Assembly: GCA_016342755.1 (NCBI GenBank) | Contig: JAEINS010000021.1 | Coordinates: 1-64,000 of the forward strand | Reading direction: 5' to 3' | DNA from: Melioribacteraceae bacterium | Lineage (GTDB): Bacteria; Bacteroidota; Ignavibacteria; Ignavibacteriales; Melioribacteraceae | DNA: 64,000 bases | In this document: positions 1 to 64,000 of the stretch, piece after piece | How positions within the stretch are numbered: the stretch's first letter is position 1 | Layout of the letters: each line of letters begins with the position of its first letter | Made by a program: the position numbers and the translations under genes | The notes under the pieces: generated by a model | The model's input: the letters and a program-made list of their open reading frames with translations, nothing else | Database searches by the model: none | Told to the model about the DNA's origin: nothing

Positions 1-45
1 TTTGAAGAATGTTTTACAGACAATTTTAATACAAATGTTGCTTAA

Positions 46-600
46 CTTTGTGTCTACTTTTTATGGGGAAGATCACTGCCCTTATATAAACAATATAGGG
101 GTAACTATTTTTTTATATTTATAATATTAGCATTAAGTGATCCAATTAATTTATTCTTTTACAAATACACTTCAATTTCTCCTTCATTTACAAATACGGT
201 AGGACTCTTTCTGATTTTATTTTTCTGTCCGGACGGAAAATTCAAGTTCAATAAATCTTACATATTGGTTTTAGTTATTTCTCTCTTTTTACTAATACAA
301 AATGTTAGTGTAAATATTATAATGATTGGTATCTGCTATCTAATCTTTTCAAATTTACTTGGTAAATTTTTAAGAATTTTGTTCGAAAGTTTAACAATTA
401 GCCTTTTTCATCTCTTACTAACATTTTATTTCTTTTTACTAATCGCTAACTATTTGTTAATAAATATTAATATGTATGATGGTGAGTTTTACTATTATTT
501 TACTGTAATTATTTCATATATCTTTCCATTAACTTTTACTTTTTTTAATGATATGGATGAAATATTAAGATTTAAAGTTAAGAGTAAACCAAAGATTTAA
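46..600 (+). CDS. Hydrophobic membrane protein, start unresolved, possibly broken
   Basis: An open frame runs from the stop at 43-45 to the TAA at 598-600. It is very rich in Phe, Ile, Leu and Tyr and contains about five likely membrane segments. There is no in-frame ATG or GTG, and the first usable codon is TTG at 265, which would cut through the hydrophobic part. The sequence upstream of 265 encodes the same kind of membrane protein, so the real start is probably missing, in another frame, or lost by mutation. I do not recognise a family. Other possibilities are the remnant of a membrane-sensor N-terminus or a gene with a sequencing frameshift near position 45. Confidence 0.4.
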   Translation, partial: LCVYFLWGRSLPLYKQYRGNYFFIFIILALSDPINLFFYKYTSISPSFTNTVGLFLILFFCPDGKFKFNKSYILVLVISLFLLIQNVSVNIIMIGICYLIFSNLLGKFLRILFESLTISLFHLLLTFYFFLLIANYLLININMYDGEFYYYFTVIISYIFPLTFTFFNDMDEILRFKVKSKPKI

Positions 601-625
601 ATCGTTTGGTTAACATGCATCTGGA

Positions 626-740
626 GGCTGACTCAAAAGTAAAATTTGTCATTTCTCTCCGTCGGCTGACGGAGAGAAATCTCGTTTTTGAACGAAGAAT
701 AGAAATTCTCACGACGCTTCTCTACTCAGAATGAAGATAT
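626..740. repeat. Dispersed intergenic repeat, GTCATT family, copy 1
   Basis: The stretch starts GGCTGACTCAAAAG, continues to a TTTGTCATT core, and ends in a segment whose reverse complement starts TCATTCTGAGTAGAG. It contains a CTCTCCGTC/GACGGAGAG hairpin. The beginning matches the element at 46601 (GGCTG-CTCAAAAGTA...ATTTGTCATT). It is non-coding and lies with the following hairpin in the 300-nt gap between the membrane protein and the heavy-metal locus. Confidence 0.55.
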
Positions 741-798
741 TAAACCACCATTGAGGTTCTTAACAGCCGTGGAATATAACATTTGTTTACCATATAAA

Positions 799-822
799 AA
801 CCAACACTTGAAAGTGTTGGTT
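799..822. terminator. Perfect hairpin, possible terminator
   Basis: A 10-bp perfect stem, AACCAACACT and AGTGTTGGTT, closes a TGAA loop. It lies about 80 nt beyond the 3' end of the heavy-metal operon read on the minus strand. No long T tract follows, so it may be a transcript-end hairpin rather than a strong intrinsic terminator. Confidence 0.4.
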
Positions 823-902
823 AACAATATTTACAAAATTTTTTGGTTGTTGAGACTCACTCATATTATTATTTAATAAGTCCGGCAGAACCGGCCTTTC
901 AT

Positions 903-1208
903 TTACTTTTTCTTTTCAAGTTCTTTAGTTTCGTAACCTAAGTTCTCAATTGCCTTTTTCATTTTTTCTTTATCAGTTTTAGTTTTGTCATAAACCACTG
1001 TAACCTTTTGAGCTTTTACATCCACAGCTAAATCTTTAACTCCAGCTTCATGAGGAATATTATTGAACAATTTGGTTTTGCATTTTTCACAATCAAGTGA
1101 TGCCCAGAAAGTAGTTTTTTCTAAAGTATTTTCTTCAGCAACTCCGCTGCAATTAGTTATTGTTAAAGTTAAAATTACAAGTACAAATATTTTTATTAAA
1201 TTTTTCAT
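903..1208 (-). CDS. HMA-domain lipoprotein, heavy-metal binding
   Basis: A 101-residue protein with a lipoprotein signal (hydrophobic segment ending TITNC, Cys20) and a single heavy-metal-associated domain. The metal motif is LDCEKC (Cys40 and Cys43), in place of the usual MxCxxC. The family (MerP, CopZ, ATPase N-domains) binds Cu(I), Hg(II) or Zn(II). Here it would be tethered to a membrane on the periplasmic side. It follows the TonB receptor by 8 nt and is the last gene of a three-gene minus-strand unit, which supports a role in metal capture or hand-off. The metal itself cannot be read from the sequence. Confidence 0.85.
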   Translation of the reverse strand: MKNLIKIFVLVILTLTITNCSGVAEENTLEKTTFWASLDCEKCKTKLFNNIPHEAGVKDLAVDVKAQKVTVVYDKTKTDKEKMKKAIENLGYETKELEKKK

Positions 1209-1216
1209 TTTAGCCT

Positions 1217-3406
1217 CTAGTTTAATGTGTATTTTATTCCTAAATAAATTTTTCTTCCCATGATTGGTCCCCAGATAATTGATGCATCAAAATTATTACT
1301 GAATGGAGATTCTGCCGATAGGATTGGATTATCTTGCGTGAAGTCTGTTAAGTTCTCTCCACCAAGATAAATATCAAATCCTCTAAATTTTCTTGTGATC
1401 TGAGCGTTGATTATTGTAAAACTAGAAAAATCATTATAGCCGACTACCGAATTATTCGGCAATCTCCCGTCTCCATTAAATTGCATAGTTAGATCGTATT
1501 GCCATAATCTAAGGTTTGAGATATACGAAAGATTAAGAAGTGCTTTGTATTTACTAATTAATGGTTTTTCATAAAGTTTATTTTCAATACTATACTTAAC
1601 ATCAGAATATCTAAGTGCGGCTAATAAGTCTAAACCCCGAAGCGGCATATAATTTAATTCTAATTGATAATTATTTGAGTATGAATCACCTTCAAGATTG
1701 GAGACTTTAATTTTGTTTAGATCGGTTTCTCTATCAATAATTATTTGGTTTATAAACTCAGTTCTGTAAAACTCTAAATTTAACGTGAGTTCTTTTTCCC
1801 AAATATTAAAATACCTGGTAATATTAAATCCAAAATTAAAAGCCTCTTCCATTTCAAGATCTTCCATAAAAAGAATTTCTTTTGATGTGGCAAGAAGGCT
1901 ATTATTTTCAGCAATTACATTTGCCGTTCTAAAACCTTTTCCCACAGAAGCTCTAAAAATGGTATGAGCATTAAAATCATATTTTAGATGTAATCTTGGA
2001 GTATAAAAAGTACCATGTATATTATGAAAATCTGATCTTATACCTGCAATTAGATTCAAGTCTTCTACTGGATTTAACGCAGCTTGCAAAAACAATCCTG
2101 GAATTTTTTCTATTCTTTCAGTTCTAATACCATTTAAATTTTCATCAATTTTATCTCCAATATAACTAACTCCTAAAAAATAATTTTGCGTATCACTTCC
2201 AAAATTCGATTTGTAAATTAAGTTAGCATAGAAACTTCTCTGATCAGCATCATAATTATTTAATCCAAAGAAAGAGGTCTGATTATGCGATGTATAGGAA
2301 GTTTGAAAACCTAAACTTGAATTTGTTTCATGATCAAATATATATCCGATTTTCATAAATATTTCATACCGATCAGCATTAATATTTATTCCGTATGGAT
2401 TGAATTCAGATCTAGCCTGATCATCAGTAAATGACTTTTGCCCACCGTCTTTATTTTCGTTTAGGTAATTGATACTCAACTGACTAAATAGGTTTTCTGA
2501 TTTATATTTCCAACGATTTATAAAAGTATATTGTTTTGATCTAGGTTTATCTAAAAATCCATCTCCATTATCATCAACATTTTTATTGTAATAATCACCG
2601 TGTAATAAAACTGAAGTACTTAGATTTTCATTAAATTCGTATGCAGAATTCATATTAATATCAGACTTCATTTCATTATTCTGATATAAGTTTAGATAAA
2701 ATTTTTCTGAATCGTCAGGCTTTTTATATTCAACATTTATCTGCCCGGAAACTGATTCAAATCCATTTATTACCGAGGAAGTTCCTTTAGATATTTGGAT
2801 CGATTCCATCCAGGGTCCAGGTATATAGTTTATTCCGTACGATCTTCCAAGTCCTCTCATACTAGGCATATTTTCAATCATAATCTGACTATAAATACCA
2901 GCCAAACCTAAAAGCTGAATTTGCTTCGCGCCGGAAAGTGCATCAGTAAATGATACATCAACCGAAGCATTAGTTTCAAAACTTTCTGCCAAAGTACAAC
3001 ATGCGGCTTTTGTTAACTCTTTTCCGCTAATATGCTGAATATGCATTGGTTCAGCATCAAAAACCTGAGTTGATCTTGAAACTCCATTAACAACAACCTC
3101 TTCCAATTCTCTGCTGGCTGAAAGTGTTAATTCCAATAAAGTATCTTCTTTATTAATTTTTATGGAATCAGATTTATACCCAATATAACTCACTATTAGA
3201 GTAAGTCCGTCTCCATTTGGTTTCTCAATCTGGAAAATTCCATTTTCATCTGTAGCTGTTCCAATATTGGTATCTTGCCAAAAAATGTTAACACCAACAA
3301 GAGGAACAATATTACCTTCATTATTTTCTGTGATATATCCTTTTAAACTTTGTGCGTTCAAAATTGATATAGTAAGAAACATGAAGATCATAATTAACTT
3401 CTTCAT
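1217..3406 (-). CDS. TonB-dependent outer-membrane receptor, metal-linked type
   Basis: A 729-residue outer-membrane receptor. It has an 18-residue signal peptide, a carboxypeptidase-regulatory-like beta domain (about 20-100), a plug domain (about 120-225, with the IQLLGLAG and GLGRSYGINYIPG stretches) and a C-terminal beta barrel ending in an aromatic-rich strand. The plug carries an AACCTLAESFE segment with adjacent cysteines, seen in receptors that sit beside HMA and Cys-rich proteins in Bacteroidota. Its neighbours are a Cys-rich protein 40 nt upstream and an HMA lipoprotein 8 nt downstream. I infer uptake of a metal such as copper or of a metal complex; a siderophore or vitamin substrate is not excluded. 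Confidence 0.88.
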   Translation of the reverse strand: MKKLIMIFMFLTISILNAQSLKGYITENNEGNIVPLVGVNIFWQDTNIGTATDENGIFQIEKPNGDGLTLIVSYIGYKSDSIKINKEDTLLELTLSASRELEEVVVNGVSRSTQVFDAEPMHIQHISGKELTKAACCTLAESFETNASVDVSFTDALSGAKQIQLLGLAGIYSQIMIENMPSMRGLGRSYGINYIPGPWMESIQISKGTSSVINGFESVSGQINVEYKKPDDSEKFYLNLYQNNEMKSDINMNSAYEFNENLSTSVLLHGDYYNKNVDDNGDGFLDKPRSKQYTFINRWKYKSENLFSQLSINYLNENKDGGQKSFTDDQARSEFNPYGININADRYEIFMKIGYIFDHETNSSLGFQTSYTSHNQTSFFGLNNYDADQRSFYANLIYKSNFGSDTQNYFLGVSYIGDKIDENLNGIRTERIEKIPGLFLQAALNPVEDLNLIAGIRSDFHNIHGTFYTPRLHLKYDFNAHTIFRASVGKGFRTANVIAENNSLLATSKEILFMEDLEMEEAFNFGFNITRYFNIWEKELTLNLEFYRTEFINQIIIDRETDLNKIKVSNLEGDSYSNNYQLELNYMPLRGLDLLAALRYSDVKYSIENKLYEKPLISKYKALLNLSYISNLRLWQYDLTMQFNGDGRLPNNSVVGYNDFSSFTIINAQITRKFRGFDIYLGGENLTDFTQDNPILSAESPFSNNFDASIIWGPIMGRKIYLGIKYTLN

Positions 3407-3446
3407 AATTTCACCAATCTTATTAATAAAAATTAAATAATTAAGA

Positions 3447-3950
3447 TCAGCTTATGGTTGGAATCTTTAGTTGGTGGGTTTTAATTAGAAATGATTTCCC
3501 CGAATTATTCGGTAATATTGAATCAACAATCCGATTTCTATCATCAATATTTTTTGTGATTTTAATATTTTCTAAATCATAATGAATGATTGTAATTTGA
3601 AAACATTTAATTTCATCAGGTATTTTTGTTAAAACAAAATATTCATCAAACGAATGATAGTCAGTAGTTGAATAACAATTACAAACTTTTTCGGCATTTA
3701 TTATTTTTTGAGAAGTTCCTTGATCAGATTCGCAGCAGTTTGGTAGTTCTTTTTCTACCAGTTTGCCACAACAGCTAGAAATATTTTCAGCAATTTCACT
3801 TGAAGAAGAACAGCATGTTTCTTCAAGAATTGAATGAGATTCCGTTCCGTTACAAGCACAATGATGATCATATACAACAAATCCAACTGTGCTTAGTAAC
3901 AAAGAAACAATTAATAATATTGAAGTTATATTTGATGCTTTTTTATTCAT
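3447..3950 (-). CDS. HYC_CC_PP-type cysteine-rich exported protein
   Basis: A 167-residue protein with an N-terminal membrane segment or signal (about 8-27). It then has HHCAC (29-33), three CC pairs (46-47, 60-61, 72-73) and a C-terminal LKIPTIS tail. This pattern resembles the HYC_CC_PP family of Bacteroidota, which is found next to TonB receptors and HMA proteins. The many Cys and His residues suggest periplasmic metal binding or sensing. It is the first gene of the three-gene heavy-metal unit. The family match comes from recognising the motif and gene order. Confidence 0.65.
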   Translation of the reverse strand: MNKKASNITSILLIVSLLLSTVGFVVYDHHCACNGTESHSILEETCCSSSSEIAENISSCCGKLVEKELPNCCESDQGTSQKIINAEKVCNCYSTTDYHSFDEYFVLTKIPDEIKCFQITIIHYDLENIKITKNIDDRNRIVDSILPNNSGKSFLIKTHQLKIPTIS

Positions 3951-4062
3951 CTACTTAATTTTAATTTAGGACACAAGGTACTAATCTATTCTGTTTTATC
4001 AAACCTAAAATTTTCCCCTTTCGTAAAGTTTTGATTTGTAACATGGAAAAAATATTTAAAGA

Positions 4063-4095
4063 AAAACCTCCGAAGTATAAAACTAAGGAGGTTTT
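4063..4095 (-). terminator. Intrinsic terminator of the pyrophosphatase gene
   Basis: A 9-bp stem, AAAACCTCC and GGAGGTTTT, with a 15-nt loop. It lies 25 nt after the pyrophosphatase stop, and the T-rich end lies on the minus-strand side. The run of Ts at the other end may let it act in both directions. Confidence 0.7.
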
Positions 4096-4119
4096 CTTTT
4101 GATTAAATTTTAATAAACA

Positions 4120-6312
4120 TCAATTAAAAATACTAAAAGCAACAGTAAGACCAGACATTACAATTGCTACCATACTCATAAGTTTAATAAGAATATTTAA
4201 ACTTGGACCAGATGTATCTTTAAAAGGATCACCAACCGTATCGCCAATTACAGCGGCTTTATGCGCATCAGAACCTTTACCGCCTAATTTACCGGTTTCA
4301 ATATATTTCTTTGCGTTATCCCAGGCACCACCAGCATTTGACATAAATACAGCTAAAACAAATCCGGCACCAAGACCACCAACTAAAAGACCAATAGTTC
4401 CAGCAACTCCAAATACAACTCCAACTACAATTGGAGCAGCAATAGCTAATAACGAAGGAACTAACATTTCTTTCTGTGCACCTTTTGTAGATATTGAAAC
4501 ACAGTTTGCGTAATCAGGTTCTGCTTTGCCTTCTAAAATACCAGGAATTTCTCTAAACTGTCTACGAACTTCATCTACCATTTTTTGAGCCGCTCTGCCA
4601 ACTGCGTTCATTGTTAATCCACAGAATAAGAAAGCCATCATTGATCCAATAAAAATTCCTACAAGAACAATTGGATTCATAAGTGTAACATCATAAAAAG
4701 TCATGAAATCTTTAATACCAGCCTCTGCGGTATTTACAATAACTCCGTTGCCAAGATCCATCACAGTTTCGCCAATTCTAAGCAAACCAATTTTTAGTTC
4801 TTCAATGTATGAAGCTAATAATGCTAAAGCTGTTAGGGCAGCAGAACCAATGGCAAAACCTTTACCCGTTGCAGCTGTAGTATTTCCTAGTGAATCAAGC
4901 GCATCAGTTCTTTTTCTAACTTCTTCTCCAAGCCCGCTCATTTCAGCGTTTCCACCAGCATTATCTGCTATTGGACCGTATGCGTCAGTTGCTAAAGTAA
5001 TACCTAAAGTTGAAAGCATACCAACAGCAGCTATACCAATACCGTATAATCCCATTCCCATATTTGAAAGATCACCACCAGCGGCCAATAAAAAAGCAGC
5101 AATAATACCAATTACAACAGCAACCACAGGAACTACAGTCGAAACCATACCCATACCGATACCAGAAATAATTACAGTAGCCGGACCAGTATTAGTACTT
5201 TCTGCAATTTTTTGCGTTGGTCTGTATTCTTCTGATGTATAATACTCTGTAGCTTTGCCAATCACAAAACCAACTACTAAACCAACTATAATCGCAGCCC
5301 AAATTCCAACTGCATTTTGAATATCTAAAAAAGTTAAAATGAAATATGAAGCAATAATTACTAAAATGGAGCTTACATTAACTCCTCTACTCAATGATTT
5401 TAATAAATCTTTCTGCGTTGCATCTTCTTTAGTTTTAACTAAATAGATTCCAATGATTGAAAGTATAATACCAACTGCGGCAATTAGCATTGGAGCTAGT
5501 ACTGCTTTGAACTGTAATTCAACATCACTCATAAAAGCTGAAGCACCAAGAGCAGCAGTTGCTAAAATAGATCCACAATAAGATTCATAAAGATCAGCAC
5601 CCATTCCTGCAACATCACCAACATTATCACCAACATTATCAGCTATTGTAGCTGGATTTCTAGGATCATCTTCAGGAATACCTGCTTCAACTTTACCTAC
5701 TAAATCAGCACCAACATCCGCAGCTTTTGTAAAGATACCGCCGCCAACTCTTGCAAATAATGCCTGTGCAGAAGCACCCATTCCAAATGTTAACATTGTT
5801 GTTGTAATAACCATCAATTTATGACCACCATCTTCAACAACAAAATGATTTAGTACAATAAACCATGCTGATATATCAAGTAATCCTAAACCAACAACTA
5901 CTAATCCCATTACAGCACCACTTCTAAAAGCTACTTTTAATCCGTAGTTAAGAGATTCCTGAGCAGCTCTTGCAGTTCTGGCAGAAGCATAAGTAGCCGT
6001 CTTCATACCAAAAAAACCTGCTAAACCAGAGAAAAACCCACCAGAGATAAATGCAAATGGAACCCACGGATTTTGTAAATTAAATCCATATGCCATAATT
6101 GCAAAAATTATTGTCATTACAATAAAAAATACTATTACAACCTTATATTGTTGTTTTAAATACGCCATTGCACCCTTACGTACGTGAGAAGCAATTTTAA
6201 TCATTGTCTCAGTACCTTCACTCTCCTTCATTACCTGCTTAAAAAAGAACCAGGCAAAAGACAATGCAAGCACCGAACATATTGGTACAACCCAAAATAA
6301 ACTATTTAACAT
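4120..6312 (-). CDS. hppA: Membrane-bound pyrophosphatase (K+-dependent type)
   Basis: About 730 residues and 15-16 membrane segments, the usual length for M-PPases. The enzyme couples PPi hydrolysis to H+ or Na+ export at the inner membrane. The signature segments are [13 protein letters not shown] (about 203-215, counting from the upstream ATG), [11 protein letters not shown] (230-240) and [10 protein letters not shown] (480-489). Ala rather than Lys after GNTTA marks the K+-dependent subclass. Whether H+ or Na+ is pumped cannot be decided by eye. I start at 6312 because a GGAG motif sits 6 nt upstream; the ATG at 6324 lies over that ribosome site and would add four residues. Confidence 0.95.
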
Positions 6313-6331
6313 CTTAATCTCCATATTTATT

Positions 6332-6345
6332 GGTACTTAAGTACC
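6332..6345. promoter_or_regulatory. Perfect palindrome upstream of hppA
   Basis: GGTACTTAAGTACC is a perfect 14-nt palindrome. It lies in the 43-nt gap between the unknown gene and hppA, just before the hppA ribosome site. Its position would suit an operator or an mRNA hairpin. No T tract follows, so a terminator is less likely. I do not recognise the regulator. Confidence 0.35.
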
Positions 6346-6355
6346 GTACAGTTTG

Positions 6356-7129
6356 TTAGAAATGTATTGTTAATGCAGAACGCCACCATGGATAATATTT
6401 ATTTTCCAGTTCATCTTTAGATGGGAATGGATAATAAATGAAACTTTCCTGATCACCAATGAAAAATCCATTTTTGATAGTTCTGTAAAATAATGTTCCC
6501 TGAAAAAATCTGATTACGGTTTTGGTCTGTTTATCAGGCTTTGCCTGCAGCCCGGCAAGACAATCTCTTAAGTGATCTATGTTTTCATAAGGCAAATCAT
6601 CAGTTGAACCGGCAATTGGATCTGAAGCCAGATCATTTAATTTTAAATCGACAAAAATTAATTTTGGTACCGAAACCGGTTGATTACGGTCAGTAACAGT
6701 TTTTATAAAGTCTCTTGGACTTAACTGACTGGCAATGCGCGGAGTTACCGGACATAATTCCTGATAAAGATGTAATTCATCTTCCTTTTCCAGATTGTAT
6801 TCGGCTTTATCTAAACCGAGAACCCGTCCATCATCCGTTGTGATGTACAATTTTTTAAGTTGTGTTAAAGGAATATGTTCTAATACTTGATAAATTGAAA
6901 GGTACACTGATCTTTTTGGAACACCGTTAGAATGAGGAATACATCTTTCCTCGATTGTTTTAAGCGGGAAAAAATCACTTTCAAAATCTGGATCAACTTC
7001 GAAAAAGATTGCTTCGCCTCTTGTTCTTTTTTTAGTTCCGACGGCTAAATAATTACCAAACTCCTCGGGTGGCAGCATCGATGCTATTAGAGCTTCCGGA
7101 GTCAGGGATAAATATAAGTAGGTTTTCAT
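6356..7129 (-). CDS. Conserved-looking protein of unknown function
   Basis: A 257-residue soluble protein with no signal peptide or membrane segment and no domain I recognise. Visible features are an N-terminal MKTYLYLSLTPEALIASMLPP segment, a region rich in charged residues and prolines, and an aromatic C-terminus ending WWRSALTIHF. I start at 7129 because GGAGGAG lies 6 nt upstream; the ATG five codons earlier overlaps that ribosome site. It is read toward hppA with a 43-nt gap and could share its transcript. The gene is slightly richer in G+C than its neighbours. It is likely a real gene from its length and ribosome site. Confidence 0.6.
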   Translation of the reverse strand: MKTYLYLSLTPEALIASMLPPEEFGNYLAVGTKKRTRGEAIFFEVDPDFESDFFPLKTIEERCIPHSNGVPKRSVYLSIYQVLEHIPLTQLKKLYITTDDGRVLGLDKAEYNLEKEDELHLYQELCPVTPRIASQLSPRDFIKTVTDRNQPVSVPKLIFVDLKLNDLASDPIAGSTDDLPYENIDHLRDCLAGLQAKPDKQTKTVIRFFQGTLFYRTIKNGFFIGDQESFIYYPFPSKDELENKYYPWWRSALTIHF

Positions 7130-7320
7130 ATGAATCTCCTCCATAGAAATTTATAATCTTGGAATTATTACACAGAATAGATAAAAATTTTACTTAAACA
7201 GCAATATCATAAAACATGGATACTCAGATCTTTTGTATTCCTAAAATAATTAAAATCTTACATAAATTCTAATATTCTAAGGGGATATTTTTAGTTTGGG
7301 TAAATATTTTTGTGGTATGA

Positions 7321-8166
7321 CTAACTTTTCGATTTATTTAGAAGGTTTTGATCATATTCATTTAGCGGACATCCACACTTCTTGAAGGAACAAATTATTG
7401 TATCTGATTTGAATTTTATTTCATTATAAATATTACCCAGATCATCTTTTATTTGAAAACATGATTTCACATTTCCATTTGCAAAAACAACCGCCGCGTT
7501 ACATCCGGCATTACAAATTCTATTGTCCTGATTATATTTTTTTAACTCATGTTCATCCAAATTAAACTTATTAACTTCTTCGTCCGTGTAACTTTCGGGA
7601 TAATCTTTATTATTATATTTCCCATAAAATGAAGCAAACTCAAATTTGATCTTATTGCTTTCTACAAAATGTTTAATTTCGCCAATCATATTTGCCAAGC
7701 CGGGATAAGCAACTCCCTCTGCATAAATATTAAATCCGGCCTCTTTTAATAATTGGTAATTTTTATGGAACTTTTCTAAAAGATTCTTTTTAATCAGTTC
7801 TTCATAATGTAATGAGGCATGTATAAATAACACTCTTGCCGGATCAATTTCATTTACAAATTCAGAAATTTTATTCAAAATCAGATTTGTGTTTACGGAG
7901 ATAAAATGGCATTTAGTTATTTCCTTACATGCTTCAATAAAATTTGGAACCAAAAAAGGTTCACCTCCGGTAAATCCGATCCTAAAAGTTTTTTCTGATT
8001 TTTTAAGAGTTGAAAGGAGTTCTTTAATATTGATTAAAAAAGGAACAAGTTTATTTCTGTGGGCAGGACTAAAACAATATTCGCATTGTAAATTACAGAC
8101 TGATGTTACATTCCACTGAAGCCAGACATCATAATCCTGCTGAAAACTGTATTTTGAATTATCCAA
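7321..8166 (-). CDS. Radical SAM protein with SPASM-like C-terminus
   Basis: A 281-residue radical SAM enzyme. The cluster motif is CNLQCEYC (Cys24, Cys28, Cys31, spacing C-x3-C-x2-C), followed by the SAM-binding GFTGGEPF (about 64-71). The C-terminus has a second cysteine set (CNAGC, then SCFQ, then CSFKKCGC), which resembles the auxiliary Fe-S cluster region of SPASM or twitch domains. Such enzymes often modify peptides or cofactors. The start overlaps the end of the small DUF4177 gene by 8 nt, so the two are probably translationally coupled. The substrate is unknown; the small partner is a candidate substrate or binding protein. Confidence 0.8.
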   Translation of the reverse strand: MDNSKYSFQQDYDVWLQWNVTSVCNLQCEYCFSPAHRNKLVPFLINIKELLSTLKKSEKTFRIGFTGGEPFLVPNFIEACKEITKCHFISVNTNLILNKISEFVNEIDPARVLFIHASLHYEELIKKNLLEKFHKNYQLLKEAGFNIYAEGVAYPGLANMIGEIKHFVESNKIKFEFASFYGKYNNKDYPESYTDEEVNKFNLDEHELKKYNQDNRICNAGCNAAVVFANGNVKSCFQIKDDLGNIYNEIKFKSDTIICSFKKCGCPLNEYDQNLLNKSKS

Positions 8167-8362
8167 TTTTTCTTTTCGCTAATCCGTAAAACGAGCCAAC
8201 ATCATTTCCAATTTTTTCAAATTCAAGATCTATTATTTCCCAGCCTTCTTTTCCTAATTTATTTAAAAAGATTTCAAAACTTTCCATCGATTCAGTTGAA
8301 GAAATAATTTTTTTCTCTTTTAATATCACAGAATCAATTACTTTATATTCCCATTTGCTCAT
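8159..8362 (-). CDS. DUF4177-family small protein
   Basis: A 67-residue protein with the DUF4177 pattern: MSKWEYKVID at the start, LNKLGKEGWEIIDLE in the middle and a basic GLAKRKIG end. The family has no established biochemical role. It overlaps the downstream radical SAM gene by 8 nt, so the pair is likely co-translated. Its size would fit a peptide substrate, a recognition partner or an unrelated cytosolic protein. The residue core looks like a folded ferredoxin-like domain rather than a leader peptide. Confidence 0.7.
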   Translation of the reverse strand: MSKWEYKVIDSVILKEKKIISSTESMESFEIFLNKLGKEGWEIIDLEFEKIGNDVGSFYGLAKRKIG

Positions 8363-8436
8363 TGTTTTACCATTTTTAATTTATTCAAAAAAAAGAAATA
8401 TAATTTATTATTTGGATTAAAATGGAATAATATAAA

Positions 8437-8458
8437 AAGCCCTTTGGTTAAAGGGCTT
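8437..8458 (-). terminator. Intrinsic terminator of transketolase
   Basis: A 9-bp stem, AAGCCCTTT and AAAGGGCTT, closes a short loop. On the minus strand it is followed by TTTTTATA. It lies 28 nt after the transketolase stop. Confidence 0.8.
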
Positions 8459-8485
8459 AGTAAAAATGTTCTATTTCAATTTTTA

Positions 8486-10492
8486 TTATAAACTGCTAAT
8501 TATTTTTTCCGCAACTTTTTCACCGGTTAAACAATATTTTTCAGCAAGTTCTTCGTATGGTCCAGAAGCACCATATTCATCAATAGTTACTCTAACCTGA
8601 GGAATATCAAAATATCTTTCCCATCCAAATGAAATACCGGCTTCTACAACTGCTGTGCGTTCAACTGATACCGGAATTAATCCGCGTTTATATTCATCAC
8701 TTTGTTTATCAAAAAATTCTTTACATGGAACAGAAATAACTCTTGTAGAAATTCCTTTAGCTTCCAGAATTTCCTGTGCATCAAGAGCTGTGTTTACTTC
8801 AGATCCGCTTGCTAATATTGCAACTTTAGCAGCATCTGCCTTTTCCTTTCTAATTAAATAACCGCCTTTAGCAACATCAGAATTACTAAATTCATTTTCC
8901 CTGACAATTGGTTTTACACCCTGTCTTGTTAATAGCAGTGTTGAAGGACCATTTTCATTTCTAATTGCCATAGACCAGCATAAAGCGGTTTCAATGCCGT
9001 CGGCCGGACGAAGAACCAGCAGATTAGGAATAATTCTTAACGAAGCTAAATGTTCTACCGGCTGATGAGTAGGACCATCTTCACCAACAAAAACACTATC
9101 ATGTGTGAAAATAAATATTTGTTTCAATTTCATTAATGCCGCTAATCTTACCGCCGGACGCATATAATCGGCAAATACCATAAAAGTAGCGCCAAACGGA
9201 ATAAAGCTGCTGTACAGGGCAAGACCATTATTTATTGATCCCATTGCGTGTTCTCTAATTCCATAATGGAAATTACGGCCGCCAAAACTATCACTCTGAA
9301 TTGATTCGTAAGCATCAAGATAAGTATTAGTTGAAGGTTTAAGGTCAGCGGAACCGCCTACAAATCCCGGTATTAATTCAGCAATTTTCTGCATTACCAT
9401 TCCGGAAAGCGCACGTGTTGCTTTAACAGAATCCGGCAGAACGGAAAGTAATTCTTCTTCTAAATTTTCAGGAATAACTCCTGAAACAAATTTTTCATAT
9501 TCTTTTGCTAACTCACTATTTTTGCTTTTCCATTCTTCAAATAAAATGTTCCAGACTTCAAATTCTTTTATTTTTTTTTCAACCGATTTTTTTGTTTCAG
9601 CACTAACTTCTTCCGGAACGTAGAATTCTTTATCAGTTGGGAAACCTAAATTTTCTTTAGTTAATTTTAGTTCATCCAGACCAAGCGGAGAACCGTGAAC
9701 TCCGGATGTATTTTTCTTATTTGGACTTCCTTTACCAATTGTAGTTTTACAGATAATTAATATTGGTTTTGTCTGATTTGTTTTTGCTTCTTCAATCGCG
9801 TTATTTATTGCAGTGTAATCATGACCGTCTATAACTTTTGTTTCCCAGTTAAACGCGTCAAATCTTTTTTCAATTGATTCTGTAAATGCTAAATCTGTAC
9901 TTCCTTCAATGGTAATATTATTATCATCATAAAGATAAATTAAGTTGTTTAACTTTAAATGCCCTGCTAATGAGGCAGCTTCAGAACTGAGACCTTCCAT
10001 TAAATCGCCATCGCTACAAATAGCATAAACTTTATGAGTTCCAAAAATTTTATGCTCTTCGGTATTAAATCTTGCCGCAGTCATTTTTGCGCCGATTGCC
10101 ATTCCAATACCATTTACAAAACCTTGTCCTAAAGGACCGGTTGTAGTTTCAATTCCCTTTACTTCGCCATACTCTGGATGTCCGGCTGTTTTGCTTCCTA
10201 ATTGTCTAAAGTTTTTTAAGTCATCTATAGAAATATCATAACCATAAAGATGCAGCAGTGAATACATTAACATGGAGCCATGTCCGGGAGATAACACAAA
10301 TCTGTCGCGATTTGACCAATCCGGTTGTGAAGGATTAAATTTTAAAAACTGATTCCATAAAACAAAAGCACAATCCGCCATTCCCATCGGCATTCCGGGA
10401 TGACCGGAGTTTGCTTTTTGAACACCTTCCGCAGAAAGTACCCTGATAGTATTCGAAGCTAACTTCGCTAAATTTAGATCTAATTCGTTCAT
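8486..10492 (-). CDS. tkt: Transketolase
   Basis: A 668-residue thiamine diphosphate enzyme, the usual full length. It moves two-carbon ketol units in the non-oxidative pentose phosphate pathway and is cytosolic. Visible motifs are GHGSMLMYSLLHLYG near residue 70, the ThDP/Mg motif GDLMEGLSSEAASLAG near 155 with the downstream DDNNI, and the pyrimidine-domain segment GEDGPTHQPVEHL near 465. It is a single gene with its own terminator. The ATG at 10492 fits the family N-terminus (LAKLASNTIRVLSAEGVQKA). Confidence 0.96.
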   Translation of the reverse strand: MNELDLNLAKLASNTIRVLSAEGVQKANSGHPGMPMGMADCAFVLWNQFLKFNPSQPDWSNRDRFVLSPGHGSMLMYSLLHLYGYDISIDDLKNFRQLGSKTAGHPEYGEVKGIETTTGPLGQGFVNGIGMAIGAKMTAARFNTEEHKIFGTHKVYAICSDGDLMEGLSSEAASLAGHLKLNNLIYLYDDNNITIEGSTDLAFTESIEKRFDAFNWETKVIDGHDYTAINNAIEEAKTNQTKPILIICKTTIGKGSPNKKNTSGVHGSPLGLDELKLTKENLGFPTDKEFYVPEEVSAETKKSVEKKIKEFEVWNILFEEWKSKNSELAKEYEKFVSGVIPENLEEELLSVLPDSVKATRALSGMVMQKIAELIPGFVGGSADLKPSTNTYLDAYESIQSDSFGGRNFHYGIREHAMGSINNGLALYSSFIPFGATFMVFADYMRPAVRLAALMKLKQIFIFTHDSVFVGEDGPTHQPVEHLASLRIIPNLLVLRPADGIETALCWSMAIRNENGPSTLLLTRQGVKPIVRENEFSNSDVAKGGYLIRKEKADAAKVAILASGSEVNTALDAQEILEAKGISTRVISVPCKEFFDKQSDEYKRGLIPVSVERTAVVEAGISFGWERYFDIPQVRVTIDEYGASGPYEELAEKYCLTGEKVAEKIISSL

Positions 10493-10973
10493 TTTCTTCC
10501 TATATATTTAACTATAAATTTTAATACTAATTTTATTAAACCGGTTCAAAATTTTAATTTATTGTTCCAAATATCGCTAAATTAAAAAATAATATCAATT
10601 GTAATATTATCTAATAACTTTGATTAACACTCCTTAACATAAGAAAAGTCCAAGTTCTAAGCAAAAGCTTGTATACAGACATTATTTTTGATTAGTTTTT
10701 ATTGACCGGTCAAAATATAAATAGACAATAAATATAAGTACTAATTCCAATAAAAATATCGGATCAGATAATTTCATGATTGGTATTGATCTTAAATATT
10801 TATTGGATGATGCTAATCAACGGAAATTAGATCTATAATTAGTTCCCTTGGTAAACTATCTTTTGATTCGCTCCGATTAATATTGGAAGTAAAAGAATTA
10901 TTTTTAATCGGCTCTACCTTGACAGTTATTATTTTAATTAGAAAAACTTGATTAAAACTTCTTAACAGTTTAA
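10493..10973. other. Non-coding AT-rich region upstream of the CRISPR
   Basis: No credible gene is visible on either strand. A perfect 12-nt palindrome, TTGACCGGTCAA, lies at 10702-10713. The region could include the tkt promoter (minus strand) and a leader for the CRISPR repeats. I found no cas gene and no further copy of the repeat upstream at the expected 76-nt step. Confidence 0.5.
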
Positions 10974-11095
10974 GTTGTGATTTGCTTTCAAAATGTTATT
11001 TGACTTATTTTTGTACAACCACAATTGGCTTTAGATTCTAAGGTTAATGGTTGTGATTTGCTTTCAAAATGTTATTTGACTTATTTTTGTACAAC
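10974..11095 (+). CRISPR. Minimal CRISPR: two identical 46-nt repeats, one 30-nt spacer
   Basis: Two copies of a 46-nt sequence, 10974-11019 and 11050-11095, are identical at all positions and separated by 30 nt of unrelated sequence. The repeat begins GTTGTG and ends TACAAC, so its ends are inverted (GTTGT/ACAAC). A repeat of 46 nt with a 30-nt spacer and GTTGT...ACAA(C/T) ends is typical of type II-C CRISPR arrays in Bacteroidota-like genomes. No cas9, cas1 or cas2 lies in this window. The array is either an orphan remnant or separated from its cas genes. The strand is assigned from the repeat ends and is uncertain. Confidence 0.75.
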
Positions 11096-11106
11096 TTACC
11101 CGGAGC

Positions 11107-11212
11107 TAAGTCTTTTAATTACAACACGTTGCTGCAATATTAGGATTCAAAAAATGAATTAGTATAATTCTAAGTGTTAAAAGAGAGTTCAGAAAATCTG
11201 ACTCTCTTTTTT
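11107..11212 (+). ncRNA. Possible tracrRNA-like or array tail with terminator
   Basis: Twelve nucleotides after the last repeat, the segment TAAGTC then TTTTAATTACAAC (11107-11125) can pair weakly with the repeat start: 10 of the last 11 positions against GTTGTGATTTG, counting wobble pairs. A strong terminator closes the region at 11179-11212. This arrangement would suit a tracrRNA or simply the end of a CRISPR transcript. A degenerate terminal repeat is another reading, since GTTG and TTCAAAAAATG occur here. The pairing is short and the call is speculative. Confidence 0.25.
11179..11212 (+). terminator. Strong intrinsic terminator downstream of the CRISPR
   Basis: The stem AAAAGAGAGT/ACTCTCTTTT is extended by CAGA/TCTG around an AAA loop, with one bulged T, and is followed by TTTTTTATTTT. 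There is no protein gene upstream on this strand. It therefore suggests that an RNA crossing the CRISPR repeats is made and terminated here. Confidence 0.75.
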
Positions 11213-11738
11213 ATTTTAAAGCTCATTTATGTAATAAAAATATGCATTAAGGAAAGGTCCCGGAGATTATATAATGTAACATTCTGCCAACCCTATTATA
11301 TTTACATTTATAAACTTTTCAAGTTTATTATAATATCAAATTAAATAATTTATTATGAGAAATCAATTTTTGAAACAATTTATGATAAATATATTCTGGT
11401 CGTTTACATCTTTTAATTAAATTAGTTTTGCAAATCGAAATTTTCAAATAATTGGATTTTAGAATATAATATGAGAGTTGAATGACTTTATATTTTTTAA
11501 CTTAACAAACAATTTAATTTAAATTGTGAACACTAAATAAACTACTCCTATAATTTTACGATGTCATGAAATTTATTAAATCAATTTTTTCGCCATCGGC
11601 TTCGTTTTGTCCTTCCCCTTTTTTCAAGTCCAGAGTAATTTCATGTAAACTTTTCAAAAAATTTCAATTCAAAATCATGTAAACTTTCATGTGAGCTAAG
11701 AATTTTTAGTATTTTTAAGGGATGTATTTAAAAACAAA
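11213..11738. other. Non-coding AT-rich region
   Basis: About 525 nt without a supportable gene on either strand. It contains the repeated phrase CATGTAAACTTT (11642-11653 and near 11678), but no clear promoter, repeat array or RNA gene. Confidence 0.4.
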
Positions 11739-11771
11739 AAAGCCTCGCAACTTATTTAGTTACAAGGCTTT
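11739..11771 (-). terminator. Terminator of tRNA-Arg
   Basis: An imperfect hairpin, AAAGCCT-CGCAACT against AGTTACA-AGGCTTT. On the minus strand it is followed by a run of Ts. It starts 8 nt after the tRNA 3' end. Confidence 0.65.
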
Positions 11772-11778
11772 AACTTTG

Positions 11779-11852
11779 TACGCCCGGAAGGATTCGAACC
11801 CTCAACCTCCTGATCCGTAGTCAAGCACTCTATCCAATTGAGCTACGGGCGC
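11779..11852 (-). tRNA. tRNA-Arg (anticodon ACG)
   Basis: A 74-nt cloverleaf on the minus strand: acceptor GCGCCCG pairs with CGGGCGT, the D arm contains GCTCAATTGGATAGAGT, the anticodon loop is CTACGGA with anticodon ACG, and the T arm contains GGTTCGAATCC. The CCA end is not encoded. ACG decodes CGT directly; deamination of A34 to inosine by TadA, encoded at 15.5 kb, extends reading to CGC and CGA. Confidence 0.95.
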
Positions 11853-11940
11853 ATAAATTTTAGATTCCAAATATAAGCTTATATTCTTTTTTTTGCAATG
11901 TATAATGGAGAAAATATTATTTGCAAAACCCAAAGTCCGT

Positions 11941-12648
11941 TTATTTAGAAAAAACATAAATACTAGCCGGACTTTTAGACTCATCATATTCAGCAAAATT
12001 AAACCCGCCAAAATGTGATTCTAATTTCAGGTGGTGTTTTTCATGAATACTTATTACTTCTTCCGATAACAGATTAAACAACTGATCTCTATTTTCAAAA
12101 ACAACTTTTTCATCTTCTTCTATTTTAACTTTAAACCAAACACTTTCACTATCAATTCTTTCATACGACCTATAAAATTTAACTAACCTTTCTTTCAGTT
12201 CTTTTACAGGAAACTCAAAACTATTTTGCGATTTTAATTTATCCCAGTTCACAGTCTGAAAAATCCATTTCCCATTTTCATTAAGTTTGCTGCTAATCTT
12301 CTCTGTTAATAATTCAAAATTCTGATGATCGAGGTACGATAATACATTCCCGATTGAATAGATAAGATCAAACTTCCCTTCTACTTTTTCTATATCCAGA
12401 ATATTTAGAACCTTAAACTCAGCTTTAACTGACTTTGAAGAAGCAACTTTAATCATCTCTTCATCTAAATCAATACCCGCCGCTTTAGCAACATCATTGG
12501 AAAGTTCATTTAAGTATAATCCGGTTCCACAGCCAAGATCAAGAACTCCCGAATTTTTAATTGTATAACGTTTTAGAAACTCACAGGTCTTTTCCTGATA
12601 TGGAAACAGCTCATCGTAGTAATTACTAATTACGGAATAGAATGACAT
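11941..12648 (-). CDS. Class I SAM-dependent methyltransferase
   Basis: A 235-residue cytosolic methyltransferase. The SAM motif I is VLDLGCGTGLYL near residue 35, and the acidic ribose-binding segment GIDLDEEMI follows. Then comes a DLIYSIGNVLSYL stretch typical of small-molecule or unassigned methyltransferases. I start at the ATG at 12648, which has GAGA-rich sequence upstream; the frame extends five codons to a TTG that abuts the preceding gene. The acceptor is not evident. The CoA-binding gene upstream ends 15 nt before the chosen start, so the two probably form an operon. Confidence 0.8.
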   Translation of the reverse strand: MSFYSVISNYYDELFPYQEKTCEFLKRYTIKNSGVLDLGCGTGLYLNELSNDVAKAAGIDLDEEMIKVASSKSVKAEFKVLNILDIEKVEGKFDLIYSIGNVLSYLDHQNFELLTEKISSKLNENGKWIFQTVNWDKLKSQNSFEFPVKELKERLVKFYRSYERIDSESVWFKVKIEEDEKVVFENRDQLFNLLSEEVISIHEKHHLKLESHFGGFNFAEYDESKSPASIYVFSK

Positions 12649-12663
12649 ATATCTCTTTCTCAA

Positions 12664-13116
12664 TTATTTTGGTAATTTATTTAGAAGTTTCCACAACCAT
12701 CTATGGAAACAATGGATAGACTTAACCGGCTCGGCAAACATAAGTATACATTCGTTATAAACTAAATTCACCTCATGCTCTCTGCAATAAGCAACAGCTT
12801 TATCGGAAACGGAACCTTGCTGCATCCAAATATTTTTAATCCCCGACTCAATAATCCCCGGAATTATTTTTTCTGTAACTTCCGGTTTAACTACTAAAAC
12901 AGCAGCGTCAACTTCAGTGTTAATATCTTTAATATTGGAAAAACATTTCTGCTCATTATAGGTTTCAATATTGGGATTTAAGGGAATTATATTATAGTTC
13001 TTCGATTTTAATTCTTTAAAAATTGTATCGCCAAATTTCTTTTTGCTTCTAGAAACACCAAACAGAGCAATATTTTTCTTCGCTAAAAATTCATCAATGT
13101 TTGATTTTGTATTCAT
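12664..13116 (-). CDS. CoA-binding domain protein (YccU-like)
   Basis: A 150-residue single-domain Rossmann protein. It has a GVSRSKKKFGDTIFKEL nucleotide-binding loop near residue 20, a VVKPEVTEKIIPGIIESG segment and the IWMQQGS motif of the small CoA-binding family related to the succinyl-CoA synthetase alpha N-domain. Family members bind CoA in vitro but have no agreed role. It lies between the DCC-family gene (17 nt upstream) and the methyltransferase, all on the minus strand. Confidence 0.85.
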   Translation of the reverse strand: MNTKSNIDEFLAKKNIALFGVSRSKKKFGDTIFKELKSKNYNIIPLNPNIETYNEQKCFSNIKDINTEVDAAVLVVKPEVTEKIIPGIIESGIKNIWMQQGSVSDKAVAYCREHEVNLVYNECILMFAEPVKSIHCFHRWLWKLLNKLPK

Positions 13117-13133
13117 TTTTTACTCAATAATTA

Positions 13134-13538
13134 TTATCTAAATATTCTGGATATATCAACTTTGTTTATTAAACACTCATTCTTTTTTCCAAATATCTTA
13201 TATCTGTTATTAGCTATTATATCATAAATGTAATCTCTTAGCGATTTAGGAAAGTGTTTAAAGAACCGTAAATATTTTATTGGTGACTTTAAATCTTTAA
13301 TAATTTCGAAAACTGCATCCGACTTAAAATAGAATTGATCTCCTTTTATCAGGATAACAGAATCAGACTGAACTGTTAAATTATGTTCTTTTATAAACTC
13401 AGAATTTAAGGAAGTAAACATAAATTTTTGATTATCATATTTAATTATAAACTGAACAAGTCTGCTGCAAAGTATACAATCGCCATCAACAATTATTAGA
13501 TCACTAATATAATTACCCGATTTCTTGTTTAAGATCAT
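13134..13538 (-). CDS. DCC-family (DUF393) thiol-disulfide-like protein
   Basis: A 134-residue protein with the DCC signature DGDCILC (Asp18 to Cys24) after a short beta strand, followed by FMFTSLNSEF and a basic C-terminus. The family is predicted to be thioredoxin-like redox proteins; its biological role is not established. Its start overlaps the end of the upstream TfoX-like gene by 26 nt, so the two are probably translated together. Confidence 0.85.
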   Translation of the reverse strand: MILNKKSGNYISDLIIVDGDCILCSRLVQFIIKYDNQKFMFTSLNSEFIKEHNLTVQSDSVILIKGDQFYFKSDAVFEIIKDLKSPIKYLRFFKHFPKSLRDYIYDIIANNRYKIFGKKNECLINKVDISRIFR

Positions 13539-13773
13539 CGTACAATTTTCTTCTTTCCTCTTTTGGAATATCGTGCCATCTAATTCCTCTTATTGCTCCT
13601 TCCAAAGCAAATAACATGTTTGCACAACCATCATCAAGTTCCAATTTTATCTTATGTAAAGCTTTTACAGAACCAATTTTCTTTAGCTCATCATAATTAT
13701 GAATTCCAACTTCATTAAGATTACGGGCTAGAACTTTTCCAATATTTGGTAATATTTCTAATTCAGATTTCAT
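13513..13773 (-). CDS. TfoX C-terminal-domain protein, paralog 1
   Basis: An 86-residue protein made only of the TfoX/Sxy C-terminal helix-hairpin-helix domain. It begins with LPNIGKVLARNLNEVGI and has the LEGAIRGIRWHDIP motif near residue 57. The N-terminal half of full TfoX (competence regulator) is absent. Stand-alone TfoX_C proteins are common in Bacteroidota and their role is unclear. A second copy lies at 46.2 kb. The gene overlaps the upstream thiamine-binding gene by 4 nt. Confidence 0.85.
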   Translation of the reverse strand: MKSELEILPNIGKVLARNLNEVGIHNYDELKKIGSVKALHKIKLELDDGCANMLFALEGAIRGIRWHDIPKEERRKLYDDLKQEIG

Positions 13774-14078
13774 TTCTTTAATGTCTTATCGGTTAAAGCT
13801 TCTACCTTTTCAATCTTGCTTTTCATCCTGCTATCATTGCCTTTTCTATAATCAACTTTCAGAGACATACTTATACGGGCGCAATCTTCGGCCATAATTT
13901 TGAAACAGCCGGATACTACTCTCATTGTTTCATCCCAATCACCTTCAAGTATAGTTCCCATGGGAGTTAATTGATATGTAATTCCAGAATTATCAATATA
14001 GTCAATAATTTTTGAAACATAAATACTTACACTTTCACCTTTATCTGTAGGGAATATTGAAAACTCTAGTAACACCAT
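13770..14078 (-). CDS. MTH1187-family thiamine-binding protein
   Basis: A 102-residue protein of the MTH1187/YkoF-like family, with a ferredoxin-like fold that can bind thiamine. Visible markers are the LLEFSIFPTDKGESVS start, a YQLTPMGTILEGDWDE segment near residue 35-50 and ARISMSLKVDYRKG near the end. It sits in a minus-strand run with the histidine kinase (6 nt upstream) and TfoX_C (4-nt overlap). The link to thiamine in this organism is inferred from family membership only. Confidence 0.85.
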   Translation of the reverse strand: MVLLEFSIFPTDKGESVSIYVSKIIDYIDNSGITYQLTPMGTILEGDWDETMRVVSGCFKIMAEDCARISMSLKVDYRKGNDSRMKSKIEKVEALTDKTLKK

Positions 14079-14084
14079 AATTAA

Positions 14085-15254
14085 TTACTCCGCTTTTTCT
14101 GCCGGTATCTTTATAAAAAATGTTGTGCCTGTTCCATGTTCACTTTCAACCCAGATTTCACCATCGTGTCTGTCTACAAGTTTTTTCACAATTGTTAACC
14201 CGAGTCCATCGCCATTTATCTCAACTTCATTAATCCGTTTAAAAATTTCGAATATATTTTTCTGCTCATCTTTCTTTATTCCAATTCCATTATCTTCAAC
14301 TTTATAAATAACATAGTTATTCTTTTTATAGCTGTAGATAGAAATGAATTTTTCATCCTTCGAAGAATCCGAATAATTTATTGCGTTTGTCAGCAAGTTA
14401 GTAAAAATCTGATTGATTTGAAGAGAATCCCCAAAACAGTTGTCTATATTGCCTTTTTTTAATACTATATTATTTTTACTAAGTATAAACTGGTTTTCCT
14501 TAATAATTTCATCAATAATTTTATTCACATCCAGATTTCTTAAAATAGGCGCGCCTCTGCCAGAACGTGAAAGTTTAAGCAGAGCTGAAAGCAGTGAATC
14601 CATTTTAATGGCACTCTGTCTAATAATCTGGGTTGTCTCAGGAAGTTCTTCATCTAAAATATATTTCATTTTCTCCAGTTTATCGTCTGGAACTTCTAAA
14701 TTTTTACAACAATTTCTAAGTTCTTCGGCCGACATATAAAGTTCTTTACTGAACCCAAGAATATTTATAAGCGGCGAACGGAGATCGTGACTTGTAACAT
14801 AAACAACCTGTTCAAGCTCTTTATTTTTTTCAACTAATTTTCTATTAAGTTTATCCAACTCCGTTTCTGCTTCTTTCCTATCTTCATAAAGCTTTTTCTT
14901 ATCTGTAACATCCTTCAATATTAAAACTATATTTTCATCAGTTAACATAAGGTTAAACACAACATTATAAATACAGCCATCCTTTGCGGCAACATCAAAT
15001 TCCCTTTCTAATGATCCGATACCCGAAGTTTCAATTTTATTAATATCCTCAATCCAAATATCATAAACTTTATTCCTATAGTTTTCATCGGGATATAAAT
15101 TATTTGCCCAGTCTTTTGTTGTGGAAACATCTTCGGGTAAGTAACCTAAAAATTTTGTAAAACTTTCATTAATAAAATCTATACTCTCCCTGTCCTTACT
15201 AAATACAACAATAGGAATCGGATTTTTAACAATTATTTCATCAAAAAATTTCAT
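14085..15254 (-). CDS. PAS-domain sensor histidine kinase
   Basis: A 389-residue soluble kinase. An N-terminal PAS domain (about 1-125) is followed by a coiled-coil linker (about 130-150), a HisKA domain with the H box VTSHDLRSPL near 155, and an HATPase domain. The HATPase has an N box (NLLTNAINYSD), G1 (VEDNGIGI) and G2 (GDGLGLTIVKKL). There is no transmembrane segment, so it should sense a cytosolic signal. No response regulator is adjacent. It is the first gene of a minus-strand run of six, and the signal is unknown. Confidence 0.92.
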   Translation of the reverse strand: MKFFDEIIVKNPIPIVVFSKDRESIDFINESFTKFLGYLPEDVSTTKDWANNLYPDENYRNKVYDIWIEDINKIETSGIGSLEREFDVAAKDGCIYNVVFNLMLTDENIVLILKDVTDKKKLYEDRKEAETELDKLNRKLVEKNKELEQVVYVTSHDLRSPLINILGFSKELYMSAEELRNCCKNLEVPDDKLEKMKYILDEELPETTQIIRQSAIKMDSLLSALLKLSRSGRGAPILRNLDVNKIIDEIIKENQFILSKNNIVLKKGNIDNCFGDSLQINQIFTNLLTNAINYSDSSKDEKFISIYSYKKNNYVIYKVEDNGIGIKKDEQKNIFEIFKRINEVEINGDGLGLTIVKKLVDRHDGEIWVESEHGTGTTFFIKIPAEKAE

Positions 15255-15453
15255 TTATCTAAAAATATTCTTATTAAATTCAACCCGTTATCACTCGCAA
15301 TATCTAATATAAAACATAATCAGATCAGTAATAATTAGAGTTAAATTACTGATTATTCTAACAAATAAAAACTTTTATTATAACTTAAAGTGAAATTAAA
15401 ATAATGTTTCAATATATTTAGGTTTTCCACTTTATAGTTTAATTTTAGCTGAA

Positions 15454-15918
15454 ATGTTATTTTCTGAAGATTCTTACCGGTTTATGTATGCAGCATTAAC
15501 TGAAGCTGAAAAAGCTTTGGATAATGAGGAGGTTCCTATTGGTGCCGTTGTTGTTTATAAAAATAAGGTTATCGGACGCGGATATAATCAAACGGAAATG
15601 TTAAAAGATCCTACCGCGCATGCCGAAATGCTTGCCTTAACATCAGCATCAAATTATTTAAAATCAAAAAATTTAAATGAATGTGATCTTTACGTAACTG
15701 TTGAACCATGTGTTATGTGTACCGGAGCTTTGATGCTTTCAAAAATAAAGAATGTTTTTTTCTCTACTTTTGAACCAAAATTTGGTGCATGCGGATCGTT
15801 ATATAATATTGCTGAAGAAGGGAAATGTAATCATAAATCAAATGTATATTCTGGTATATATGCTGATGAAAGCCGGAATTTGCTAAGTTCATTCTTTGAA
15901 CAAAAGAGAACAAAGTAG
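15454..15918 (+). CDS. tadA: tRNA-specific adenosine deaminase
   Basis: A 154-residue zinc deaminase that converts A34 of tRNA-Arg(ACG) to inosine. The zinc/catalytic motif is HAEM near residue 58 and the second is PCVMC near residue 88. The NEEVPIGAVVV segment is characteristic of TadA. The target tRNA lies 3.6 kb away in the same window. The gene precedes adk by 37 nt on the same strand. Start ATG at 15454 gives a normal N-terminus (YRFMYAALTEAEKA). Confidence 0.94.
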   Translation: MLFSEDSYRFMYAALTEAEKALDNEEVPIGAVVVYKNKVIGRGYNQTEMLKDPTAHAEMLALTSASNYLKSKNLNECDLYVTVEPCVMCTGALMLSKIKNVFFSTFEPKFGACGSLYNIAEEGKCNHKSNVYSGIYADESRNLLSSFFEQKRTK

Positions 15919-15955
15919 AAAGTAAATTTTTAAATTTTAATTGAGCGAGTAAATT

Positions 15956-16597
15956 ATGCAATTAATTATTTTTGGTGCCCCTGGTGCAGGTAAAGGAACT
16001 CAATCTAAAATATTGTGCGAAAGATTTAATCTTGTCCATTTGTCTACTGGTGATTTATTAAGAAAGGAAGTTAAGACCAAAAGCGAACTCGGTTACGTAA
16101 TAAAAAAAATTCTTGATGCCGGTGAACTTGTACCAAATAATATAGTTGGTGAATTATTGAACATTGCTATTAAATCCGTTAAAAACAAAGACGGCTATAT
16201 ACTCGATGGATTCCCGCGTACAGTTGATCAGGCTAAAATGTTGGAAGGTATATTTAAGGAAAATAATTTTAAAAAGCCTATTATATTATTTTTAACAGCA
16301 GATGAAAAAGTTGTAATAGAAAGACTGTCTAACAGACGGCAATGTTCCGAATGCAGCAGTATAGTTATTATTACTGCGGTAAAAGATAATTGCTGTCCAA
16401 ATTGCGGTGCTAAAAATTCTTTATTTAAACGGGACGACGATAATGAGGAAACAATTAAAAATAGATTAGAAGTTTATTTTAAAACAACTTTTCCTGTTCT
16501 TAAATTCTTTAAAGATGAAGGAGAAAAAATAATAGAAGTGCTTGGAACCGATCCAATTGAAAAAGTGACCAAAAATATTTTAGCAAAGGTTAAGTAA
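15956..16597 (+). CDS. adk: Adenylate kinase
   Basis: A 213-residue kinase that interconverts ATP + AMP and 2 ADP. The P-loop is GAPGAGKGT (residues 7-15), the AMP-binding helix follows with LSTGDLLR, and DGFPRT lies near residue 83. The LID domain carries a CSEC ... CPNC four-cysteine set, the zinc-binding long-LID form. The gene is followed by a bidirectional terminator shared with the convergent ABC ATPase gene. Confidence 0.96.
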   Translation: MQLIIFGAPGAGKGTQSKILCERFNLVHLSTGDLLRKEVKTKSELGYVIKKILDAGELVPNNIVGELLNIAIKSVKNKDGYILDGFPRTVDQAKMLEGIFKENNFKKPIILFLTADEKVVIERLSNRRQCSECSSIVIITAVKDNCCPNCGAKNSLFKRDDDNEETIKNRLEVYFKTTFPVLKFFKDEGEKIIEVLGTDPIEKVTKNILAKVK

Positions 16598-16605
16598 TTA
16601 TACAA

Positions 16606-16636
16606 AAAACCCAGCTTTATAAGAAAGTTGGGTTTT
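16606..16636. terminator. Bidirectional terminator between adk and ftsE
   Basis: A 13-bp stem, AAAACCCAGCTTT and AAAGTTGGGTTTT (one G-T pair), with a 5-nt loop. It lies between convergent genes and has T tracts on both sides. Confidence 0.8.
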
Positions 16637-16668
16637 CATCTCCCAAAATCTATTAAACCATAATTTAA

Positions 16669-17349
16669 TTATTCAGCACTCATTTTCTTTTTTACAACAA
16701 CCTTAACAGCTTTACCATCATTTAATTTAACAATACGGGCATCTAGTCTTTTTACCAGTTCATAATTATGTGTCGCAAAAATAACGGCAGTTCCGCGCGA
16801 GTTAATTTTTTTTAACAAGTCCAAAATTTCTTTCGATGTATCGGGATCAAGATTACCAGTTGGCTCATCGGCTAATAATAGCTTTGGTTCATTTATAATG
16901 GCTCTGGCAATAGCAATTCTCTGTCTCTCGCCTCCGGAAAGTTGATTAGGCATATTTTGCTGTTTATGAGAAAGTCCCACTTCTGAAAGAACCTGAATCA
17001 CCTTCTTTTTAATCTGCTTATTAGAAACTCCGGTTACTCTTAGAACAAATGCTAAATTCTGAAAAACATTTCTATCATCAAGAAGTTTAAAATCTTGAAA
17101 TACAATTCCCATTTTCCGCCTTAATAAGGGCAGTTTATCAATATCAATATAGGAACTTGAATATTCATCGAAGCTAACACTGCCACCCTGAGGAATAAGA
17201 TTCATGTATATAAGCTGAAAAAGTGTACTTTTACCGGAACCACTTTTACCAATCAAAAAGGTAAACTCTCCTTCATCAACTGATAAATTTAAGTTCTCAA
17301 AAACCGGCTGTGTCGGATAACTAAAATCTACATTTCTAATATCTAACAT
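16669..17349 (-). CDS. ftsE: FtsE-like ABC transporter ATP-binding protein
   Basis: A 226-residue ABC ATPase. It has Walker A GKSGSGKST near residue 34, a Q loop (VFQDFKLL), the signature LSGGERQRIAIARA and Walker B LLLADEPTGNLDP, then the switch His in ATHNYELV. Sequence and length match FtsE, the cytosolic ATPase of the FtsEX divisome and peptidoglycan-hydrolase activator. No ftsX is adjacent: the upstream gene, 2 nt away, is a methyltransferase. A LolD/MacB-type ATPase is the main alternative. Confidence 0.8.
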   Translation of the reverse strand: MLDIRNVDFSYPTQPVFENLNLSVDEGEFTFLIGKSGSGKSTLFQLIYMNLIPQGGSVSFDEYSSSYIDIDKLPLLRRKMGIVFQDFKLLDDRNVFQNLAFVLRVTGVSNKQIKKKVIQVLSEVGLSHKQQNMPNQLSGGERQRIAIARAIINEPKLLLADEPTGNLDPDTSKEILDLLKKINSRGTAVIFATHNYELVKRLDARIVKLNDGKAVKVVVKKKMSAE

Positions 17350-17351
17350 AA

Positions 17352-18074
17352 TTATCTCTTCCTCATTACAAATTGTGCCCGCTCAGATTCTTCGCTGGCA
17401 TGTTCAAACGAAAATGAATCGAAACAGTCTAATACATATAGATCAGAATACTCAGCTAATTCAAAAAAAGAAAAGAAAGGATAAATTCTTTGTTTATGAA
17501 GTTCTTCAACTTTTTTCCCGTCTCTAAGTACTATTTCAAAATGATTTTCATGAATTCTGGTTTCTTCGTTATATATACTTACCTGTTTATACTTTATACC
17601 TTTATAATCCCCTTCTCTATTAAGGAATTTTGTATTGTTAAAACTATTGTTTTCCAAACTGACATCAAAAGTAAATATACCGTCATCAGTTAAAACAGAA
17701 GCCACCTGATCGTACATTTTTATTATCTGCTCTGACTCTAATAAATAATTAACACTGTCGAAAGCACAAAAAACATAATTGAATTTCTTTTTAAATGGCA
17801 GTAATGTCATATCGCAGCAAACTCTGGAAAGCCTTTTTAGCATTGCGTTATCAAGCATCTGCTTCGAAATATCGCTTGCCACAGTATTGTTAAAGTATTT
17901 TAATACTTCAACCGATAACTCACATGTGCCGGAACCAAGCTCTAATACTTTTTTATCACCTTCTACAAAGTCTAATCCAATATCATAAATATAATCAGCC
18001 CATTCAGAATAATCGATACTTGACATTAGGTGCGAATATATCTCAGCAATATGAGTATACTGATTATCGTCCAT
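17352..18074 (-). CDS. Class I SAM-dependent methyltransferase
   Basis: A 240-residue methyltransferase. SAM motif I is VLELGSGTCELSVEVL near residue 40, followed by the acidic DISKQML and the FNYVFCAFDSVNYLL segment, similar in style to the methyltransferase at 12 kb. The start overlaps the end of pdxA by 11 nt, and the end lies 2 nt before the ABC ATPase gene, so the three form an operon. The substrate is not evident. Confidence 0.82.
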   Translation of the reverse strand: MDDNQYTHIAEIYSHLMSSIDYSEWADYIYDIGLDFVEGDKKVLELGSGTCELSVEVLKYFNNTVASDISKQMLDNAMLKRLSRVCCDMTLLPFKKKFNYVFCAFDSVNYLLESEQIIKMYDQVASVLTDDGIFTFDVSLENNSFNNTKFLNREGDYKGIKYKQVSIYNEETRIHENHFEIVLRDGKKVEELHKQRIYPFFSFFELAEYSDLYVLDCFDSFSFEHASEESERAQFVMRKR

Positions 18075-19056
18075 TTAACTTTTCTCTATTTTTAATTATT
18101 CTTTCTGCCCATTTAAATGCTTCAATTATACTTGTAGGATCTGCAATATTTTTCCCGGCTATATCAAACGCAGTTCCATGATCGGGCGAAGTTCGTATAA
18201 TTGGCAAACCGGCTGTATAGTTTACGCCTTTATCAAATGCTAATAATTTAAAAGGAATTAGAATCTGATCGTGATACATTCCTACAACTGCGTCAAAATT
18301 TGTATAAAGTTTATTTCCAAAAAACGCGTCTGGAACATAAGGACCTGATACACGCGCAGTATTTAATTTATTTATAACGGGAATAATCTTCTCTCTTTCT
18401 TCAACTCCTATTTGTCCGCCTTCGCCGGCATGCGGATTTAATCCCAATACTCCAATCTTCGGATCTGCAATTCCCAAATCATATTTAAGTGTTTCTTCAA
18501 CAACATTTAGAACATTCTTCAGATGTGATTTAGTAATTAGTTTGGGAACGTTTTTAATTGATTCGTGTATTGTTATCATTGCGGCAATCATTTTTTGCGA
18601 TAAAAACATCATCACAAAATTTTTACTACCTGACATATTAGCAAGCATTTCGGTATGACCCGGGAAATCGATCCCGGCCAGTTTTAATGCGGTTTTGGCA
18701 ATAGGCGCAGTAATAATAGCGTTGGCATTTCCATTAGAAATTGATTTAAAACCCTCATGAATGCTTTTGTAACAAATCTTGCCAGATGTTTTGGTTGGCG
18801 CGCCATACTTCTGTCCAGCTTTCCCAATGTTAATAACAGTAACATTCTGATTTAATAAATTTTCTGATTTTAATTTGTTTACAATCTCAAAATTAAAATT
18901 CGCTTCTTGTTTTTCGAACTCAGATTCAAAAATATTCCCGGGACAAAAAAACAGTAATTTCTTTTTAGGATTATTCCCAATTATGTTAAAAGTTTTTATA
19001 CAAATTTCGGGACCAATACCGTTTATATCGCCACAGGTAAATGCAAAATTTTTCAT
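18064..19056 (-). CDS. pdxA: 4-hydroxythreonine-4-phosphate dehydrogenase
   Basis: A 330-residue NAD-dependent enzyme of pyridoxal 5'-phosphate synthesis (DXP-dependent route). Motifs include GDINGIGPEI at the N-terminus, FPGHTEMLA near residue 133 with the metal-binding His, and MYHDQILIPFKLLAFDKGVN and RTSPDHGTAFDIAGK in the C-terminal half, which carry the remaining metal and substrate ligands. It is 1 nt downstream of the GWxTD gene and overlaps the methyltransferase by 11 nt. Confidence 0.95.
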   Translation of the reverse strand: MKNFAFTCGDINGIGPEICIKTFNIIGNNPKKKLLFFCPGNIFESEFEKQEANFNFEIVNKLKSENLLNQNVTVINIGKAGQKYGAPTKTSGKICYKSIHEGFKSISNGNANAIITAPIAKTALKLAGIDFPGHTEMLANMSGSKNFVMMFLSQKMIAAMITIHESIKNVPKLITKSHLKNVLNVVEETLKYDLGIADPKIGVLGLNPHAGEGGQIGVEEREKIIPVINKLNTARVSGPYVPDAFFGNKLYTNFDAVVGMYHDQILIPFKLLAFDKGVNYTAGLPIIRTSPDHGTAFDIAGKNIADPTSIIEAFKWAERIIKNREKLNGR

Positions 19057-19057
19057 A

Positions 19058-20302
19058 TTATTTCAGTAGAGTATAATTTCCTAAACCATCCATATCCTGG
19101 AATATGAATTCTTTATTTAATTTTGAATATATCCAGACTTCATTAGTCTGATTTTTTTCTGTATATACACGATCAATTTTATCGGGGGCGCCATACTTAA
19201 TATATGTTTTGCCTCTATCAGAAAAAGCACCGTTTCTTTTATTAACTGAGTTGAAATTTAATAACGCATAATCGGCACGATTATAAAACTCAGACATTAA
19301 CTCATTAAAAGCGGTTTCTTTATTAGGATCATATTTTTCCCAGAATTGTGTAAGCCTCTCATTAAGCAGTTCTGCTTCATCAAGAATGAAATCGATATCT
19401 TTTTCATCAGTTATAATTTCTAAAATCTCTGCTGCCGGCTCACCCATAGCCAGGAATTGCGGCTTATCCATCCATTCAACTTTTTGTTCAAATTCTGAAA
19501 TTGTTTTAGCGGAATCCGGATAACTGATTTTTATGGCAGCTTTACCCTCGAATAAACTTTTATTTATATCCTTTATCATATACAAATTCAAGAAATAACC
19601 ATCAGCATTTTTTGTTAAAAATATTTGGCCGTTATATTTATCAATTAAATATTTATCTTTTTCTACTAATGAAATCTTCCGCTCAGTTACTTTTTTTGAT
19701 TTCTGGTAAACTTCACATTTCAAATCACTTTTAATTTTATTGTCTGCTAATAAAATAACATCAAAATTTTCTAATGAGTGAGGTATAGAACCATTATAGT
19801 TAACAAGTTTATATCCGCCATTTGCTGAATCAGTTTTACTCTCTACTATAATGGGAGTCATTATAATTTTATTCGCAGCCGCATCAACATTAAACGGCGA
19901 TAACTTATACGATTCCTTTGTATTTAGTAAAACAAAACTAGGCAGAATTGAATACTTGCCAGAATCTAACTCAAGTTTCGATAATCCTTCTAAATATTTT
20001 TTATCCGATTTTGTATCATCATAAGATTCAATGTTTATGGAAATTTCTTTTGTATCTCTAATTATTACATCAGAATCCTTCTTCATTAATTTTGCTTCGA
20101 ATGTTAAATTAACACCACCAAAATAGGATTTGCCTTTTTTCATGAAAACAAGATTTTTATAGGGAATTTTATATACAATATAACAATCGGACTTTTCACC
20201 TCTGTTAAAAATATGATGTTCAATTTTTATCGGGTTATACTGAACCTGGGCAACTAAACCAACATTAAGTATTAAAATAATCGCGAGAATAAAATTTTTC
20301 AA
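19058..20302 (-). CDS. GWxTD-domain exported protein
   Basis: A 414-residue protein with an N-terminal signal peptide (about 1-18). A beta-rich middle resembles the domain that accompanies GWxTD modules. The C-terminal GWxTD module (about 310-414) has FWEKYDPNKET, FYNRADYALLNF, then FSDRGKTYIKYGAPD and VWIYSKLNKEFIF. The canonical GWxTD tetrad is degenerate here (GAFSD). GWxTD proteins are common in Bacteroidota, Chlorobiota and Acidobacteriota and their function is unknown. It is the first gene of the pdxA operon. Confidence 0.8.
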   Translation of the reverse strand: MKNFILAIILILNVGLVAQVQYNPIKIEHHIFNRGEKSDCYIVYKIPYKNLVFMKKGKSYFGGVNLTFEAKLMKKDSDVIIRDTKEISINIESYDDTKSDKKYLEGLSKLELDSGKYSILPSFVLLNTKESYKLSPFNVDAAANKIIMTPIIVESKTDSANGGYKLVNYNGSIPHSLENFDVILLADNKIKSDLKCEVYQKSKKVTERKISLVEKDKYLIDKYNGQIFLTKNADGYFLNLYMIKDINKSLFEGKAAIKISYPDSAKTISEFEQKVEWMDKPQFLAMGEPAAEILEIITDEKDIDFILDEAELLNERLTQFWEKYDPNKETAFNELMSEFYNRADYALLNFNSVNKRNGAFSDRGKTYIKYGAPDKIDRVYTEKNQTNEVWIYSKLNKEFIFQDMDGLGNYTLLK

Positions 20303-20393
20303 AATACACCAGTCTTTAAATTAGAAATGATATTAAGGAGTTAAAATTAGGAAATTGAAGTCAATAAATAAACAGATAAATGCAGATACAAAA

Positions 20394-20415
20394 AAGCCCC
20401 GATAAAACGGGGCTT
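20394..20415 (-). terminator. Intrinsic terminator of rho
   Basis: An 8-bp GC-rich stem, AAGCCCCG and CGGGGCTT, with a 6-nt loop, followed by TTTTTTGT on the minus strand. It lies 4 nt beyond the rho stop. Confidence 0.85.
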
Positions 20416-20419
20416 AAAA

Positions 20420-21673
20420 CTAACTATGCATGTTAGCCATAAACTCTTTATTGTTCATAGAACCGCGCATTTTATCCAGTAAGAATTCCATAGCTTCAAC
20501 CGAATCAAAATCACTTAAGATTTTTCTCATGATCCAGATTTTATTTAATTCTTCTTCTTTCATTAACATTTCTTCTCTTCTTGTTCCAGATTTGTTAACA
20601 TCAATTGCCGGGAAAATTCTTCTATCGGATAAACCTCTGTCTAGAACTAATTCCATGTTACCAGTTCCTTTAAATTCTTCAAAGATAACTTCGTCCATAC
20701 GGCTGCCGGTTTCTATAAGCGCAGTTGCAATAATAGTTAAACTACCGCCATCTTCGGTATTACGGGCTGATCCGAAGAATCTTTTTGGCTTATGAAGCGC
20801 GTTTGAATCAACACCGCCGGAAAGGATTCTACCGGAGTGAGGTATAACAGTATTGTGCGCGCGGGCAAGACGGGTAATACTATCAAGCAGAATTACAACA
20901 TCTTCACCAGCTTCAACAAGTCTTTTAGCTTTTTCGTTAACCATGTTTGCAACCTGAACGTGGCGTTCAGCCGGCTCATCAAAAGTTGAACTTATTACTT
21001 CGGCTTTAACAGAACGCTGCATGTCTGTCACTTCTTCAGGACGTTCATCAATAAGCAGCATTATTAAACGAACCTCAGGATGGTTTCTTGCAATTGAGTT
21101 TGCAAGTTTTTGAAGTAAAATTGTTTTACCGCTCTTTGGAGGCGATACAATTAACCCTCTCTGACCTTTACCAACAGGAGAAAGCATATCCATAATACGC
21201 ATTGAATATTCGCCCGGGGATGATTCAAGGTTCAATCTTTTGGTTGGATAAAGAGGTGTTAAGTTATCAAAAAGTGTTCTATTTCTAATTTTGTCGGGAT
21301 CTTTGCCGTTTACTGCTTCAACTCTTAGCAGGGCAAAAAATCTTTCCCCTTCTTTTGGCGGTCTTACTTGTCCACTTACAAAGTCACCAGTCCTCAAGTT
21401 AAAGCGTTTTATTTGTGATGGAGAAACATAAATATCATCTGGTGAAGGTAAATAATTATAATCTGCTGATCTTAAAAAACCATATCCGTCCTGAAGTACT
21501 TCAAGAACTCCTTTAGAAAATGTTAATCCATCTTTTTTTGTTTGTTCTTCAAGAATATGAATTACCAATTCTTGCTTTCTTAAATCACTGAATCCAGTAA
21601 TTTTTAAGTCCTTTGCAAGTTTGTGAAGATCAATAATCTTCATTTTTTGCAATTTGCTAATATCTTGCGGCAT
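20420..21673 (-). CDS. rho: Transcription termination factor Rho
   Basis: A 417-residue hexameric RNA-dependent ATPase. A helical N-terminal domain (about 5-45) precedes a cold-shock-like RNA-binding domain (about 55-125, DGYGFLRS and [13 protein letters not shown]). The ATPase core has Walker A SPPKSGKT (177-184), Walker [15 protein letters not shown] near 265 and the Q loop [10 protein letters not shown]. No long N-terminal insertion is present, unlike in some Bacteroidota Rho proteins. An AGGATC ribosome site precedes the ATG. The 200-nt leader upstream shows no recognisable element. Confidence 0.97.
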
Positions 21674-21878
21674 AATATGATCCTACAAATTAATTTATTT
21701 ATTAATATTATTTAATGTTTGAATTTTCAAGATTTGCATATCTGGGGGAAAACAAAATTTCCTATTTCGGTTAAACTTTTTGACTTAGTTGATTAAATGA
21801 TTTTGCTCTGCTTTGTTGAAAGGAACACGAGGAACAATTCAAACATAATTTTCTATTTTTAGAAAGTCAAGTTTTTTT

Positions 21879-23129
21879 TCAAACTTTAAGATTTTCTTTT
21901 ATTTTACCTAGCAGGTAAATACTTCCTAAAACGCAGAGCACCTCATCTTTTTTATTAACTACAAAATCCTTTATTATACTCCAGGGCTCAGTGGTAGAAA
22001 CAGCTTCAAACCCTAATTGGCTGGAAATCAATAACAGTTCTTCCGGAGTAGACGCTCTTTCGTAATCAATTGAGGTGAAAATTATTTTATTAAAAAACGG
22101 TTTTAACTTCATTAACATATTAGCAATTGCTTTGTCCTTCATTGCCCCAAATATTAAAGTAGTATTTCTACTATTAATGTTTACTTTCGAAAATTCATCA
22201 CAAAACCAGTTAACACCTTCTAAATTATGAGCAGCATCAAATATAACTAAGGGATTACTATTTACGACTTCAAATCGCCCCATTATTCCGCTGTTTTTAA
22301 CTACATTTTTAATTCCAAGAGTTAAATATTTTTCTTCAATATTAAATAATTTATGAAGTGCTAAAACAGCTAAAGCCGAATTATACTTTTGGTAATATCC
22401 TCTGAGCGTTGTTTCATAAATTGTATACGATTGATTTTCCAAATTCAGTTTTATATAATCTTCATTCTCTTCAATAAAATTTTTAATTGTAAAAAAATCA
22501 GAAGTACAATTTAAAGAAACTTTTTTTAGAACACCTTCTGCTGCTGTTTCCATTTTACCAATAAATACCGGTCTCTTATTTTTTATTATTCCGGCTTTTT
22601 CTGCCGCAATCTGTTCAAGAGATTCGCCCAGTATATTTGTGTGTTCTAAACTGATTGATGTAATTAAAGATGCCAGTGGATCTATAGTATTTGTCGCGTC
22701 CAGTCTTCCGCCAAGTCCGGTTTCAATAACAGCTATATCCAGATCATTTTCCGCGAAATATTTAAACCCGAGAGCTGTGGTAATTTCAAAAAATGTAGGC
22801 TCTTCTTTTTTTATATATTCATCAAGATCAGAAATAAATTCGGAAATGTAATCGTCCGGGATCTCAACTCCATTGATTCTAACTCTTTCATTGAATTTGA
22901 CAAAATGGGGAGAAGTATAAAGACCGGTTTTATATCCGGCTTCCATAAGTATACTTGAAAGATATGAGGCAGTACTTCCTTTTCCATTTGAGCCGGCAAC
23001 ATGTATTGCCTTAAACTTTTTTTGAGGGTTGCCTAAATGCTCTAGTAGTTTGTTAATGTTTTCTAAACCGAGTTTTATACTAAACTGATGCATCCCAAAG
23101 ATTTTTTGTAATGCTTCTTCAAGTTTCAT
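21879..23129 (-). CDS. folC: Bifunctional folylpolyglutamate/dihydrofolate synthase
   Basis: A 416-residue Mur-ligase-like enzyme that adds glutamate to folates and joins dihydropteroate to glutamate. Visible are the P-loop GSNGKGSTASYL near residue 47, TSPHFVKFNERVRING, the ETGLGGRLDATN motif near 137 and the LEHTNILG metal-binding segment. It is the last gene of a tight seven-gene minus-strand operon, and its start overlaps the pyrD stop as TAATG. Confidence 0.95.
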   Translation of the reverse strand: MKLEEALQKIFGMHQFSIKLGLENINKLLEHLGNPQKKFKAIHVAGSNGKGSTASYLSSILMEAGYKTGLYTSPHFVKFNERVRINGVEIPDDYISEFISDLDEYIKKEEPTFFEITTALGFKYFAENDLDIAVIETGLGGRLDATNTIDPLASLITSISLEHTNILGESLEQIAAEKAGIIKNKRPVFIGKMETAAEGVLKKVSLNCTSDFFTIKNFIEENEDYIKLNLENQSYTIYETTLRGYYQKYNSALAVLALHKLFNIEEKYLTLGIKNVVKNSGIMGRFEVVNSNPLVIFDAAHNLEGVNWFCDEFSKVNINSRNTTLIFGAMKDKAIANMLMKLKPFFNKIIFTSIDYERASTPEELLLISSQLGFEAVSTTEPWSIIKDFVVNKKDEVLCVLGSIYLLGKIKENLKV

Positions 23130-24046
23130 TATAATACGTAGCTCGCAGTTAAATCAGAAAGTTTTTCAATCTGGTTTTCCTTACAATATGAAACCAGTTC
23201 ATCAAGCATTTCTATTCCGGCATTAGGATTAACAAAATTTATTGTCCCTAACTGAACTGCACTCGCACCGGCTATCATAAATTCAATTACATCTTTCCAG
23301 CTTGAAATACCGCCAATACCAATTATAGGTATATCAACATTTCTAGAGATGTCTAAAACTTTTGCTAATGCAACTGGCTTAATTGCCGGACCTGAAAGTC
23401 CGCCCGTTATATTTTTAATTTTAGGTTTTCTCGTATAAATATCAAACGCGGTTCCAACTAAAGTGTTAATTGCCGAAACTGCATCGGCACCTTCTTTTTC
23501 CGCTGTCTTTGCAAACTCAACTATATTCGAGTTATTAGGCGATAGCTTTATTATAACTGGTTTATCAGTAGCCGCTCTAACTTTTTCAGTTATTCTGCCA
23601 ACAGCATTTACATCATTGCCAAATTGGAGTCCGCCTTCTTTAACATTAGGACATGACACGTTTATTTCAAATCCTTTTATAGTAGATTCATTTGTTAAAA
23701 TTTTAGTACACTCAACATATTCTTCAATAGTACTTGCGGCAATATTACAGATTACAGTTGATTTAACTTCTTCGAGAAAAGGGATTTTCTCTTTAATAAA
23801 AGCTTCAACTCCTACATTTGCTAATCCAATTGCATTCAACATTCCGGAAGCTGTTTCAAAAATTCTTTGTGGCGGATTACCTTTTCTAGGCTTTAACGAA
23901 ACAGACTTAGTTACAATAGCACCAATTTTACTTAAATCAGTAAACTTTGAAATTTCATTTCCGTAACCAACAGTCCCGGACGCAAACATAATTGGATTTT
24001 TAAGTTCAAGTTTCCCCAACTTAACTGATAGATCTACTTTACTCAT
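23129..24046 (-). CDS. pyrD: Dihydroorotate dehydrogenase B, catalytic subunit
   Basis: A 305-residue FMN enzyme that oxidises dihydroorotate to orotate in pyrimidine synthesis. It has the N-terminal LKNPIMFASGTVGYG motif and the catalytic Cys in FEINVSCPNVKEGG near residue 130. The phosphate-binding glycine-rich GGISSWKDVIEFMIAGA lies near the C-terminus. A Cys catalytic residue and the adjacent pyrK (4-nt overlap) identify the NAD-dependent class 1B enzyme. Confidence 0.95.
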   Translation of the reverse strand: MSKVDLSVKLGKLELKNPIMFASGTVGYGNEISKFTDLSKIGAIVTKSVSLKPRKGNPPQRIFETASGMLNAIGLANVGVEAFIKEKIPFLEEVKSTVICNIAASTIEEYVECTKILTNESTIKGFEINVSCPNVKEGGLQFGNDVNAVGRITEKVRAATDKPVIIKLSPNNSNIVEFAKTAEKEGADAVSAINTLVGTAFDIYTRKPKIKNITGGLSGPAIKPVALAKVLDISRNVDIPIIGIGGISSWKDVIEFMIAGASAVQLGTINFVNPNAGIEMLDELVSYCKENQIEKLSDLTASYVL

Positions 24047-24804
24047 AACTCAATTTCCTCAACGTCAAATACTGGTCCGTCAACACAAACTAATTTAAAT
24101 TTGTCTTCATTCTCTTTGTCTTCAACAACACAGCCTTGGCAAATACCAAATCCGCAAGCCATAGCACACTCTATTGAAAGTTCACAATTATATTTTTTTT
24201 CAATTGCGTACGACTGTAATGCTTTTAACATTGGATTTGGTCCGCAGGCAAACATTTTAATCTTTTTACCTTCAAACAAATTTTCATTTCTCTTAAGAAG
24301 ATCAATCACATTCCCTTTAATTCCAAGAGAACCGTCGTCGGTGGAAATTAGAATATTTTCCATTCCGTTTGTTATTACATGTTTATCAGTTCTTCCGCCA
24401 ATAAAAGAGTAAACCTCTTTTTCATCCGGGATGTTATCTATTAGAAATGGAAATGCGGCAACACCAATTCCGCCGGCAACTATCACAGCGGTATCAAAAT
24501 CATCATCAAAACCAAAACCGTTTCCTAATGGACCAAGTATATCTAATTCATCACCACTTTCTTTTTGCGATAAAATTTTAGTTCCTTCACCCTGTACATC
24601 AAACATGAAGAAAACAAATTCATCCTCAATATTGCTAATACTGAATGGTCTTCTCAGCAGCGGGAAATTTGATTCAGATACTTTTATGTTACAGAATTGT
24701 CCGGGAACACCTTCCTCTGCAATTTTTGACGAAAGTACTTTTATTAAATAAGTATTTTCATTTAACCTGATCTTTTCTTCAAGCTTTGCAATTTCTTTAA
24801 TCAA
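24043..24804 (-). CDS. pyrK: Dihydroorotate dehydrogenase B, electron-transfer subunit
   Basis: A 253-residue FAD and [2Fe-2S] protein that passes electrons from PyrD to NAD+. The FAD-binding RRPFSISN lies near residue 52, the NAD-binding VIVAGGIGVAAFPFL near 108, and the cluster cysteines are in CAMACGFGICQGC, with a further Cys in LVCVDGP. It overlaps pyrD by 4 nt and starts 3 nt after the RpiB-like gene. Confidence 0.94.
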   Translation of the reverse strand: MIKEIAKLEEKIRLNENTYLIKVLSSKIAEEGVPGQFCNIKVSESNFPLLRRPFSISNIEDEFVFFMFDVQGEGTKILSQKESGDELDILGPLGNGFGFDDDFDTAVIVAGGIGVAAFPFLIDNIPDEKEVYSFIGGRTDKHVITNGMENILISTDDGSLGIKGNVIDLLKRNENLFEGKKIKMFACGPNPMLKALQSYAIEKKYNCELSIECAMACGFGICQGCVVEDKENEDKFKLVCVDGPVFDVEEIEL

Positions 24805-24807
24805 CTT

Positions 24808-25446
24808 TTAATCTCTCTTCTTTAAAAATAATTCTTCTATTTCGGTAATCTTGTCTAATCTTCTCTGGTGCCTGTCACCGCCAAATTCTGTAGATAACCA
24901 GACATCTAAAATTGATTTAATTGTTTCTTCGCCCAATGATTTAGCGCCAACAACAAGAACATTTCCATTGTTATGTTCTCTGGCACTTCTTGCAGAAAAC
25001 TCATTATAACAAGTACAGGCTCTAACTGTCGGGACTTTATTGGCTGTTATAGATGAAGGAATTCCGGTAGCATCAACTATAATCCCAAAGTCAACTTCTT
25101 TCAAAGCAACTTTAGACGCTACAGCAAACGCAAAATCCGGGTAATCACAAGAATCCTTAGTATTAGTACCAAGATCCAGAGTTTTAAAACCTTTTTCTTT
25201 CAGAATATCTATCAGCATCAGTTTTATATCTAGTCCTGTATGATCACAACCCAGCGCAACAGTATTTGTATTAGGCTGTGCATTTGCTTCAACTTTATTA
25301 TCTTCACCTATAATAACTGAAATCCCGGACTCTTTAATTGAATCCTTGGCAAGCGGAGTTATAATGGTATTATCTGTGACATATAACTTTTTAATATTAC
25401 TTAGATTAAGTTTAACAATATCAGATTCAGTAATTACTTTTTTCAT
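24808..25446 (-). CDS. RpiB/LacAB-family sugar-phosphate isomerase with atypical active site
   Basis: A 212-residue protein. Residues 61-212 match RpiB: GCDHTG (Asp68, His69), SAREHNNGNVLVVGAK (His158) and GGDRHQRRLDKI. The usual catalytic Cys of the ICGTG motif is replaced: the segment reads VDATGIPSSITANK with Asp125 at the Cys position. A 60-residue N-terminal extension contains NTIITPLAKD, resembling N-termini seen on some microcompartment-associated proteins. It may therefore not be a ribose-5-phosphate isomerase. It lies in the pyr/folC operon, 3 nt before pyrK. The RpiB fold is sure; the reaction is not. Confidence 0.8.
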   Translation of the reverse strand: MKKVITESDIVKLNLSNIKKLYVTDNTIITPLAKDSIKESGISVIIGEDNKVEANAQPNTNTVALGCDHTGLDIKLMLIDILKEKGFKTLDLGTNTKDSCDYPDFAFAVASKVALKEVDFGIIVDATGIPSSITANKVPTVRACTCYNEFSARSAREHNNGNVLVVGAKSLGEETIKSILDVWLSTEFGGDRHQRRLDKITEIEELFLKKRD

Positions 25447-25454
25447 TAAAGGCC

Positions 25455-26522
25455 TTATATAAGATTACTTTTATTGTGAAGTTTTAAATAATCAACTACT
25501 TCTTTAACGTTCTGTGCTTTATCTCTTTTACAGATTAATAACGCGTCATCAGTATCTATAACAACAACATTGCTAACACCAATTAAAGCCGTAAACTTTT
25601 TAGGAGAAAAGACATAAGATTTTTTTGTGTCTTCAGTATAAACATCACCAATACAAGCATTTTTATTTTCGTCTTTTTCAGTCATTCTATAAACTGCTTC
25701 CCAGCTTCCAACATCATTCCAATCGAACTTCCCTTTAGTAAGAAAAACTTTATCGGATTTTTCCATTATGCCATAATCAATTGAAATACTTTTAACCTGA
25801 CCATAAACCTTTGTAAGTACTTCATCAAAATCATCAGTTCCTATTGCAGGTTTAAGCTCTTGTAAACCTTCGTGCAGCTCAGGCATATATTTTTCAATTT
25901 CATTTAAAATTGCATCGGTACGCCAAATAAACATCCCGGAATTCCACATAAAATCACCAACTTCCATAAATCTTTTTGCTGTTGCAATGTTTGGCTTCTC
26001 AGCAAAAGTCATAACTTTATGAATTCCATCCGCAACAACATTATCATCAACCTGAATATAACCGTAACCGGTTTCCGGATGAGTTGGTTTTATTCCTATT
26101 GTTAATAGACCTTTTGATTCATAGGCGTAATCAACAGCAGTGTTTATAGTATCCTGGAACCCCTTAGTATCCTGAATTAAATGATCAGCCGGAAGTGTAA
26201 TCATAATGGCATCTTTATTTTTAGCTTCTACTAATGCGGCAGCTAATCCAATACAGGGCGCGGTATTTTTTCCAAACGGCTCAGCAATTATATTTCCTTT
26301 TGGAATTTGAGGTAATTGTTCTAATACTCTGGGTCTCTGAATTTTATTAGTAATTACATATATATGATCAGGTTTAATTAAACCGTCTAATCTTCCAACT
26401 GTATCCTGAATCATTGTATTTTCACCAAAGATTCTAATTAATTGCTTAGGTTTTGCTTGTTTACTTCTTGGCCAAAATCTTGAACCAACACCACCGGCCA
26501 TTATTACAGCAAATTTTTCCAT
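25455..26522 (-). CDS. manC: Mannose-1-phosphate guanylyltransferase
   Basis: A 355-residue single-domain nucleotidyltransferase that makes GDP-mannose from mannose-1-phosphate and GTP. The GTP-binding loop is VIMAGGVGSRFWPRS with KPKQL (residues 7-27). Further motifs are ITLPADHLI near 110, ETGYGYI near 147, FAEKP near 170, WNSGMFIW near 192 and GKFDWNDVGSW near 277. The C-terminal isomerase domain of bifunctional ManC is absent. It sits 8 nt upstream of the RpiB-like gene. Confidence 0.92.
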   Translation of the reverse strand: MEKFAVIMAGGVGSRFWPRSKQAKPKQLIRIFGENTMIQDTVGRLDGLIKPDHIYVITNKIQRPRVLEQLPQIPKGNIIAEPFGKNTAPCIGLAAALVEAKNKDAIMITLPADHLIQDTKGFQDTINTAVDYAYESKGLLTIGIKPTHPETGYGYIQVDDNVVADGIHKVMTFAEKPNIATAKRFMEVGDFMWNSGMFIWRTDAILNEIEKYMPELHEGLQELKPAIGTDDFDEVLTKVYGQVKSISIDYGIMEKSDKVFLTKGKFDWNDVGSWEAVYRMTEKDENKNACIGDVYTEDTKKSYVFSPKKFTALIGVSNVVVIDTDDALLICKRDKAQNVKEVVDYLKLHNKSNLI

Positions 26523-27401
26523 CTATTTCCCCTCTTTAATTGTATATCTAATTTCTTTACCAAAGTTTTCTGCTCTGGTTAGATAAGCAGAAATATCAAC
26601 ATCTTTATTTCGCACAACAGCAACTATTACAATTAAACACGCACGCATTCCTTCAACAACCGGAATAACGGGAATTATCTCTTTATACTTAATTAGTTTA
26701 ATTGAATGGGCAAATATGCGGTGCATATTTTTTAATATTTCAAAACCGTGTAATTCACTTAAATCCGCATTCTTATTCATTACATTTTCATATTTCACAA
26801 GTTCGTCATCATTATACGAATTTTTGTTTAATCTCTCTAAAAATGAATCCAGTGATTTTATAGGTGCTAAAATAGTTTCTTCAAACTGTTCAAACTCTTT
26901 TTCGTCTTTTTCAATTATTTCATTTAGAATCATTTCTTCTTTTAATTTTTGACTCTCTATTTCATTCTCTCTAACGGCACTGTTAACTGATTCATTTATA
27001 CTTTTCCTGGTTTCCGCTTCAGCTTCTAAATTTTCAAGATTAACTTCTTTTAATAGATATTTATGACTTTCAATAATCTCTATAAATTTTGAAGGTGTTA
27101 CTACATCTAAAAAATTACTTAGATCGCGGACAAGACTGGAAGTATGTTCTTTAAATTGATCTGATAACTTTAAAAAATCGATATTTTCTTTAGCTATAAA
27201 GAGATAAATTCTCCAGAGCTTAATTGCAAGTTTAGAAAATTCAGTTATTTTTTTTAAGTGAGCAATTTCAAGCTCCAGGTTTTCCGAGGTTTTTATCTGC
27301 TCTTTTAATAAAGCAACTACCTCTATTTTCTCCGAACTAATTCTAAGATTATTAGCAGCTCTTGAGATACTTTGAATAATATATTGTTTTACTATTTCCA
27401 T
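26523..27401 (-). CDS. Unknown helical, coiled-coil protein
   Basis: A 292-residue, strongly charged and mostly helical protein. Residues about 120-190 are Glu/Lys-rich and likely coiled coil. Hydrophobic stretches near residues 60-70 and 245-262 (VVEGMRACLIVIVAVV) could be amphipathic or membrane-touching. There is no signal peptide and no family I recognise. It fits exactly between alr and manC with no gap on either side, so it is surely co-transcribed with them. A cytosolic structural or regulatory role is possible but unsupported. Confidence 0.7.
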   Translation of the reverse strand: MEIVKQYIIQSISRAANNLRISSEKIEVVALLKEQIKTSENLELEIAHLKKITEFSKLAIKLWRIYLFIAKENIDFLKLSDQFKEHTSSLVRDLSNFLDVVTPSKFIEIIESHKYLLKEVNLENLEAEAETRKSINESVNSAVRENEIESQKLKEEMILNEIIEKDEKEFEQFEETILAPIKSLDSFLERLNKNSYNDDELVKYENVMNKNADLSELHGFEILKNMHRIFAHSIKLIKYKEIIPVIPVVEGMRACLIVIVAVVRNKDVDISAYLTRAENFGKEIRYTIKEGK

Positions 27402-28511
27402 CTATCTTTTATATACTCTGGGAACCCGTTTACTTATATTACATGTAATTTCGTATGGAATTGTATCCAAAAGTTTAGACCAATTCCAGGCATCAACATT
27501 CTTATCTTTATTTTTCCCTAATATAATAACTTTATCACCAACTTTTGCATTAGAATTTGTTACGTCATAAAGTACCCTATCCATAGTAACTCTGCCAATC
27601 TGATTACAAAAACAACCCTTTATAATTGCTTTAGATTCATTTGTTAAATTACGGACAAAACCATCCGCGTAACCAATAGGAACAGTTGCGGCAAGAGTTT
27701 TTTTCTTTGCTATAAACTTTCTGCCATAACTTACAGATTCACCTTTAGCAACTTCTCTTATTGTAGTTATTTTTGAATACAATGACATAACAGGTTTTAG
27801 CTTAATTGATTCTGTTGTTTCAAGCGAAGGATAATATCCATACAGCGATATTCCGGGACGAACCATATCAAATACAGCATTTGGCATATCCAGTATTGCA
27901 CCGCTGTTTGCAGAATGTGCCAATCCGTAATTAATGCCGGCTTGTTTTAATTCAGAAACAACATTTTTAAATCTCTGCAACTGTAGATTAGCGTACTCTT
28001 TGTCTGCTTCATCCGATGTCGCAAAATGAGTATAAATGCCATCAATAATAACTGAATTAAGTTCTGATATTTTTTTTATAAAATCCACAGCTTCATTAAA
28101 CCGAATTCCGACTCTTCCCATTCCGGTATCAATGTTTATATGGATTTTTAGTGTTTTTTTGCCGCTATATTTTTTTAGAAAACCGAGCTGTTCGTTTGTA
28201 CTAACAGTAGGAATAATATTAAACTTTAGGTAATCATTAAGTTCATCGTTGTTAAATGGACCAAATACTACAATTGGCTCTTTCACAACTTTTGCCTTTC
28301 TTAATTCAATTGCTTCTTCAGTTAAAGCAACTCCATAATATTCCGGTTTCTTTTCTTCTAAAGTTGATAAAGCTTTTGCACACTCAATCATCCCATGACC
28401 ATAAGCATCAGCCTTTACTACAGCCATTACTTTTGATTTACATTTTTTCCGAATATTAAGATAATTTAATTTTAGGTGTGATAGATTTATCTCTGCAAAA
28501 GTAGGTCGCAT
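27402..28511 (-). CDS. alr: Alanine racemase
   Basis: A 369-residue PLP enzyme that makes D-alanine for peptidoglycan. The PLP lysine is Lys33 in AVVKADAYGHG. The catalytic Tyr lies in the ESVSYGRKF segment near residue 260, and the PLP-binding GISLYGYYPS lies near 218. It is the first gene of the operon that ends with folC. The promoter probably lies in the 150-nt gap shared with the divergent YbjQ-family gene. Confidence 0.95.
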   Translation of the reverse strand: MRPTFAEINLSHLKLNYLNIRKKCKSKVMAVVKADAYGHGMIECAKALSTLEEKKPEYYGVALTEEAIELRKAKVVKEPIVVFGPFNNDELNDYLKFNIIPTVSTNEQLGFLKKYSGKKTLKIHINIDTGMGRVGIRFNEAVDFIKKISELNSVIIDGIYTHFATSDEADKEYANLQLQRFKNVVSELKQAGINYGLAHSANSGAILDMPNAVFDMVRPGISLYGYYPSLETTESIKLKPVMSLYSKITTIREVAKGESVSYGRKFIAKKKTLAATVPIGYADGFVRNLTNESKAIIKGCFCNQIGRVTMDRVLYDVTNSNAKVGDKVIILGKNKDKNVDAWNWSKLLDTIPYEITCNISKRVPRVYKR

Positions 28512-28665
28512 ATCTTAAATAGTTTAATTGTTCAAATGTCATTTTCGAATTACCTAATTTAATGAAATTTGTTCATTTATTAACACTTATTTTTGATTGA
28601 ATTGCATTCATTTTATAAATTTTTCTTACATTTCTTTAGCTCTTAAATTATTAATTGAGGTTAAA

Positions 28666-28989
28666 ATGATAGTTACAACAACTCCTACCCTGGAAGGTAA
28701 AAAAATAGTGAAATATTTAGGTCTGGTTTCAGGTGAAGCAATTTTAGGCGCCAATATATTTAAAGATTTTTTTGCCGGAATAAGAGATATAGTTGGCGGT
28801 CGTTCGGCAGCTTATGAAAAAGAATTAAGATCGGCTAAAGACATTGCAATTCAGGAAATGAAGGAACAGGCAAGACTGCTGGGCGGGAACGCTGTTTTAG
28901 CTGTAGACCTTGATTATGAAACTATTGGACAGGGTGGTTCAATGCTGATGGTTTCCGCAAGCGGAACGGCTGTAATTTTAGAGGAATAG
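28666..28989 (+). CDS. YbjQ/UPF0145-family protein
   Basis: A 107-residue cytosolic protein with the YbjQ pattern: [19 protein letters not shown] at the start, then [45 protein letters not shown] and a final GTAVILE strand. The family is often labelled heavy-metal-binding but its function is not established. I start at 28666, with TTGAGG upstream; the frame stays open further upstream but the extra residues do not fit the family. It is transcribed alone, divergent from alr. Confidence 0.88.
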
Positions 28990-29004
28990 TAAACTTTCCC
29001 GGAT

Positions 29005-29073
29005 GTCACACTGAGCGTAGTCGAAGTGTAAATACAATGAATATATTTAGTTTTCGACTCCGCTCAAACTGAC
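29005..29073. repeat. Dispersed intergenic inverted repeat, copy 2
   Basis: The arms start GTCACACTGAGCGTAGTCGAAG (left) and end TTCGACTCCGCTCAAACTGAC (right), an imperfect inverted repeat of about 21 nt. It lies between the convergent YbjQ-family gene and the M48 protease gene and could also serve as a bidirectional terminator. It is of the same general type as the GTCATTC elements elsewhere in the window. Confidence 0.6.
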
Positions 29074-29092
29074 AGATAGTTGATATTTTTAT

Positions 29093-29896
29093 CTACTTTT
29101 TATAATACTCCATCGCTTCAGGTAAAAGTTTTTTAATATCATTAATTCTTGTTTCATCAGACGGATGTGTGCTTAGGAATTCTGGCGGAGTCTGTCCACC
29201 TTTTAATTCTGCCATTCTCTGCCAGAAATCAATAGCTTTGTTAGGATCATATCCAGCCATCGCCATAAAGATTAATCCCAAATGATCTGCTTCACTTTCG
29301 TGCATTCTGCTAAACGGCAGCATCACACCAACTTGTGAACCTAGTCCGAATGCAGTCATCCATAAAGTCTGAGTTTCCTGAGGCTTAGATTCTAAGGCTT
29401 TTGCAAGAGCCATTCCGCCAAGATTTGTTATCAAACCCTGACTCATTCTTTCACCGCCATGTTCCGCAATTGCGTGTGCAATTTCATGTCCCATTACAAC
29501 TGCAAGCCCGGTTTCATCTTTAGTTATCGGTAGAATACCAGTATATATAACAACTTTTCCACCAGGCATACACCATGCGTTAACATCTTTACTATCAACC
29601 AAATTAAATTCCCAGTTATAACCTGCTAATCTATCAGACATTCCTTTCTGCTTGAAAAATGTTTCAACAGCCTGCTGAATTTTTTTGCCAACATTTTTTA
29701 CAGTTGCAGAAGTTTTTTTATCACGGCTAATCTGATTCGCATTTAAGAACTGATCATACTCTGAAAAACTCATTGATAACAATTGTGAGCTTGGAATAAT
29801 ACTTAATTGTGATCTGCCCGTTAAAGGAACCGTGCTACATGAAATAAAAAGATTCGATATTAAAACAACTGCTAATAGTAAAACTAATTTCTTCAT
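29093..29896 (-). CDS. M48-family metallopeptidase lipoprotein
   Basis: A 267-residue lipoprotein: a signal peptide with lipobox FISC (Cys20), then an M48 peptidase domain. The zinc motif is HEIAH (137-141) and the third ligand lies in HESEADHLG near residue 200. The family (LoiP/YcaL/BepA-like) acts in the periplasm on damaged or misassembled outer-membrane proteins. A C-terminal STHPSDETRINDI segment is typical. It is transcribed as a single minus-strand gene. Confidence 0.92.
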   Translation of the reverse strand: MKKLVLLLAVVLISNLFISCSTVPLTGRSQLSIIPSSQLLSMSFSEYDQFLNANQISRDKKTSATVKNVGKKIQQAVETFFKQKGMSDRLAGYNWEFNLVDSKDVNAWCMPGGKVVIYTGILPITKDETGLAVVMGHEIAHAIAEHGGERMSQGLITNLGGMALAKALESKPQETQTLWMTAFGLGSQVGVMLPFSRMHESEADHLGLIFMAMAGYDPNKAIDFWQRMAELKGGQTPPEFLSTHPSDETRINDIKKLLPEAMEYYKK

Positions 29897-29998
29897 GATA
29901 CTCCAATATTTATTTCAAATTTAATTCACTTCATTATTTTGAAATGAAAATAATTTTAATTCTCTAAATTTACAACAGGAAAGGATTTTTTTAAAAAA

Positions 29999-30018
29999 AG
30001 ACGAGGCAAGCCTCGTCT
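29999..30018 (-). terminator. Intrinsic terminator of the MFS gene
   Basis: A 9-bp GC-rich stem, AGACGAGGC and GCCTCGTCT, with a very short loop, followed on the minus strand by TTTTTTTAAAA. It lies 24 nt after the MFS stop. Confidence 0.8.
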
Positions 30019-30041
30019 CTACAATTTAGAATCTGTTTAAT

Positions 30042-31607
30042 TTAAACTTCATGTTTGGTTTTGAAACCTTTTTGCATCCAGCCTTTAGCAAGGAATAATC
30101 CAATTGGAGAAACCATTGCTATAGCGCCATAGATTAACCACAACATTTCGGTATTCATTTCAGTTGGTAAAGTTTCCGCCGGACAATAATTCATCAAAAA
30201 CCATCCGGAATATAAACTAGTTATTACTTTAGTTAAGAACCAAGGAAACTGTCCTATTCCCATGTAAATACCAGTCATATTCTTAGGAGCAATTTCTGCC
30301 ACCCATTGTAAAAATCTTGGCTGCCACATTGCTTCACCAATAGTCATAATAAATAAATATGCTAATAAAGTTGTTAAACTTGGTCCAATAGCTAAAAGAA
30401 ATGTTGGAGCCGCCATAATGAATGTACCGATAATCATCATATTATAAGTATCTTTTTTTGCGGTTAGAGCTGTAACCATTGGAGTTAATATGAAAATTAA
30501 AATAGGATTAAGATTAACAAAGAATTCGAAATTTTCTTGAACAAATCCTCCAAAAGCCCGACTTGTGTACTGAGGAATTGTTAACCAGTTATGCGCAAAA
30601 AGTGTCTGGACAAATATTAAAATGAACACAAAATATAGGAATCTTAAATCCCTTAATGGGAAATTTTTCAAATAAAACTTGAGTTTTTCTTTAGCTGACA
30701 TTTCAGCCAATTCATCTACTTCTTCCTCCTCAGTATTATCTTCAATTGCAATATCCTTTTTTGCCTGCTCCATTGCTTTTTTAGTGATAATAAAATATAC
30801 AGCGGCTATGCCAACTACAGTAAGTGCAGCGTAAACCCAAAATACTCCAGTAATACCGGCTGCTTTACGCACCGGCGGAGAAATTATACCGGGAAGAAAT
30901 CCACCAAGGTTCATTAATGCATACAACATTGCGTAACCCATTGCGGCTGTCTTTTTATTAGTTAATTGTTTTACTCCCGCATAACAAGCAGGCTGGTAAA
31001 TTCCGTAACCTAAAATGATTCCAAAAATTCCTAACATTGAAAATAAATGAGCTGGTCCCCATAATCCGGATGCACCAACATCTGGAGATAATGTTAGTAA
31101 AATACGACCGCCTAACATTAATGTTAGCGCAATCAAAAGAGATTTTCTTAATCCAATCCAGTCGACAGTTGCACCTAAGAATAACATTGCGATAGTTATA
31201 CCGGCAGTTAAAACACCTACCATTCTTCCGGCACTAATATCATCCAGACTTATATAATCGTTGAAGAAAATTGCAAGCAATCCAACAACACCAAAGTATG
31301 TTAATCCTTCAAGAACATAAGATATATTTAGTCCTAATAATGCTCTGGATGTATGAGCAAGATCAACAAACGGCTGTGTTAAATCCATTATTGTATCTTT
31401 GAAAAAACTTGATTTTGCTTCGGCTTCAGTTTCTTTTTTTTCTGAAAATAAAACCATTGGGAAAGAAATTATTGGCAGCACCAAAGAAAATAAAAACATC
31501 AATACTGCATTTTGTCCTTTTAGAATGGCAATTCTAGCAGTACCTAATACTAAAAAGATATAGAGTATAAGTGCCAGTCCAATAAAAACAATTAAAAGAT
31601 CATTCAT
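30042..31607 (-). CDS. MFS transporter, substrate unknown
   Basis: A 521-residue inner-membrane carrier with 12 or more membrane segments. Residues about 1-60 form two extra N-terminal helices before the MFS core. The first core repeat contains GATVDWIGLRKSLLIALTLMLGGR, the MFS loop 2-3 motif. A cytosolic charged loop (about 270-300, EDNTEEEEVDEL) separates the halves. It is reminiscent of POT/peptide-type or sugar-phosphate carriers, but I cannot assign the substrate. It follows murB by 15 nt. Confidence 0.8.
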   Translation of the reverse strand: MNDLLIVFIGLALILYIFLVLGTARIAILKGQNAVLMFLFSLVLPIISFPMVLFSEKKETEAEAKSSFFKDTIMDLTQPFVDLAHTSRALLGLNISYVLEGLTYFGVVGLLAIFFNDYISLDDISAGRMVGVLTAGITIAMLFLGATVDWIGLRKSLLIALTLMLGGRILLTLSPDVGASGLWGPAHLFSMLGIFGIILGYGIYQPACYAGVKQLTNKKTAAMGYAMLYALMNLGGFLPGIISPPVRKAAGITGVFWVYAALTVVGIAAVYFIITKKAMEQAKKDIAIEDNTEEEEVDELAEMSAKEKLKFYLKNFPLRDLRFLYFVFILIFVQTLFAHNWLTIPQYTSRAFGGFVQENFEFFVNLNPILIFILTPMVTALTAKKDTYNMMIIGTFIMAAPTFLLAIGPSLTTLLAYLFIMTIGEAMWQPRFLQWVAEIAPKNMTGIYMGIGQFPWFLTKVITSLYSGWFLMNYCPAETLPTEMNTEMLWLIYGAIAMVSPIGLFLAKGWMQKGFKTKHEV

Positions 31608-31622
31608 AATTCACCTATTTTG

Positions 31623-32639
31623 TTATATAATATTTACTTCTGGTCTAATATCAATGTTAAACTTTTCGTAGACCGCATGTTGAATTTTTCTAGAAAATTC
31701 TACTATTTCTTCCCCCGTTGCATCTCCATAATTAACAATAACCAAGGCCTGATTCTTATATGTTCCGGTATTGCCAAACTTCCTGCCCTTAAATTTACAT
31801 TTCTCAATAAGCCAGCCGGCAGGAATTTTAATTGTATTATCATCAATCTTATAATAAACAATATCCTTGTATTCCTTTTTTAATCTGTCAAATCTGAATT
31901 TATTTATTTCAGGATTCTTGAAAAAGCTTCCGGCATTACCAATTACACTTGGTTCAGGCAATTTACTTTTTCTAATATTTTTTACAGTATCATTTATTTC
32001 TTTGATTGTAATACTTTTAACATCTCTGTTTTCAAATTCAGAAGCCAAAGCTCTGTAACTAATATTGGGAATAGGATTTTTTGTGAGTCTATAAATAACA
32101 CTAGTTATAATAAGCTTATTTCTATATGCCGACTTAAACACACTGCTTCTATAACCAAATTTCGATTCATCTTTGTTGAATGTTTTTTTAATTCCATCCT
32201 TTAGAAATAATGCCTCTGCTGAATGAAAAACATCTTGCTGCTCAACACCATAAGCGCCAATATTCTGAATTGGTGCGGCACCAACTGTTCCCGGAATGTA
32301 TGTTAAATTTTCAACTCCGCCAAAACCATTTTCAACCGCATAAGAAACAAAATCATCCCAAACTACACCGCCGCCTGCTTTTACTAAAACATCACCATTG
32401 GATTCTTCAATAATTTCAATTCCGGGTATTTCATTCTTAATAATAATGCCGTCAAAATCTTTTGTAAAAAGGATATTACTTCCGCCGCCAAGAATTACTT
32501 TTTTCTCCGTGGTTAAACTTTCATCATTAATTAATTTCAGTATCTCATTTTCGGTTTTAACCGCTATAAAATATTTTGCGGATACATCGATGTTAAATGT
32601 ATTTAGTTTTTTCAGTGAGTAGTTTTCTTTTATTTTCAT
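31623..32639 (-). CDS. murB: UDP-N-acetylenolpyruvoylglucosamine reductase
   Basis: A 338-residue FAD enzyme of peptidoglycan precursor synthesis, which reduces UDP-GlcNAc-enolpyruvate. FAD-binding motifs are ILGGGSNILFTKDF near residue 50 and GGVENLTYIPGTVGAAPIQNIGAYG near 97-120. FGYRSSVFK and the proton-donor Ser in GNAGSFFKNP follow. The YRxSxFK segment and the length fit the type I (E. coli-like) enzymes. Confidence 0.95.
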   Translation of the reverse strand: MKIKENYSLKKLNTFNIDVSAKYFIAVKTENEILKLINDESLTTEKKVILGGGSNILFTKDFDGIIIKNEIPGIEIIEESNGDVLVKAGGGVVWDDFVSYAVENGFGGVENLTYIPGTVGAAPIQNIGAYGVEQQDVFHSAEALFLKDGIKKTFNKDESKFGYRSSVFKSAYRNKLIITSVIYRLTKNPIPNISYRALASEFENRDVKSITIKEINDTVKNIRKSKLPEPSVIGNAGSFFKNPEINKFRFDRLKKEYKDIVYYKIDDNTIKIPAGWLIEKCKFKGRKFGNTGTYKNQALVIVNYGDATGEEIVEFSRKIQHAVYEKFNIDIRPEVNII

Positions 32640-32694
32640 ATTAATATTTCAATTTCAACTAGCTTATACTAATAGCCGTTAGTATAACAAACAC

Positions 32695-32770
32695 AAAGAT
32701 TTCTCAGTCGTTCCTACTTCTAAATGATACAGATTTGTCATCCCGAACAGTTTCATTGTGAGAGTTCTTC
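32695..32770. repeat. Degenerate GTCATTC-family intergenic element, copy 3
   Basis: The gap between comEC and murB contains AGATTTCTCAGTCGTTCC and TTTGTCATCCCGAACAG. These resemble halves of the dispersed GTCATT...GAACGAAGTGAG element at 46.6 and 53.5 kb. The copy is partly eroded and no coding capacity is seen. Confidence 0.4.
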
Positions 32771-32790
32771 CATTATTTTATAATTTAGTC

Positions 32791-35178
32791 TTAATTTCTC
32801 CAATCAATTTCTTTAATACAACTTCCGTCAGAACTTATAACAACAGCTCCGTTTAAATCCGTTCTACTTATTTTTATTTTATTTTTCTTTAGTCTATCCA
32901 ATACAACTTTAGCCGGATGACCAAATTTATTACCTATACCGGCACTAATAATTCCAATCTCCGGATTAGTAAAGTTAATAAATTCTTCAGTGCTTCCGGT
33001 TTTTGAACCATGATGAGAAACTTTCAGTACATTACACTTCAAGAATTTTCCATAAGATTCACATAATAATCCTTCCATTTCGGCTTCGGCATCACCAATA
33101 AACAAGAACGAATTTTTTCCGTGTACCAATTTAATAATTCCGCTTTTATTATTAACATCTAAATTTTGATAATGCGGATTATCTAGTTCGTTTAGTATAT
33201 AAAGTCTGCAATTACCAATATTCTTTATTCCCTTTTTATAATAACGGATTGGAATATTCTTCTTATTTAAAAAGTTTTCAAATCTAATATCTTTTTTAAG
33301 AGTAGTATCAATCTCCGGTTTATAAACTGTATCAACTAATCCTGCGTCTATAATTGAATAAATCCCCTTATAATGATCTGCGTCAACATGCGAAATAAAA
33401 GCGTAATCAATTTTATTAATATTATTCCGTTTTAATAAAGGCAATATTACTCTGCTTCCATTATCAAAATATTCGGTAGCATTTCCTGCATCAACCAATG
33501 CGGTTTTCCCATTTGGGAATTTTATGAATAATGCGTCACCCTGACCAATATCAATTGCGGTAATAGTTAATTCATCTTCCTTAAATAAATCCTCATCATC
33601 TATTGAGAAGTAGACAAAAGAGTTTATTAATAATAGTATGGTAAAAATAATTTTCGTTTTAGAATTCTTAATTTTTGGATAAAAATAAAATGCTGCTATT
33701 AACATAAAGTAGAATGTAATTATATCGTAGATTGAAAACTGCGGGATATAAATGTATGATAAGCTTGAACTTCCCATTATATCGGTAAAATCAGCAACTG
33801 CTTTCACTAAAAAATCATTTGATAAAGCATATATTGATGTTAACCAGTCTGAAATAAAACTAAGGAAAATTGTAAAGACTCCAACACCAACAATAAAACC
33901 AATCATTGGGATTACAATTATATTAGCAAACAAAGCAATTATCGATAGTTTATTAAAATAAATTAATGTAAATGGAAGCGTTCCTAACTGGGCACTGAAT
34001 GAAACCGCGCAGAATAATAGAATCCATTTTACAAATTTTGAATTTATCTTCCATGCATAAATCTGTTTTTGAAAAATTGGCGTTAAAGTTATTATAGCCA
34101 GCACTGCAGAAAATGAAAGTTGAAATCCCGGATTAAAAAGTTCATTCGGATTTAGAAATAAAATTATAAGTGATGCAATTGCAAGCGAGTTATAGTTGTT
34201 GTTTTGTCTTCCGGAATACTTGGATATAATAATTACAATTGCCATTACAGTTGCACGAAACACCGATGGATGCGCACCGGTAAGGAACATAAAAAAGAGC
34301 AAACCGATTATTGTTAATATAATTCTTAGTTTAAGATTAAACCTCGCAAACAAAAAAATAAAAATCAGGACAATATACCCAACGTGTAAACCGGAGACAG
34401 CAAGTACATGAACAACACCGGCGTTAATAAATTTCTCTTTCAATTTTTCATCAATTTCACTTCTATCAGCTAATAATAGTCCTTTCAAAAAACCGGAGGT
34501 TAAAGGATCATGATTTCGTTCAATTATACCGGCCATTTTTTTTCTTATACCGAAAATGAAGCTGTTAAAATAATCCACATTGTTATTGATCAGTTTAACT
34601 TTGGCAACAGAATTACAACTTGCAATAGCTACAATATTTTTTGTTAACAGATATTTTTGGTAATCAAACTCACCCGGATTTCTTTCATTCCTAGGTTCAC
34701 GAATTGTTGTTTCCACTTCAATATAATTGCCAGCTTCAATTGTACCGTGGAAAGTTCTTAATCTTCTTATGGATTTATCACGAACAGAAACTTTAGCAAT
34801 AAAACTGCCGACAAATAATTGGTCATCATACTTTACTGAATCAACATTTAAAGTAAAGTCAACTTTCTCTTTAGTAAGAAGATTACATTCTGTAACCCCG
34901 CCAAATATTAAAGCATTTTTTATAACCTGTTTATCGAAAGGATAGGTCAGTTTATCAAAATTATAAAAGCCATAATTTATACTCCCCATTAAGAAAATTA
35001 GGAGTGAAGTAAACACAAATGAACTGCTATTCCATTTTCTCCGATTTGAAATTAAAGTGAATATAAGTATTATGGATATTGAGATAAGAAGGGTTTCAAT
35101 TTTAAGTTCTAAATAATATTGGAATATAATTCCCAGCATAAAAAAAAGAGCTAACTTAATTGCCGGGAAATTCCTCAA
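32791..35178 (-). CDS. comEC: ComEC/Rec2 DNA-uptake channel
   Basis: A 795-residue inner-membrane protein for transport of single-stranded DNA during natural transformation. An N-terminal OB-like DUF4131 domain (about 30-190) is followed by the Competence domain (about 215-500, with FLKGLLLADRSEI and VVHVLAVSGLHVGYI) and a C-terminal metallo-beta-lactamase-like nuclease domain (about 535-795). The last has AIDIGQGDALFI, SHVDADHYKG and VLKVSHHGSKTGS. All three domains appear intact. Its start overlaps the end of the upstream gene by 4 nt. Confidence 0.94.
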   Translation of the reverse strand: MRNFPAIKLALFFMLGIIFQYYLELKIETLLISISIILIFTLISNRRKWNSSSFVFTSLLIFLMGSINYGFYNFDKLTYPFDKQVIKNALIFGGVTECNLLTKEKVDFTLNVDSVKYDDQLFVGSFIAKVSVRDKSIRRLRTFHGTIEAGNYIEVETTIREPRNERNPGEFDYQKYLLTKNIVAIASCNSVAKVKLINNNVDYFNSFIFGIRKKMAGIIERNHDPLTSGFLKGLLLADRSEIDEKLKEKFINAGVVHVLAVSGLHVGYIVLIFIFLFARFNLKLRIILTIIGLLFFMFLTGAHPSVFRATVMAIVIIISKYSGRQNNNYNSLAIASLIILFLNPNELFNPGFQLSFSAVLAIITLTPIFQKQIYAWKINSKFVKWILLFCAVSFSAQLGTLPFTLIYFNKLSIIALFANIIVIPMIGFIVGVGVFTIFLSFISDWLTSIYALSNDFLVKAVADFTDIMGSSSLSYIYIPQFSIYDIITFYFMLIAAFYFYPKIKNSKTKIIFTILLLINSFVYFSIDDEDLFKEDELTITAIDIGQGDALFIKFPNGKTALVDAGNATEYFDNGSRVILPLLKRNNINKIDYAFISHVDADHYKGIYSIIDAGLVDTVYKPEIDTTLKKDIRFENFLNKKNIPIRYYKKGIKNIGNCRLYILNELDNPHYQNLDVNNKSGIIKLVHGKNSFLFIGDAEAEMEGLLCESYGKFLKCNVLKVSHHGSKTGSTEEFINFTNPEIGIISAGIGNKFGHPAKVVLDRLKKNKIKISRTDLNGAVVISSDGSCIKEIDWRN

Positions 35179-36077
35179 CTCTGAAACTCCATAATTGCCG
35201 GGGTAATGTCTCCTAAAGTCGTTATTCTATCGGCTAATTCTATAGCATGTTTCCCGGATGTTATTGTTAACGCGGGATTCCTCGTGTGTTCCTTCTCTAA
35301 AATATTTTCAAAGTTCCCATGATCGGAACAAATTACCAGACTCACATTTTCGTCCAGATTATTTAACACATAGAACAAAAATCTATCCAGATTCAAAATT
35401 ATGTTTTCGTACCAGTCCGCAATTCTTCCATGTCCAAGATGATCTGTTAAGAAAAATTCAAAAACAGTCAGATCATGTTTCTCAACTAATCTAAAAAGCC
35501 TTCGGGCTGCTGTTTCCGGTTTAACAATCGGCAATAAATAAGATAGTTTTTCAACCCATCTTTTATTGTCTATCTCTGCGCTTAAAGCGTTTCCTCTTCT
35601 AAGATCAGTTGCGTTTTTTAATTTCACATCACTTTTAAGGCAACTTAATGATGTAACACTTAATCTGGTTTTGCCAGAATTTATATAATCAAAAAATATT
35701 TTAGGATATGCATTTGCAAAAACAACATTTTTACCAAGATCCTTAAATCTCCGAAATATATTTTTTTCTTCAATAATTGGAACCAATGTTGAGTATGGAT
35801 ATGGACCAAAATGTTTACCAATAATTTTTGGGGCATTAACACCGCAGAAAATTGATGTCTGTCCGGTTCCGCTTAAAGGCAGTCCCTTAACTCCCATACA
35901 GGCATCGGCCGGGAAAAGATAAGTTCCGCTCTTAGTTAAGTATTGTTTATCTAAGTGTGGAGTTTCATTAAAATATTCAGAAAACAATTTCCAATTATCT
36001 TTGAAAAACGGATTTTTCTTAGAATCTTTTTCTCCAATTCCAACACCATCTAAAAATATAAGTAGCGTTTTACTCAA
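35175..36077 (-). CDS. Alkaline phosphatase-superfamily metalloenzyme
   Basis: A 300-residue protein of the alkaline phosphatase/phosphoglycerate mutase superfamily. The N-terminal metal motif is LLIFLDGVGIGEKD, the central nucleophile region is LPLSGTGQTSIFCG (about 85-98), and metal-binding segments FFLTDHLGHG and ICSDHGNFE lie in the C-terminal third. The exact substrate is unknown; a phosphomutase or phosphatase is possible. It is co-transcribed with dtd and comEC (4-nt overlap). Confidence 0.82.
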   Translation of the reverse strand: MSKTLLIFLDGVGIGEKDSKKNPFFKDNWKLFSEYFNETPHLDKQYLTKSGTYLFPADACMGVKGLPLSGTGQTSIFCGVNAPKIIGKHFGPYPYSTLVPIIEEKNIFRRFKDLGKNVVFANAYPKIFFDYINSGKTRLSVTSLSCLKSDVKLKNATDLRRGNALSAEIDNKRWVEKLSYLLPIVKPETAARRLFRLVEKHDLTVFEFFLTDHLGHGRIADWYENIILNLDRFLFYVLNNLDENVSLVICSDHGNFENILEKEHTRNPALTITSGKHAIELADRITTLGDITPAIMEFQS

Positions 36078-36085
36078 GTTATACC

Positions 36086-36535
36086 TTACTTTGATTCAAC
36101 AATAATTGTTACGGGACCGTCATTTATTATTTTCACTTCCATCATTGCGCCAAAAATACCGGTTTTAACTTTGTCTTTACCAATGTTATCTTTTAACCGC
36201 TGTATAAATTTTTCATATAAAGGTATTGCGTGTTCAGGTCGTGCAGCCATAGAGAAACTTGGTCTGTTCCCTTTTTTTGCGTCGCCATAAATTGTGAACT
36301 GAGAAATTATTAAAATTTCACCGTCAATATCTTTTAAAGACAGATTCATTTTTTCATTTTCATCTTCAAATATTCGCAGGTTAGAACATTTATCCGCAAC
36401 AAAATTAACTTCGTCCTCAGAATCATTAATAGAAATCCCCAATAAAATAACTAAACCTTTTTTTATTCCGGCTGAATAATTTTCCTCAGTGATTATAACA
36501 CCGCCTTCAGAAACCCTTTGTACAACAGCTTTCAT
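36086..36535 (-). CDS. dtd: D-aminoacyl-tRNA deacylase
   Basis: A 149-residue editing enzyme that frees tRNA from D-amino acids. The N-terminal MKAVVQRVSEGGV is diagnostic. The active-site motif SQFTIYGDAKKGNRPSF lies near residue 77, and the second conserved motif is NDGPVTIIVES at the C-terminus. It follows prmC by 22 nt. Confidence 0.95.
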   Translation of the reverse strand: MKAVVQRVSEGGVIITEENYSAGIKKGLVILLGISINDSEDEVNFVADKCSNLRIFEDENEKMNLSLKDIDGEILIISQFTIYGDAKKGNRPSFSMAARPEHAIPLYEKFIQRLKDNIGKDKVKTGIFGAMMEVKIINDGPVTIIVESK

Positions 36536-36557
36536 TATCTAACCTATAAAATCCATG

Positions 36558-37406
36558 TTATAATTGCCCAAATATTACTCTTTCTATATCAAGATAATCT
36601 TTCCTTGACGAAATATTCCTGAATCCGTTTTGTTCTAATATTTTTTTTACGCCTTCACTTTGCCCTTCACCAGTTTCAAAAAACAAATACCCGTCTTTAT
36701 TTAAAAGCTTCGGAGCAATCTGACAAATCCGGTTATAAAATAAATATCCATCATTATTATCAGTCACAGCATTTTTAGGTTCAAAATTAATAATTTCTTT
36801 TTGCAAAGTTTTATATTCAGTAATTGAAACATAAGGAGGATTTGAAATAATTACATCAAATTTTGCTGCTCCCTCTTTTGTATCGACAAAAATATCTCTT
36901 TTAAAAATTTTAACACGTTCGGATAATTCATGATCAATAACATTTTGGTTTGCAATTTTAATGGCATTCTCCGAAATATCGATTGATATTACAGAAGAAT
37001 TCTTAAAACCCTTTGCTATGCAAATAGGAATATTCCCGCTTCCGGTTCCAATATCAAGAATAGATAAATGCTGATCGTTGTTAATTAAATCGATAACAGT
37101 CTCAATTAAAGTTTCGGTTTCCTGTCTGGGAATTAAAACATCCGGCGAAACTTTAAACTTATATCCGTAAAATTCAACATTCCCAATAACATATTGAAGC
37201 GGCTCAAAATCACCTCTTCTGCTTATATAATCTCTGTATTTATCAATTTCCTTATTAGCAAGCGGTTTCTCAAATTGTAAATAGAGATCGAGTCTTTTAC
37301 ACTCCAATATATCAGCTAATAATAATTCTGCGTTAATTCTTGCACTCTCAATACCTTTTTTTTCCAAAAAAGCGGTAGATTTTTCAATAGCTTCTAAAAC
37401 AGTCAA
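36558..37406 (-). CDS. prmC: Peptide chain release factor glutamine methyltransferase
   Basis: A 282-residue SAM-dependent enzyme that methylates the Gln of the GGQ motif in release factors. A helical N-terminal domain (about 1-85) is followed by SAM motif I ILDIGTGSGNIPICIA near 115 and the catalytic ISNPPYV near 185. It is the first gene of the prmC-dtd-metalloenzyme-comEC run on the minus strand. Confidence 0.95.
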   Translation of the reverse strand: MTVLEAIEKSTAFLEKKGIESARINAELLLADILECKRLDLYLQFEKPLANKEIDKYRDYISRRGDFEPLQYVIGNVEFYGYKFKVSPDVLIPRQETETLIETVIDLINNDQHLSILDIGTGSGNIPICIAKGFKNSSVISIDISENAIKIANQNVIDHELSERVKIFKRDIFVDTKEGAAKFDVIISNPPYVSITEYKTLQKEIINFEPKNAVTDNNDGYLFYNRICQIAPKLLNKDGYLFFETGEGQSEGVKKILEQNGFRNISSRKDYLDIERVIFGQL

Positions 37407-37564
37407 AGGAATAAGTCCTTATAAATTCTTTAAAATGATTACAAAATATAATCAAATATCAATTATTATGGTGGAAATAAAAGAAAAATAAAAAACACAT
37501 TAAGTGCTTTTTTATAACATATATAAATAAATTTTGATATATTTCCATTCAAGATTCCATATTT

Positions 37565-37579
37565 AGGACAATTTGTCCT
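37565..37579. promoter_or_regulatory. Palindromic operator candidate upstream of ccoI
   Basis: AGGACAATTTGTCCT is a perfect 7+1+7 palindrome centred 41 nt before the ccoI start. It lies in the only non-coding gap ahead of the oxidase cluster. Its size and position would suit a dimeric regulator controlling cbb3 expression (oxygen, nitric oxide or redox). It does not match the FNR TTGAT-N4-ATCAA box, and the regulator is unknown. Confidence 0.5.
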
Positions 37580-37612
37580 TTATTTAACAACTACAATAGA
37601 GCGGAACTCATA

Positions 37613-40036
37613 TTGTTAACAGAAACTAAACCTCGAAAGGAATTAAATAAAATAAGTTGTTTTCATTGCGGCGAAGATTGCGCTGATAAAAGCATAGCAA
37701 TTGGAGAAAAGTATTTTTGCTGCAATGGATGTAAAACTGTTTTTGAATTATTAAGCGATAATAATTTATGCAATTATTATCAAATTGAAGACACTCCCGG
37801 TATATCGCAGCTAAAACCAATTGTTAAAAATAAATTTGAATATCTGGATGATGAAGATTTAATTAAGGAATTAATTGAATTCACTGATGGAAAAATTACT
37901 AAGATAACTTTTTACATGCCGCAGATTCATTGCAGTTCTTGTATCTGGCTTTTAGAAAACCTCTACAATCTGTCACCCGGAGTTAAATTCTCTCAAGTTA
38001 ATTTCCTAAAAAAAGAAGTTACTGTTAAATACAGCAATAGCGAAACTACTTTAAGAAAAGTTGTTGAGCTTCTTGCTTCGATAGGTTATGAACCATTATT
38101 AAACCTTGATAAAAACAAAGAGTCTGTAATAACAAACAAAAGCCTTTATTATAAAATAGGTGTTGCCGGATTTTCTTTCGGAAATATAATGCTATTAAGC
38201 TTCCCAGAATATCTATCCTTTAGCGGTGTTGATATTAACAATATGGGAAATGTTTTTTTAATACTTAATTTTATTTTAGCACTGCCAATTTTATTGTATT
38301 GCTCTTCAGAGTATTATATATCGGCTTTTAAGGGATTAAGAAAAGGATGGGTTAACATTGATGTTCCTATCACTTTGGGAATTCTGGTTTTATTTGCAAG
38401 AAGTGCTTACGAGGTTATTAGCCAGACAGGTACAGGTTATTTTGATTCTCTAAGCGGATTAGTGTTTTTCCTTTTACTTGGAAAACTTTTCCAGAGCAAA
38501 ACTTATGAAACATTAAATTTTGAAAGAAATTATAAATCATACTTCCCTATTTCTATTACTTTAAAAAAAGACGGCATTGAAAAATCGATTCCGGTTTCCA
38601 AACTGGAAAAAGGAAACAGAATTGTAATTAGAAATCAGGAATTAGTTCCTGCCGATGCTGTTTTAATTAAAGGTGACGCACATATTGATTATAGTTTTGT
38701 TACCGGAGAGTCGGATCCAATTTCTAAAGAAGTTGGTGAAATGATTTATGCCGGCGGAAAACAATATGGCGGAGCAATTGAGCTGGATGTTGTAAAAGAT
38801 GTTTCGCAAAGTTATTTAACCGAGCTTTGGAATAATGATGCTTTTACAAAATCGGCTGAAAGTAAAATGACAAGTATGGTAAATGTAGTTAGTAAATATT
38901 TTACTTTTATTATTCTTGCAATTGCTGCTGCTACATTTCTTTTTTGGTTCACAATTGATATAGGTATAGCTATAAGTTCTTTTACAGCGGTTCTAATTGT
39001 TGCATGCCCTTGTGCACTTGCTTTATCAACGCCTTTTACACTAGGAAGTACATTAAGAATATTTGGTAAAAATCAATTCTATCTAAAAAACACATCAGTT
39101 GTTGAAGCACTTTCTAAAATAACTTCAATAGTTTTTGATAAAACCGGAACACTTACTGAAACTGGGACTTCATCAATATCATTTGTAGGAGAAGATTTAT
39201 CTTCATACGAAAAAGGACTTGTTAAAACATTAGTCCGCAACAGCTCTCATCCATTAAGTAAAAGGCTTTCCGGTCTTTTAGAATCAGAGAAGATATATGA
39301 TTTGAAAAAGTTCAGCGAACTTTCCGGGAAAGGGATTTCTGGAATTGTAGATAACAATGCAATAATGGTTGGGTCTGAAAGCTTTGTTTTTGAAAAAGAT
39401 ATTCTTGATAATAATATTGATAAAATGGTTACCAAAGTTTATATAAAAATTAACAATGTTATAAAAGGATACTACATACATCAAAATAAATATAGAGATG
39501 GAATTAACAAGATTATATCGTATCTTAAAGAGGATTACCAACTTTCTGTTTTGTCTGGTGATAATGAAGGAGAGAAAAATAATCTTGAAAATATTTTTGG
39601 AAATGACATTACCTTGAATTTTAATCAGAGTCCGCAAAGTAAATATGATTATATAAAAGAAAAGCAGAGCAGAAGAGAAAATGTACTTATGATTGGTGAC
39701 GGTTTAAATGATGCCGGAGCATTGAAAAAAAGTAATGTAGGAATAACAATTTCAGAAGATATTAATAATTTTTCTCCATCGTGCGATGCTATATTAGACA
39801 GCAAGAAATTTATTGAGTTAGTAAACTTCATTACATTCTCTAAGACAAGTATAAAAATAATTAAAATAAGTTTTGTAATTTCATTTTTGTATAATTTAAT
39901 TGGACTTTCATTTGCTATAACTGGAAATCTTTCGCCAATAATTGCGGCTATATTAATGCCCTTAAGTTCAATTACTGTTGTTGTTTTCACTACTGTTTCA
40001 ATAAATATAATTGCAAAAAAAAGAAGGCTATTATAG
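37613..40036 (+). CDS. ccoI: Copper-translocating P-type ATPase for cbb3 assembly
   Basis: An 807-residue P1B-type ATPase that moves copper for cbb3 oxidase assembly. A Cys-rich N-terminal domain (CFHCGEDC and CCNGC, about 16-43) is followed by an HMA domain with CSSCIW near residue 105. Membrane helices, the ion-binding CPC in VACPCALALSTP near 465, the phosphorylation site DKTGTLT and the hinge GDGLND complete the pump. The start is TTG at 37613, as no ATG fits; ATA just before it is an alternative. The ccoS ATG directly follows the stop codon. Confidence 0.93.
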   Translation: MLTETKPRKELNKISCFHCGEDCADKSIAIGEKYFCCNGCKTVFELLSDNNLCNYYQIEDTPGISQLKPIVKNKFEYLDDEDLIKELIEFTDGKITKITFYMPQIHCSSCIWLLENLYNLSPGVKFSQVNFLKKEVTVKYSNSETTLRKVVELLASIGYEPLLNLDKNKESVITNKSLYYKIGVAGFSFGNIMLLSFPEYLSFSGVDINNMGNVFLILNFILALPILLYCSSEYYISAFKGLRKGWVNIDVPITLGILVLFARSAYEVISQTGTGYFDSLSGLVFFLLLGKLFQSKTYETLNFERNYKSYFPISITLKKDGIEKSIPVSKLEKGNRIVIRNQELVPADAVLIKGDAHIDYSFVTGESDPISKEVGEMIYAGGKQYGGAIELDVVKDVSQSYLTELWNNDAFTKSAESKMTSMVNVVSKYFTFIILAIAAATFLFWFTIDIGIAISSFTAVLIVACPCALALSTPFTLGSTLRIFGKNQFYLKNTSVVEALSKITSIVFDKTGTLTETGTSSISFVGEDLSSYEKGLVKTLVRNSSHPLSKRLSGLLESEKIYDLKKFSELSGKGISGIVDNNAIMVGSESFVFEKDILDNNIDKMVTKVYIKINNVIKGYYIHQNKYRDGINKIISYLKEDYQLSVLSGDNEGEKNNLENIFGNDITLNFNQSPQSKYDYIKEKQSRRENVLMIGDGLNDAGALKKSNVGITISEDINNFSPSCDAILDSKKFIELVNFITFSKTSIKIIKISFVISFLYNLIGLSFAITGNLSPIIAAILMPLSSITVVVFTTVSINIIAKKRRLL

Positions 40037-40195
40037 ATGTCTGTAATTTTAATATTAATAGGATTTAGTTTATTAGTAGCACTTATTTTTTTAGGTCTTT
40101 ATTTATGGGCTGTAAAAAACGGGCAATACGATGATAAATATACACCATCTGTTAGGATGTTATTTGATAATAAGAAGAATGATGTGGAAAGCTAA
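40037..40195 (+). CDS. ccoS: Cbb3 oxidase assembly protein CcoS
   Basis: A 52-residue protein with one N-terminal membrane helix (about 2-25), then WAVKNGQYDD near residue 24-33, the hallmark of CcoS. CcoS is needed for cofactor insertion into cbb3 oxidase. The ATG directly follows the ccoI stop codon, and the gene ends 37 nt before ccoNO. The charged tail NKKNDVES is not conserved in the family. Confidence 0.88.
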   Translation: MSVILILIGFSLLVALIFLGLYLWAVKNGQYDDKYTPSVRMLFDNKKNDVES

Positions 40196-40232
40196 TATAA
40201 CATCGATATAAATCTAATTAGGAGAATTATTT

Positions 40233-42356
40233 ATGAATGTAGAAAAATTCAGTTACGATAATGAGATTGTAAGAAAGTTCTCAATCGCAACTGTGGTTTG
40301 GGGTGTTGTTGGAATGCTGGTAGGACTTATTCTGGCCATACAACTTTATCTTCCTGAATTAAACCTTGGAATACCTTATACCACCTTTGGCAGATTAAGA
40401 CCTCTGCATACCAATGCCGTTATTTTTGCTTTTGTTGGTAATGCAATATTTGCCGGGATCTACTACTCGCTGCAAAGGTTATGTAAAGCCAGAATGTTTA
40501 GTGATCTGCTTAGTAATATTAACTTCTGGGGATGGCAGGCTATAATTTTATCAGCCGCAATTACATTACCATTAGGATTAACTACCAGTAAGGAATATGC
40601 CGAACTTGAATGGCCAATTGATATAATGATTGCTCTAATTTGGGTTGCCTTTGGTGTTAACATGATTGGTACAATTATTAAAAGACGCGAAAAACATATG
40701 TATGTAGCAATTTGGTTTTACTTAGCTACATTTGTAACTGTTGCGGTCTTACATATTGTAAATTCATTTGAATTGCCAATCAGCCTTTTCAAAAGCTATT
40801 CTGTTTATGCAGGTGTTCAGGATGCTTTAGTTCAATGGTGGTATGGTCATAACGCTGTAGCATTCTTTTTAACAACTCCTTATTTAGGATTGATGTATTA
40901 CTATCTTCCCAAGGCCGCAAAAAGGCCAGTATATTCTTATAGACTTTCAATACTCCATTTCTGGGCGTTAGTATTTCTTTATATTTGGGCTGGTCCTCAT
41001 CACCTTTTATATACCGCACTTCCAGATTGGGCGCAGTCACTTGGTACTGCTTTTTCCATTATGCTTATTGCACCTTCCTGGGGCGGTATGCTTAACGGGC
41101 TGCTAACCTTAAGAGGAGCCTGGGATAAAGTTCGCGAAGATCCTATTCTCAAGTTTATGGTTGTTGCCATTACGGCTTATGGTATGGCAACATTCGAAGG
41201 ACCTATGCTTGCACTTAAAAACGTAAATTCTTTAATGCACTATACAGACTGGATTGTAGCACACGTTCATGTCGGAGCTTTAGGATGGAACGGATTTTTA
41301 ACATTCGGTATGATGTACTGGATGATACCAAGATTATTTAAAACTCACTTATATTCAAAAAAACTTGCCAACTTCCATTTCTGGATTGGATCACTGGGAA
41401 TTGTATTCTATGTGCTTTCAATGTACTGGGCGGCATTAACACAAACCCTAATGTGGAAAGAGTTTACCCCATTAGGTATTTTAAAATATCCTAACTTCTT
41501 AGAAACCGTGTTACAAATTGTACCAATGTATATTATTAGATCCTTAGGCGGTACTTTATTTATAACCGGTGTTTTTGTAATGGTCTATAATTTATTCAAA
41601 ACAGCTAAACAAGGTACTTTTGTTGCTAACGAAGATGATGAAGCCCCTGCGCTTGTTAAGGAAAATGATAAAATTAAACCGGGAATGATTCACAGATGGC
41701 TAGAAAAACGTCCTATTAAATTTACAATTTTAGCTACTGTTACAATCTTAATAGGCAGTGTTATTGAAATTGTTCCAACATACTTAGTAAAATCCAACAT
41801 CCCTACTATTGAAAGTGTTAAACCATATTCAGCACTCGAACTGCAGGGGCGCGATATATACATTAGAGAAGGTTGTGTTTCATGTCACTCACAAATGATT
41901 CGTCCGTTTAGATCTGAAACTGAACGATATGGAGAATATTCAAAGGCCGGCGAGTTTGTTTACGATCATCCTTTCTTGTGGGGTTCAAAACGTACAGGAC
42001 CGGATTTACATAGAATTGGCGGTAAGTATTCTAATCTCTGGCATTATATGCACATGGAAGATCCACGATCAATGTCGCCCGGATCAATTATGCCAAGATA
42101 TCCATGGTTAATTTCATCAAAACTTGATCTCGATTCAACGCCGGATAGAATATCTGCAATGCGTACTTTGGGAGTTCCATATCCTGAAGGATTTGAAGAT
42201 ATTTCGGTTGATGAATTAATTAAACAGGCAAATGTAATTGCCGAAGATTTATTAAACAATGGTGTTGTTGTTGAACCTGATACTGATATTATTGCTTTAA
42301 TAGCTTATCTACAAAGATTAGGAACAGACATAAAAGTTAAAACTGAAAAGGAATAA
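40233..42356 (+). CDS. ccoNO: Fused cbb3 oxidase subunits I and II (CcoN-CcoO)
   Basis: A 707-residue fusion. Residues 1-about 480 are CcoN, the haem-copper catalytic subunit. Its His-containing motifs include RPLHTNAVIFAF near 55, WWYGHNAVAFFLTTPYLG near 205, WAGPHHLLYTALP near 255 and DWIVAHVHVGALGWN near 345. After a linker and a further membrane helix (about 490-515) comes a CcoO-like cytochrome c domain with CVSCHSQMIRPF near 547 and MPRYPWL. CcoN and CcoO are separate proteins in most Proteobacteria. AGGAG precedes the ATG. Confidence 0.95.
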   Translation: MNVEKFSYDNEIVRKFSIATVVWGVVGMLVGLILAIQLYLPELNLGIPYTTFGRLRPLHTNAVIFAFVGNAIFAGIYYSLQRLCKARMFSDLLSNINFWGWQAIILSAAITLPLGLTTSKEYAELEWPIDIMIALIWVAFGVNMIGTIIKRREKHMYVAIWFYLATFVTVAVLHIVNSFELPISLFKSYSVYAGVQDALVQWWYGHNAVAFFLTTPYLGLMYYYLPKAAKRPVYSYRLSILHFWALVFLYIWAGPHHLLYTALPDWAQSLGTAFSIMLIAPSWGGMLNGLLTLRGAWDKVREDPILKFMVVAITAYGMATFEGPMLALKNVNSLMHYTDWIVAHVHVGALGWNGFLTFGMMYWMIPRLFKTHLYSKKLANFHFWIGSLGIVFYVLSMYWAALTQTLMWKEFTPLGILKYPNFLETVLQIVPMYIIRSLGGTLFITGVFVMVYNLFKTAKQGTFVANEDDEAPALVKENDKIKPGMIHRWLEKRPIKFTILATVTILIGSVIEIVPTYLVKSNIPTIESVKPYSALELQGRDIYIREGCVSCHSQMIRPFRSETERYGEYSKAGEFVYDHPFLWGSKRTGPDLHRIGGKYSNLWHYMHMEDPRSMSPGSIMPRYPWLISSKLDLDSTPDRISAMRTLGVPYPEGFEDISVDELIKQANVIAEDLLNNGVVVEPDTDIIALIAYLQRLGTDIKVKTEKE

Positions 42357-42357
42357 C

Positions 42358-42561
42358 ATGTTTTCAAAATATTTATCATCAATAGAAAATGTAGATATAT
42401 ATCCAATAATTACGCTTTTATTGTTCTTCTCATTTTTTGTATTAGTAATTATTTGGTTTTTTAAGGCTGATAAGGACTACTTAATAAAAATGGGAAATAT
42501 GCCGTTGGATCTAAATGAAGATAATTCAAATTTATTAGAGAAAAGAAATGAAGATGAATAG
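42358..42561 (+). CDS. ccoQ: Small cbb3 subunit CcoQ-like
   Basis: A 67-residue protein with one membrane helix (about 16-36) followed by WFFKADKDYLIKMGNMPLD and an acidic tail. Size, topology and position between ccoNO (1-nt gap) and ccoP (14-nt overlap) identify a CcoQ/FixQ-type subunit, which stabilises the oxidase. Sequence similarity in this family is low, so the call rests mainly on context. Confidence 0.8.
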   Translation: MFSKYLSSIENVDIYPIITLLLFFSFFVLVIIWFFKADKDYLIKMGNMPLDLNEDNSNLLEKRNEDE

Positions 42562-43405
42562 AAAATACAATTTCGCGAAAGATAAAATTTGGACTATACT
42601 GTTATTTATTTTAGTGAGTTCAAATAATCTTTTAGCTTCTACAGAAGAAAGTTCTGACGGATTTTATTCTGTAATTAAATTTATGCTGGGTTTAACAGTA
42701 CTAATTTTATTGTTTGTTTTGTGGTTAGTACTTGTTTATTCAGAACGTAATGATAATCGTGGTAAAGCTTTCTTATCCGTTTGGAAATCAGTTCTAAATG
42801 TAGTTGATACAACAGTTCCAATGGAAAAAGAGAAAGAAATTTTACTTGATCATGATTATGACGGAATTTTTGAATTAGATAACAAAATCCCCCCATGGTT
42901 CTCATTCTTATTTTATGGAACAATTATTTTTGGAATCCTTTACATGGTACAATATCATGTTGTTCAGGACGGGAATATTCAAACCAGAGAATATAATGAG
43001 GAAGTAGCGGTTGCAACGGCACAAAGAGAAATATTAATTAAAACCGGTGCTTTTATAAGTGAGGAATCAGCTACATTGGTTACTGACGCCGCTTCCCTTT
43101 TAAGCGGAAAAGATGTCTACACAAAAAACTGTGCTGCATGCCACGGACAAGCTGGCGAAGGACTTGTAGGTCCAAATATGACTGATGAATACTGGATTCA
43201 CGGCGGCGGCGTAAAAGACTTATTTAAGACCATTAAATATGGTGTTCCTTCAAAAGGTATGATAAGCTGGGAACAGCAGTTAAATCCAAAACAGATTCAG
43301 GAAGTATCCAGTTATATTCTTCAATCTTTACAGGGCACAAATCCGCCTAACGGTAAACAGCCCGAAGGTGAAAAATATGTAAAAGAAGAATCTAAAAATA
43401 TTTAA
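42548..43405 (+). CDS. ccoP: Cbb3 oxidase cytochrome c subunit CcoP, single haem
   Basis: A 285-residue membrane-anchored cytochrome c. Two membrane helices (about 12-30 and 37-60) are followed by a cytosolic segment with the VPMEKEKEILLDHDYDGIFELDNKIPPW CcoP N-domain pattern in pieces, a third helix near 118-137, and one haem domain (CAACH near 196) with a Met ligand candidate in SKGMISWE. Classical CcoP has two haem c domains; here only one CxxCH is present. The start overlaps ccoQ by 14 nt. Confidence 0.9.
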   Translation: MKMNRKYNFAKDKIWTILLFILVSSNNLLASTEESSDGFYSVIKFMLGLTVLILLFVLWLVLVYSERNDNRGKAFLSVWKSVLNVVDTTVPMEKEKEILLDHDYDGIFELDNKIPPWFSFLFYGTIIFGILYMVQYHVVQDGNIQTREYNEEVAVATAQREILIKTGAFISEESATLVTDAASLLSGKDVYTKNCAACHGQAGEGLVGPNMTDEYWIHGGGVKDLFKTIKYGVPSKGMISWEQQLNPKQIQEVSSYILQSLQGTNPPNGKQPEGEKYVKEESKNI

Positions 43406-43413
43406 ACTCATCT

Positions 43414-43445
43414 AACCACTATTCCTAAATGGAATAGTGGTTTTA
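43414..43445 (+). terminator. Intrinsic terminator after ccoP
   Basis: A 12-bp stem, AACCACTATTCC and GGAATAGTGGTT, with a TAAAT loop and a following TTTTATTTAT. It begins 8 nt after the ccoP stop. It separates the structural genes from ccoGH. Confidence 0.85.
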
Positions 43446-43490
43446 TTTATATAAGGCATCTGATTTTTCACTTTTATATTGAGAAAATTT

Positions 43491-44897
43491 ATGGGAAAGG
43501 AAAACTCCTCTTATCGGGATTCACTGGCAACAGTCACATCAGAAGGTAAAAGAAAATTTATTTATCCAAAAAAACCTAAAGGCAAATTTTATAATCTTCG
43601 AAATTTTCTAAGCTTATTTCTAATCCTATTTATGGTCGGAGTTCCATTTATAAAAATTAATGGTCATCCACTAATGTTATTTAATATTCTCGAAAGAAAA
43701 TTTATAATCTTCGGATTGGCCTTTGGCCCTCACGATTTCCATCTGCTTGGACTTTCAATGATAACCTTTGTGGTTTTTATAATATTGTTCACAGTTAGTT
43801 ATGGAAGGATTTTCTGCGGATGGTTGTGCCCGCAAACAGTTTTTCTTGAAATGGTTTTTAGAAAGATTGAATATTTCCTTGAAGGAACTCCAAAAGAACA
43901 GCAAAAATTAAATAAACTGCCCTGGAATTTTAATAAAATCAGAAAAAGAGGATTAAAGTATATTCTCTACTTCGCGCTTTCATTTATTATTGCTAATGTA
44001 TTACTCTCATGGATAATTGGTGTTGATCAATTATTAGTAATCATTACAGATCCACCAAATCAGCATCTTACCGGCTTAATTATTATGCTAATCATTTCTT
44101 TAGTTTTGTATTTTAATTTTGTCAGGTTCAGAGAGCAGACTTGTACTCTCGTTTGCCCTTATGGCAGACTACAGGGAGTTCTATTAGGTAACGAATCAAT
44201 AGTTATAGCTTATGATTATAACAGAGGAGAACCTAGAGGAAAATTCAATAAAAAAGTTGGATCTGATTTAGGTGATTGTATTGATTGCAAACAGTGTATA
44301 GATGTTTGCCCAACGGGAATAGATATTAGAAACGGTACTCAGCTGGAATGTGTTAACTGTACTGCCTGTATAGATGCTTGTAATTTTGTTATGGAGAAAG
44401 TGGATAGACCTAAAGGGTTGATTCGCTACGCATCGCAGACAGAAATTAAAGAAGGTAAAAAAACCGGTATATCAACTAGAATTATTGGGTATACGGTTGT
44501 ATTAACTATTTTAATAGCCCTTGTAACAACTTTGCTGTTAAACAGAACTGATGTTGAGTTAAGCATCTTAAGAACTCCCGGTATAATGCATCAAGAACAT
44601 CCTGATGGAAGATATAGTAATATATATGATGTGAAAATCATCAACAAAACTTTTGATACTTTCCATGCAACATTGAAGTTAGAAAATATTGAAGGTGAAA
44701 TTAAGGTTCTTGGTGATAAGTTAGTTATTGGAGAACAAGAAGTTAAAGAAGCAAAATTTTTCGTATTTTTGGAAAGAGAACAAATTAAACAATTGAATAC
44801 CATTATAGAAATTGGTGTTTATTTAGACGGTGAAAAATCAGATGTGATTCGCACATCATTTTTAGGACGAATTAAGGATGCAAAAAAAGAAAAGTAG
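43491..44897 (+). CDS. ccoG: Cbb3 assembly protein CcoG (polyferredoxin-like)
   Basis: A 468-residue membrane protein with Fe-S motifs, a cupric reductase and assembly factor for cbb3 oxidase in the known family. Several helices precede FCGWLCPQTVF near residue 110. Then come CTLVCPYGRLQG near 218 and two ferredoxin sets, CIDCKQCIDVCPTG and CVNCTACIDACN (about 260-300). The C-terminal Ig-like FixG domain is intact. I use the ATG at 43491; a TTG four codons earlier is possible. It overlaps ccoH by 20 nt. Confidence 0.92.
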   Translation: MGKENSSYRDSLATVTSEGKRKFIYPKKPKGKFYNLRNFLSLFLILFMVGVPFIKINGHPLMLFNILERKFIIFGLAFGPHDFHLLGLSMITFVVFIILFTVSYGRIFCGWLCPQTVFLEMVFRKIEYFLEGTPKEQQKLNKLPWNFNKIRKRGLKYILYFALSFIIANVLLSWIIGVDQLLVIITDPPNQHLTGLIIMLIISLVLYFNFVRFREQTCTLVCPYGRLQGVLLGNESIVIAYDYNRGEPRGKFNKKVGSDLGDCIDCKQCIDVCPTGIDIRNGTQLECVNCTACIDACNFVMEKVDRPKGLIRYASQTEIKEGKKTGISTRIIGYTVVLTILIALVTTLLLNRTDVELSILRTPGIMHQEHPDGRYSNIYDVKIINKTFDTFHATLKLENIEGEIKVLGDKLVIGEQEVKEAKFFVFLEREQIKQLNTIIEIGVYLDGEKSDVIRTSFLGRIKDAKKEK

Positions 44898-45333
44898 TTT
44901 TTGGGGTTATGGAATTGCTCTTACATATATTGTTTTTTTTATTGCTGTAATGGCAGTTGTTTTTTTTAGTTTTACAAAAGATGTAAACCTGGTAACCGAT
45001 GATTATTATCAAGAGGAAATTGAATATCAGGATAAAATTAATATTCTTGAGAAAACTAATAAACTAAATTATAAACCTATTATAAATAAACAGAAAGAAC
45101 TTGTTGAAATTGGATTTCCCGATAGTTTAGATTATTCTAAAATTTCCGGGAAAATATTTTTCTATAGACCTTCAAACAGTAAAAATGATTTTACTATTGA
45201 GTTAGATCTGTCTACTGATTTCACACAAAAAATATCAACAGATAAATTAACTATAGGGTATTGGAAAATACATCTAAGCTGGGAATATGATAATCAAAAC
45301 TATTTAATAGAAGAATCGTTCTTTATGGAGTAA
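44878..45333 (+). CDS. ccoH: Cbb3 assembly protein CcoH (FixH)
   Basis: A 151-residue membrane protein with one N-terminal helix (about 8-31) and a periplasmic beta domain. The ITYIVFF... helix is followed by DDYYQEEIEYQDKI, a segment typical of FixH, and a C-terminal WKIHLSWEYDNQNYLIEE. CcoH is needed for stable cbb3 assembly. It overlaps ccoG by 20 nt and ends 2 nt before the TauE-like gene. Confidence 0.88.
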   Translation: MQKKKSSFWGYGIALTYIVFFIAVMAVVFFSFTKDVNLVTDDYYQEEIEYQDKINILEKTNKLNYKPIINKQKELVEIGFPDSLDYSKISGKIFFYRPSNSKNDFTIELDLSTDFTQKISTDKLTIGYWKIHLSWEYDNQNYLIEESFFME

Positions 45334-45335
45334 AA

Positions 45336-46067
45336 ATGGAAGTCTGGACAGGATTAATTATTGGTTTAGTTGGCAGTTTACATTGCATTGGTATGTGCGG
45401 TCCAATTGCAATTGCACTGCCAGTTTATTCAGAATCGGGACTAATTATCTTTATTGGAAGAATAATTTATAATCTCGGACGTGTTATTTCGTACACTATT
45501 ATTGGGTTAATATTTGGTCTGCTCGGTAAAAGCATATCTATAATTGGATTACAGCAGGGAGCATCAATTGCCGTTGGAGTAATAATTTTATTGTCTGTTC
45601 TTTTACCTCAAAAAATTAAAAACAAGTTTATAGAACTTCCGCCATTTTCACTAATTACAAAAAAAATAAAATACGGCTTTAGCAAACTTGCTAATAAAGG
45701 TTCTAATTCCTCGATGTTGTTAATTGGAATTATTAACGGCTTTCTTCCATGCGGATTTGTTTACGTTGGTGTTGCCGGTGCTCTTACAATGGGTAGTATT
45801 CTGGATGGAATGATTTACATGATTCTGTTCGGATTAGGAACTGTCCCGATTATGTTATTTACATCTATGGCTGGTAAATTTTTTACCCCTAAAGTGAGAA
45901 GTAAAATTTCCAAAGCTATTCCGGTTTTGGCTGTAATATTAGCAATTGTGTTTATACTTAGAGGATTAAATTTAGGAATTCCGTTTGTTAGTCCTAAAAA
46001 TCCAGAAACCAAGATGAATACTACACAAATGATTGAGCCTGCAATTGAACATAACTGTTGTAAATAA
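45336..46067 (+). CDS. TauE/DsbD-like membrane protein of cbb3 clusters
   Basis: A 243-residue inner-membrane protein with six to seven helices. It has the SLHCIGMCGPIAIALP motif near residue 15 and the repeat NGFLPCGFVYVGVAGAL near 140, the paired Cys motifs of the sulfite-exporter/DsbD_2-type family seen at the end of many cbb3 clusters. These homologs are thought to handle copper or thiol reduction for oxidase assembly. The C-terminal HNCCK could bind metal. It follows ccoH by 2 nt. Confidence 0.85.
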   Translation: MEVWTGLIIGLVGSLHCIGMCGPIAIALPVYSESGLIIFIGRIIYNLGRVISYTIIGLIFGLLGKSISIIGLQQGASIAVGVIILLSVLLPQKIKNKFIELPPFSLITKKIKYGFSKLANKGSNSSMLLIGIINGFLPCGFVYVGVAGALTMGSILDGMIYMILFGLGTVPIMLFTSMAGKFFTPKVRSKISKAIPVLAVILAIVFILRGLNLGIPFVSPKNPETKMNTTQMIEPAIEHNCCK

Positions 46068-46093
46068 GATTATATTTAAATCATGTCATTTAG

Positions 46094-46154
46094 AACCAGA
46101 CAAAGCTTGCGTGAAAATTCTTTATACAAAGTTTTATGTTATGCCGGTCTGGTT
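46094..46154. repeat. Inverted repeat AACCAGAC/GTCTGGTT
   Basis: AACCAGAC (46094-46101) and GTCTGGTT (46147-46154) form an inverted pair separated by 45 nt of AT-rich sequence. It is just past the cbb3 cluster and could help end transcription or mark the left edge of the accessory island. Confidence 0.3.
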
Positions 46155-46230
46155 TTAAGCCTGCATCTAAAACTTTTAAATTGAGATACCGGCTGAAAAG
46201 AATAACGGAATTACATAAACCAAAAAAATT

Positions 46231-46464
46231 ATGAAAAATCTTGGCCCAGAATCTCGTAAAAAATTAGAAGAAGTTGGGATCTTTAATTATAAAGATCTCC
46301 TCCAATTTGATTCTATTAGTGTTTATGTAGAAGTTAAAAAGAAGTTCCCGGATACCTCCCTAAATTTTCTGTGGGCTTTGGAAGGAGCAATACAAAATAA
46401 AGACTGGAGAGATATTACAAAGTCAGAAAAACAAAATTTGCTTTGGATCCTTGGCGAGAAATAA
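46231..46464 (+). CDS. TfoX C-terminal-domain protein, paralog 2
   Basis: A 77-residue protein related to the one at 13.5 kb. It begins LGPESRKKLEEVGIFNYKDL, the helix-hairpin-helix pattern, and ends with WALEGAIQNKDWRDI, matching LEGAIRGIRWHDI. Like its paralog it lacks the N-terminal TfoX domain. It is the first gene of the accessory island and stands alone. Because comEC is also present, a link to competence is tempting but not shown. Confidence 0.75.
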   Translation: MKNLGPESRKKLEEVGIFNYKDLLQFDSISVYVEVKKKFPDTSLNFLWALEGAIQNKDWRDITKSEKQNLLWILGEK

Positions 46465-46518
46465 TTACTAAATATTGTTCTTAACTTTTATGCTTGAACG
46501 ATATGAGGGAGTAGTTTT

Positions 46519-46552
46519 AAAGATGACATCTTTTTAAAAAGATGTCATCTTT
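46519..46552. terminator. Perfect 34-nt palindrome, left island copy
   Basis: The sequence starts AAAGATGACATCTTTTT and is a perfect 17+17 palindrome. It lies 55 nt after the TfoX-like stop and is followed by TTTCCTTTAG. An almost identical hairpin occurs at 52272-52304. It could act as a bidirectional terminator; its duplication at both ends of the island is notable. Confidence 0.7.
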
Positions 46553-46600
46553 CCTTTAGTTTATATTACTGTACCAGATATTGATGGTCATGGTGCGAGT

Positions 46601-46727
46601 GGCTGTCTCAAAAGTATGATTTGTCATTCCGAACAAAGTGAGGAATCTTGTCTTTTAAACTAAAAAGGCATATTCTTTCGTCACTTCACTCATCTCAATC
46701 ACAAGTTTTGCGAGTTTTGAAACAGCC
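46601..46727. repeat. Dispersed intergenic repeat with terminal inverted ends, copy 4
   Basis: The ends GGCTGTCTCAAAA (46601-46613) and TTTTGAAACAGCC (46715-46727) are inverted repeats matching at 12 of 13 positions. Inside lie TTTGTCATTCCGAACAAAG and TGAGGAATCTTG. The size of 127 nt, the inverted ends and the lack of coding capacity suggest a MITE-like or REP-like element. Related copies lie at 0.63, 29.0, 32.7 and 53.5 kb. Confidence 0.65.
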
Positions 46728-47064
46728 TCTGCCTTGGAAAGCTTATGAGAACGATATTAGGAGAGTTACGAGCTTTTTTTAGACCGGTAAAATTATTTTA
46801 AAAAGAGAATACGTAACTTGAAAATAACGCATTTATATTATATTTTAATTGCAATAATAGAATCGTTAGAACAAATCGTTTTTCATTCTATGAACCTTTT
46901 AGGAAACTCGTATTTTTATTACAAATCATATAAATTAAATAACTTATGACAAAAAATAAATTATTAATCTATTCCATGATAAACGAAATACCTAATTTGC
47001 CCAATACACGCAATGCGTTTATTGGGATGTTGTAGTGCAACATTAGCCATCACAATGAAACAGA

Positions 47065-47844
47065 ATGATTGATTATATTGAACCTATAAAGATTTTAAGC
47101 AAATACATAAAAAACTATTTAATTGTTGAGACAAACAATTCAGTAGACTATTTGCCTAAAGAAAGAGTTTACCCCTGCGGATATGCAACAATGGTTTTTC
47201 ATTATGGTTCTCCATCAAAATTCCAGAAAAAGAATTCAGGCAAATGCATTGAACCAAATTTGGTTATATGCGGTCAACAAACCAATTATTATGACTTGTC
47301 ATTATCTGGAAAGACAGGTATGATACTTATTGTATTCAGACCACACGGAGTAAAATCTTTTTTCAATTTTCCAATTACTGAATTATTAAATGAAAACCTT
47401 TCTCTTCAGGATTTGTCTAATAATGAAGCTAATGAATTAGAGGACAAATTGTTTAACTCCCCAAATAATAAGCAAAGAGTTATTCATTTAGAAAACTTTT
47501 TTATTAAAAGACTGATTCATAATAATGAATTTAAACGAGTTGAACATGCCATAAAAATAATTGAGAATTCTAAAGGCCAAATTAAGGCTCAAGATATTGC
47601 ACATGAGGTGTGTTTAGGAATAAAACAGTTTGAAAGGACTTTTTCAAAATACGTTGGTGTTAATCCCAAAAAGTTTGCAAGCATTGTCCGCCTTCAAAAT
47701 GTCATACAAATGAAAAGTAATTATAAAAAAAGTATGACCCAATTAGCTTATGATAACGGGTATTACGACCAATCTCATTTTATTCATGATTTTAAAAGTT
47801 TAACAGGGCTTACTCCAAAAGCTTTTTTTAACTTTCGGAAATAA
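47065..47844 (+). CDS. AraC-family transcriptional regulator (DUF6597 type)
   Basis: A 259-residue regulator. The N-terminal domain (about 1-145) begins YIEPIKILSKYIKNYLIVET, with PCGYATMVFHYG near residue 38-50, the DUF6597 pattern. The C-terminal part (about 160-259) is the AraC double helix-turn-helix, with VCLGIKQFERTFSKYVGVNPKKF and MTQLAYDNGYYDQSHFIHDF, then the LTGLTPKAF end. The effector and target are unknown. It is the first gene of a plus-strand cassette-like group in the accessory island. Confidence 0.88.
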   Translation: MIDYIEPIKILSKYIKNYLIVETNNSVDYLPKERVYPCGYATMVFHYGSPSKFQKKNSGKCIEPNLVICGQQTNYYDLSLSGKTGMILIVFRPHGVKSFFNFPITELLNENLSLQDLSNNEANELEDKLFNSPNNKQRVIHLENFFIKRLIHNNEFKRVEHAIKIIENSKGQIKAQDIAHEVCLGIKQFERTFSKYVGVNPKKFASIVRLQNVIQMKSNYKKSMTQLAYDNGYYDQSHFIHDFKSLTGLTPKAFFNFRK

Positions 47845-47911
47845 AGACCATTTTTTACAATTTTTTTATTTGTGCAAAGACTATTTTGGCAATAAAAAGA
47901 AAGAAAAAAAA

Positions 47912-48637
47912 ATGAACAAATTAGAATCAAAACATGAAGAAATAATCAACTTTTGCATAGCAAACTCCGACGATTCAATTATAAAAAAATATTCAAGATA
48001 TTTTAAAGAAGGTTATGATGGATATGGTATTGATTCTAAAATTTTAGAATCGCAAAAAATTAAATGGTTGGATTTATGGAAAGATGAAATGACCATTTCT
48101 GAATATCTAGATTTAGGCGATTTGCTTATATCTACTGGTAAATTTGAAGAAGCAGACTACGCTACCCAGTTTATTGCATCAAAAAAAGATAAATTTTCAA
48201 CTGAAACATTTGATAGAATTGGGAATTGGTTAGAAAATGGAATTCAAAACTGGGCTAATACAGATGTATTATGTATGCTGGTATTACCCGAGTTTATATA
48301 CCACAAAATCATTGAACCAAAAGATTTTATGAATTGGACAAAATCTGAATCTAAATGGAAAAGAAGAGCGGTTCCAGTAACCTTTTATGAAGTAATTAAA
48401 AAAGGACACAGTTCTGAGCCTGTCTTTTCTGTGATTGAGAAATTAATGGAAGATAAAGAAGAAGATGTTCAAAAAGGGTTAGGTACACTTCTAAGAGAAA
48501 TTTGGAAAAAACAACCTGAAATAGCAGAAAGATTTCTTCTAAAATGGAAAGATAAATGCGGAAGGAAGATTATTCATTATGCTACTGAAAAAATTGATAA
48601 AGACTACAAAGCAAAATTTAAAAAGACAAAAAAATAG
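47912..48637 (+). CDS. AlkD-like DNA alkylation repair protein
   Basis: A 241-residue all-helical HEAT-like repeat protein matching the AlkC/AlkD DNA glycosylase superfamily. AlkD enzymes excise N3- and N7-alkylated purines. Visible segments are NWANTDVLC near residue 110, SESKWKRRAVPVTFYEVIK near 145 (the conserved Arg region) and EDVQKGLGTLLREIWKK near 190. I start at the ATG at 47912; the frame extends to a TTG 14 codons upstream but those residues are Lys-rich and unlike the family. It ends 5 nt before the DUF3795 gene. Confidence 0.8.
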   Translation: MNKLESKHEEIINFCIANSDDSIIKKYSRYFKEGYDGYGIDSKILESQKIKWLDLWKDEMTISEYLDLGDLLISTGKFEEADYATQFIASKKDKFSTETFDRIGNWLENGIQNWANTDVLCMLVLPEFIYHKIIEPKDFMNWTKSESKWKRRAVPVTFYEVIKKGHSSEPVFSVIEKLMEDKEEDVQKGLGTLLREIWKKQPEIAERFLLKWKDKCGRKIIHYATEKIDKDYKAKFKKTKK

Positions 48638-48642
48638 AAGCA

Positions 48643-49008
48643 ATGGAAAAAACAAATACTAATCAGGTATCCTATTGTGGTTTTTATTGTGGCGCATGTC
48701 CAAAGTTTACAAAAGGACAATGTGAAGGATGCAAAGGAGATAATCCAAAATGTGCAGTAGGATACAAAGCCTGTCAAGTAAGGTCATGCTGCATTGAGAA
48801 CGGATATAATTCATGTGCGGACTGTGATAAATTTGAGTCAGTTAAGGATTGTAGATTATATAATCCATTCATGATTAGGTTTGGACAATCTATTACACGG
48901 ACAAATCGGAGATTAGGAATTGAGATGATAAAGGAAAAAGGAGAAACTGAATTTGTAAAATACATGACTGGAAAAAATTGGGTAACAATAAAGACCGGAA
49001 AACAATAA
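48643..49008 (+). CDS. DUF3795 cysteine-rich protein
   Basis: A 121-residue protein with many cysteines: YCGFYCGACPKF near residue 11, CEGCKG near 28, CAVGYKAC and RSCC (about 37-50) and CADCDKF near 58. This is the DUF3795 pattern, a probable zinc or Fe-S binding fold of unknown role. It starts 5 nt after the AlkD-like gene, so they are probably co-transcribed. A 114-nt inverted-repeat structure begins 7 nt after its stop. Confidence 0.85.
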   Translation: MEKTNTNQVSYCGFYCGACPKFTKGQCEGCKGDNPKCAVGYKACQVRSCCIENGYNSCADCDKFESVKDCRLYNPFMIRFGQSITRTNRRLGIEMIKEKGETEFVKYMTGKNWVTIKTGKQ

Positions 49009-49014
49009 TGCGCA

Positions 49015-49128
49015 GCACACAACAATGTATAAAAATAATAGCTGTAAATTCAAGGGTTTTAGCCTGCGCCAACTTTCTTGTATTTTGATAGGAAAGTCGG
49101 CACTATTCTTATATTGAACGTTGTGTGT
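49015..49128 (+). repeat. attC-like 114-nt imperfect cruciform (site B)
   Basis: The outer arms are CACACAAC (49016-49023) and GTTGTGTG (49120-49127). Further paired segments are TATAAAAATAATAG with CTATTCTTATA, and inner GCCAACTTTC with GAAAGTCGGC, around a central TTGTATTTTGATA. The layout, with AAC and GTT at the arm ends, two nested stems and position just after a gene stop, resembles integron attC sites. The R-box GTTGTGT does not match the usual GTTRRRY. It could instead be a long terminator-like hairpin. Confidence 0.45.
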
Positions 49129-49157
49129 AATTACAAAGAACACTATAAAACTATACT

Positions 49158-50705
49158 ATGAAATCTAAACTGATTTATAAATTAATATTATTGCTATTTT
49201 GCTCTGTGTTTGGGAATAGTATTAATTCGCAGACTATTAAAACTCATGATGATTATTATAATTCTCAACTTGATTTAATATCAGATTATATCCTACAATT
49301 TCCAAATAATTCACAATTATCAATTGCAATAGTGAATAAAAATGACATAAACTTTATTGGAGCTAAAAAGAATCATGGAAAGTTTTTACTAATTGATAAC
49401 AAAGATTCCGTTTTTGAGATAGGTTCGATTACAAAAATTTTCACATCAACTATTCTTAGTCGTTTGGCCATCGATTCCGTAATTAATTTAGATGCATCAA
49501 TTGAGGGAATATTACCATACAAAATAAAGCAGATATCAAAGGATAAAATCCCTATTACACTTAGAACATTAGCAAATCACACATCTGGTCTTGAGTTTGA
49601 ACCAAGTAATGTAAATGTATCGGCAGATAAGAATCCTAATAATCCCTATCAAGCTTATGATTACAAATTATTTGATGAATATTTACAAAACGGATTGATT
49701 GTTTTTAATACTCCTGGGACTACCTATCAGTATTCAAATTTGGGGTATGGTTTACTTGGATATTTATTAGAAACATTTACTGTAAAAGAATATGAAACAT
49801 TGTTTCAGGATTTAGTATGTGAAAAATACAATCTAAGATATTCGTCAACTGATTATATAAAGGTTGAAAAGTTAACCGTACACAGTATTGATACATCTGG
49901 TCATATTTTACCGCATTGGAATTGTAATGCACTAAAGTCATCCGGTGGAATTTTGTCTAATGTAAATGATTTATCTAAATTTTTAATTTTCAACTTCAAG
50001 GATGACTCGGTTTTAGATTTGCAACGCAAGATGACATTTAGCAAAATGAATAACCATACCGCTTTAGGCTGGGAAGTATTTAAAATTGGTGGAGGTAAAT
50101 TTAACTTAAATTGGTACTATAAAACTGGAGGAATGGGAGGTTATAGTTCCGCCATTATAATGGACACAAAATCTCAGTTAGGCATTGTAATCCTTTCAAA
50201 TATTTCAGCATATAATAAAAGCCAAAACACATTACAGTTAGGAATAGAATTGTTAAAAAATTTATTCATAGTAAACAAAGAGAATCTGAATAATTGTGGG
50301 GCACCATTTCTTGAAATGGCATTAAAAGAAGGTTGGGGAACTTGGGGTAAGTCTATACATGATAGCATTTTTATAAAAGCAAGCAAAAAAAAATCCCTTG
50401 TAGGTATATGGCAGAAACCATCAAATTCAAGAAGTCATCTGGGCATTAACTATGAAACAAGAACTTTTATGCCAAATGGTAAAGTTCAATCAGATTTTAT
50501 GGGTAATCCTGAGATAGACGTTTGGGGTTATTATTACGCAAGCGGTAATCAAATAGAAATTGAAGATATTGGAGGCAATGCTTGTGAAAATAATGGAGTA
50601 TATAAATATTTCATTGACAATGATACACTAACATTTAAACCAATTCAAGACAACTGTGATGGAAGATTAAATGGATTATCAGGAAAATGGATGCGAAAAA
50701 AATAA
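49158..50705 (+). CDS. Exported serine beta-lactamase-family hydrolase
   Basis: A 515-residue protein with a signal peptide (about 1-24) and a class C/PBP4-like beta-lactamase fold. The catalytic SITK tetrad is Ser90-Lys93, the second motif is YSN (192-194) and the third is KTGG (322-325). A C-terminal domain of about 120 residues (from about 395, WGTWGKSIHDSIF...) with beta-rich character ends WMRKK. The family includes D-aminopeptidases, esterases and true beta-lactamases; I cannot choose among them. It sits alone between two inverted-repeat structures. Confidence 0.85.
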   Translation: MKSKLIYKLILLLFCSVFGNSINSQTIKTHDDYYNSQLDLISDYILQFPNNSQLSIAIVNKNDINFIGAKKNHGKFLLIDNKDSVFEIGSITKIFTSTILSRLAIDSVINLDASIEGILPYKIKQISKDKIPITLRTLANHTSGLEFEPSNVNVSADKNPNNPYQAYDYKLFDEYLQNGLIVFNTPGTTYQYSNLGYGLLGYLLETFTVKEYETLFQDLVCEKYNLRYSSTDYIKVEKLTVHSIDTSGHILPHWNCNALKSSGGILSNVNDLSKFLIFNFKDDSVLDLQRKMTFSKMNNHTALGWEVFKIGGGKFNLNWYYKTGGMGGYSSAIIMDTKSQLGIVILSNISAYNKSQNTLQLGIELLKNLFIVNKENLNNCGAPFLEMALKEGWGTWGKSIHDSIFIKASKKKSLVGIWQKPSNSRSHLGINYETRTFMPNGKVQSDFMGNPEIDVWGYYYASGNQIEIEDIGGNACENNGVYKYFIDNDTLTFKPIQDNCDGRLNGLSGKWMRKK

Positions 50706-51135
50706 CTACCAAAACAATAAATATACGTAATGCTGGGCGATCTACTGAATTTGGACATTAAAGCATTTAATAAACGGGGTAGCATATTTTGATAGCTTCG
50801 AGCTTCCAAATCCCGCACTACGCATATTCAAACCACTGATAAGAAAATATGAGTATTTCTAAAAACACGCTAATAAACAGTTATAAAAACAAATTAAAAT
50901 CATGCTAAACTTGTTGCTATTTTGTTATTCGGCAACGCTTAAGGTAATCTAATATAAGGGGGTAGGTTGTTATATGGCATTTAACAACTAATAAAAAGAA
51001 GTCTCTATCCATTTTTATCAACAGCATTAAAAATCAGTTGTAACTTAAAATTGATTTCTCTATTTTATTACCAGGATTTGTATGGGGATACAAAACAAAT
51101 TATCAAAAAAAAATCATTTTAAAAGGGTGTTTATC
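50706..51135. other. Non-coding stretch rich in inverted repeats
   Basis: No gene is supportable. It contains the 109-nt imperfect cruciform at 50720-50828, a TTGC...GCAA hairpin near 50910-50940 and GTTGTTA/TAACAAC (50966-50972, 50982-50988). The last resembles a small attC-like end pair. It lies between the beta-lactamase-family gene and the NHLI repeat ORF. Confidence 0.5.
50720..50828. repeat. 109-nt imperfect inverted repeat (site C)
   Basis: The outer arms AATATACGTAATGCTGGG and CCCGCACTACGCATATT pair with a few mismatches. Inner arms TTTGGA (near 50750) and TCCAAA (near 50805) form a second stem. It follows the hydrolase stop by 15 nt, as site B follows the DUF3795 gene. AAC/GTT arm ends are not evident here. 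Confidence 0.45.
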
Positions 51136-51411
51136 ATGATTAAAAACAAAAGGACAATAAAAAACACTTCTAATTTTTATTTAATTACTATTAAAACAAA
51201 TAATTTCCCTCATAATCATTTAATTAAACTCTCCCCTGTCAATAGTTTTACCCATAATCATTTAATTAAGGCTCCACCGGAGCACAGTTTAGGGTTCAAT
51301 CATTTAATTATCTATTCACCGGAGTCTGGTTTTAGGTTTAATTATTTAATCATTGGCTGCCAGATCAACAGTTGGGGCTTTATTCATTTAATTACGGCAA
51401 AACTTATTTAA
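51136..51411 (+). CDS. Short ORF made of NHLI repeats
   Basis: A 91-codon frame, with AAGGGTG 8 nt before the ATG; an upstream ATG at 51082 is possible. After a basic start it consists of repeats of about 14 residues with the core NHLI and the wider pattern SPxSGFxFNHLI (for example FNHLIIYSPESGF). Beyond the TAA at 51409 the same frame continues through two more NHLI or NHLM units. I know no family. It could be a real repeat peptide, a decaying gene, or a DNA repeat that happens to be open. Low complexity makes coding status uncertain. Confidence 0.35.
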   Translation: MIKNKRTIKNTSNFYLITIKTNNFPHNHLIKLSPVNSFTHNHLIKAPPEHSLGFNHLIIYSPESGFRFNYLIIGCQINSWGFIHLITAKLI

Positions 51412-51475
51412 ACTATCCTTAATCATTTAATTACGAGCCTAAAAATTATGGAAGCTCATAATCATTTGATGATTA
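51175..51475 (+). repeat. Eight-unit AATCATTTAATTA repeat array, 42/39-nt spacing
   Basis: The core AATCATTTAATTA or a close variant recurs at about 51175, 51214, 51256, 51298, 51340, 51382, 51421 and 51460. Steps are 39, 42, 42, 42, 42, 39 and 39 nt, all multiples of three. Sequence between cores varies but keeps hints of similarity (CCGGAG in units 3 and 4). The last unit forms ATAATCAT-TTG-ATGATTAT, a hairpin 50 nt before the next gene. Step lengths near four helical turns could also phase a DNA-binding protein. Confidence 0.75.
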
Positions 51476-51526
51476 TATATAGATTCTTTATAAATAGTTA
51501 AAATTTTACCAATAACGGAGGTTTTA

Positions 51527-52246
51527 ATGAGTACCTTGAGTAAAATAATGACAAACAGTCGCGCGACTGAAATACTTTCGGCAGCAAAAAGAATGATCAG
51601 GGAATTTGAAGATGGAGACTGGAGTAGCGAAACAAAATTAACCAGCATATTTGATGAGCTAAAACCGGCTAATCTGAAACTGGAAAAATCGATTAATAAT
51701 GAAAAAGCTATAAGTGATTTAGAAGAGAAAGACGAGGTAAGAGACGAAAAAGTAAGAGCTATTTATTACACACTTACCGGTTATCTGCATAATCCGGATA
51801 CTTCAATTAAAGCTTCAGCCGAGAATGTTGATAAGGTATTTGAGCGTTATGGGCTAAAAATTATAGATGAGAGTTATTCTGCAGAAAGTGGGTTTATTAG
51901 TTCGTTGCTTACCGATCTTTTGGATGCCGCTTTAGAAACATCCATTTCTGCTCTGCCGGGTCTTAGCCAATTAATAACTGAATTACAGACGGCACAATCA
52001 GAGTTTGAAACTGCCAGACTTGCATACCAAAAAGATGCCGCAAAGGATAAGTCAGAAAAAAGTGCAACTGTATTAAAACAGGATGTTGCTGATATATTAA
52101 ATAAAAAGTTGGTGGTTTATTTGCGTGCAATGTCAACTATGGAAGAAGTGACATATGGTGAAATTACTAATACAATAGGTAAAATTATTGACGACAATAA
52201 TGTTGAGGTAAAAAAACGCCGTAAAAAAGTTACGCCGGAACAATAA
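51527..52246 (+). CDS. DUF6261-like helical protein
   Basis: A 239-residue, highly helical cytosolic protein rich in Glu, Lys, Ala and Ser, with a basic end (NNVEVKKRRKKVTPEQ). The overall pattern (long helices, TLTGYLHNPD, FETARLAYQKDAAKDKSEKSA, final IDDNNVEVKKRR) resembles the DUF6261 family of Bacteroidota, whose function is unknown. A strong CGGAGG ribosome site lies 6-7 nt before the ATG. The eight-unit repeat array lies just upstream and may control it. A palindrome follows 25 nt after the stop. Confidence 0.65.
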   Translation: MSTLSKIMTNSRATEILSAAKRMIREFEDGDWSSETKLTSIFDELKPANLKLEKSINNEKAISDLEEKDEVRDEKVRAIYYTLTGYLHNPDTSIKASAENVDKVFERYGLKIIDESYSAESGFISSLLTDLLDAALETSISALPGLSQLITELQTAQSEFETARLAYQKDAAKDKSEKSATVLKQDVADILNKKLVVYLRAMSTMEEVTYGEITNTIGKIIDDNNVEVKKRRKKVTPEQ

Positions 52247-52271
52247 GTTGTTTAGTCATATTTTTTAGATT

Positions 52272-52304
52272 AAAGATGACATCATTTTAAAAGATGTCAT
52301 CTTT
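52272..52304. terminator. 33-nt palindrome, right island copy
   Basis: AAAGATGACATC and GATGTCATCTTT (12-bp arms) flank ATTTTAAAA. Both arms and the following TTTCCT are the same as in the 46519-46552 palindrome. It lies between the convergent DUF6261-like and cyclase genes and likely terminates both. Confidence 0.75.
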
Positions 52305-52311
52305 CCTATAT

Positions 52312-53391
52312 TCAATTATAACTTATCGAAAACACTTCAACAGAATTTCTTTTGCCTTTAAGAACAAATTCTCCTAGTGAATTTTTAGTAAACCCATTAT
52401 TAAAATTAAGATTATCAATTATATTTTTAGAAACCAGGATTTTTTCACTTAACATTTTACACTGTTCCTGAATTCTGGAAGCGGTATTTAAAACATCGCC
52501 ATGATAAGCTATTTCACGTTTCAGATCACCTATCTCAACAACAGTAACAGTACCCATATCCATTCCGGCTCTAAAAAACGGAACAGAACCATACTTTAAG
52601 ATATACTCATTTTTAAGATTGTTTAGTTTATTCTGATAATCAAAATAGGTTCTTACACAATTAAAATTTCTAAAACCTTCTCCCGGTTTCCACATTATAA
52701 CAACTTCATCGCCAACATATTGGTAAACTTCCCCATTATACTTTATGAGTATATCTGTTAGATCATGAAAACACTCTCTTATCATACTAGAATATTTTTT
52801 ATGCCCAAGTTTTTCTGCAATTGTTGTAGAATCTTTCAAATCGAGGAACATAAAAATACGTTCTTCAACTTTGGGTTTTTGATACCGGCCAAACAGTAAG
52901 TTTACTATATTCCCTTTACCAAGTTTTTTGTTCAGGATTATTATAAAGTTAAAAAATACTAAAACAACTATTAGATAAAGCAACATTGAGGCAATTGCGA
53001 ACGGCGAAAATAAATTCAGAAGCTGATTATAAGTTTCCTGAGGCAGTAAATCAAAAAAATTATATATCCAATATATTATTGCTGATGCAATTAAAAGTGC
53101 GGTTATATATAGAAAACTTTTTAATAGAACTATGATTAGGATCGGTTTATTTCTAAGTTTAGAATTATCGGTTAAAGAATTTATTACACCAAAAAATATT
53201 CCGAAGAAAAAACTTCCAAGTATAATTTCCAAATGAGCGAGCCAGGAAGAAAGGTAATCATCAAGAATACTGTTATTCAAACTACCTGATAAACCCCAGT
53301 ATGAAATAATAAAATAAAGGTAAAATGCGCCAGTCCAACCTATAATTGAAACTAACCAGGCATTTGTATGCTTTTTTAAGTAATCAATCAT
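52312..53391 (-). CDS. Membrane-anchored class III nucleotide cyclase
   Basis: A 359-residue protein with about four membrane helices (within 10-155) and a C-terminal adenylate/guanylate cyclase catalytic domain (about 175-350). The catalytic domain has MFLDLKDSTTIAEKLGH with the metal-binding Asp, YQYVGDEVVIMW with the second Asp, and AYHGDVLNTASRIQ. It should make cAMP or a related cyclic nucleotide in response to a membrane signal. It is transcribed alone. An adenylate cyclase is more likely than guanylate, but substrate residues were not checked in an alignment. Confidence 0.9.
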   Translation of the reverse strand: MIDYLKKHTNAWLVSIIGWTGAFYLYFIISYWGLSGSLNNSILDDYLSSWLAHLEIILGSFFFGIFFGVINSLTDNSKLRNKPILIIVLLKSFLYITALLIASAIIYWIYNFFDLLPQETYNQLLNLFSPFAIASMLLYLIVVLVFFNFIIILNKKLGKGNIVNLLFGRYQKPKVEERIFMFLDLKDSTTIAEKLGHKKYSSMIRECFHDLTDILIKYNGEVYQYVGDEVVIMWKPGEGFRNFNCVRTYFDYQNKLNNLKNEYILKYGSVPFFRAGMDMGTVTVVEIGDLKREIAYHGDVLNTASRIQEQCKMLSEKILVSKNIIDNLNFNNGFTKNSLGEFVLKGKRNSVEVFSISYN

Positions 53392-53478
53392 TTTATTTTT
53401 TTTGTGAATGTTAAAAAGGTAAGATAAGAATAATTTTAGTTTTTGAAAACAATGTATTTGATGAGTTAAACTAATTTT

Positions 53479-53542
53479 GTCATTTCGAACGAAGTGAGAA
53501 ATCTTTTTTCAGATTCCTCACGGAGAGACTGTTTGGAATGAC
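53479..53542. repeat. Dispersed GTCATTC inverted repeat, copy 5
   Basis: GTCATTTCGAACGAAGTGAG on the left is matched on the right by GTGAGGAATCT and GTCATTCCAAACAG, read as reverse complement, giving an imperfect inverted repeat over 64 nt. It lies between the cyclase gene and the membrane cytochrome c gene. Confidence 0.6.
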
Positions 53543-53556
53543 TAGATATTTAATTA

Positions 53557-54918
53557 CTATTTCTTAGAGTTGTACAATTCCATTAAGTGAGCAGCTACTG
53601 CTTCAGCTTCTTCTTTATTTATGGCCTGTTTAGGCATTACTGTAAATTTAGGATCAACTTTAACCGGATCCAAAATATACGCGACAAGATCATCCATTTT
53701 GCCTTCATATTTAGGAAGCACATCTTTATGTGCCGGGCCAACAACTACTTTATCAAATTGATGACAGGCACTACATACCCTTGTATAAACTTCTTCGCCA
53801 TTAACTACTATTTCACCAAGACCAAGTTTTTTATCCAGCTCAACAGCATAAGCTTCATACTCTTTTTGTAATACATTATCTTGTTTTTTAGCGGCAGTAG
53901 CAAAAGAAATTTGATCTCCCAGCACAGTAAAAGTAAAAAAGAATATAAGAACAAAAAGTAGAGATGAGCTATAGTTTAACGATCTGTCCTGAAGCATTCT
54001 GTAAACCAGATGAACCAATAAAAACACAACTGACAGATTTATAACACCTAATAAAAACACATGATAGGACAATGCTGCGTGTGGCAAAACCATAATTTTA
54101 AGAACAATTAAAATAGGCTGAACTAATAAAAAGACAATACTTATTACCAGCGAATAGTTTCTGACAGTATTTGCGGCTTCAGCATTTTCAATTTTATAAT
54201 TTGAATTATTTCGATAGAAATAATATAGTACAACAATTGACCCCGCGGCAAATGCAGCACTTATAAATTGAATAAAGTTAAATATTATTCCTAAAGAAAA
54301 CATTTTATTTAATAAAGAAGCTCCGTTCCAGCTCGAAGTATTGTATGAAACATCTATAACAACAGCCAATAAATAAACCGTTATAATTAAGCAGATTACT
54401 CCAATTTTACTTGCTGTACTGTATAGAGAGCCTAAACGTTTTCTATAATCGCCAATATCTCTTTTACTGTCTTCATCAACTCCATCTGTATTAAACATTC
54501 CGGAATCAACTTTATCAAAAAGTCCCTTTAATTTAAATGCATACTGGTAAGCAAAAATTAAAATAGTACAATCTATAAAAAGAAATAACGCAACTACAAT
54601 ATATAAGCTAATTCCAGTTGCAAGACCCTGTAATAACTGCACATAACTAAACCCAATTGAAAGCAGAGGAATTATTCCTAAAACAAACCATGCTATTTTA
54701 TGTTTTGTTATTATCTCTATTATAGAGTTTGATACACTTATAATTAGCTGATCATCTTCAGAAATACCCTTTCTATTCATATAAATAGAATAAGTTGTAA
54801 TTCCAAGCAGCACACTAACAAAAGGGATTAATAACAACCATGATAATCCCAACAAAAATTTAATGAGAATTAGATTATCCGGCGATTGTGGAATTACAAG
54901 ACTATCAAGAAAATCCAT
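53557..54918 (-). CDS. Polytopic membrane protein with C-terminal cytochrome c domain
   Basis: A 453-residue protein with about nine membrane helices (to about residue 340) and a C-terminal cytochrome c domain. The haem motif is CSACH (382-386) and a Met ligand candidate lies in FTVMPKQ near 428. I do not recognise the membrane part. It lacks the His motifs of haem-copper subunit I, but has a loose resemblance to NrfD-like or cydA-like bundles. It is the last gene of the run that includes Act, cox3-like and cox4-like genes and starts 41 nt after the cox4-like gene, so it probably works in the same electron chain. Confidence 0.75.
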   Translation of the reverse strand: MDFLDSLVIPQSPDNLILIKFLLGLSWLLLIPFVSVLLGITTYSIYMNRKGISEDDQLIISVSNSIIEIITKHKIAWFVLGIIPLLSIGFSYVQLLQGLATGISLYIVVALFLFIDCTILIFAYQYAFKLKGLFDKVDSGMFNTDGVDEDSKRDIGDYRKRLGSLYSTASKIGVICLIITVYLLAVVIDVSYNTSSWNGASLLNKMFSLGIIFNFIQFISAAFAAGSIVVLYYFYRNNSNYKIENAEAANTVRNYSLVISIVFLLVQPILIVLKIMVLPHAALSYHVFLLGVINLSVVFLLVHLVYRMLQDRSLNYSSSLLFVLIFFFTFTVLGDQISFATAAKKQDNVLQKEYEAYAVELDKKLGLGEIVVNGEEVYTRVCSACHQFDKVVVGPAHKDVLPKYEGKMDDLVAYILDPVKVDPKFTVMPKQAINKEEAEAVAAHLMELYNSKK

Positions 54919-54959
54919 TTATATATTTCCTTAAAATTTTAAAATTCAATTATTAACAA

Positions 54960-55241
54960 TTAGTTAAGAACAAAGCTCATAATTAAAACAACTATTAATG
55001 CACAACCTAAAAAAGTTAAAAATACTTTGAATATTTTTTGCTGGCATTTTATTAGCATAAACTTATTAATAACCAATATGGATTGTAACGCGATAATTAT
55101 AAAAAATACAAAAAGTGAAAATCCGCCTAATTTAATTCCAGAAAACGTAACTAACAAAGCAGTTAATGCTATTAAACCCAGCCATGATAAAATCTGTTGA
55201 GTGTAACTATTTTTGTTATTATTCTGAACTTCTTCTTTCAT
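54960..55241 (-). CDS. Cytochrome c oxidase subunit IV-like protein
   Basis: A 93-residue protein with three membrane helices after a charged N-terminus (KEEVQNNNKNSYTQQ). The third of the helices ends in FLGCALIVVLIMSFVLN, the usual shape of prokaryotic cox subunit IV. I start at the ATG at 55241, 8 nt after the cox3-like stop; the longer frame overlaps cox3 and does not look like the family. The call rests on size, helix pattern and position. Confidence 0.65.
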   Translation of the reverse strand: MKEEVQNNNKNSYTQQILSWLGLIALTALLVTFSGIKLGGFSLFVFFIIIALQSILVINKFMLIKCQQKIFKVFLTFLGCALIVVLIMSFVLN

Positions 55242-55249
55242 AAAGCTAC

Positions 55250-55876
55250 CTACTGAATTAAATAGAATAATGGGAAAACAAACAGCCAAATTAGAACTGT
55301 AAAATTCCAATACATGTTTGCGTCATCCAGTTTATTAGGATCACTGCTTAGAATTTTATCCTTAAAGATTTGTATTAGTATATTTGCTAAAACTATAATT
55401 CCAAGAATTAAATGAAGAGCCATTATTCCAGTCATTATAAAATAGAGATAATAAAAAAGCACTTCACCGCTGCCTTTCGCGGCTAAAATTTCGGATGTTG
55501 GATAGAGTCCCGCTGATATTTTAACACCCCATTCAAAAAAGAGATTAACTAAAAACATCAATGCAAATGTTTCAGCAAGAACAATCAAAATCTCAGATAA
55601 AAATTTATTTTCTTTTTTAAGCGAGGTAAGGGATAAAGAAACCAATAATCCGCTTGATATAAGAATGACGGTGTTTAAAGTTCCTAAAGTTGTATTCAAT
55701 TTAAGTGAATAATAATTGAATTCCGTTGCAAATTGATTTTTATAAATCGCATAAACAACAAACCATCCGCCAAATAATAGTAATTCAGAAATGAAAAATA
55801 AGAGTATTTTTTTTCTCAAAGTATTATCTTCTTTTTTAATATCTGATTCTGAAACTAACTGATTAATCTGAGACAT
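55250..55876 (-). CDS. Cytochrome c oxidase subunit III-like protein
   Basis: A 208-residue protein with five helices, typical of short subunit III of haem-copper oxidases. Visible features are the ELLLFGGWFVVYAIYKNQF helix, an ALMFLVNLFFEWGVKI helix (Glu in a helix, as in subunit III) and the GIMALHLILGIIVLANIL His-containing helix. No cox1 or cox2 lies nearby in the window. It follows the cytochrome c gene by 10 nt in the Act operon. Confidence 0.85.
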   Translation of the reverse strand: MSQINQLVSESDIKKEDNTLRKKILLFFISELLLFGGWFVVYAIYKNQFATEFNYYSLKLNTTLGTLNTVILISSGLLVSLSLTSLKKENKFLSEILIVLAETFALMFLVNLFFEWGVKISAGLYPTSEILAAKGSGEVLFYYLYFIMTGIMALHLILGIIVLANILIQIFKDKILSSDPNKLDDANMYWNFTVLIWLFVFPLFYLIQ

Positions 55877-55886
55877 TATTGATTCC

Positions 55887-56810
55887 TTAAATAGTTTTTA
55901 ACTCTTTGATTAAATCAAAAAGTTTATTCCAATCTTTGCTGCTAAAATCCAATACCGATCTTTTTAATTTATAATCTGCAGGCGATAATGAAATCAGTTT
56001 AATAAATTCATCTCTACTATCTAAATTTTCTTCTATAAACAAAGAAATTGTACAAACTGGATTTGATGAATATTTATTTATGAACTGTTTATTTTCTTCA
56101 CCAGCGTTTTCTAGCTTAGTTTTCAACTGACTAAATAATGTATCGTTCTCCGATGAAATCAACTTGATAGATTTAGCAACCGGAACTTCATTTGGAACAT
56201 ATACATCGGCAGAAAGACTATATTTTTTATCGAGAGTTGCTAACTCATCATCGGTTACTTCTGGATAATCACTTTCAAAAGTTCTAATATAATGTACTAA
56301 TGCAAATCTATCTTTAACTGGAAGATATTCATAAGCGGCCATTCCGTTAGTTATAATACCCTCTTTAAGAGTTTTAAATATATCACTAACTTTGCGTCCG
56401 TTTGTCCAGCCGTCTTTATTATGAAAATTTCTCGGCTTCGGATTTAATGCTACTCCGGCAGCTCCATCTCCGTTACCTTCAGAACCATGGCAAGATACAC
56501 AGTTTGCTTCGAATAATTCTTTTCCGCTGGCAACTAATTCAGCTGATGGTTTACCAACCGACATTAAATCAACAGCAGGTACAAATCCGCCTTTCTTAAC
56601 AGCAATATCTTCAAATTGCATTTTTTGTATTATTTTTGGAGGCAAAGAATTATAAGCAACTTTATCCATGTTTTTAACATAAAAAACACCCAGTAATAAT
56701 AAAACTCCAATAAAATAAGGATAAATTAATCCAAACCATCTCATTGGATCTTTTGCTAATTTCTTATAATCAATTTCGTCTTCTAATCTTTTATTTTCCA
56801 TGTTTTCCAC
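55887..56810 (-). CDS. Membrane-anchored monohaem cytochrome c
   Basis: A 307-residue protein with one N-terminal helix (about 26-46) and one haem domain: CVSCHGSEGNGDG at 104-116, with a Met ligand candidate in NGMAAYEYL near 150. A C-terminal helical segment of about 130 residues (from about 178) has no recognised domain. It follows actF by 3 nt and precedes cox3. Its position suggests that it carries electrons from Act to the oxidase. Confidence 0.85.
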   Translation of the reverse strand: MENMENKRLEDEIDYKKLAKDPMRWFGLIYPYFIGVLLLLGVFYVKNMDKVAYNSLPPKIIQKMQFEDIAVKKGGFVPAVDLMSVGKPSAELVASGKELFEANCVSCHGSEGNGDGAAGVALNPKPRNFHNKDGWTNGRKVSDIFKTLKEGIITNGMAAYEYLPVKDRFALVHYIRTFESDYPEVTDDELATLDKKYSLSADVYVPNEVPVAKSIKLISSENDTLFSQLKTKLENAGEENKQFINKYSSNPVCTISLFIEENLDSRDEFIKLISLSPADYKLKRSVLDFSSKDWNKLFDLIKELKTI

Positions 56811-56813
56811 TTT

Positions 56814-58004
56814 TTAGAATCTAAAATCTAAACCTCTTTTCAGTTTTGGATCGCCAACCGGCATTAAGTTATTTTTTGAGGATTTTATATTAAATACTAT
56901 AAGTATTATTCCAACCGCCAATAAAGGGAATCCTAATTCAATCCAGCTAAAAGGCGCTTCACCTTTACTCATTGTAGGCATCACAAGCCAGTACATATCA
57001 AAATAATGAGCAAATAAAATCCAGAGTGACATAAATTTCAATCGTTTAGGATTCATCTTCGAAGGTTGTGCAAGTAAGCCAAAGTAAGGTACTATAAAAT
57101 GAGCTACCATAAATAGTAATGAAACATACATCCACTCGCCTTCCCAACGCTGCATAAACCAGAATGTTTCTTCAGGCAAATTTGCATACCAGATTAAAAT
57201 TAGCTGACTAAAAGCAATATAAGCCCAGAAGTTTACAAAGCCGAACATTAAAGCACCAAAGCTGTAGTAATGATCTTTCTTAATTTTATCTCCGAAATAT
57301 CCTTTCTCATTAAGATATACCATTGCATAAGTTAATGCAGCCAAAGAAGCTAATACAGTCCCGGAAAAATAGTAAACCCCATATATTGTTGAGAACCAGT
57401 GAGGTTCTAAACTCATCATCCAGTCAATTGAACCAAATGTAATTGAGATTGCAAAAAGAGGCATAAACCCAGCAGACAGCTTAATATTCTTTTTAGTTAA
57501 TTTTTGATCACTGCTGGTGTCTTGTTTTTTAGAGTTATTAGTAATTAGATAATAGAATAAAATCCATATTAAAAAATAGGCAGCCACTCTAATTGTAAAA
57601 AATCCTTCATTTAAATAAGCTGCTTTGCCAGACAATATTTTATCAGCGGCAACTACATCTAAATGCGTCCAGTGATATAGCTCATGAAGACCTAAGTAAA
57701 CAGGAATAGCTACAATAGGTAATATTAAAACAATAGAAGCGAGGAACTCGCTTATTCTTCTAAATGGTGTGCTCCAGACAGCACCGCCCAAATATTCAAG
57801 AGCCACAAGAAATAATGACCCCACTCCAATACTGGTTAAAAACATTAATAACATTAACGCATTAAAGGAGGCTCGTGTTTTATCGAACATAAAAGCTAAG
57901 ACTAAGATTATTAGTCCGATAGCTGTTAAAATATAACCAGCTTTCTTTACACCGTCTGGTAAATCTTTTTTCTGATAGTATTGCTTATCTACGGTATCGC
58001 TCAT
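56814..58004 (-). CDS. actF: Alternative complex III subunit ActF
   Basis: A 396-residue membrane protein with about ten helices, the NrfD-like family. SLFLVALEYLGGAVWSTPFRRISEF near residue 63 and FGSIDWMMSLEPHWFSTIYGVYYFSG near 190 are characteristic of ActF. It forms part of the quinol-binding membrane domain of Act with ActC. It overlaps the actDE start by 4 nt and is followed 3 nt later by a cytochrome c gene. Confidence 0.9.
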   Translation of the reverse strand: MSDTVDKQYYQKKDLPDGVKKAGYILTAIGLIILVLAFMFDKTRASFNALMLLMFLTSIGVGSLFLVALEYLGGAVWSTPFRRISEFLASIVLILPIVAIPVYLGLHELYHWTHLDVVAADKILSGKAAYLNEGFFTIRVAAYFLIWILFYYLITNNSKKQDTSSDQKLTKKNIKLSAGFMPLFAISITFGSIDWMMSLEPHWFSTIYGVYYFSGTVLASLAALTYAMVYLNEKGYFGDKIKKDHYYSFGALMFGFVNFWAYIAFSQLILIWYANLPEETFWFMQRWEGEWMYVSLLFMVAHFIVPYFGLLAQPSKMNPKRLKFMSLWILFAHYFDMYWLVMPTMSKGEAPFSWIELGFPLLAVGIILIVFNIKSSKNNLMPVGDPKLKRGLDFRF

Positions 58005-59140
58005 TGTAAATCAGACTCCTTAGCATTTAGAGATCTCTGTAAAGCTCTTACATAATTAATAATTGCCCATCTTTCCGTCTCGTTAATCTGAGATGAATAA
58101 GACGGCATTACATTTTGTCCTTCCATAATAACGTGATAAATACGTCCATCACTCCAGTCTCTTAATTTTTGCGAATGTAATGACGGAGGATTTGGAAATT
58201 GCCCTCTTAACCGGCTTTCTCCTTTTCCATAGTTATCATGGCACGGACTGCAATATATATTGAATTTCTTTTTGCCTAGCTCTAAATTCTTTTCATTACC
58301 AGGAACCGGATTTACTAAAAACTTTGCAGCACCTTCCGGATCATTTTTAAACTTGTATGGTTTAGTATTTCTTGCAATTGTTGCCTCAACCGGAACTCTC
58401 ATGTTTGTTCCATCTTCAAAGAAATTACTTGTGCTTTGAACTATCGCTTTATCCTGTTCCATCATCCAGTTAAAGGGAGTCATATACATTAATTTATTTA
58501 AGGCAAAATATGTTGTTCCCGAAACAATTATAGCAAGCAAAAATAATCCGCCTATAAACTTGAGATCCAAAACATTATGTTTGAAATTTATTTCTTCATC
58601 GTCATAATATATTGGTGAAATATCTTTAGCACCAATGCTATTTAAAAAATCCTTTACCTGATCTTCGCTAAATATTTTATCATCAGCCTGAATTGAAACT
58701 CCATACCGGGAAGATGATACAGCTTTCATATAATCAGTATCATGCATAGGATGCGCATTATTAGGGAACTTAAAAAATACTATTATCATTGTTACAACAG
58801 TTGCTATTGAAGCTGATAGAACTGTTATTTCGAACATAATTGGAATAAATGCCGGTAAAGAGAAAAATGGTTTACCTCCAATTATATTGGGATAATCAAC
58901 TACCGTTGTTATTACAATTAATAAAATAGCGGCTATTGTACCAGACAACCCAAATACAAGAGATGCATAACCAAGTTTTGAAGGAGGAAGTTTCATTGCA
59001 TCATCCATTCCGTGAACCGGGTATGGAGTATTAACATCAAACTTTGTATAACCAGCCTCCGCAGTCTTAGACGCTGCTCCTATTATTTCATCAGGCGTAT
59101 CAAACAATCCGGTATAAGAGTATAAAATCCTTTCACTCAT
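58001..59140 (-). CDS. actDE: Fused ActD-ActE (DUF3341 plus cytochrome c)
   Basis: A 379-residue fusion. Residues 1-about 175 are ActD (DUF3341): FDTPDEIIGAASKTAEAGYTKFDV at the start, PYPVHGMDDAMKLPPSKL near 40 and two helices. After an acidic linker (PIYYDDEE) and another helix (about 197-212) comes a cytochrome c domain, ActE-like, with CSPCHDNYGKG at 297-307 and a Met ligand candidate in NVMPSY near 345. ActD and ActE are separate in Rhodothermus. It lies 2 nt after actC and overlaps actF by 4 nt. Confidence 0.9.
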   Translation of the reverse strand: MSERILYSYTGLFDTPDEIIGAASKTAEAGYTKFDVNTPYPVHGMDDAMKLPPSKLGYASLVFGLSGTIAAILLIVITTVVDYPNIIGGKPFFSLPAFIPIMFEITVLSASIATVVTMIIVFFKFPNNAHPMHDTDYMKAVSSSRYGVSIQADDKIFSEDQVKDFLNSIGAKDISPIYYDDEEINFKHNVLDLKFIGGLFLLAIIVSGTTYFALNKLMYMTPFNWMMEQDKAIVQSTSNFFEDGTNMRVPVEATIARNTKPYKFKNDPEGAAKFLVNPVPGNEKNLELGKKKFNIYCSPCHDNYGKGESRLRGQFPNPPSLHSQKLRDWSDGRIYHVIMEGQNVMPSYSSQINETERWAIINYVRALQRSLNAKESDLQ

Positions 59141-59142
59141 AA

Positions 59143-60510
59143 TTAATGATCTCCATGAGTTGGTTGTGCACCATCAACTACAGCTTTAACTTCAGCAATT
59201 GATACAACAGGTAATGTTTTTGTAAATAATAACAGTAGGGTAAAGAACATACCAAAACTGCCAATCAAGATTCCAAAGTCTACTAAAGTAGGACTATAAT
59301 ATCCCCAGCTTGAAGGTAAGAAATCTCTTGATAATGATGTTACGGTAATAACAAATCTTTCGAACCACATACCAACATTTATAAATACAGCAATTGCAAA
59401 CATTGCCGGTATTGTTCTTCTAACTTTCTTAAACCAAAATAGTTGTGGAGATAATACATTACATGAAACCATAATCCAATATGCCCAGGCGTAAGGACCA
59501 AATGCTCTATTTACAAAAGCGAATTGTTCAGCCTCTACTCCGCCATACCATGCTATGAAAAACTCCATTGCATAAGCATAACCTACAAGCATACCTGTTA
59601 ACATCATAATCTTGTTCATTTTCTCTAACGTATCAAGTGTTATTATGTGTTCCATATCAAATATTTTTCTAATAAAAATAAGAACATTCTGAACCATGGC
59701 AAAACCAGAGAATACCGCACCAGCTACAAAGTAAGGAGGAAAGATTGTTGTGTGCCATCCGGGCAATACAGAAACCGCAAAGTCGAAACTTACAATTGTA
59801 TGAACCGATAAAACCAATGGTGTTGCAAATCCGGCAAGTATTAAATAAACCATTTCATAATTCTGCCAGTGTCGGTTTGAATGTCTCCATCCTAAACTAA
59901 ATACAGAGTAAATAACTTTTTTAAGCGCGTTTGTTGTTTTATCACGCATTGTAGCAAAATCCGGTATTAAACCAACATACCAGAAAATGAATGAAACAGT
60001 AAAATAAGTTGAAACTGCAAAAACGTCCCAGAGTAATGGTGATGTAAAGTTAACCCAAAGTGAGTGCTGATTTGGATATGGAAAAAGATAACCAGCTAAC
60101 CATGGTCTACCAACGTGTATCAGTGGAAAAATACCGGCTGTCATTACCGCAAAGATAGTCATACCTTCAGCAAAACGAGCTATACCGTTTCTCCATTTTT
60201 GCCTAAACAAAAACAAAATAGCTGAGATTAGAGTTCCTGCATGACCAATACCAACCCAGAATACAAAGTTAACAATCGGGAATCCCCAGCCAACCGGATT
60301 ATTATTGCCCCACATACCTGTTCCATAATAGAAAGAAACTCCCAGGGAAATTACTCCTATTAATAACATTGTTAAAGTAACTGAGATAGCCATGTAAAAC
60401 TTTTTATCAGGTTTTACATTTAAGGGTCTTATTATTATATCTTCGATCTCACTTAACCGAGGAGAACCCTCTACAACTGAATATTCTTTAGTGTAATCAA
60501 CACTACTCAC
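59143..60510 (-). CDS. actC: Alternative complex III subunit ActC
   Basis: A 455-residue NrfD/PsrC-type membrane protein with about ten helices. [23 protein letters not shown] in pieces near residue 75-95 and [20 protein letters not shown] near 140 are typical of ActC, as is [26 protein letters not shown] near 245. The start overlaps the actB stop by 1 nt. It houses a quinol site in known Act structures. Confidence 0.94.
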
Positions 60511-63500
60511 TATACATCCTCCGACTCAGTATTTCTTAGTTTGGCAATATATGTAACATTCGGTTTAACATTTATCTCTTCTAATACATGATAGCCAAGT
60601 TTATGTTCTCTAAAAACATTAACTTCCGATTCTTTATTATTGCTGTCTCCAAAAACAATTGCATCCGCTGGACAAGATTGCTGACAAGCAGTTTTAATTT
60701 CATTTGCGGCAACTTCCCTTCCTTCGGCAATGGCTTTAGATCTTGCATCCATAATTCTTTGAATACAGAAAGTACATTTTTCCATTACACCGCGCGAACG
60801 TACTGTTACTTCTGGATTATGAACTAACGCGGTTGAATCATTTTCATAAAATGCATCAGCAAAATTATCTCTGAAATCGAAAAAATTAAATCTTCTAACT
60901 TTATAAGGACAGTTATTTGCGCAATACCTTGTACCAACACATCTATTATATGCCATTTGATTAAGCCCATCCGGACTATGGTTTGTGGCATTAACCGGAC
61001 AAACATTTTCGCAAGGAGCGTTATCACAATGCTGACATATCATTGGCTGTGTACTTACTTCAGGATTATCAGGAGAACCAGAATAATACCTGTCAATTCT
61101 CATCCAGTGCATTTCTCTGCCAACACCAACCTGATCTTTACCAACCACCGGAATATTATTTTCAACATTACAAGAAGCAACACAATAACTACAGCCAATA
61201 CATTTGTTTAAGTCAATTGCCATTGCCCATTTATGATCTTTATATTCATGTTCATCTGTAATACTAAATATTGGATGATCATGTTCATGTACAAAATCCG
61301 GGTTTTTCTTATATTCAGTTATAGTTCCTTCTCTAATAATTCCACGGGATAAATGAATATCCTTAAGTTTAGAATCGTCAACCGCATGATGTTCTTGTGT
61401 AGAAACCAGTTCATAAGTTTCTCCGGTTTTTGAAACTGAGATCCCGGAAATAGAATAAGGCGAATCACTGTCTAATGAAATCATATTATTTAAATTAAAT
61501 CCTACGTCCTTAACAACATCACCGGAATTTGTTCTTCCATAACCAAGTTCAACAACAAAAGTATCGTCTGTTGTACCTGGCTGAACTAAAATTGGAATCT
61601 TAACTGCCTTTGCACCGCTTTTAATTTCAACAACATCATTATTAACAAGCTGATATTTATCGGCTGTGTTAGGCGAAACAGCAGCGTAATTATCCCAGGC
61701 AACTTTTGATACCGGATGAGGAATTTCCTGCAGCCATCCGTTGTTTGCAAACCTGCTGTCACCAATAAAATGATTTGGTTTAAGCAATAATGTTAAGCCG
61801 CCAGCAGATTTACCAAAGCTTATATTTTCTAAAACAGCATAATTAAAATCAGCCTTTGCTTCTTCCTCAATTTTTATAACAGCAAAACCATCATGAAGTG
61901 AATTGTTCCAGTAGTTATCAAATGAAACTATTGCGCCATTTTTTTCATAAACTAATTTTTTGAAATTTTCTTTAACTAGCGGAAGAATTTCAGAATCAGA
62001 AGAAAGTTTTTCATTTAATAAGGATAATAAAAATGTTTCTTTCTGAATTGTAGATCTTAACGGAGCAATTATAGGCTGCTGTAAAGTATATACATTTTTA
62101 CGAACGTAAAAATCGCCCCATGATTCAAGAGGATTATTAATCGGGATTACATAATTACTTAACGCGGTTGTTTCATTCTCGAACTGTGAAAGTGAAATTT
62201 TTGCGGCAGTTTTATTAAATGCTTCCGCAAATCCATCAATATAGCTTAAATGATAAACCGGATTTGAATCTAAATTTATTATAACTGATATGTTGCCGGA
62301 GTTTAATTCATTTACAAGATTTTTTAACTCATCGCTATTTGATAAGGAATTATAATCAACAAATGCTTTAGAAAAACAGAGTAGATCATTGTTATTCAAT
62401 ATTTCATTTACCAGATGAGAAAGGATCTGAATTTCTTCCGATGCTCTTTCGTCAACTACTAAAATAGATTTACCGGTATTCTCTAATAAATCATTTACTA
62501 ACTGATCAAAATTCTTTTTGTCAATATTTGATAAAGCCGCGAAATCATGTTTTGCTATAAGAGTTTTAAATCCAATTGGAAATTGTGATCCTAAACCGGC
62601 ATCTTTTGAAACTAGTCCGTTTAGCAGTGTTAGTAAAAATTTCTTCTGATCACTATTTTTTAACGGGAATCTATAATCCGCATTAGAACCGGTAAGCGAT
62701 AATTCAGATTCAACCACATAAAGTCTGTTACTATTTACCTCTTTTACAAATTCTTTTCTGCTTGAAAACTGTTTTATATTCTCAACAACATTTCCATCTT
62801 TGGCTAAAAAATCATTCCCAATTGAAAGAATAATTTCCGCTTCATTCAACTTAACAGATGGGATAAGTGAACCTGAATAAGATTTATTCCATGCATTTCT
62901 TTTTGAAGTATCATCAAATAATTCGTAGGAATAAACTTCAATATTAGAATATTTTTCTTTAAGCTTTTCAATTAAGCTGTTTGTTGTGGGAGAAGTAATT
63001 CTGTTAGATATAAGCGCGATTTTTTTATTCTGTTCTGCGGCTTTTTTCAGTTCACCCGAAATAGAATTTATTGCCTTATTCCAGGAGATTTGCTTTTTAT
63101 TTTGTTGCGGCTCACCCAGTCTATCCGGATCATAAAGATTTAATATACTTGCCTGCTGTGCGGCATCAATTTTACCTTTGTTAATAGGATGTTCAGGATT
63201 GCCGTCAATTTTAATTGGTCTTCCCTCACGGGTTTTTACAAGAACACCATTTCCTGTATATCCATCAAGCGAAGTAGCATAATAGTTTGCAATACCTGGT
63301 ACTAAATCTTCTGGTCGTCTGGTGTAAGGAACAATTTCCCCTTTATCTCTATAATCTGTGCAGGCAGTTGCAGAAAACGCCGCCGAAGCTGCCATAAGAG
63401 TTAAAAATTTTCTGCGTGAAATTGAAGATAAATGTGAAGTTTCAAAATCATCTGTTACGCCATCTTTAAACTCGTTTATTTTTTCTTCAAAGACATCCGG

Positions 63501-63560
63501 GTCATTATAATACTCTTTTAAATTCTTCCAGTATTTAGTTTCATTTCTAGATTTAGACAT
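60510..63560 (-). CDS. actB: Alternative complex III subunit ActB
   Basis: A 1016-residue iron-sulfur protein. A Tat signal, [20 protein letters not shown] (about 48-67), ends in a lipobox-like Cys. Residues to about 730 form a molybdopterin-oxidoreductase-like domain without cofactor in known Act. The ferredoxin part holds four cluster motifs: [11 protein letters not shown] near 775, [14 protein letters not shown] near 830, [12 protein letters not shown] near 860 and CTFCIQR with CQQSCP near 920-955. It is the electron-carrying subunit on the periplasmic side. Confidence 0.95.
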
Positions 63561-63562
63561 TT

Positions 63563-63739
63563 TTAACCTTCAATATTTCGTTTTACAGCTGATGGATGAA
63601 TTTTAACTTCAATTTTAGATTCTCCAATTATCCGGTTTCTAAAACTTGTAGGAATAAACGAAAATAAAGATAATCCTAAAATTCCCTTTCCTGATCTACT
63701 TATAAAACTTTTTCTAGATTCACTTTTATTGTTTTTCAT
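63563..63739 (-). CDS. Small Tat-like protein between ActA and ActB
   Basis: A 58-residue protein with GGAGACCTA before the ATG. It has a basic start, then SRKSFISRSGKGILGLSLFSF, which resembles a weak Tat or membrane signal, and a short tail (EVKIHPSAVKRNIEG). It lies 14 nt after the actA stop and 2 nt before actB. No family is recognised. The length, ribosome site and exact fit in the operon support a real gene. Confidence 0.55.
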   Translation of the reverse strand: MKNNKSESRKSFISRSGKGILGLSLFSFIPTSFRNRIIGESKIEVKIHPSAVKRNIEG

Positions 63740-63753
63740 TAGGTCTCCAATAC

Positions 63754-64000
63754 TTAACGGTGACAAGCGGCACAGTTCTCAGGGCCTTTATTAACTTTTT
63801 CTAAATAAGGGAGTTGTTCTTCCGGATTTCTATGACACTCCAAACATGCTGTCATTGTAAATCCTCTTGCCTGTGTTACAACTTCCATTTCCGATATTTC
63901 GCCATGGCAGCTTTCACATTCAATCCCTTTATTTACATGAACACTATGATTGAAGTAAGCGTAATCTGGTATTTTATGAACACGTTTCCAGGGAATTGGT
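63754..64000 (-). CDS. actA: Alternative complex III multihaem cytochrome ActA, 3' part
   Basis: The last 82 codons of a multihaem cytochrome c; the gene continues beyond the window end. Three CxxCH motifs are visible: CESCH, CLECH and CAACH, with the final stop right after CHR. The WKRVHKIPDYAYFNHSVH stretch is typical of ActA, the pentahaem periplasmic subunit. It is the upstream member of the Act operon. Confidence 0.9.
   Translation of the reverse strand, partial: PIPWKRVHKIPDYAYFNHSVHVNKGIECESCHGEISEMEVVTQARGFTMTACLECHRNPEEQLPYLEKVNKGPENCAACHR

Follow-up and report, generated by a model that had tools for sequence, protein, structure and literature searches.

The described systems that come closest to the locus examined here are all built from short repeats. 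In the F plasmid, sopC is a run of twelve repeats of 43 bp, and the 16-bp inverted repeat in every one of them is bound by a dimer of SopB, a protein of the ParB family (PMC9178275). REP/BIME elements with RAYT are dispersed intergenic palindromes, some of which lie beside the gene of their presumed cognate protein (PMC3733652). Type III toxin-antitoxin systems (ToxIN, CptIN, TenpIN) carry short tandem repeats upstream of one gene, those of the ToxIN examples measuring 34-36 nt (PMC5086642), and in TIGR-Tas a repeat array with locus-specific palindromes stands beside one gene (PMC12045711).

The window (the whole 64-kb stretch of DNA analysed here) contains a tandem array upstream of a gene for a DUF6261 protein. 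Eight repeat cores of the AATCATTTAATTA type span 51175-51472, with starts at 51175, 51214, 51256, 51298, 51340, 51382, 51421 and 51460 and hence steps of 39, 42, 42, 42, 42, 39 and 39 nt, every one of them a multiple of three. It is the only array found with 38-44 nt steps in the window, and a shuffled window contains none. The eight repeats at 39/42-nt steps reported by the first-pass annotation are real. The features used below are the following.

51164..51490, no strand assigned: array of eight units at 39/42-nt steps
51175..51187, no strand assigned: unit core 1, degenerate
51214..51226, no strand assigned: unit core 2, AATCATTTAATTA, with dyad TAAT-CATTTA-ATTA
51256..51268, no strand assigned: unit core 3
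51298..51310, no strand assigned: unit core 4
51340..51352, no strand assigned: unit core 5, AATTATTTAATCA
51382..51394, no strand assigned: unit core 6, ATTCATTTAATTA
51421..51433, no strand assigned: unit core 7
51460..51472, no strand assigned: unit core 8, AATCATTTGATGA
51082..51411, + strand: chance open reading frame through units 1-6 (the 'NHLI' frame), without a family match and judged not to be a gene
51527..52246, + strand: DUF6261 (PF19775) gene, 239 aa, product predicted to be all-helical (mean pLDDT 95.5)

The strong ribosome site and the DUF6261-like gene that had been proposed next to the array are both there: GGAGG lies 8 nt 5' of the ATG at 51527, and the product matches PF19775 with a score of 72.1 bits, where the curated cut-off is 27 (E = 6e-20). 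DUF6261 is the sole Pfam family over its cut-off in this protein, NCBIfam gives no ParB, and the immediate neighbours of the gene encode a beta-lactamase-fold protein and a nucleotide cyclase. Relatives were found by an alignment search of genome contigs, where a single-protein search had found none; the close ones belong to Ignavibacteria bins and to marine Bacteroidota, among them Draconibacterium and Maribellus, which makes an Ignavibacteria-like genome the probable source of the window. In the 98-sequence alignment from which we built an AlphaFold2 model, a D..RD motif on a long helix (D69, R72, D73) is nearly invariant. Foldseek returned no convincing structural relative of the model (best E 0.04, PDB), and the VIA-align Z scores of 10.1 with a pectin methylesterase inhibitor and 9.3 with a LemA protein are at the level of helical bundles; since such scores fall within the range of unrelated helical bundles, we read no function from them. 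Nothing in the model could be recognised as a DNA-binding fold, and DUF6261 proteins are mostly acidic, with a median net charge of -6. Two further candidates were rejected: a defence system (the window protein has no PADLOC match, and those of its relatives are scattered and weak) and a phage origin (viral contigs hold no relatives, and PHROGs matches are weak only). The family is also found in incomplete form. The window's own genome has a truncated DUF6261 copy on C30 and an N-terminal fragment near the copy on C46, which suggests turnover of the family, and in G017:C134 a DUF6261 gene broken by stops and a run of N lies behind an array near-identical to that of L044. Four genomes (G1040, G939, G928 and G1031) have at least 14 DUF6261 matches each.

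How general is the association? We assembled 99 distinct DUF6261 loci across Bacteroidota, each with at least 300 nt of upstream sequence. When the 500 nt upstream were searched for chains, 54 loci had at least four copies, and no locus had four copies in the downstream, far-upstream or shuffled controls. A second detector found an upstream array with steps of 40-43 nt at 70/99 loci and a downstream one at 0/99, with other step classes yielding 0 or 1. The suspected tie between array and DUF6261 gene is thus borne out, with 29 of the 99 genes having no detectable array. Distances from array to ATG range from about 20 to over 300 nt, and the Bacteroidota promoter box TAnnTTTG takes no consistent position relative to the arrays. 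The GTGGAGC linker is in sense to the gene in three arrays and antisense in two, a count from too few informative arrays to establish an orientation. Two arrays have similar units only where their proteins are more than about 50% identical; this fits co-diversification of protein and site, and common descent alone could also yield such likeness.

The step length is more uniform than the sequence. Among 222 measured steps, 122 are 41 nt and 87 are 42 nt, with a mean of 41.40 nt, about four turns of B-DNA, while every array has its own sequence, wholly different between paralogues. These figures decide the fate of the reading in which the array codes for a repeated peptide under codon-level constraint, the first-pass annotation having suggested constraint at the level of the protein. 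At the window itself the idea has something to recommend it, since each step is a multiple of three and the open reading frame 51082-51411 covers six units, which read FYLI, NHLI, NHLI, NHLI, NYLI and IHLI in one frame, as had been described. The reported stop after unit 6 lies at 51409-51411, however, ahead of units 7 and 8 (NHLI and NHLM in the same frame), and the wider SPxSGFxFNHLI pattern holds only loosely, and in about three units. In relatives, 41-nt steps dominate, all steps are divisible by three in only 13/52 arrays, and neither frame nor peptide is conserved; the repeats are thus out of frame there, the outcome on which the annotation itself had staked the idea. The NHLI frame is thus a chance product of 42/39-nt steps at this one locus, the peptide reading was already refuted at the family level by the 41-nt steps, and we give it practically no chance.

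If not a reading frame, what is conserved? Units are usually palindromic, with arms of 5-8 nt around a spacer of 3 or 4 nt (for example ATCGTACtcaGTACGAT and TTGCCCAagcTGGGCAA), and a dyad is detected at p<=0.05 in 50/73 arrays against a null of column-permuted units. The window array passes the same comparison (dyad score 0.70 against 0.51 for column-permuted units, p = 0.005); its palindrome is nonetheless a weak one, and some of its steps are 39 nt. Step and symmetry are coupled: the dyad axis lies on a base pair where the step is 41 nt and falls between base pairs where it is 42 nt (21:3 against 2:23, odds ratio 80, p = 1e-8), a relation that two half-sites held together by a linker of fixed length would produce. 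Because step length and dyad symmetry are what is conserved, the element acts at the DNA level.

An inverted repeat could equally be a hairpin in a transcript, and here a type III toxin-antitoxin-like arrangement deserves consideration, in which the array would be transcribed and processed to an RNA antitoxin of the DUF6261 protein. Short tandem repeats directly 5' of one gene, with a paralogue-specific unit, are what one sees in ToxIN (PMC5086642). The stems, however, show no excess of G-U pairs (36 G-U against 58 A-C mispairs, and 27 against 33 in a second count), as RNA the window array shows no gain in folding over shuffled sequence (z = +0.58), and no terminator-like site was found on the + strand between array and gene, from 51472 to 51527. 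Pfam, PADLOC and NCBIfam yield no ToxN/CptN/TenpN-type sequence match to the window protein, and the fold search gave no clear relative. Arrays standing away from any DUF6261 gene, described below, are a further departure from type III systems, and we regard this reading as very improbable. Rfam returned chance matches only; together with the fold score and the missing G-U excess, this led us to reject an RNA antitoxin, a riboswitch and a CRISPR/TIGR-type array. From TIGR-Tas, with which the locus shares a locus-specific palindrome array adjoining a single gene, it differs in that the units are alike and have no varying spacers, that evidence of an RNA is missing, and that no Nop domain is recognised (a Pfam scan at E up to 1 found none of that family). 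With no G-U bias in the stems and no better RNA fold than shuffled sequence, we take the unit to be a site on double-stranded DNA.

Now we consider arrays that lie away from DUF6261 genes. In three Draconibacterium genomes the palindrome of the Draconibacterium array is clustered at 41-nt steps, each genome having two to four such sites, and outside them it occurs only as isolated one-mismatch matches. One site adjoins DUF6261 in two of the three genomes; others follow ispG or an RNase HII gene, or separate two convergent genes. The site after ispG and the convergent-gene site occupy corresponding places in all three. Palindrome and 24-nt linker are both retained in these arrays (L143-L151) and move together. 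Three other genomes (G838, G845 and G849) carry a second array of the same palindrome as their DUF6261-linked one, far from their DUF6261 genes. In the window's own genome a second copy of the window unit was sought and not found, and the unit of the second DUF6261 paralogue (on C46) recurs on C48 (four units) and C12 (three units) at 42-nt steps. The expectation that arrays always precede DUF6261 genes accordingly fails.

These sites bear on a regulatory explanation, that the array is a mere multi-site operator through which a separate regulator controls the DUF6261 gene. Its location upstream of the gene and its operator-like palindromes agree with that; but the same unit also forms arrays in gaps between convergent genes and 3' of unrelated genes, palindromes differ among paralogues of one genome, and the distance to the ATG varies as given above. 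We consider a pure operator improbable.

Dispersal on the scale of a genome is seen in G611, whose 1.83 Mb contig C1 has 23 arrays of at least four units at 40-43 nt, with 0-4 in other step classes; by exact lag, five are at 41 and 16 at 42, and all other lags from 36 to 47 are empty. Most of them occupy intergenic gaps and have ordinary genes as neighbours, in every orientation. This set (L153-L244) falls into at least ten sequence groups, most without a DUF6261 neighbour. Palindrome groups outnumber DUF6261 genes in this genome, only two of whose four DUF6261 genes have an array, and only 6/22 arrays pass the dyad test. In 400 kb of G613, a relative without DUF6261, we found no array even at three copies, where about eight would be expected at the G611 rate (39 in 1.83 Mb), a comparison that has the thin basis of one control genome.

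Such a picture could also arise from selfish, REP/BIME-like repeats that multiply and settle beside genes, with DUF6261 either spreading them by some unspecified activity or being a favoured neighbour, and with no role as an architectural DNA binder. In its favour are dispersed intergenic copies with no set orientation to genes, several groups of palindromes that have no DUF6261 gene, near-identical units in distant arrays, and the many paralogues and broken copies of DUF6261. Dispersed intergenic palindromes are indeed a feature that genomes with DUF6261 arrays share with REP/BIME, the window unit itself being single-copy. The likeness ends at the strict helical step and at the long direct arrays, in place of singletons and dimers. 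Nor is there a HUH/Y1 transposase family in the all-helical DUF6261 product or in either flanking gene product, and DUF6261 has nothing resembling a transposase domain. Array positions kept at corresponding places in three Draconibacterium genomes, a strong upstream bias at DUF6261, and a strict 41/42 step with matching dyad parity, which require physical constraint, also speak against selfish repeats. A selfish REP-like origin remains the strongest rival, though one we hold to be rather unlikely.

The explanation we prefer, to which we give about an even chance, is that the arrays are helically phased DNA-binding sites on which dispersed nucleoprotein clusters form, with DUF6261 as the probable cognate protein. 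Each array would be a row of putative double-stranded DNA sites, one per unit, and because these are spaced four helical turns apart, we propose that the bound proteins would all sit on one face of the DNA. Each DUF6261 gene would have its own array, further copies of that unit standing at a few other intergenic places. As the DUF6261 gene carries the array, its product is the obvious candidate binder, and most likely it recognises, alone or with a partner, the unit found in its own array. There it may assemble cooperatively into a nucleoprotein cluster, as SopB does on sopC, a cluster that could bridge or mark the array sites; on the array by its own gene, the protein would also control its own expression, a case of autoregulation. 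The weak points of phased binding sites with DUF6261 as their protein are the lack of a recognised DNA-binding fold, the acidic protein, the 29 array-less loci and the surplus of palindrome groups in G611.

Of the described systems, sopC offers the parallel for this arrangement: tandem units of almost equal length, an inverted repeat per unit, and a position beside the gene of the (presumed) binder. The tandem repeats with inverted repeats that characterise ParABS/sopC are present, with steps of 41/42 and dyads; a ParB-family binder and an adjacent ParA or other NTPase are both missing at the window locus. The arrays more generally differ from sopC in having no recognised ParA or ParB homologue, in stepping at 41/42 bp, in occurring several times per genome and in having a palindrome that differs per paralogue. 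They would belong among protein-binding palindromic repeat arrays, or may be a class of their own.

In the literature searched, in which few subscription journals were covered, we found no description of the arrays or of DUF6261 function, in keeping with the first-pass view that the element is of an undescribed kind. Lying both next to DUF6261 genes and at other places in the same genomes, the arrays may point to an undescribed DNA-binding system of Bacteroidota chromosomes. A bolder version seems to us doubtful: DUF6261 would be a new class of chromosomal DNA-binders, each paralogue with private palindromes in helically phased arrays at several loci, and the class as a whole would cluster distant sites of the chromosome, as a multi-channel system of chromosome organisation, or one resembling partition, that is independent of ParB and spread across Bacteroidota. 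The interest of the locus is that it offers a way into a protein family of undescribed function, multi-copy in many Bacteroidota, by tying it to a DNA element whose geometry can be measured. Should these proteins bind private arrays, they would form an orthogonal set of DNA binders, each acting at many sites, and possibly a non-ParABS chromosome-organising system. Should the arrays be selfish instead, a dispersed class of repeats that keeps strictly to a 41/42-bp step and has a candidate cognate protein would still be useful for annotation.

Finally, similar short inverted repeats of the TTTAAAAGATGACATCTT type occur in the window at 46515-46552 and at about 52272-52305, the latter directly 3' of the DUF6261 gene; these are possibly terminators or another dispersed palindrome.
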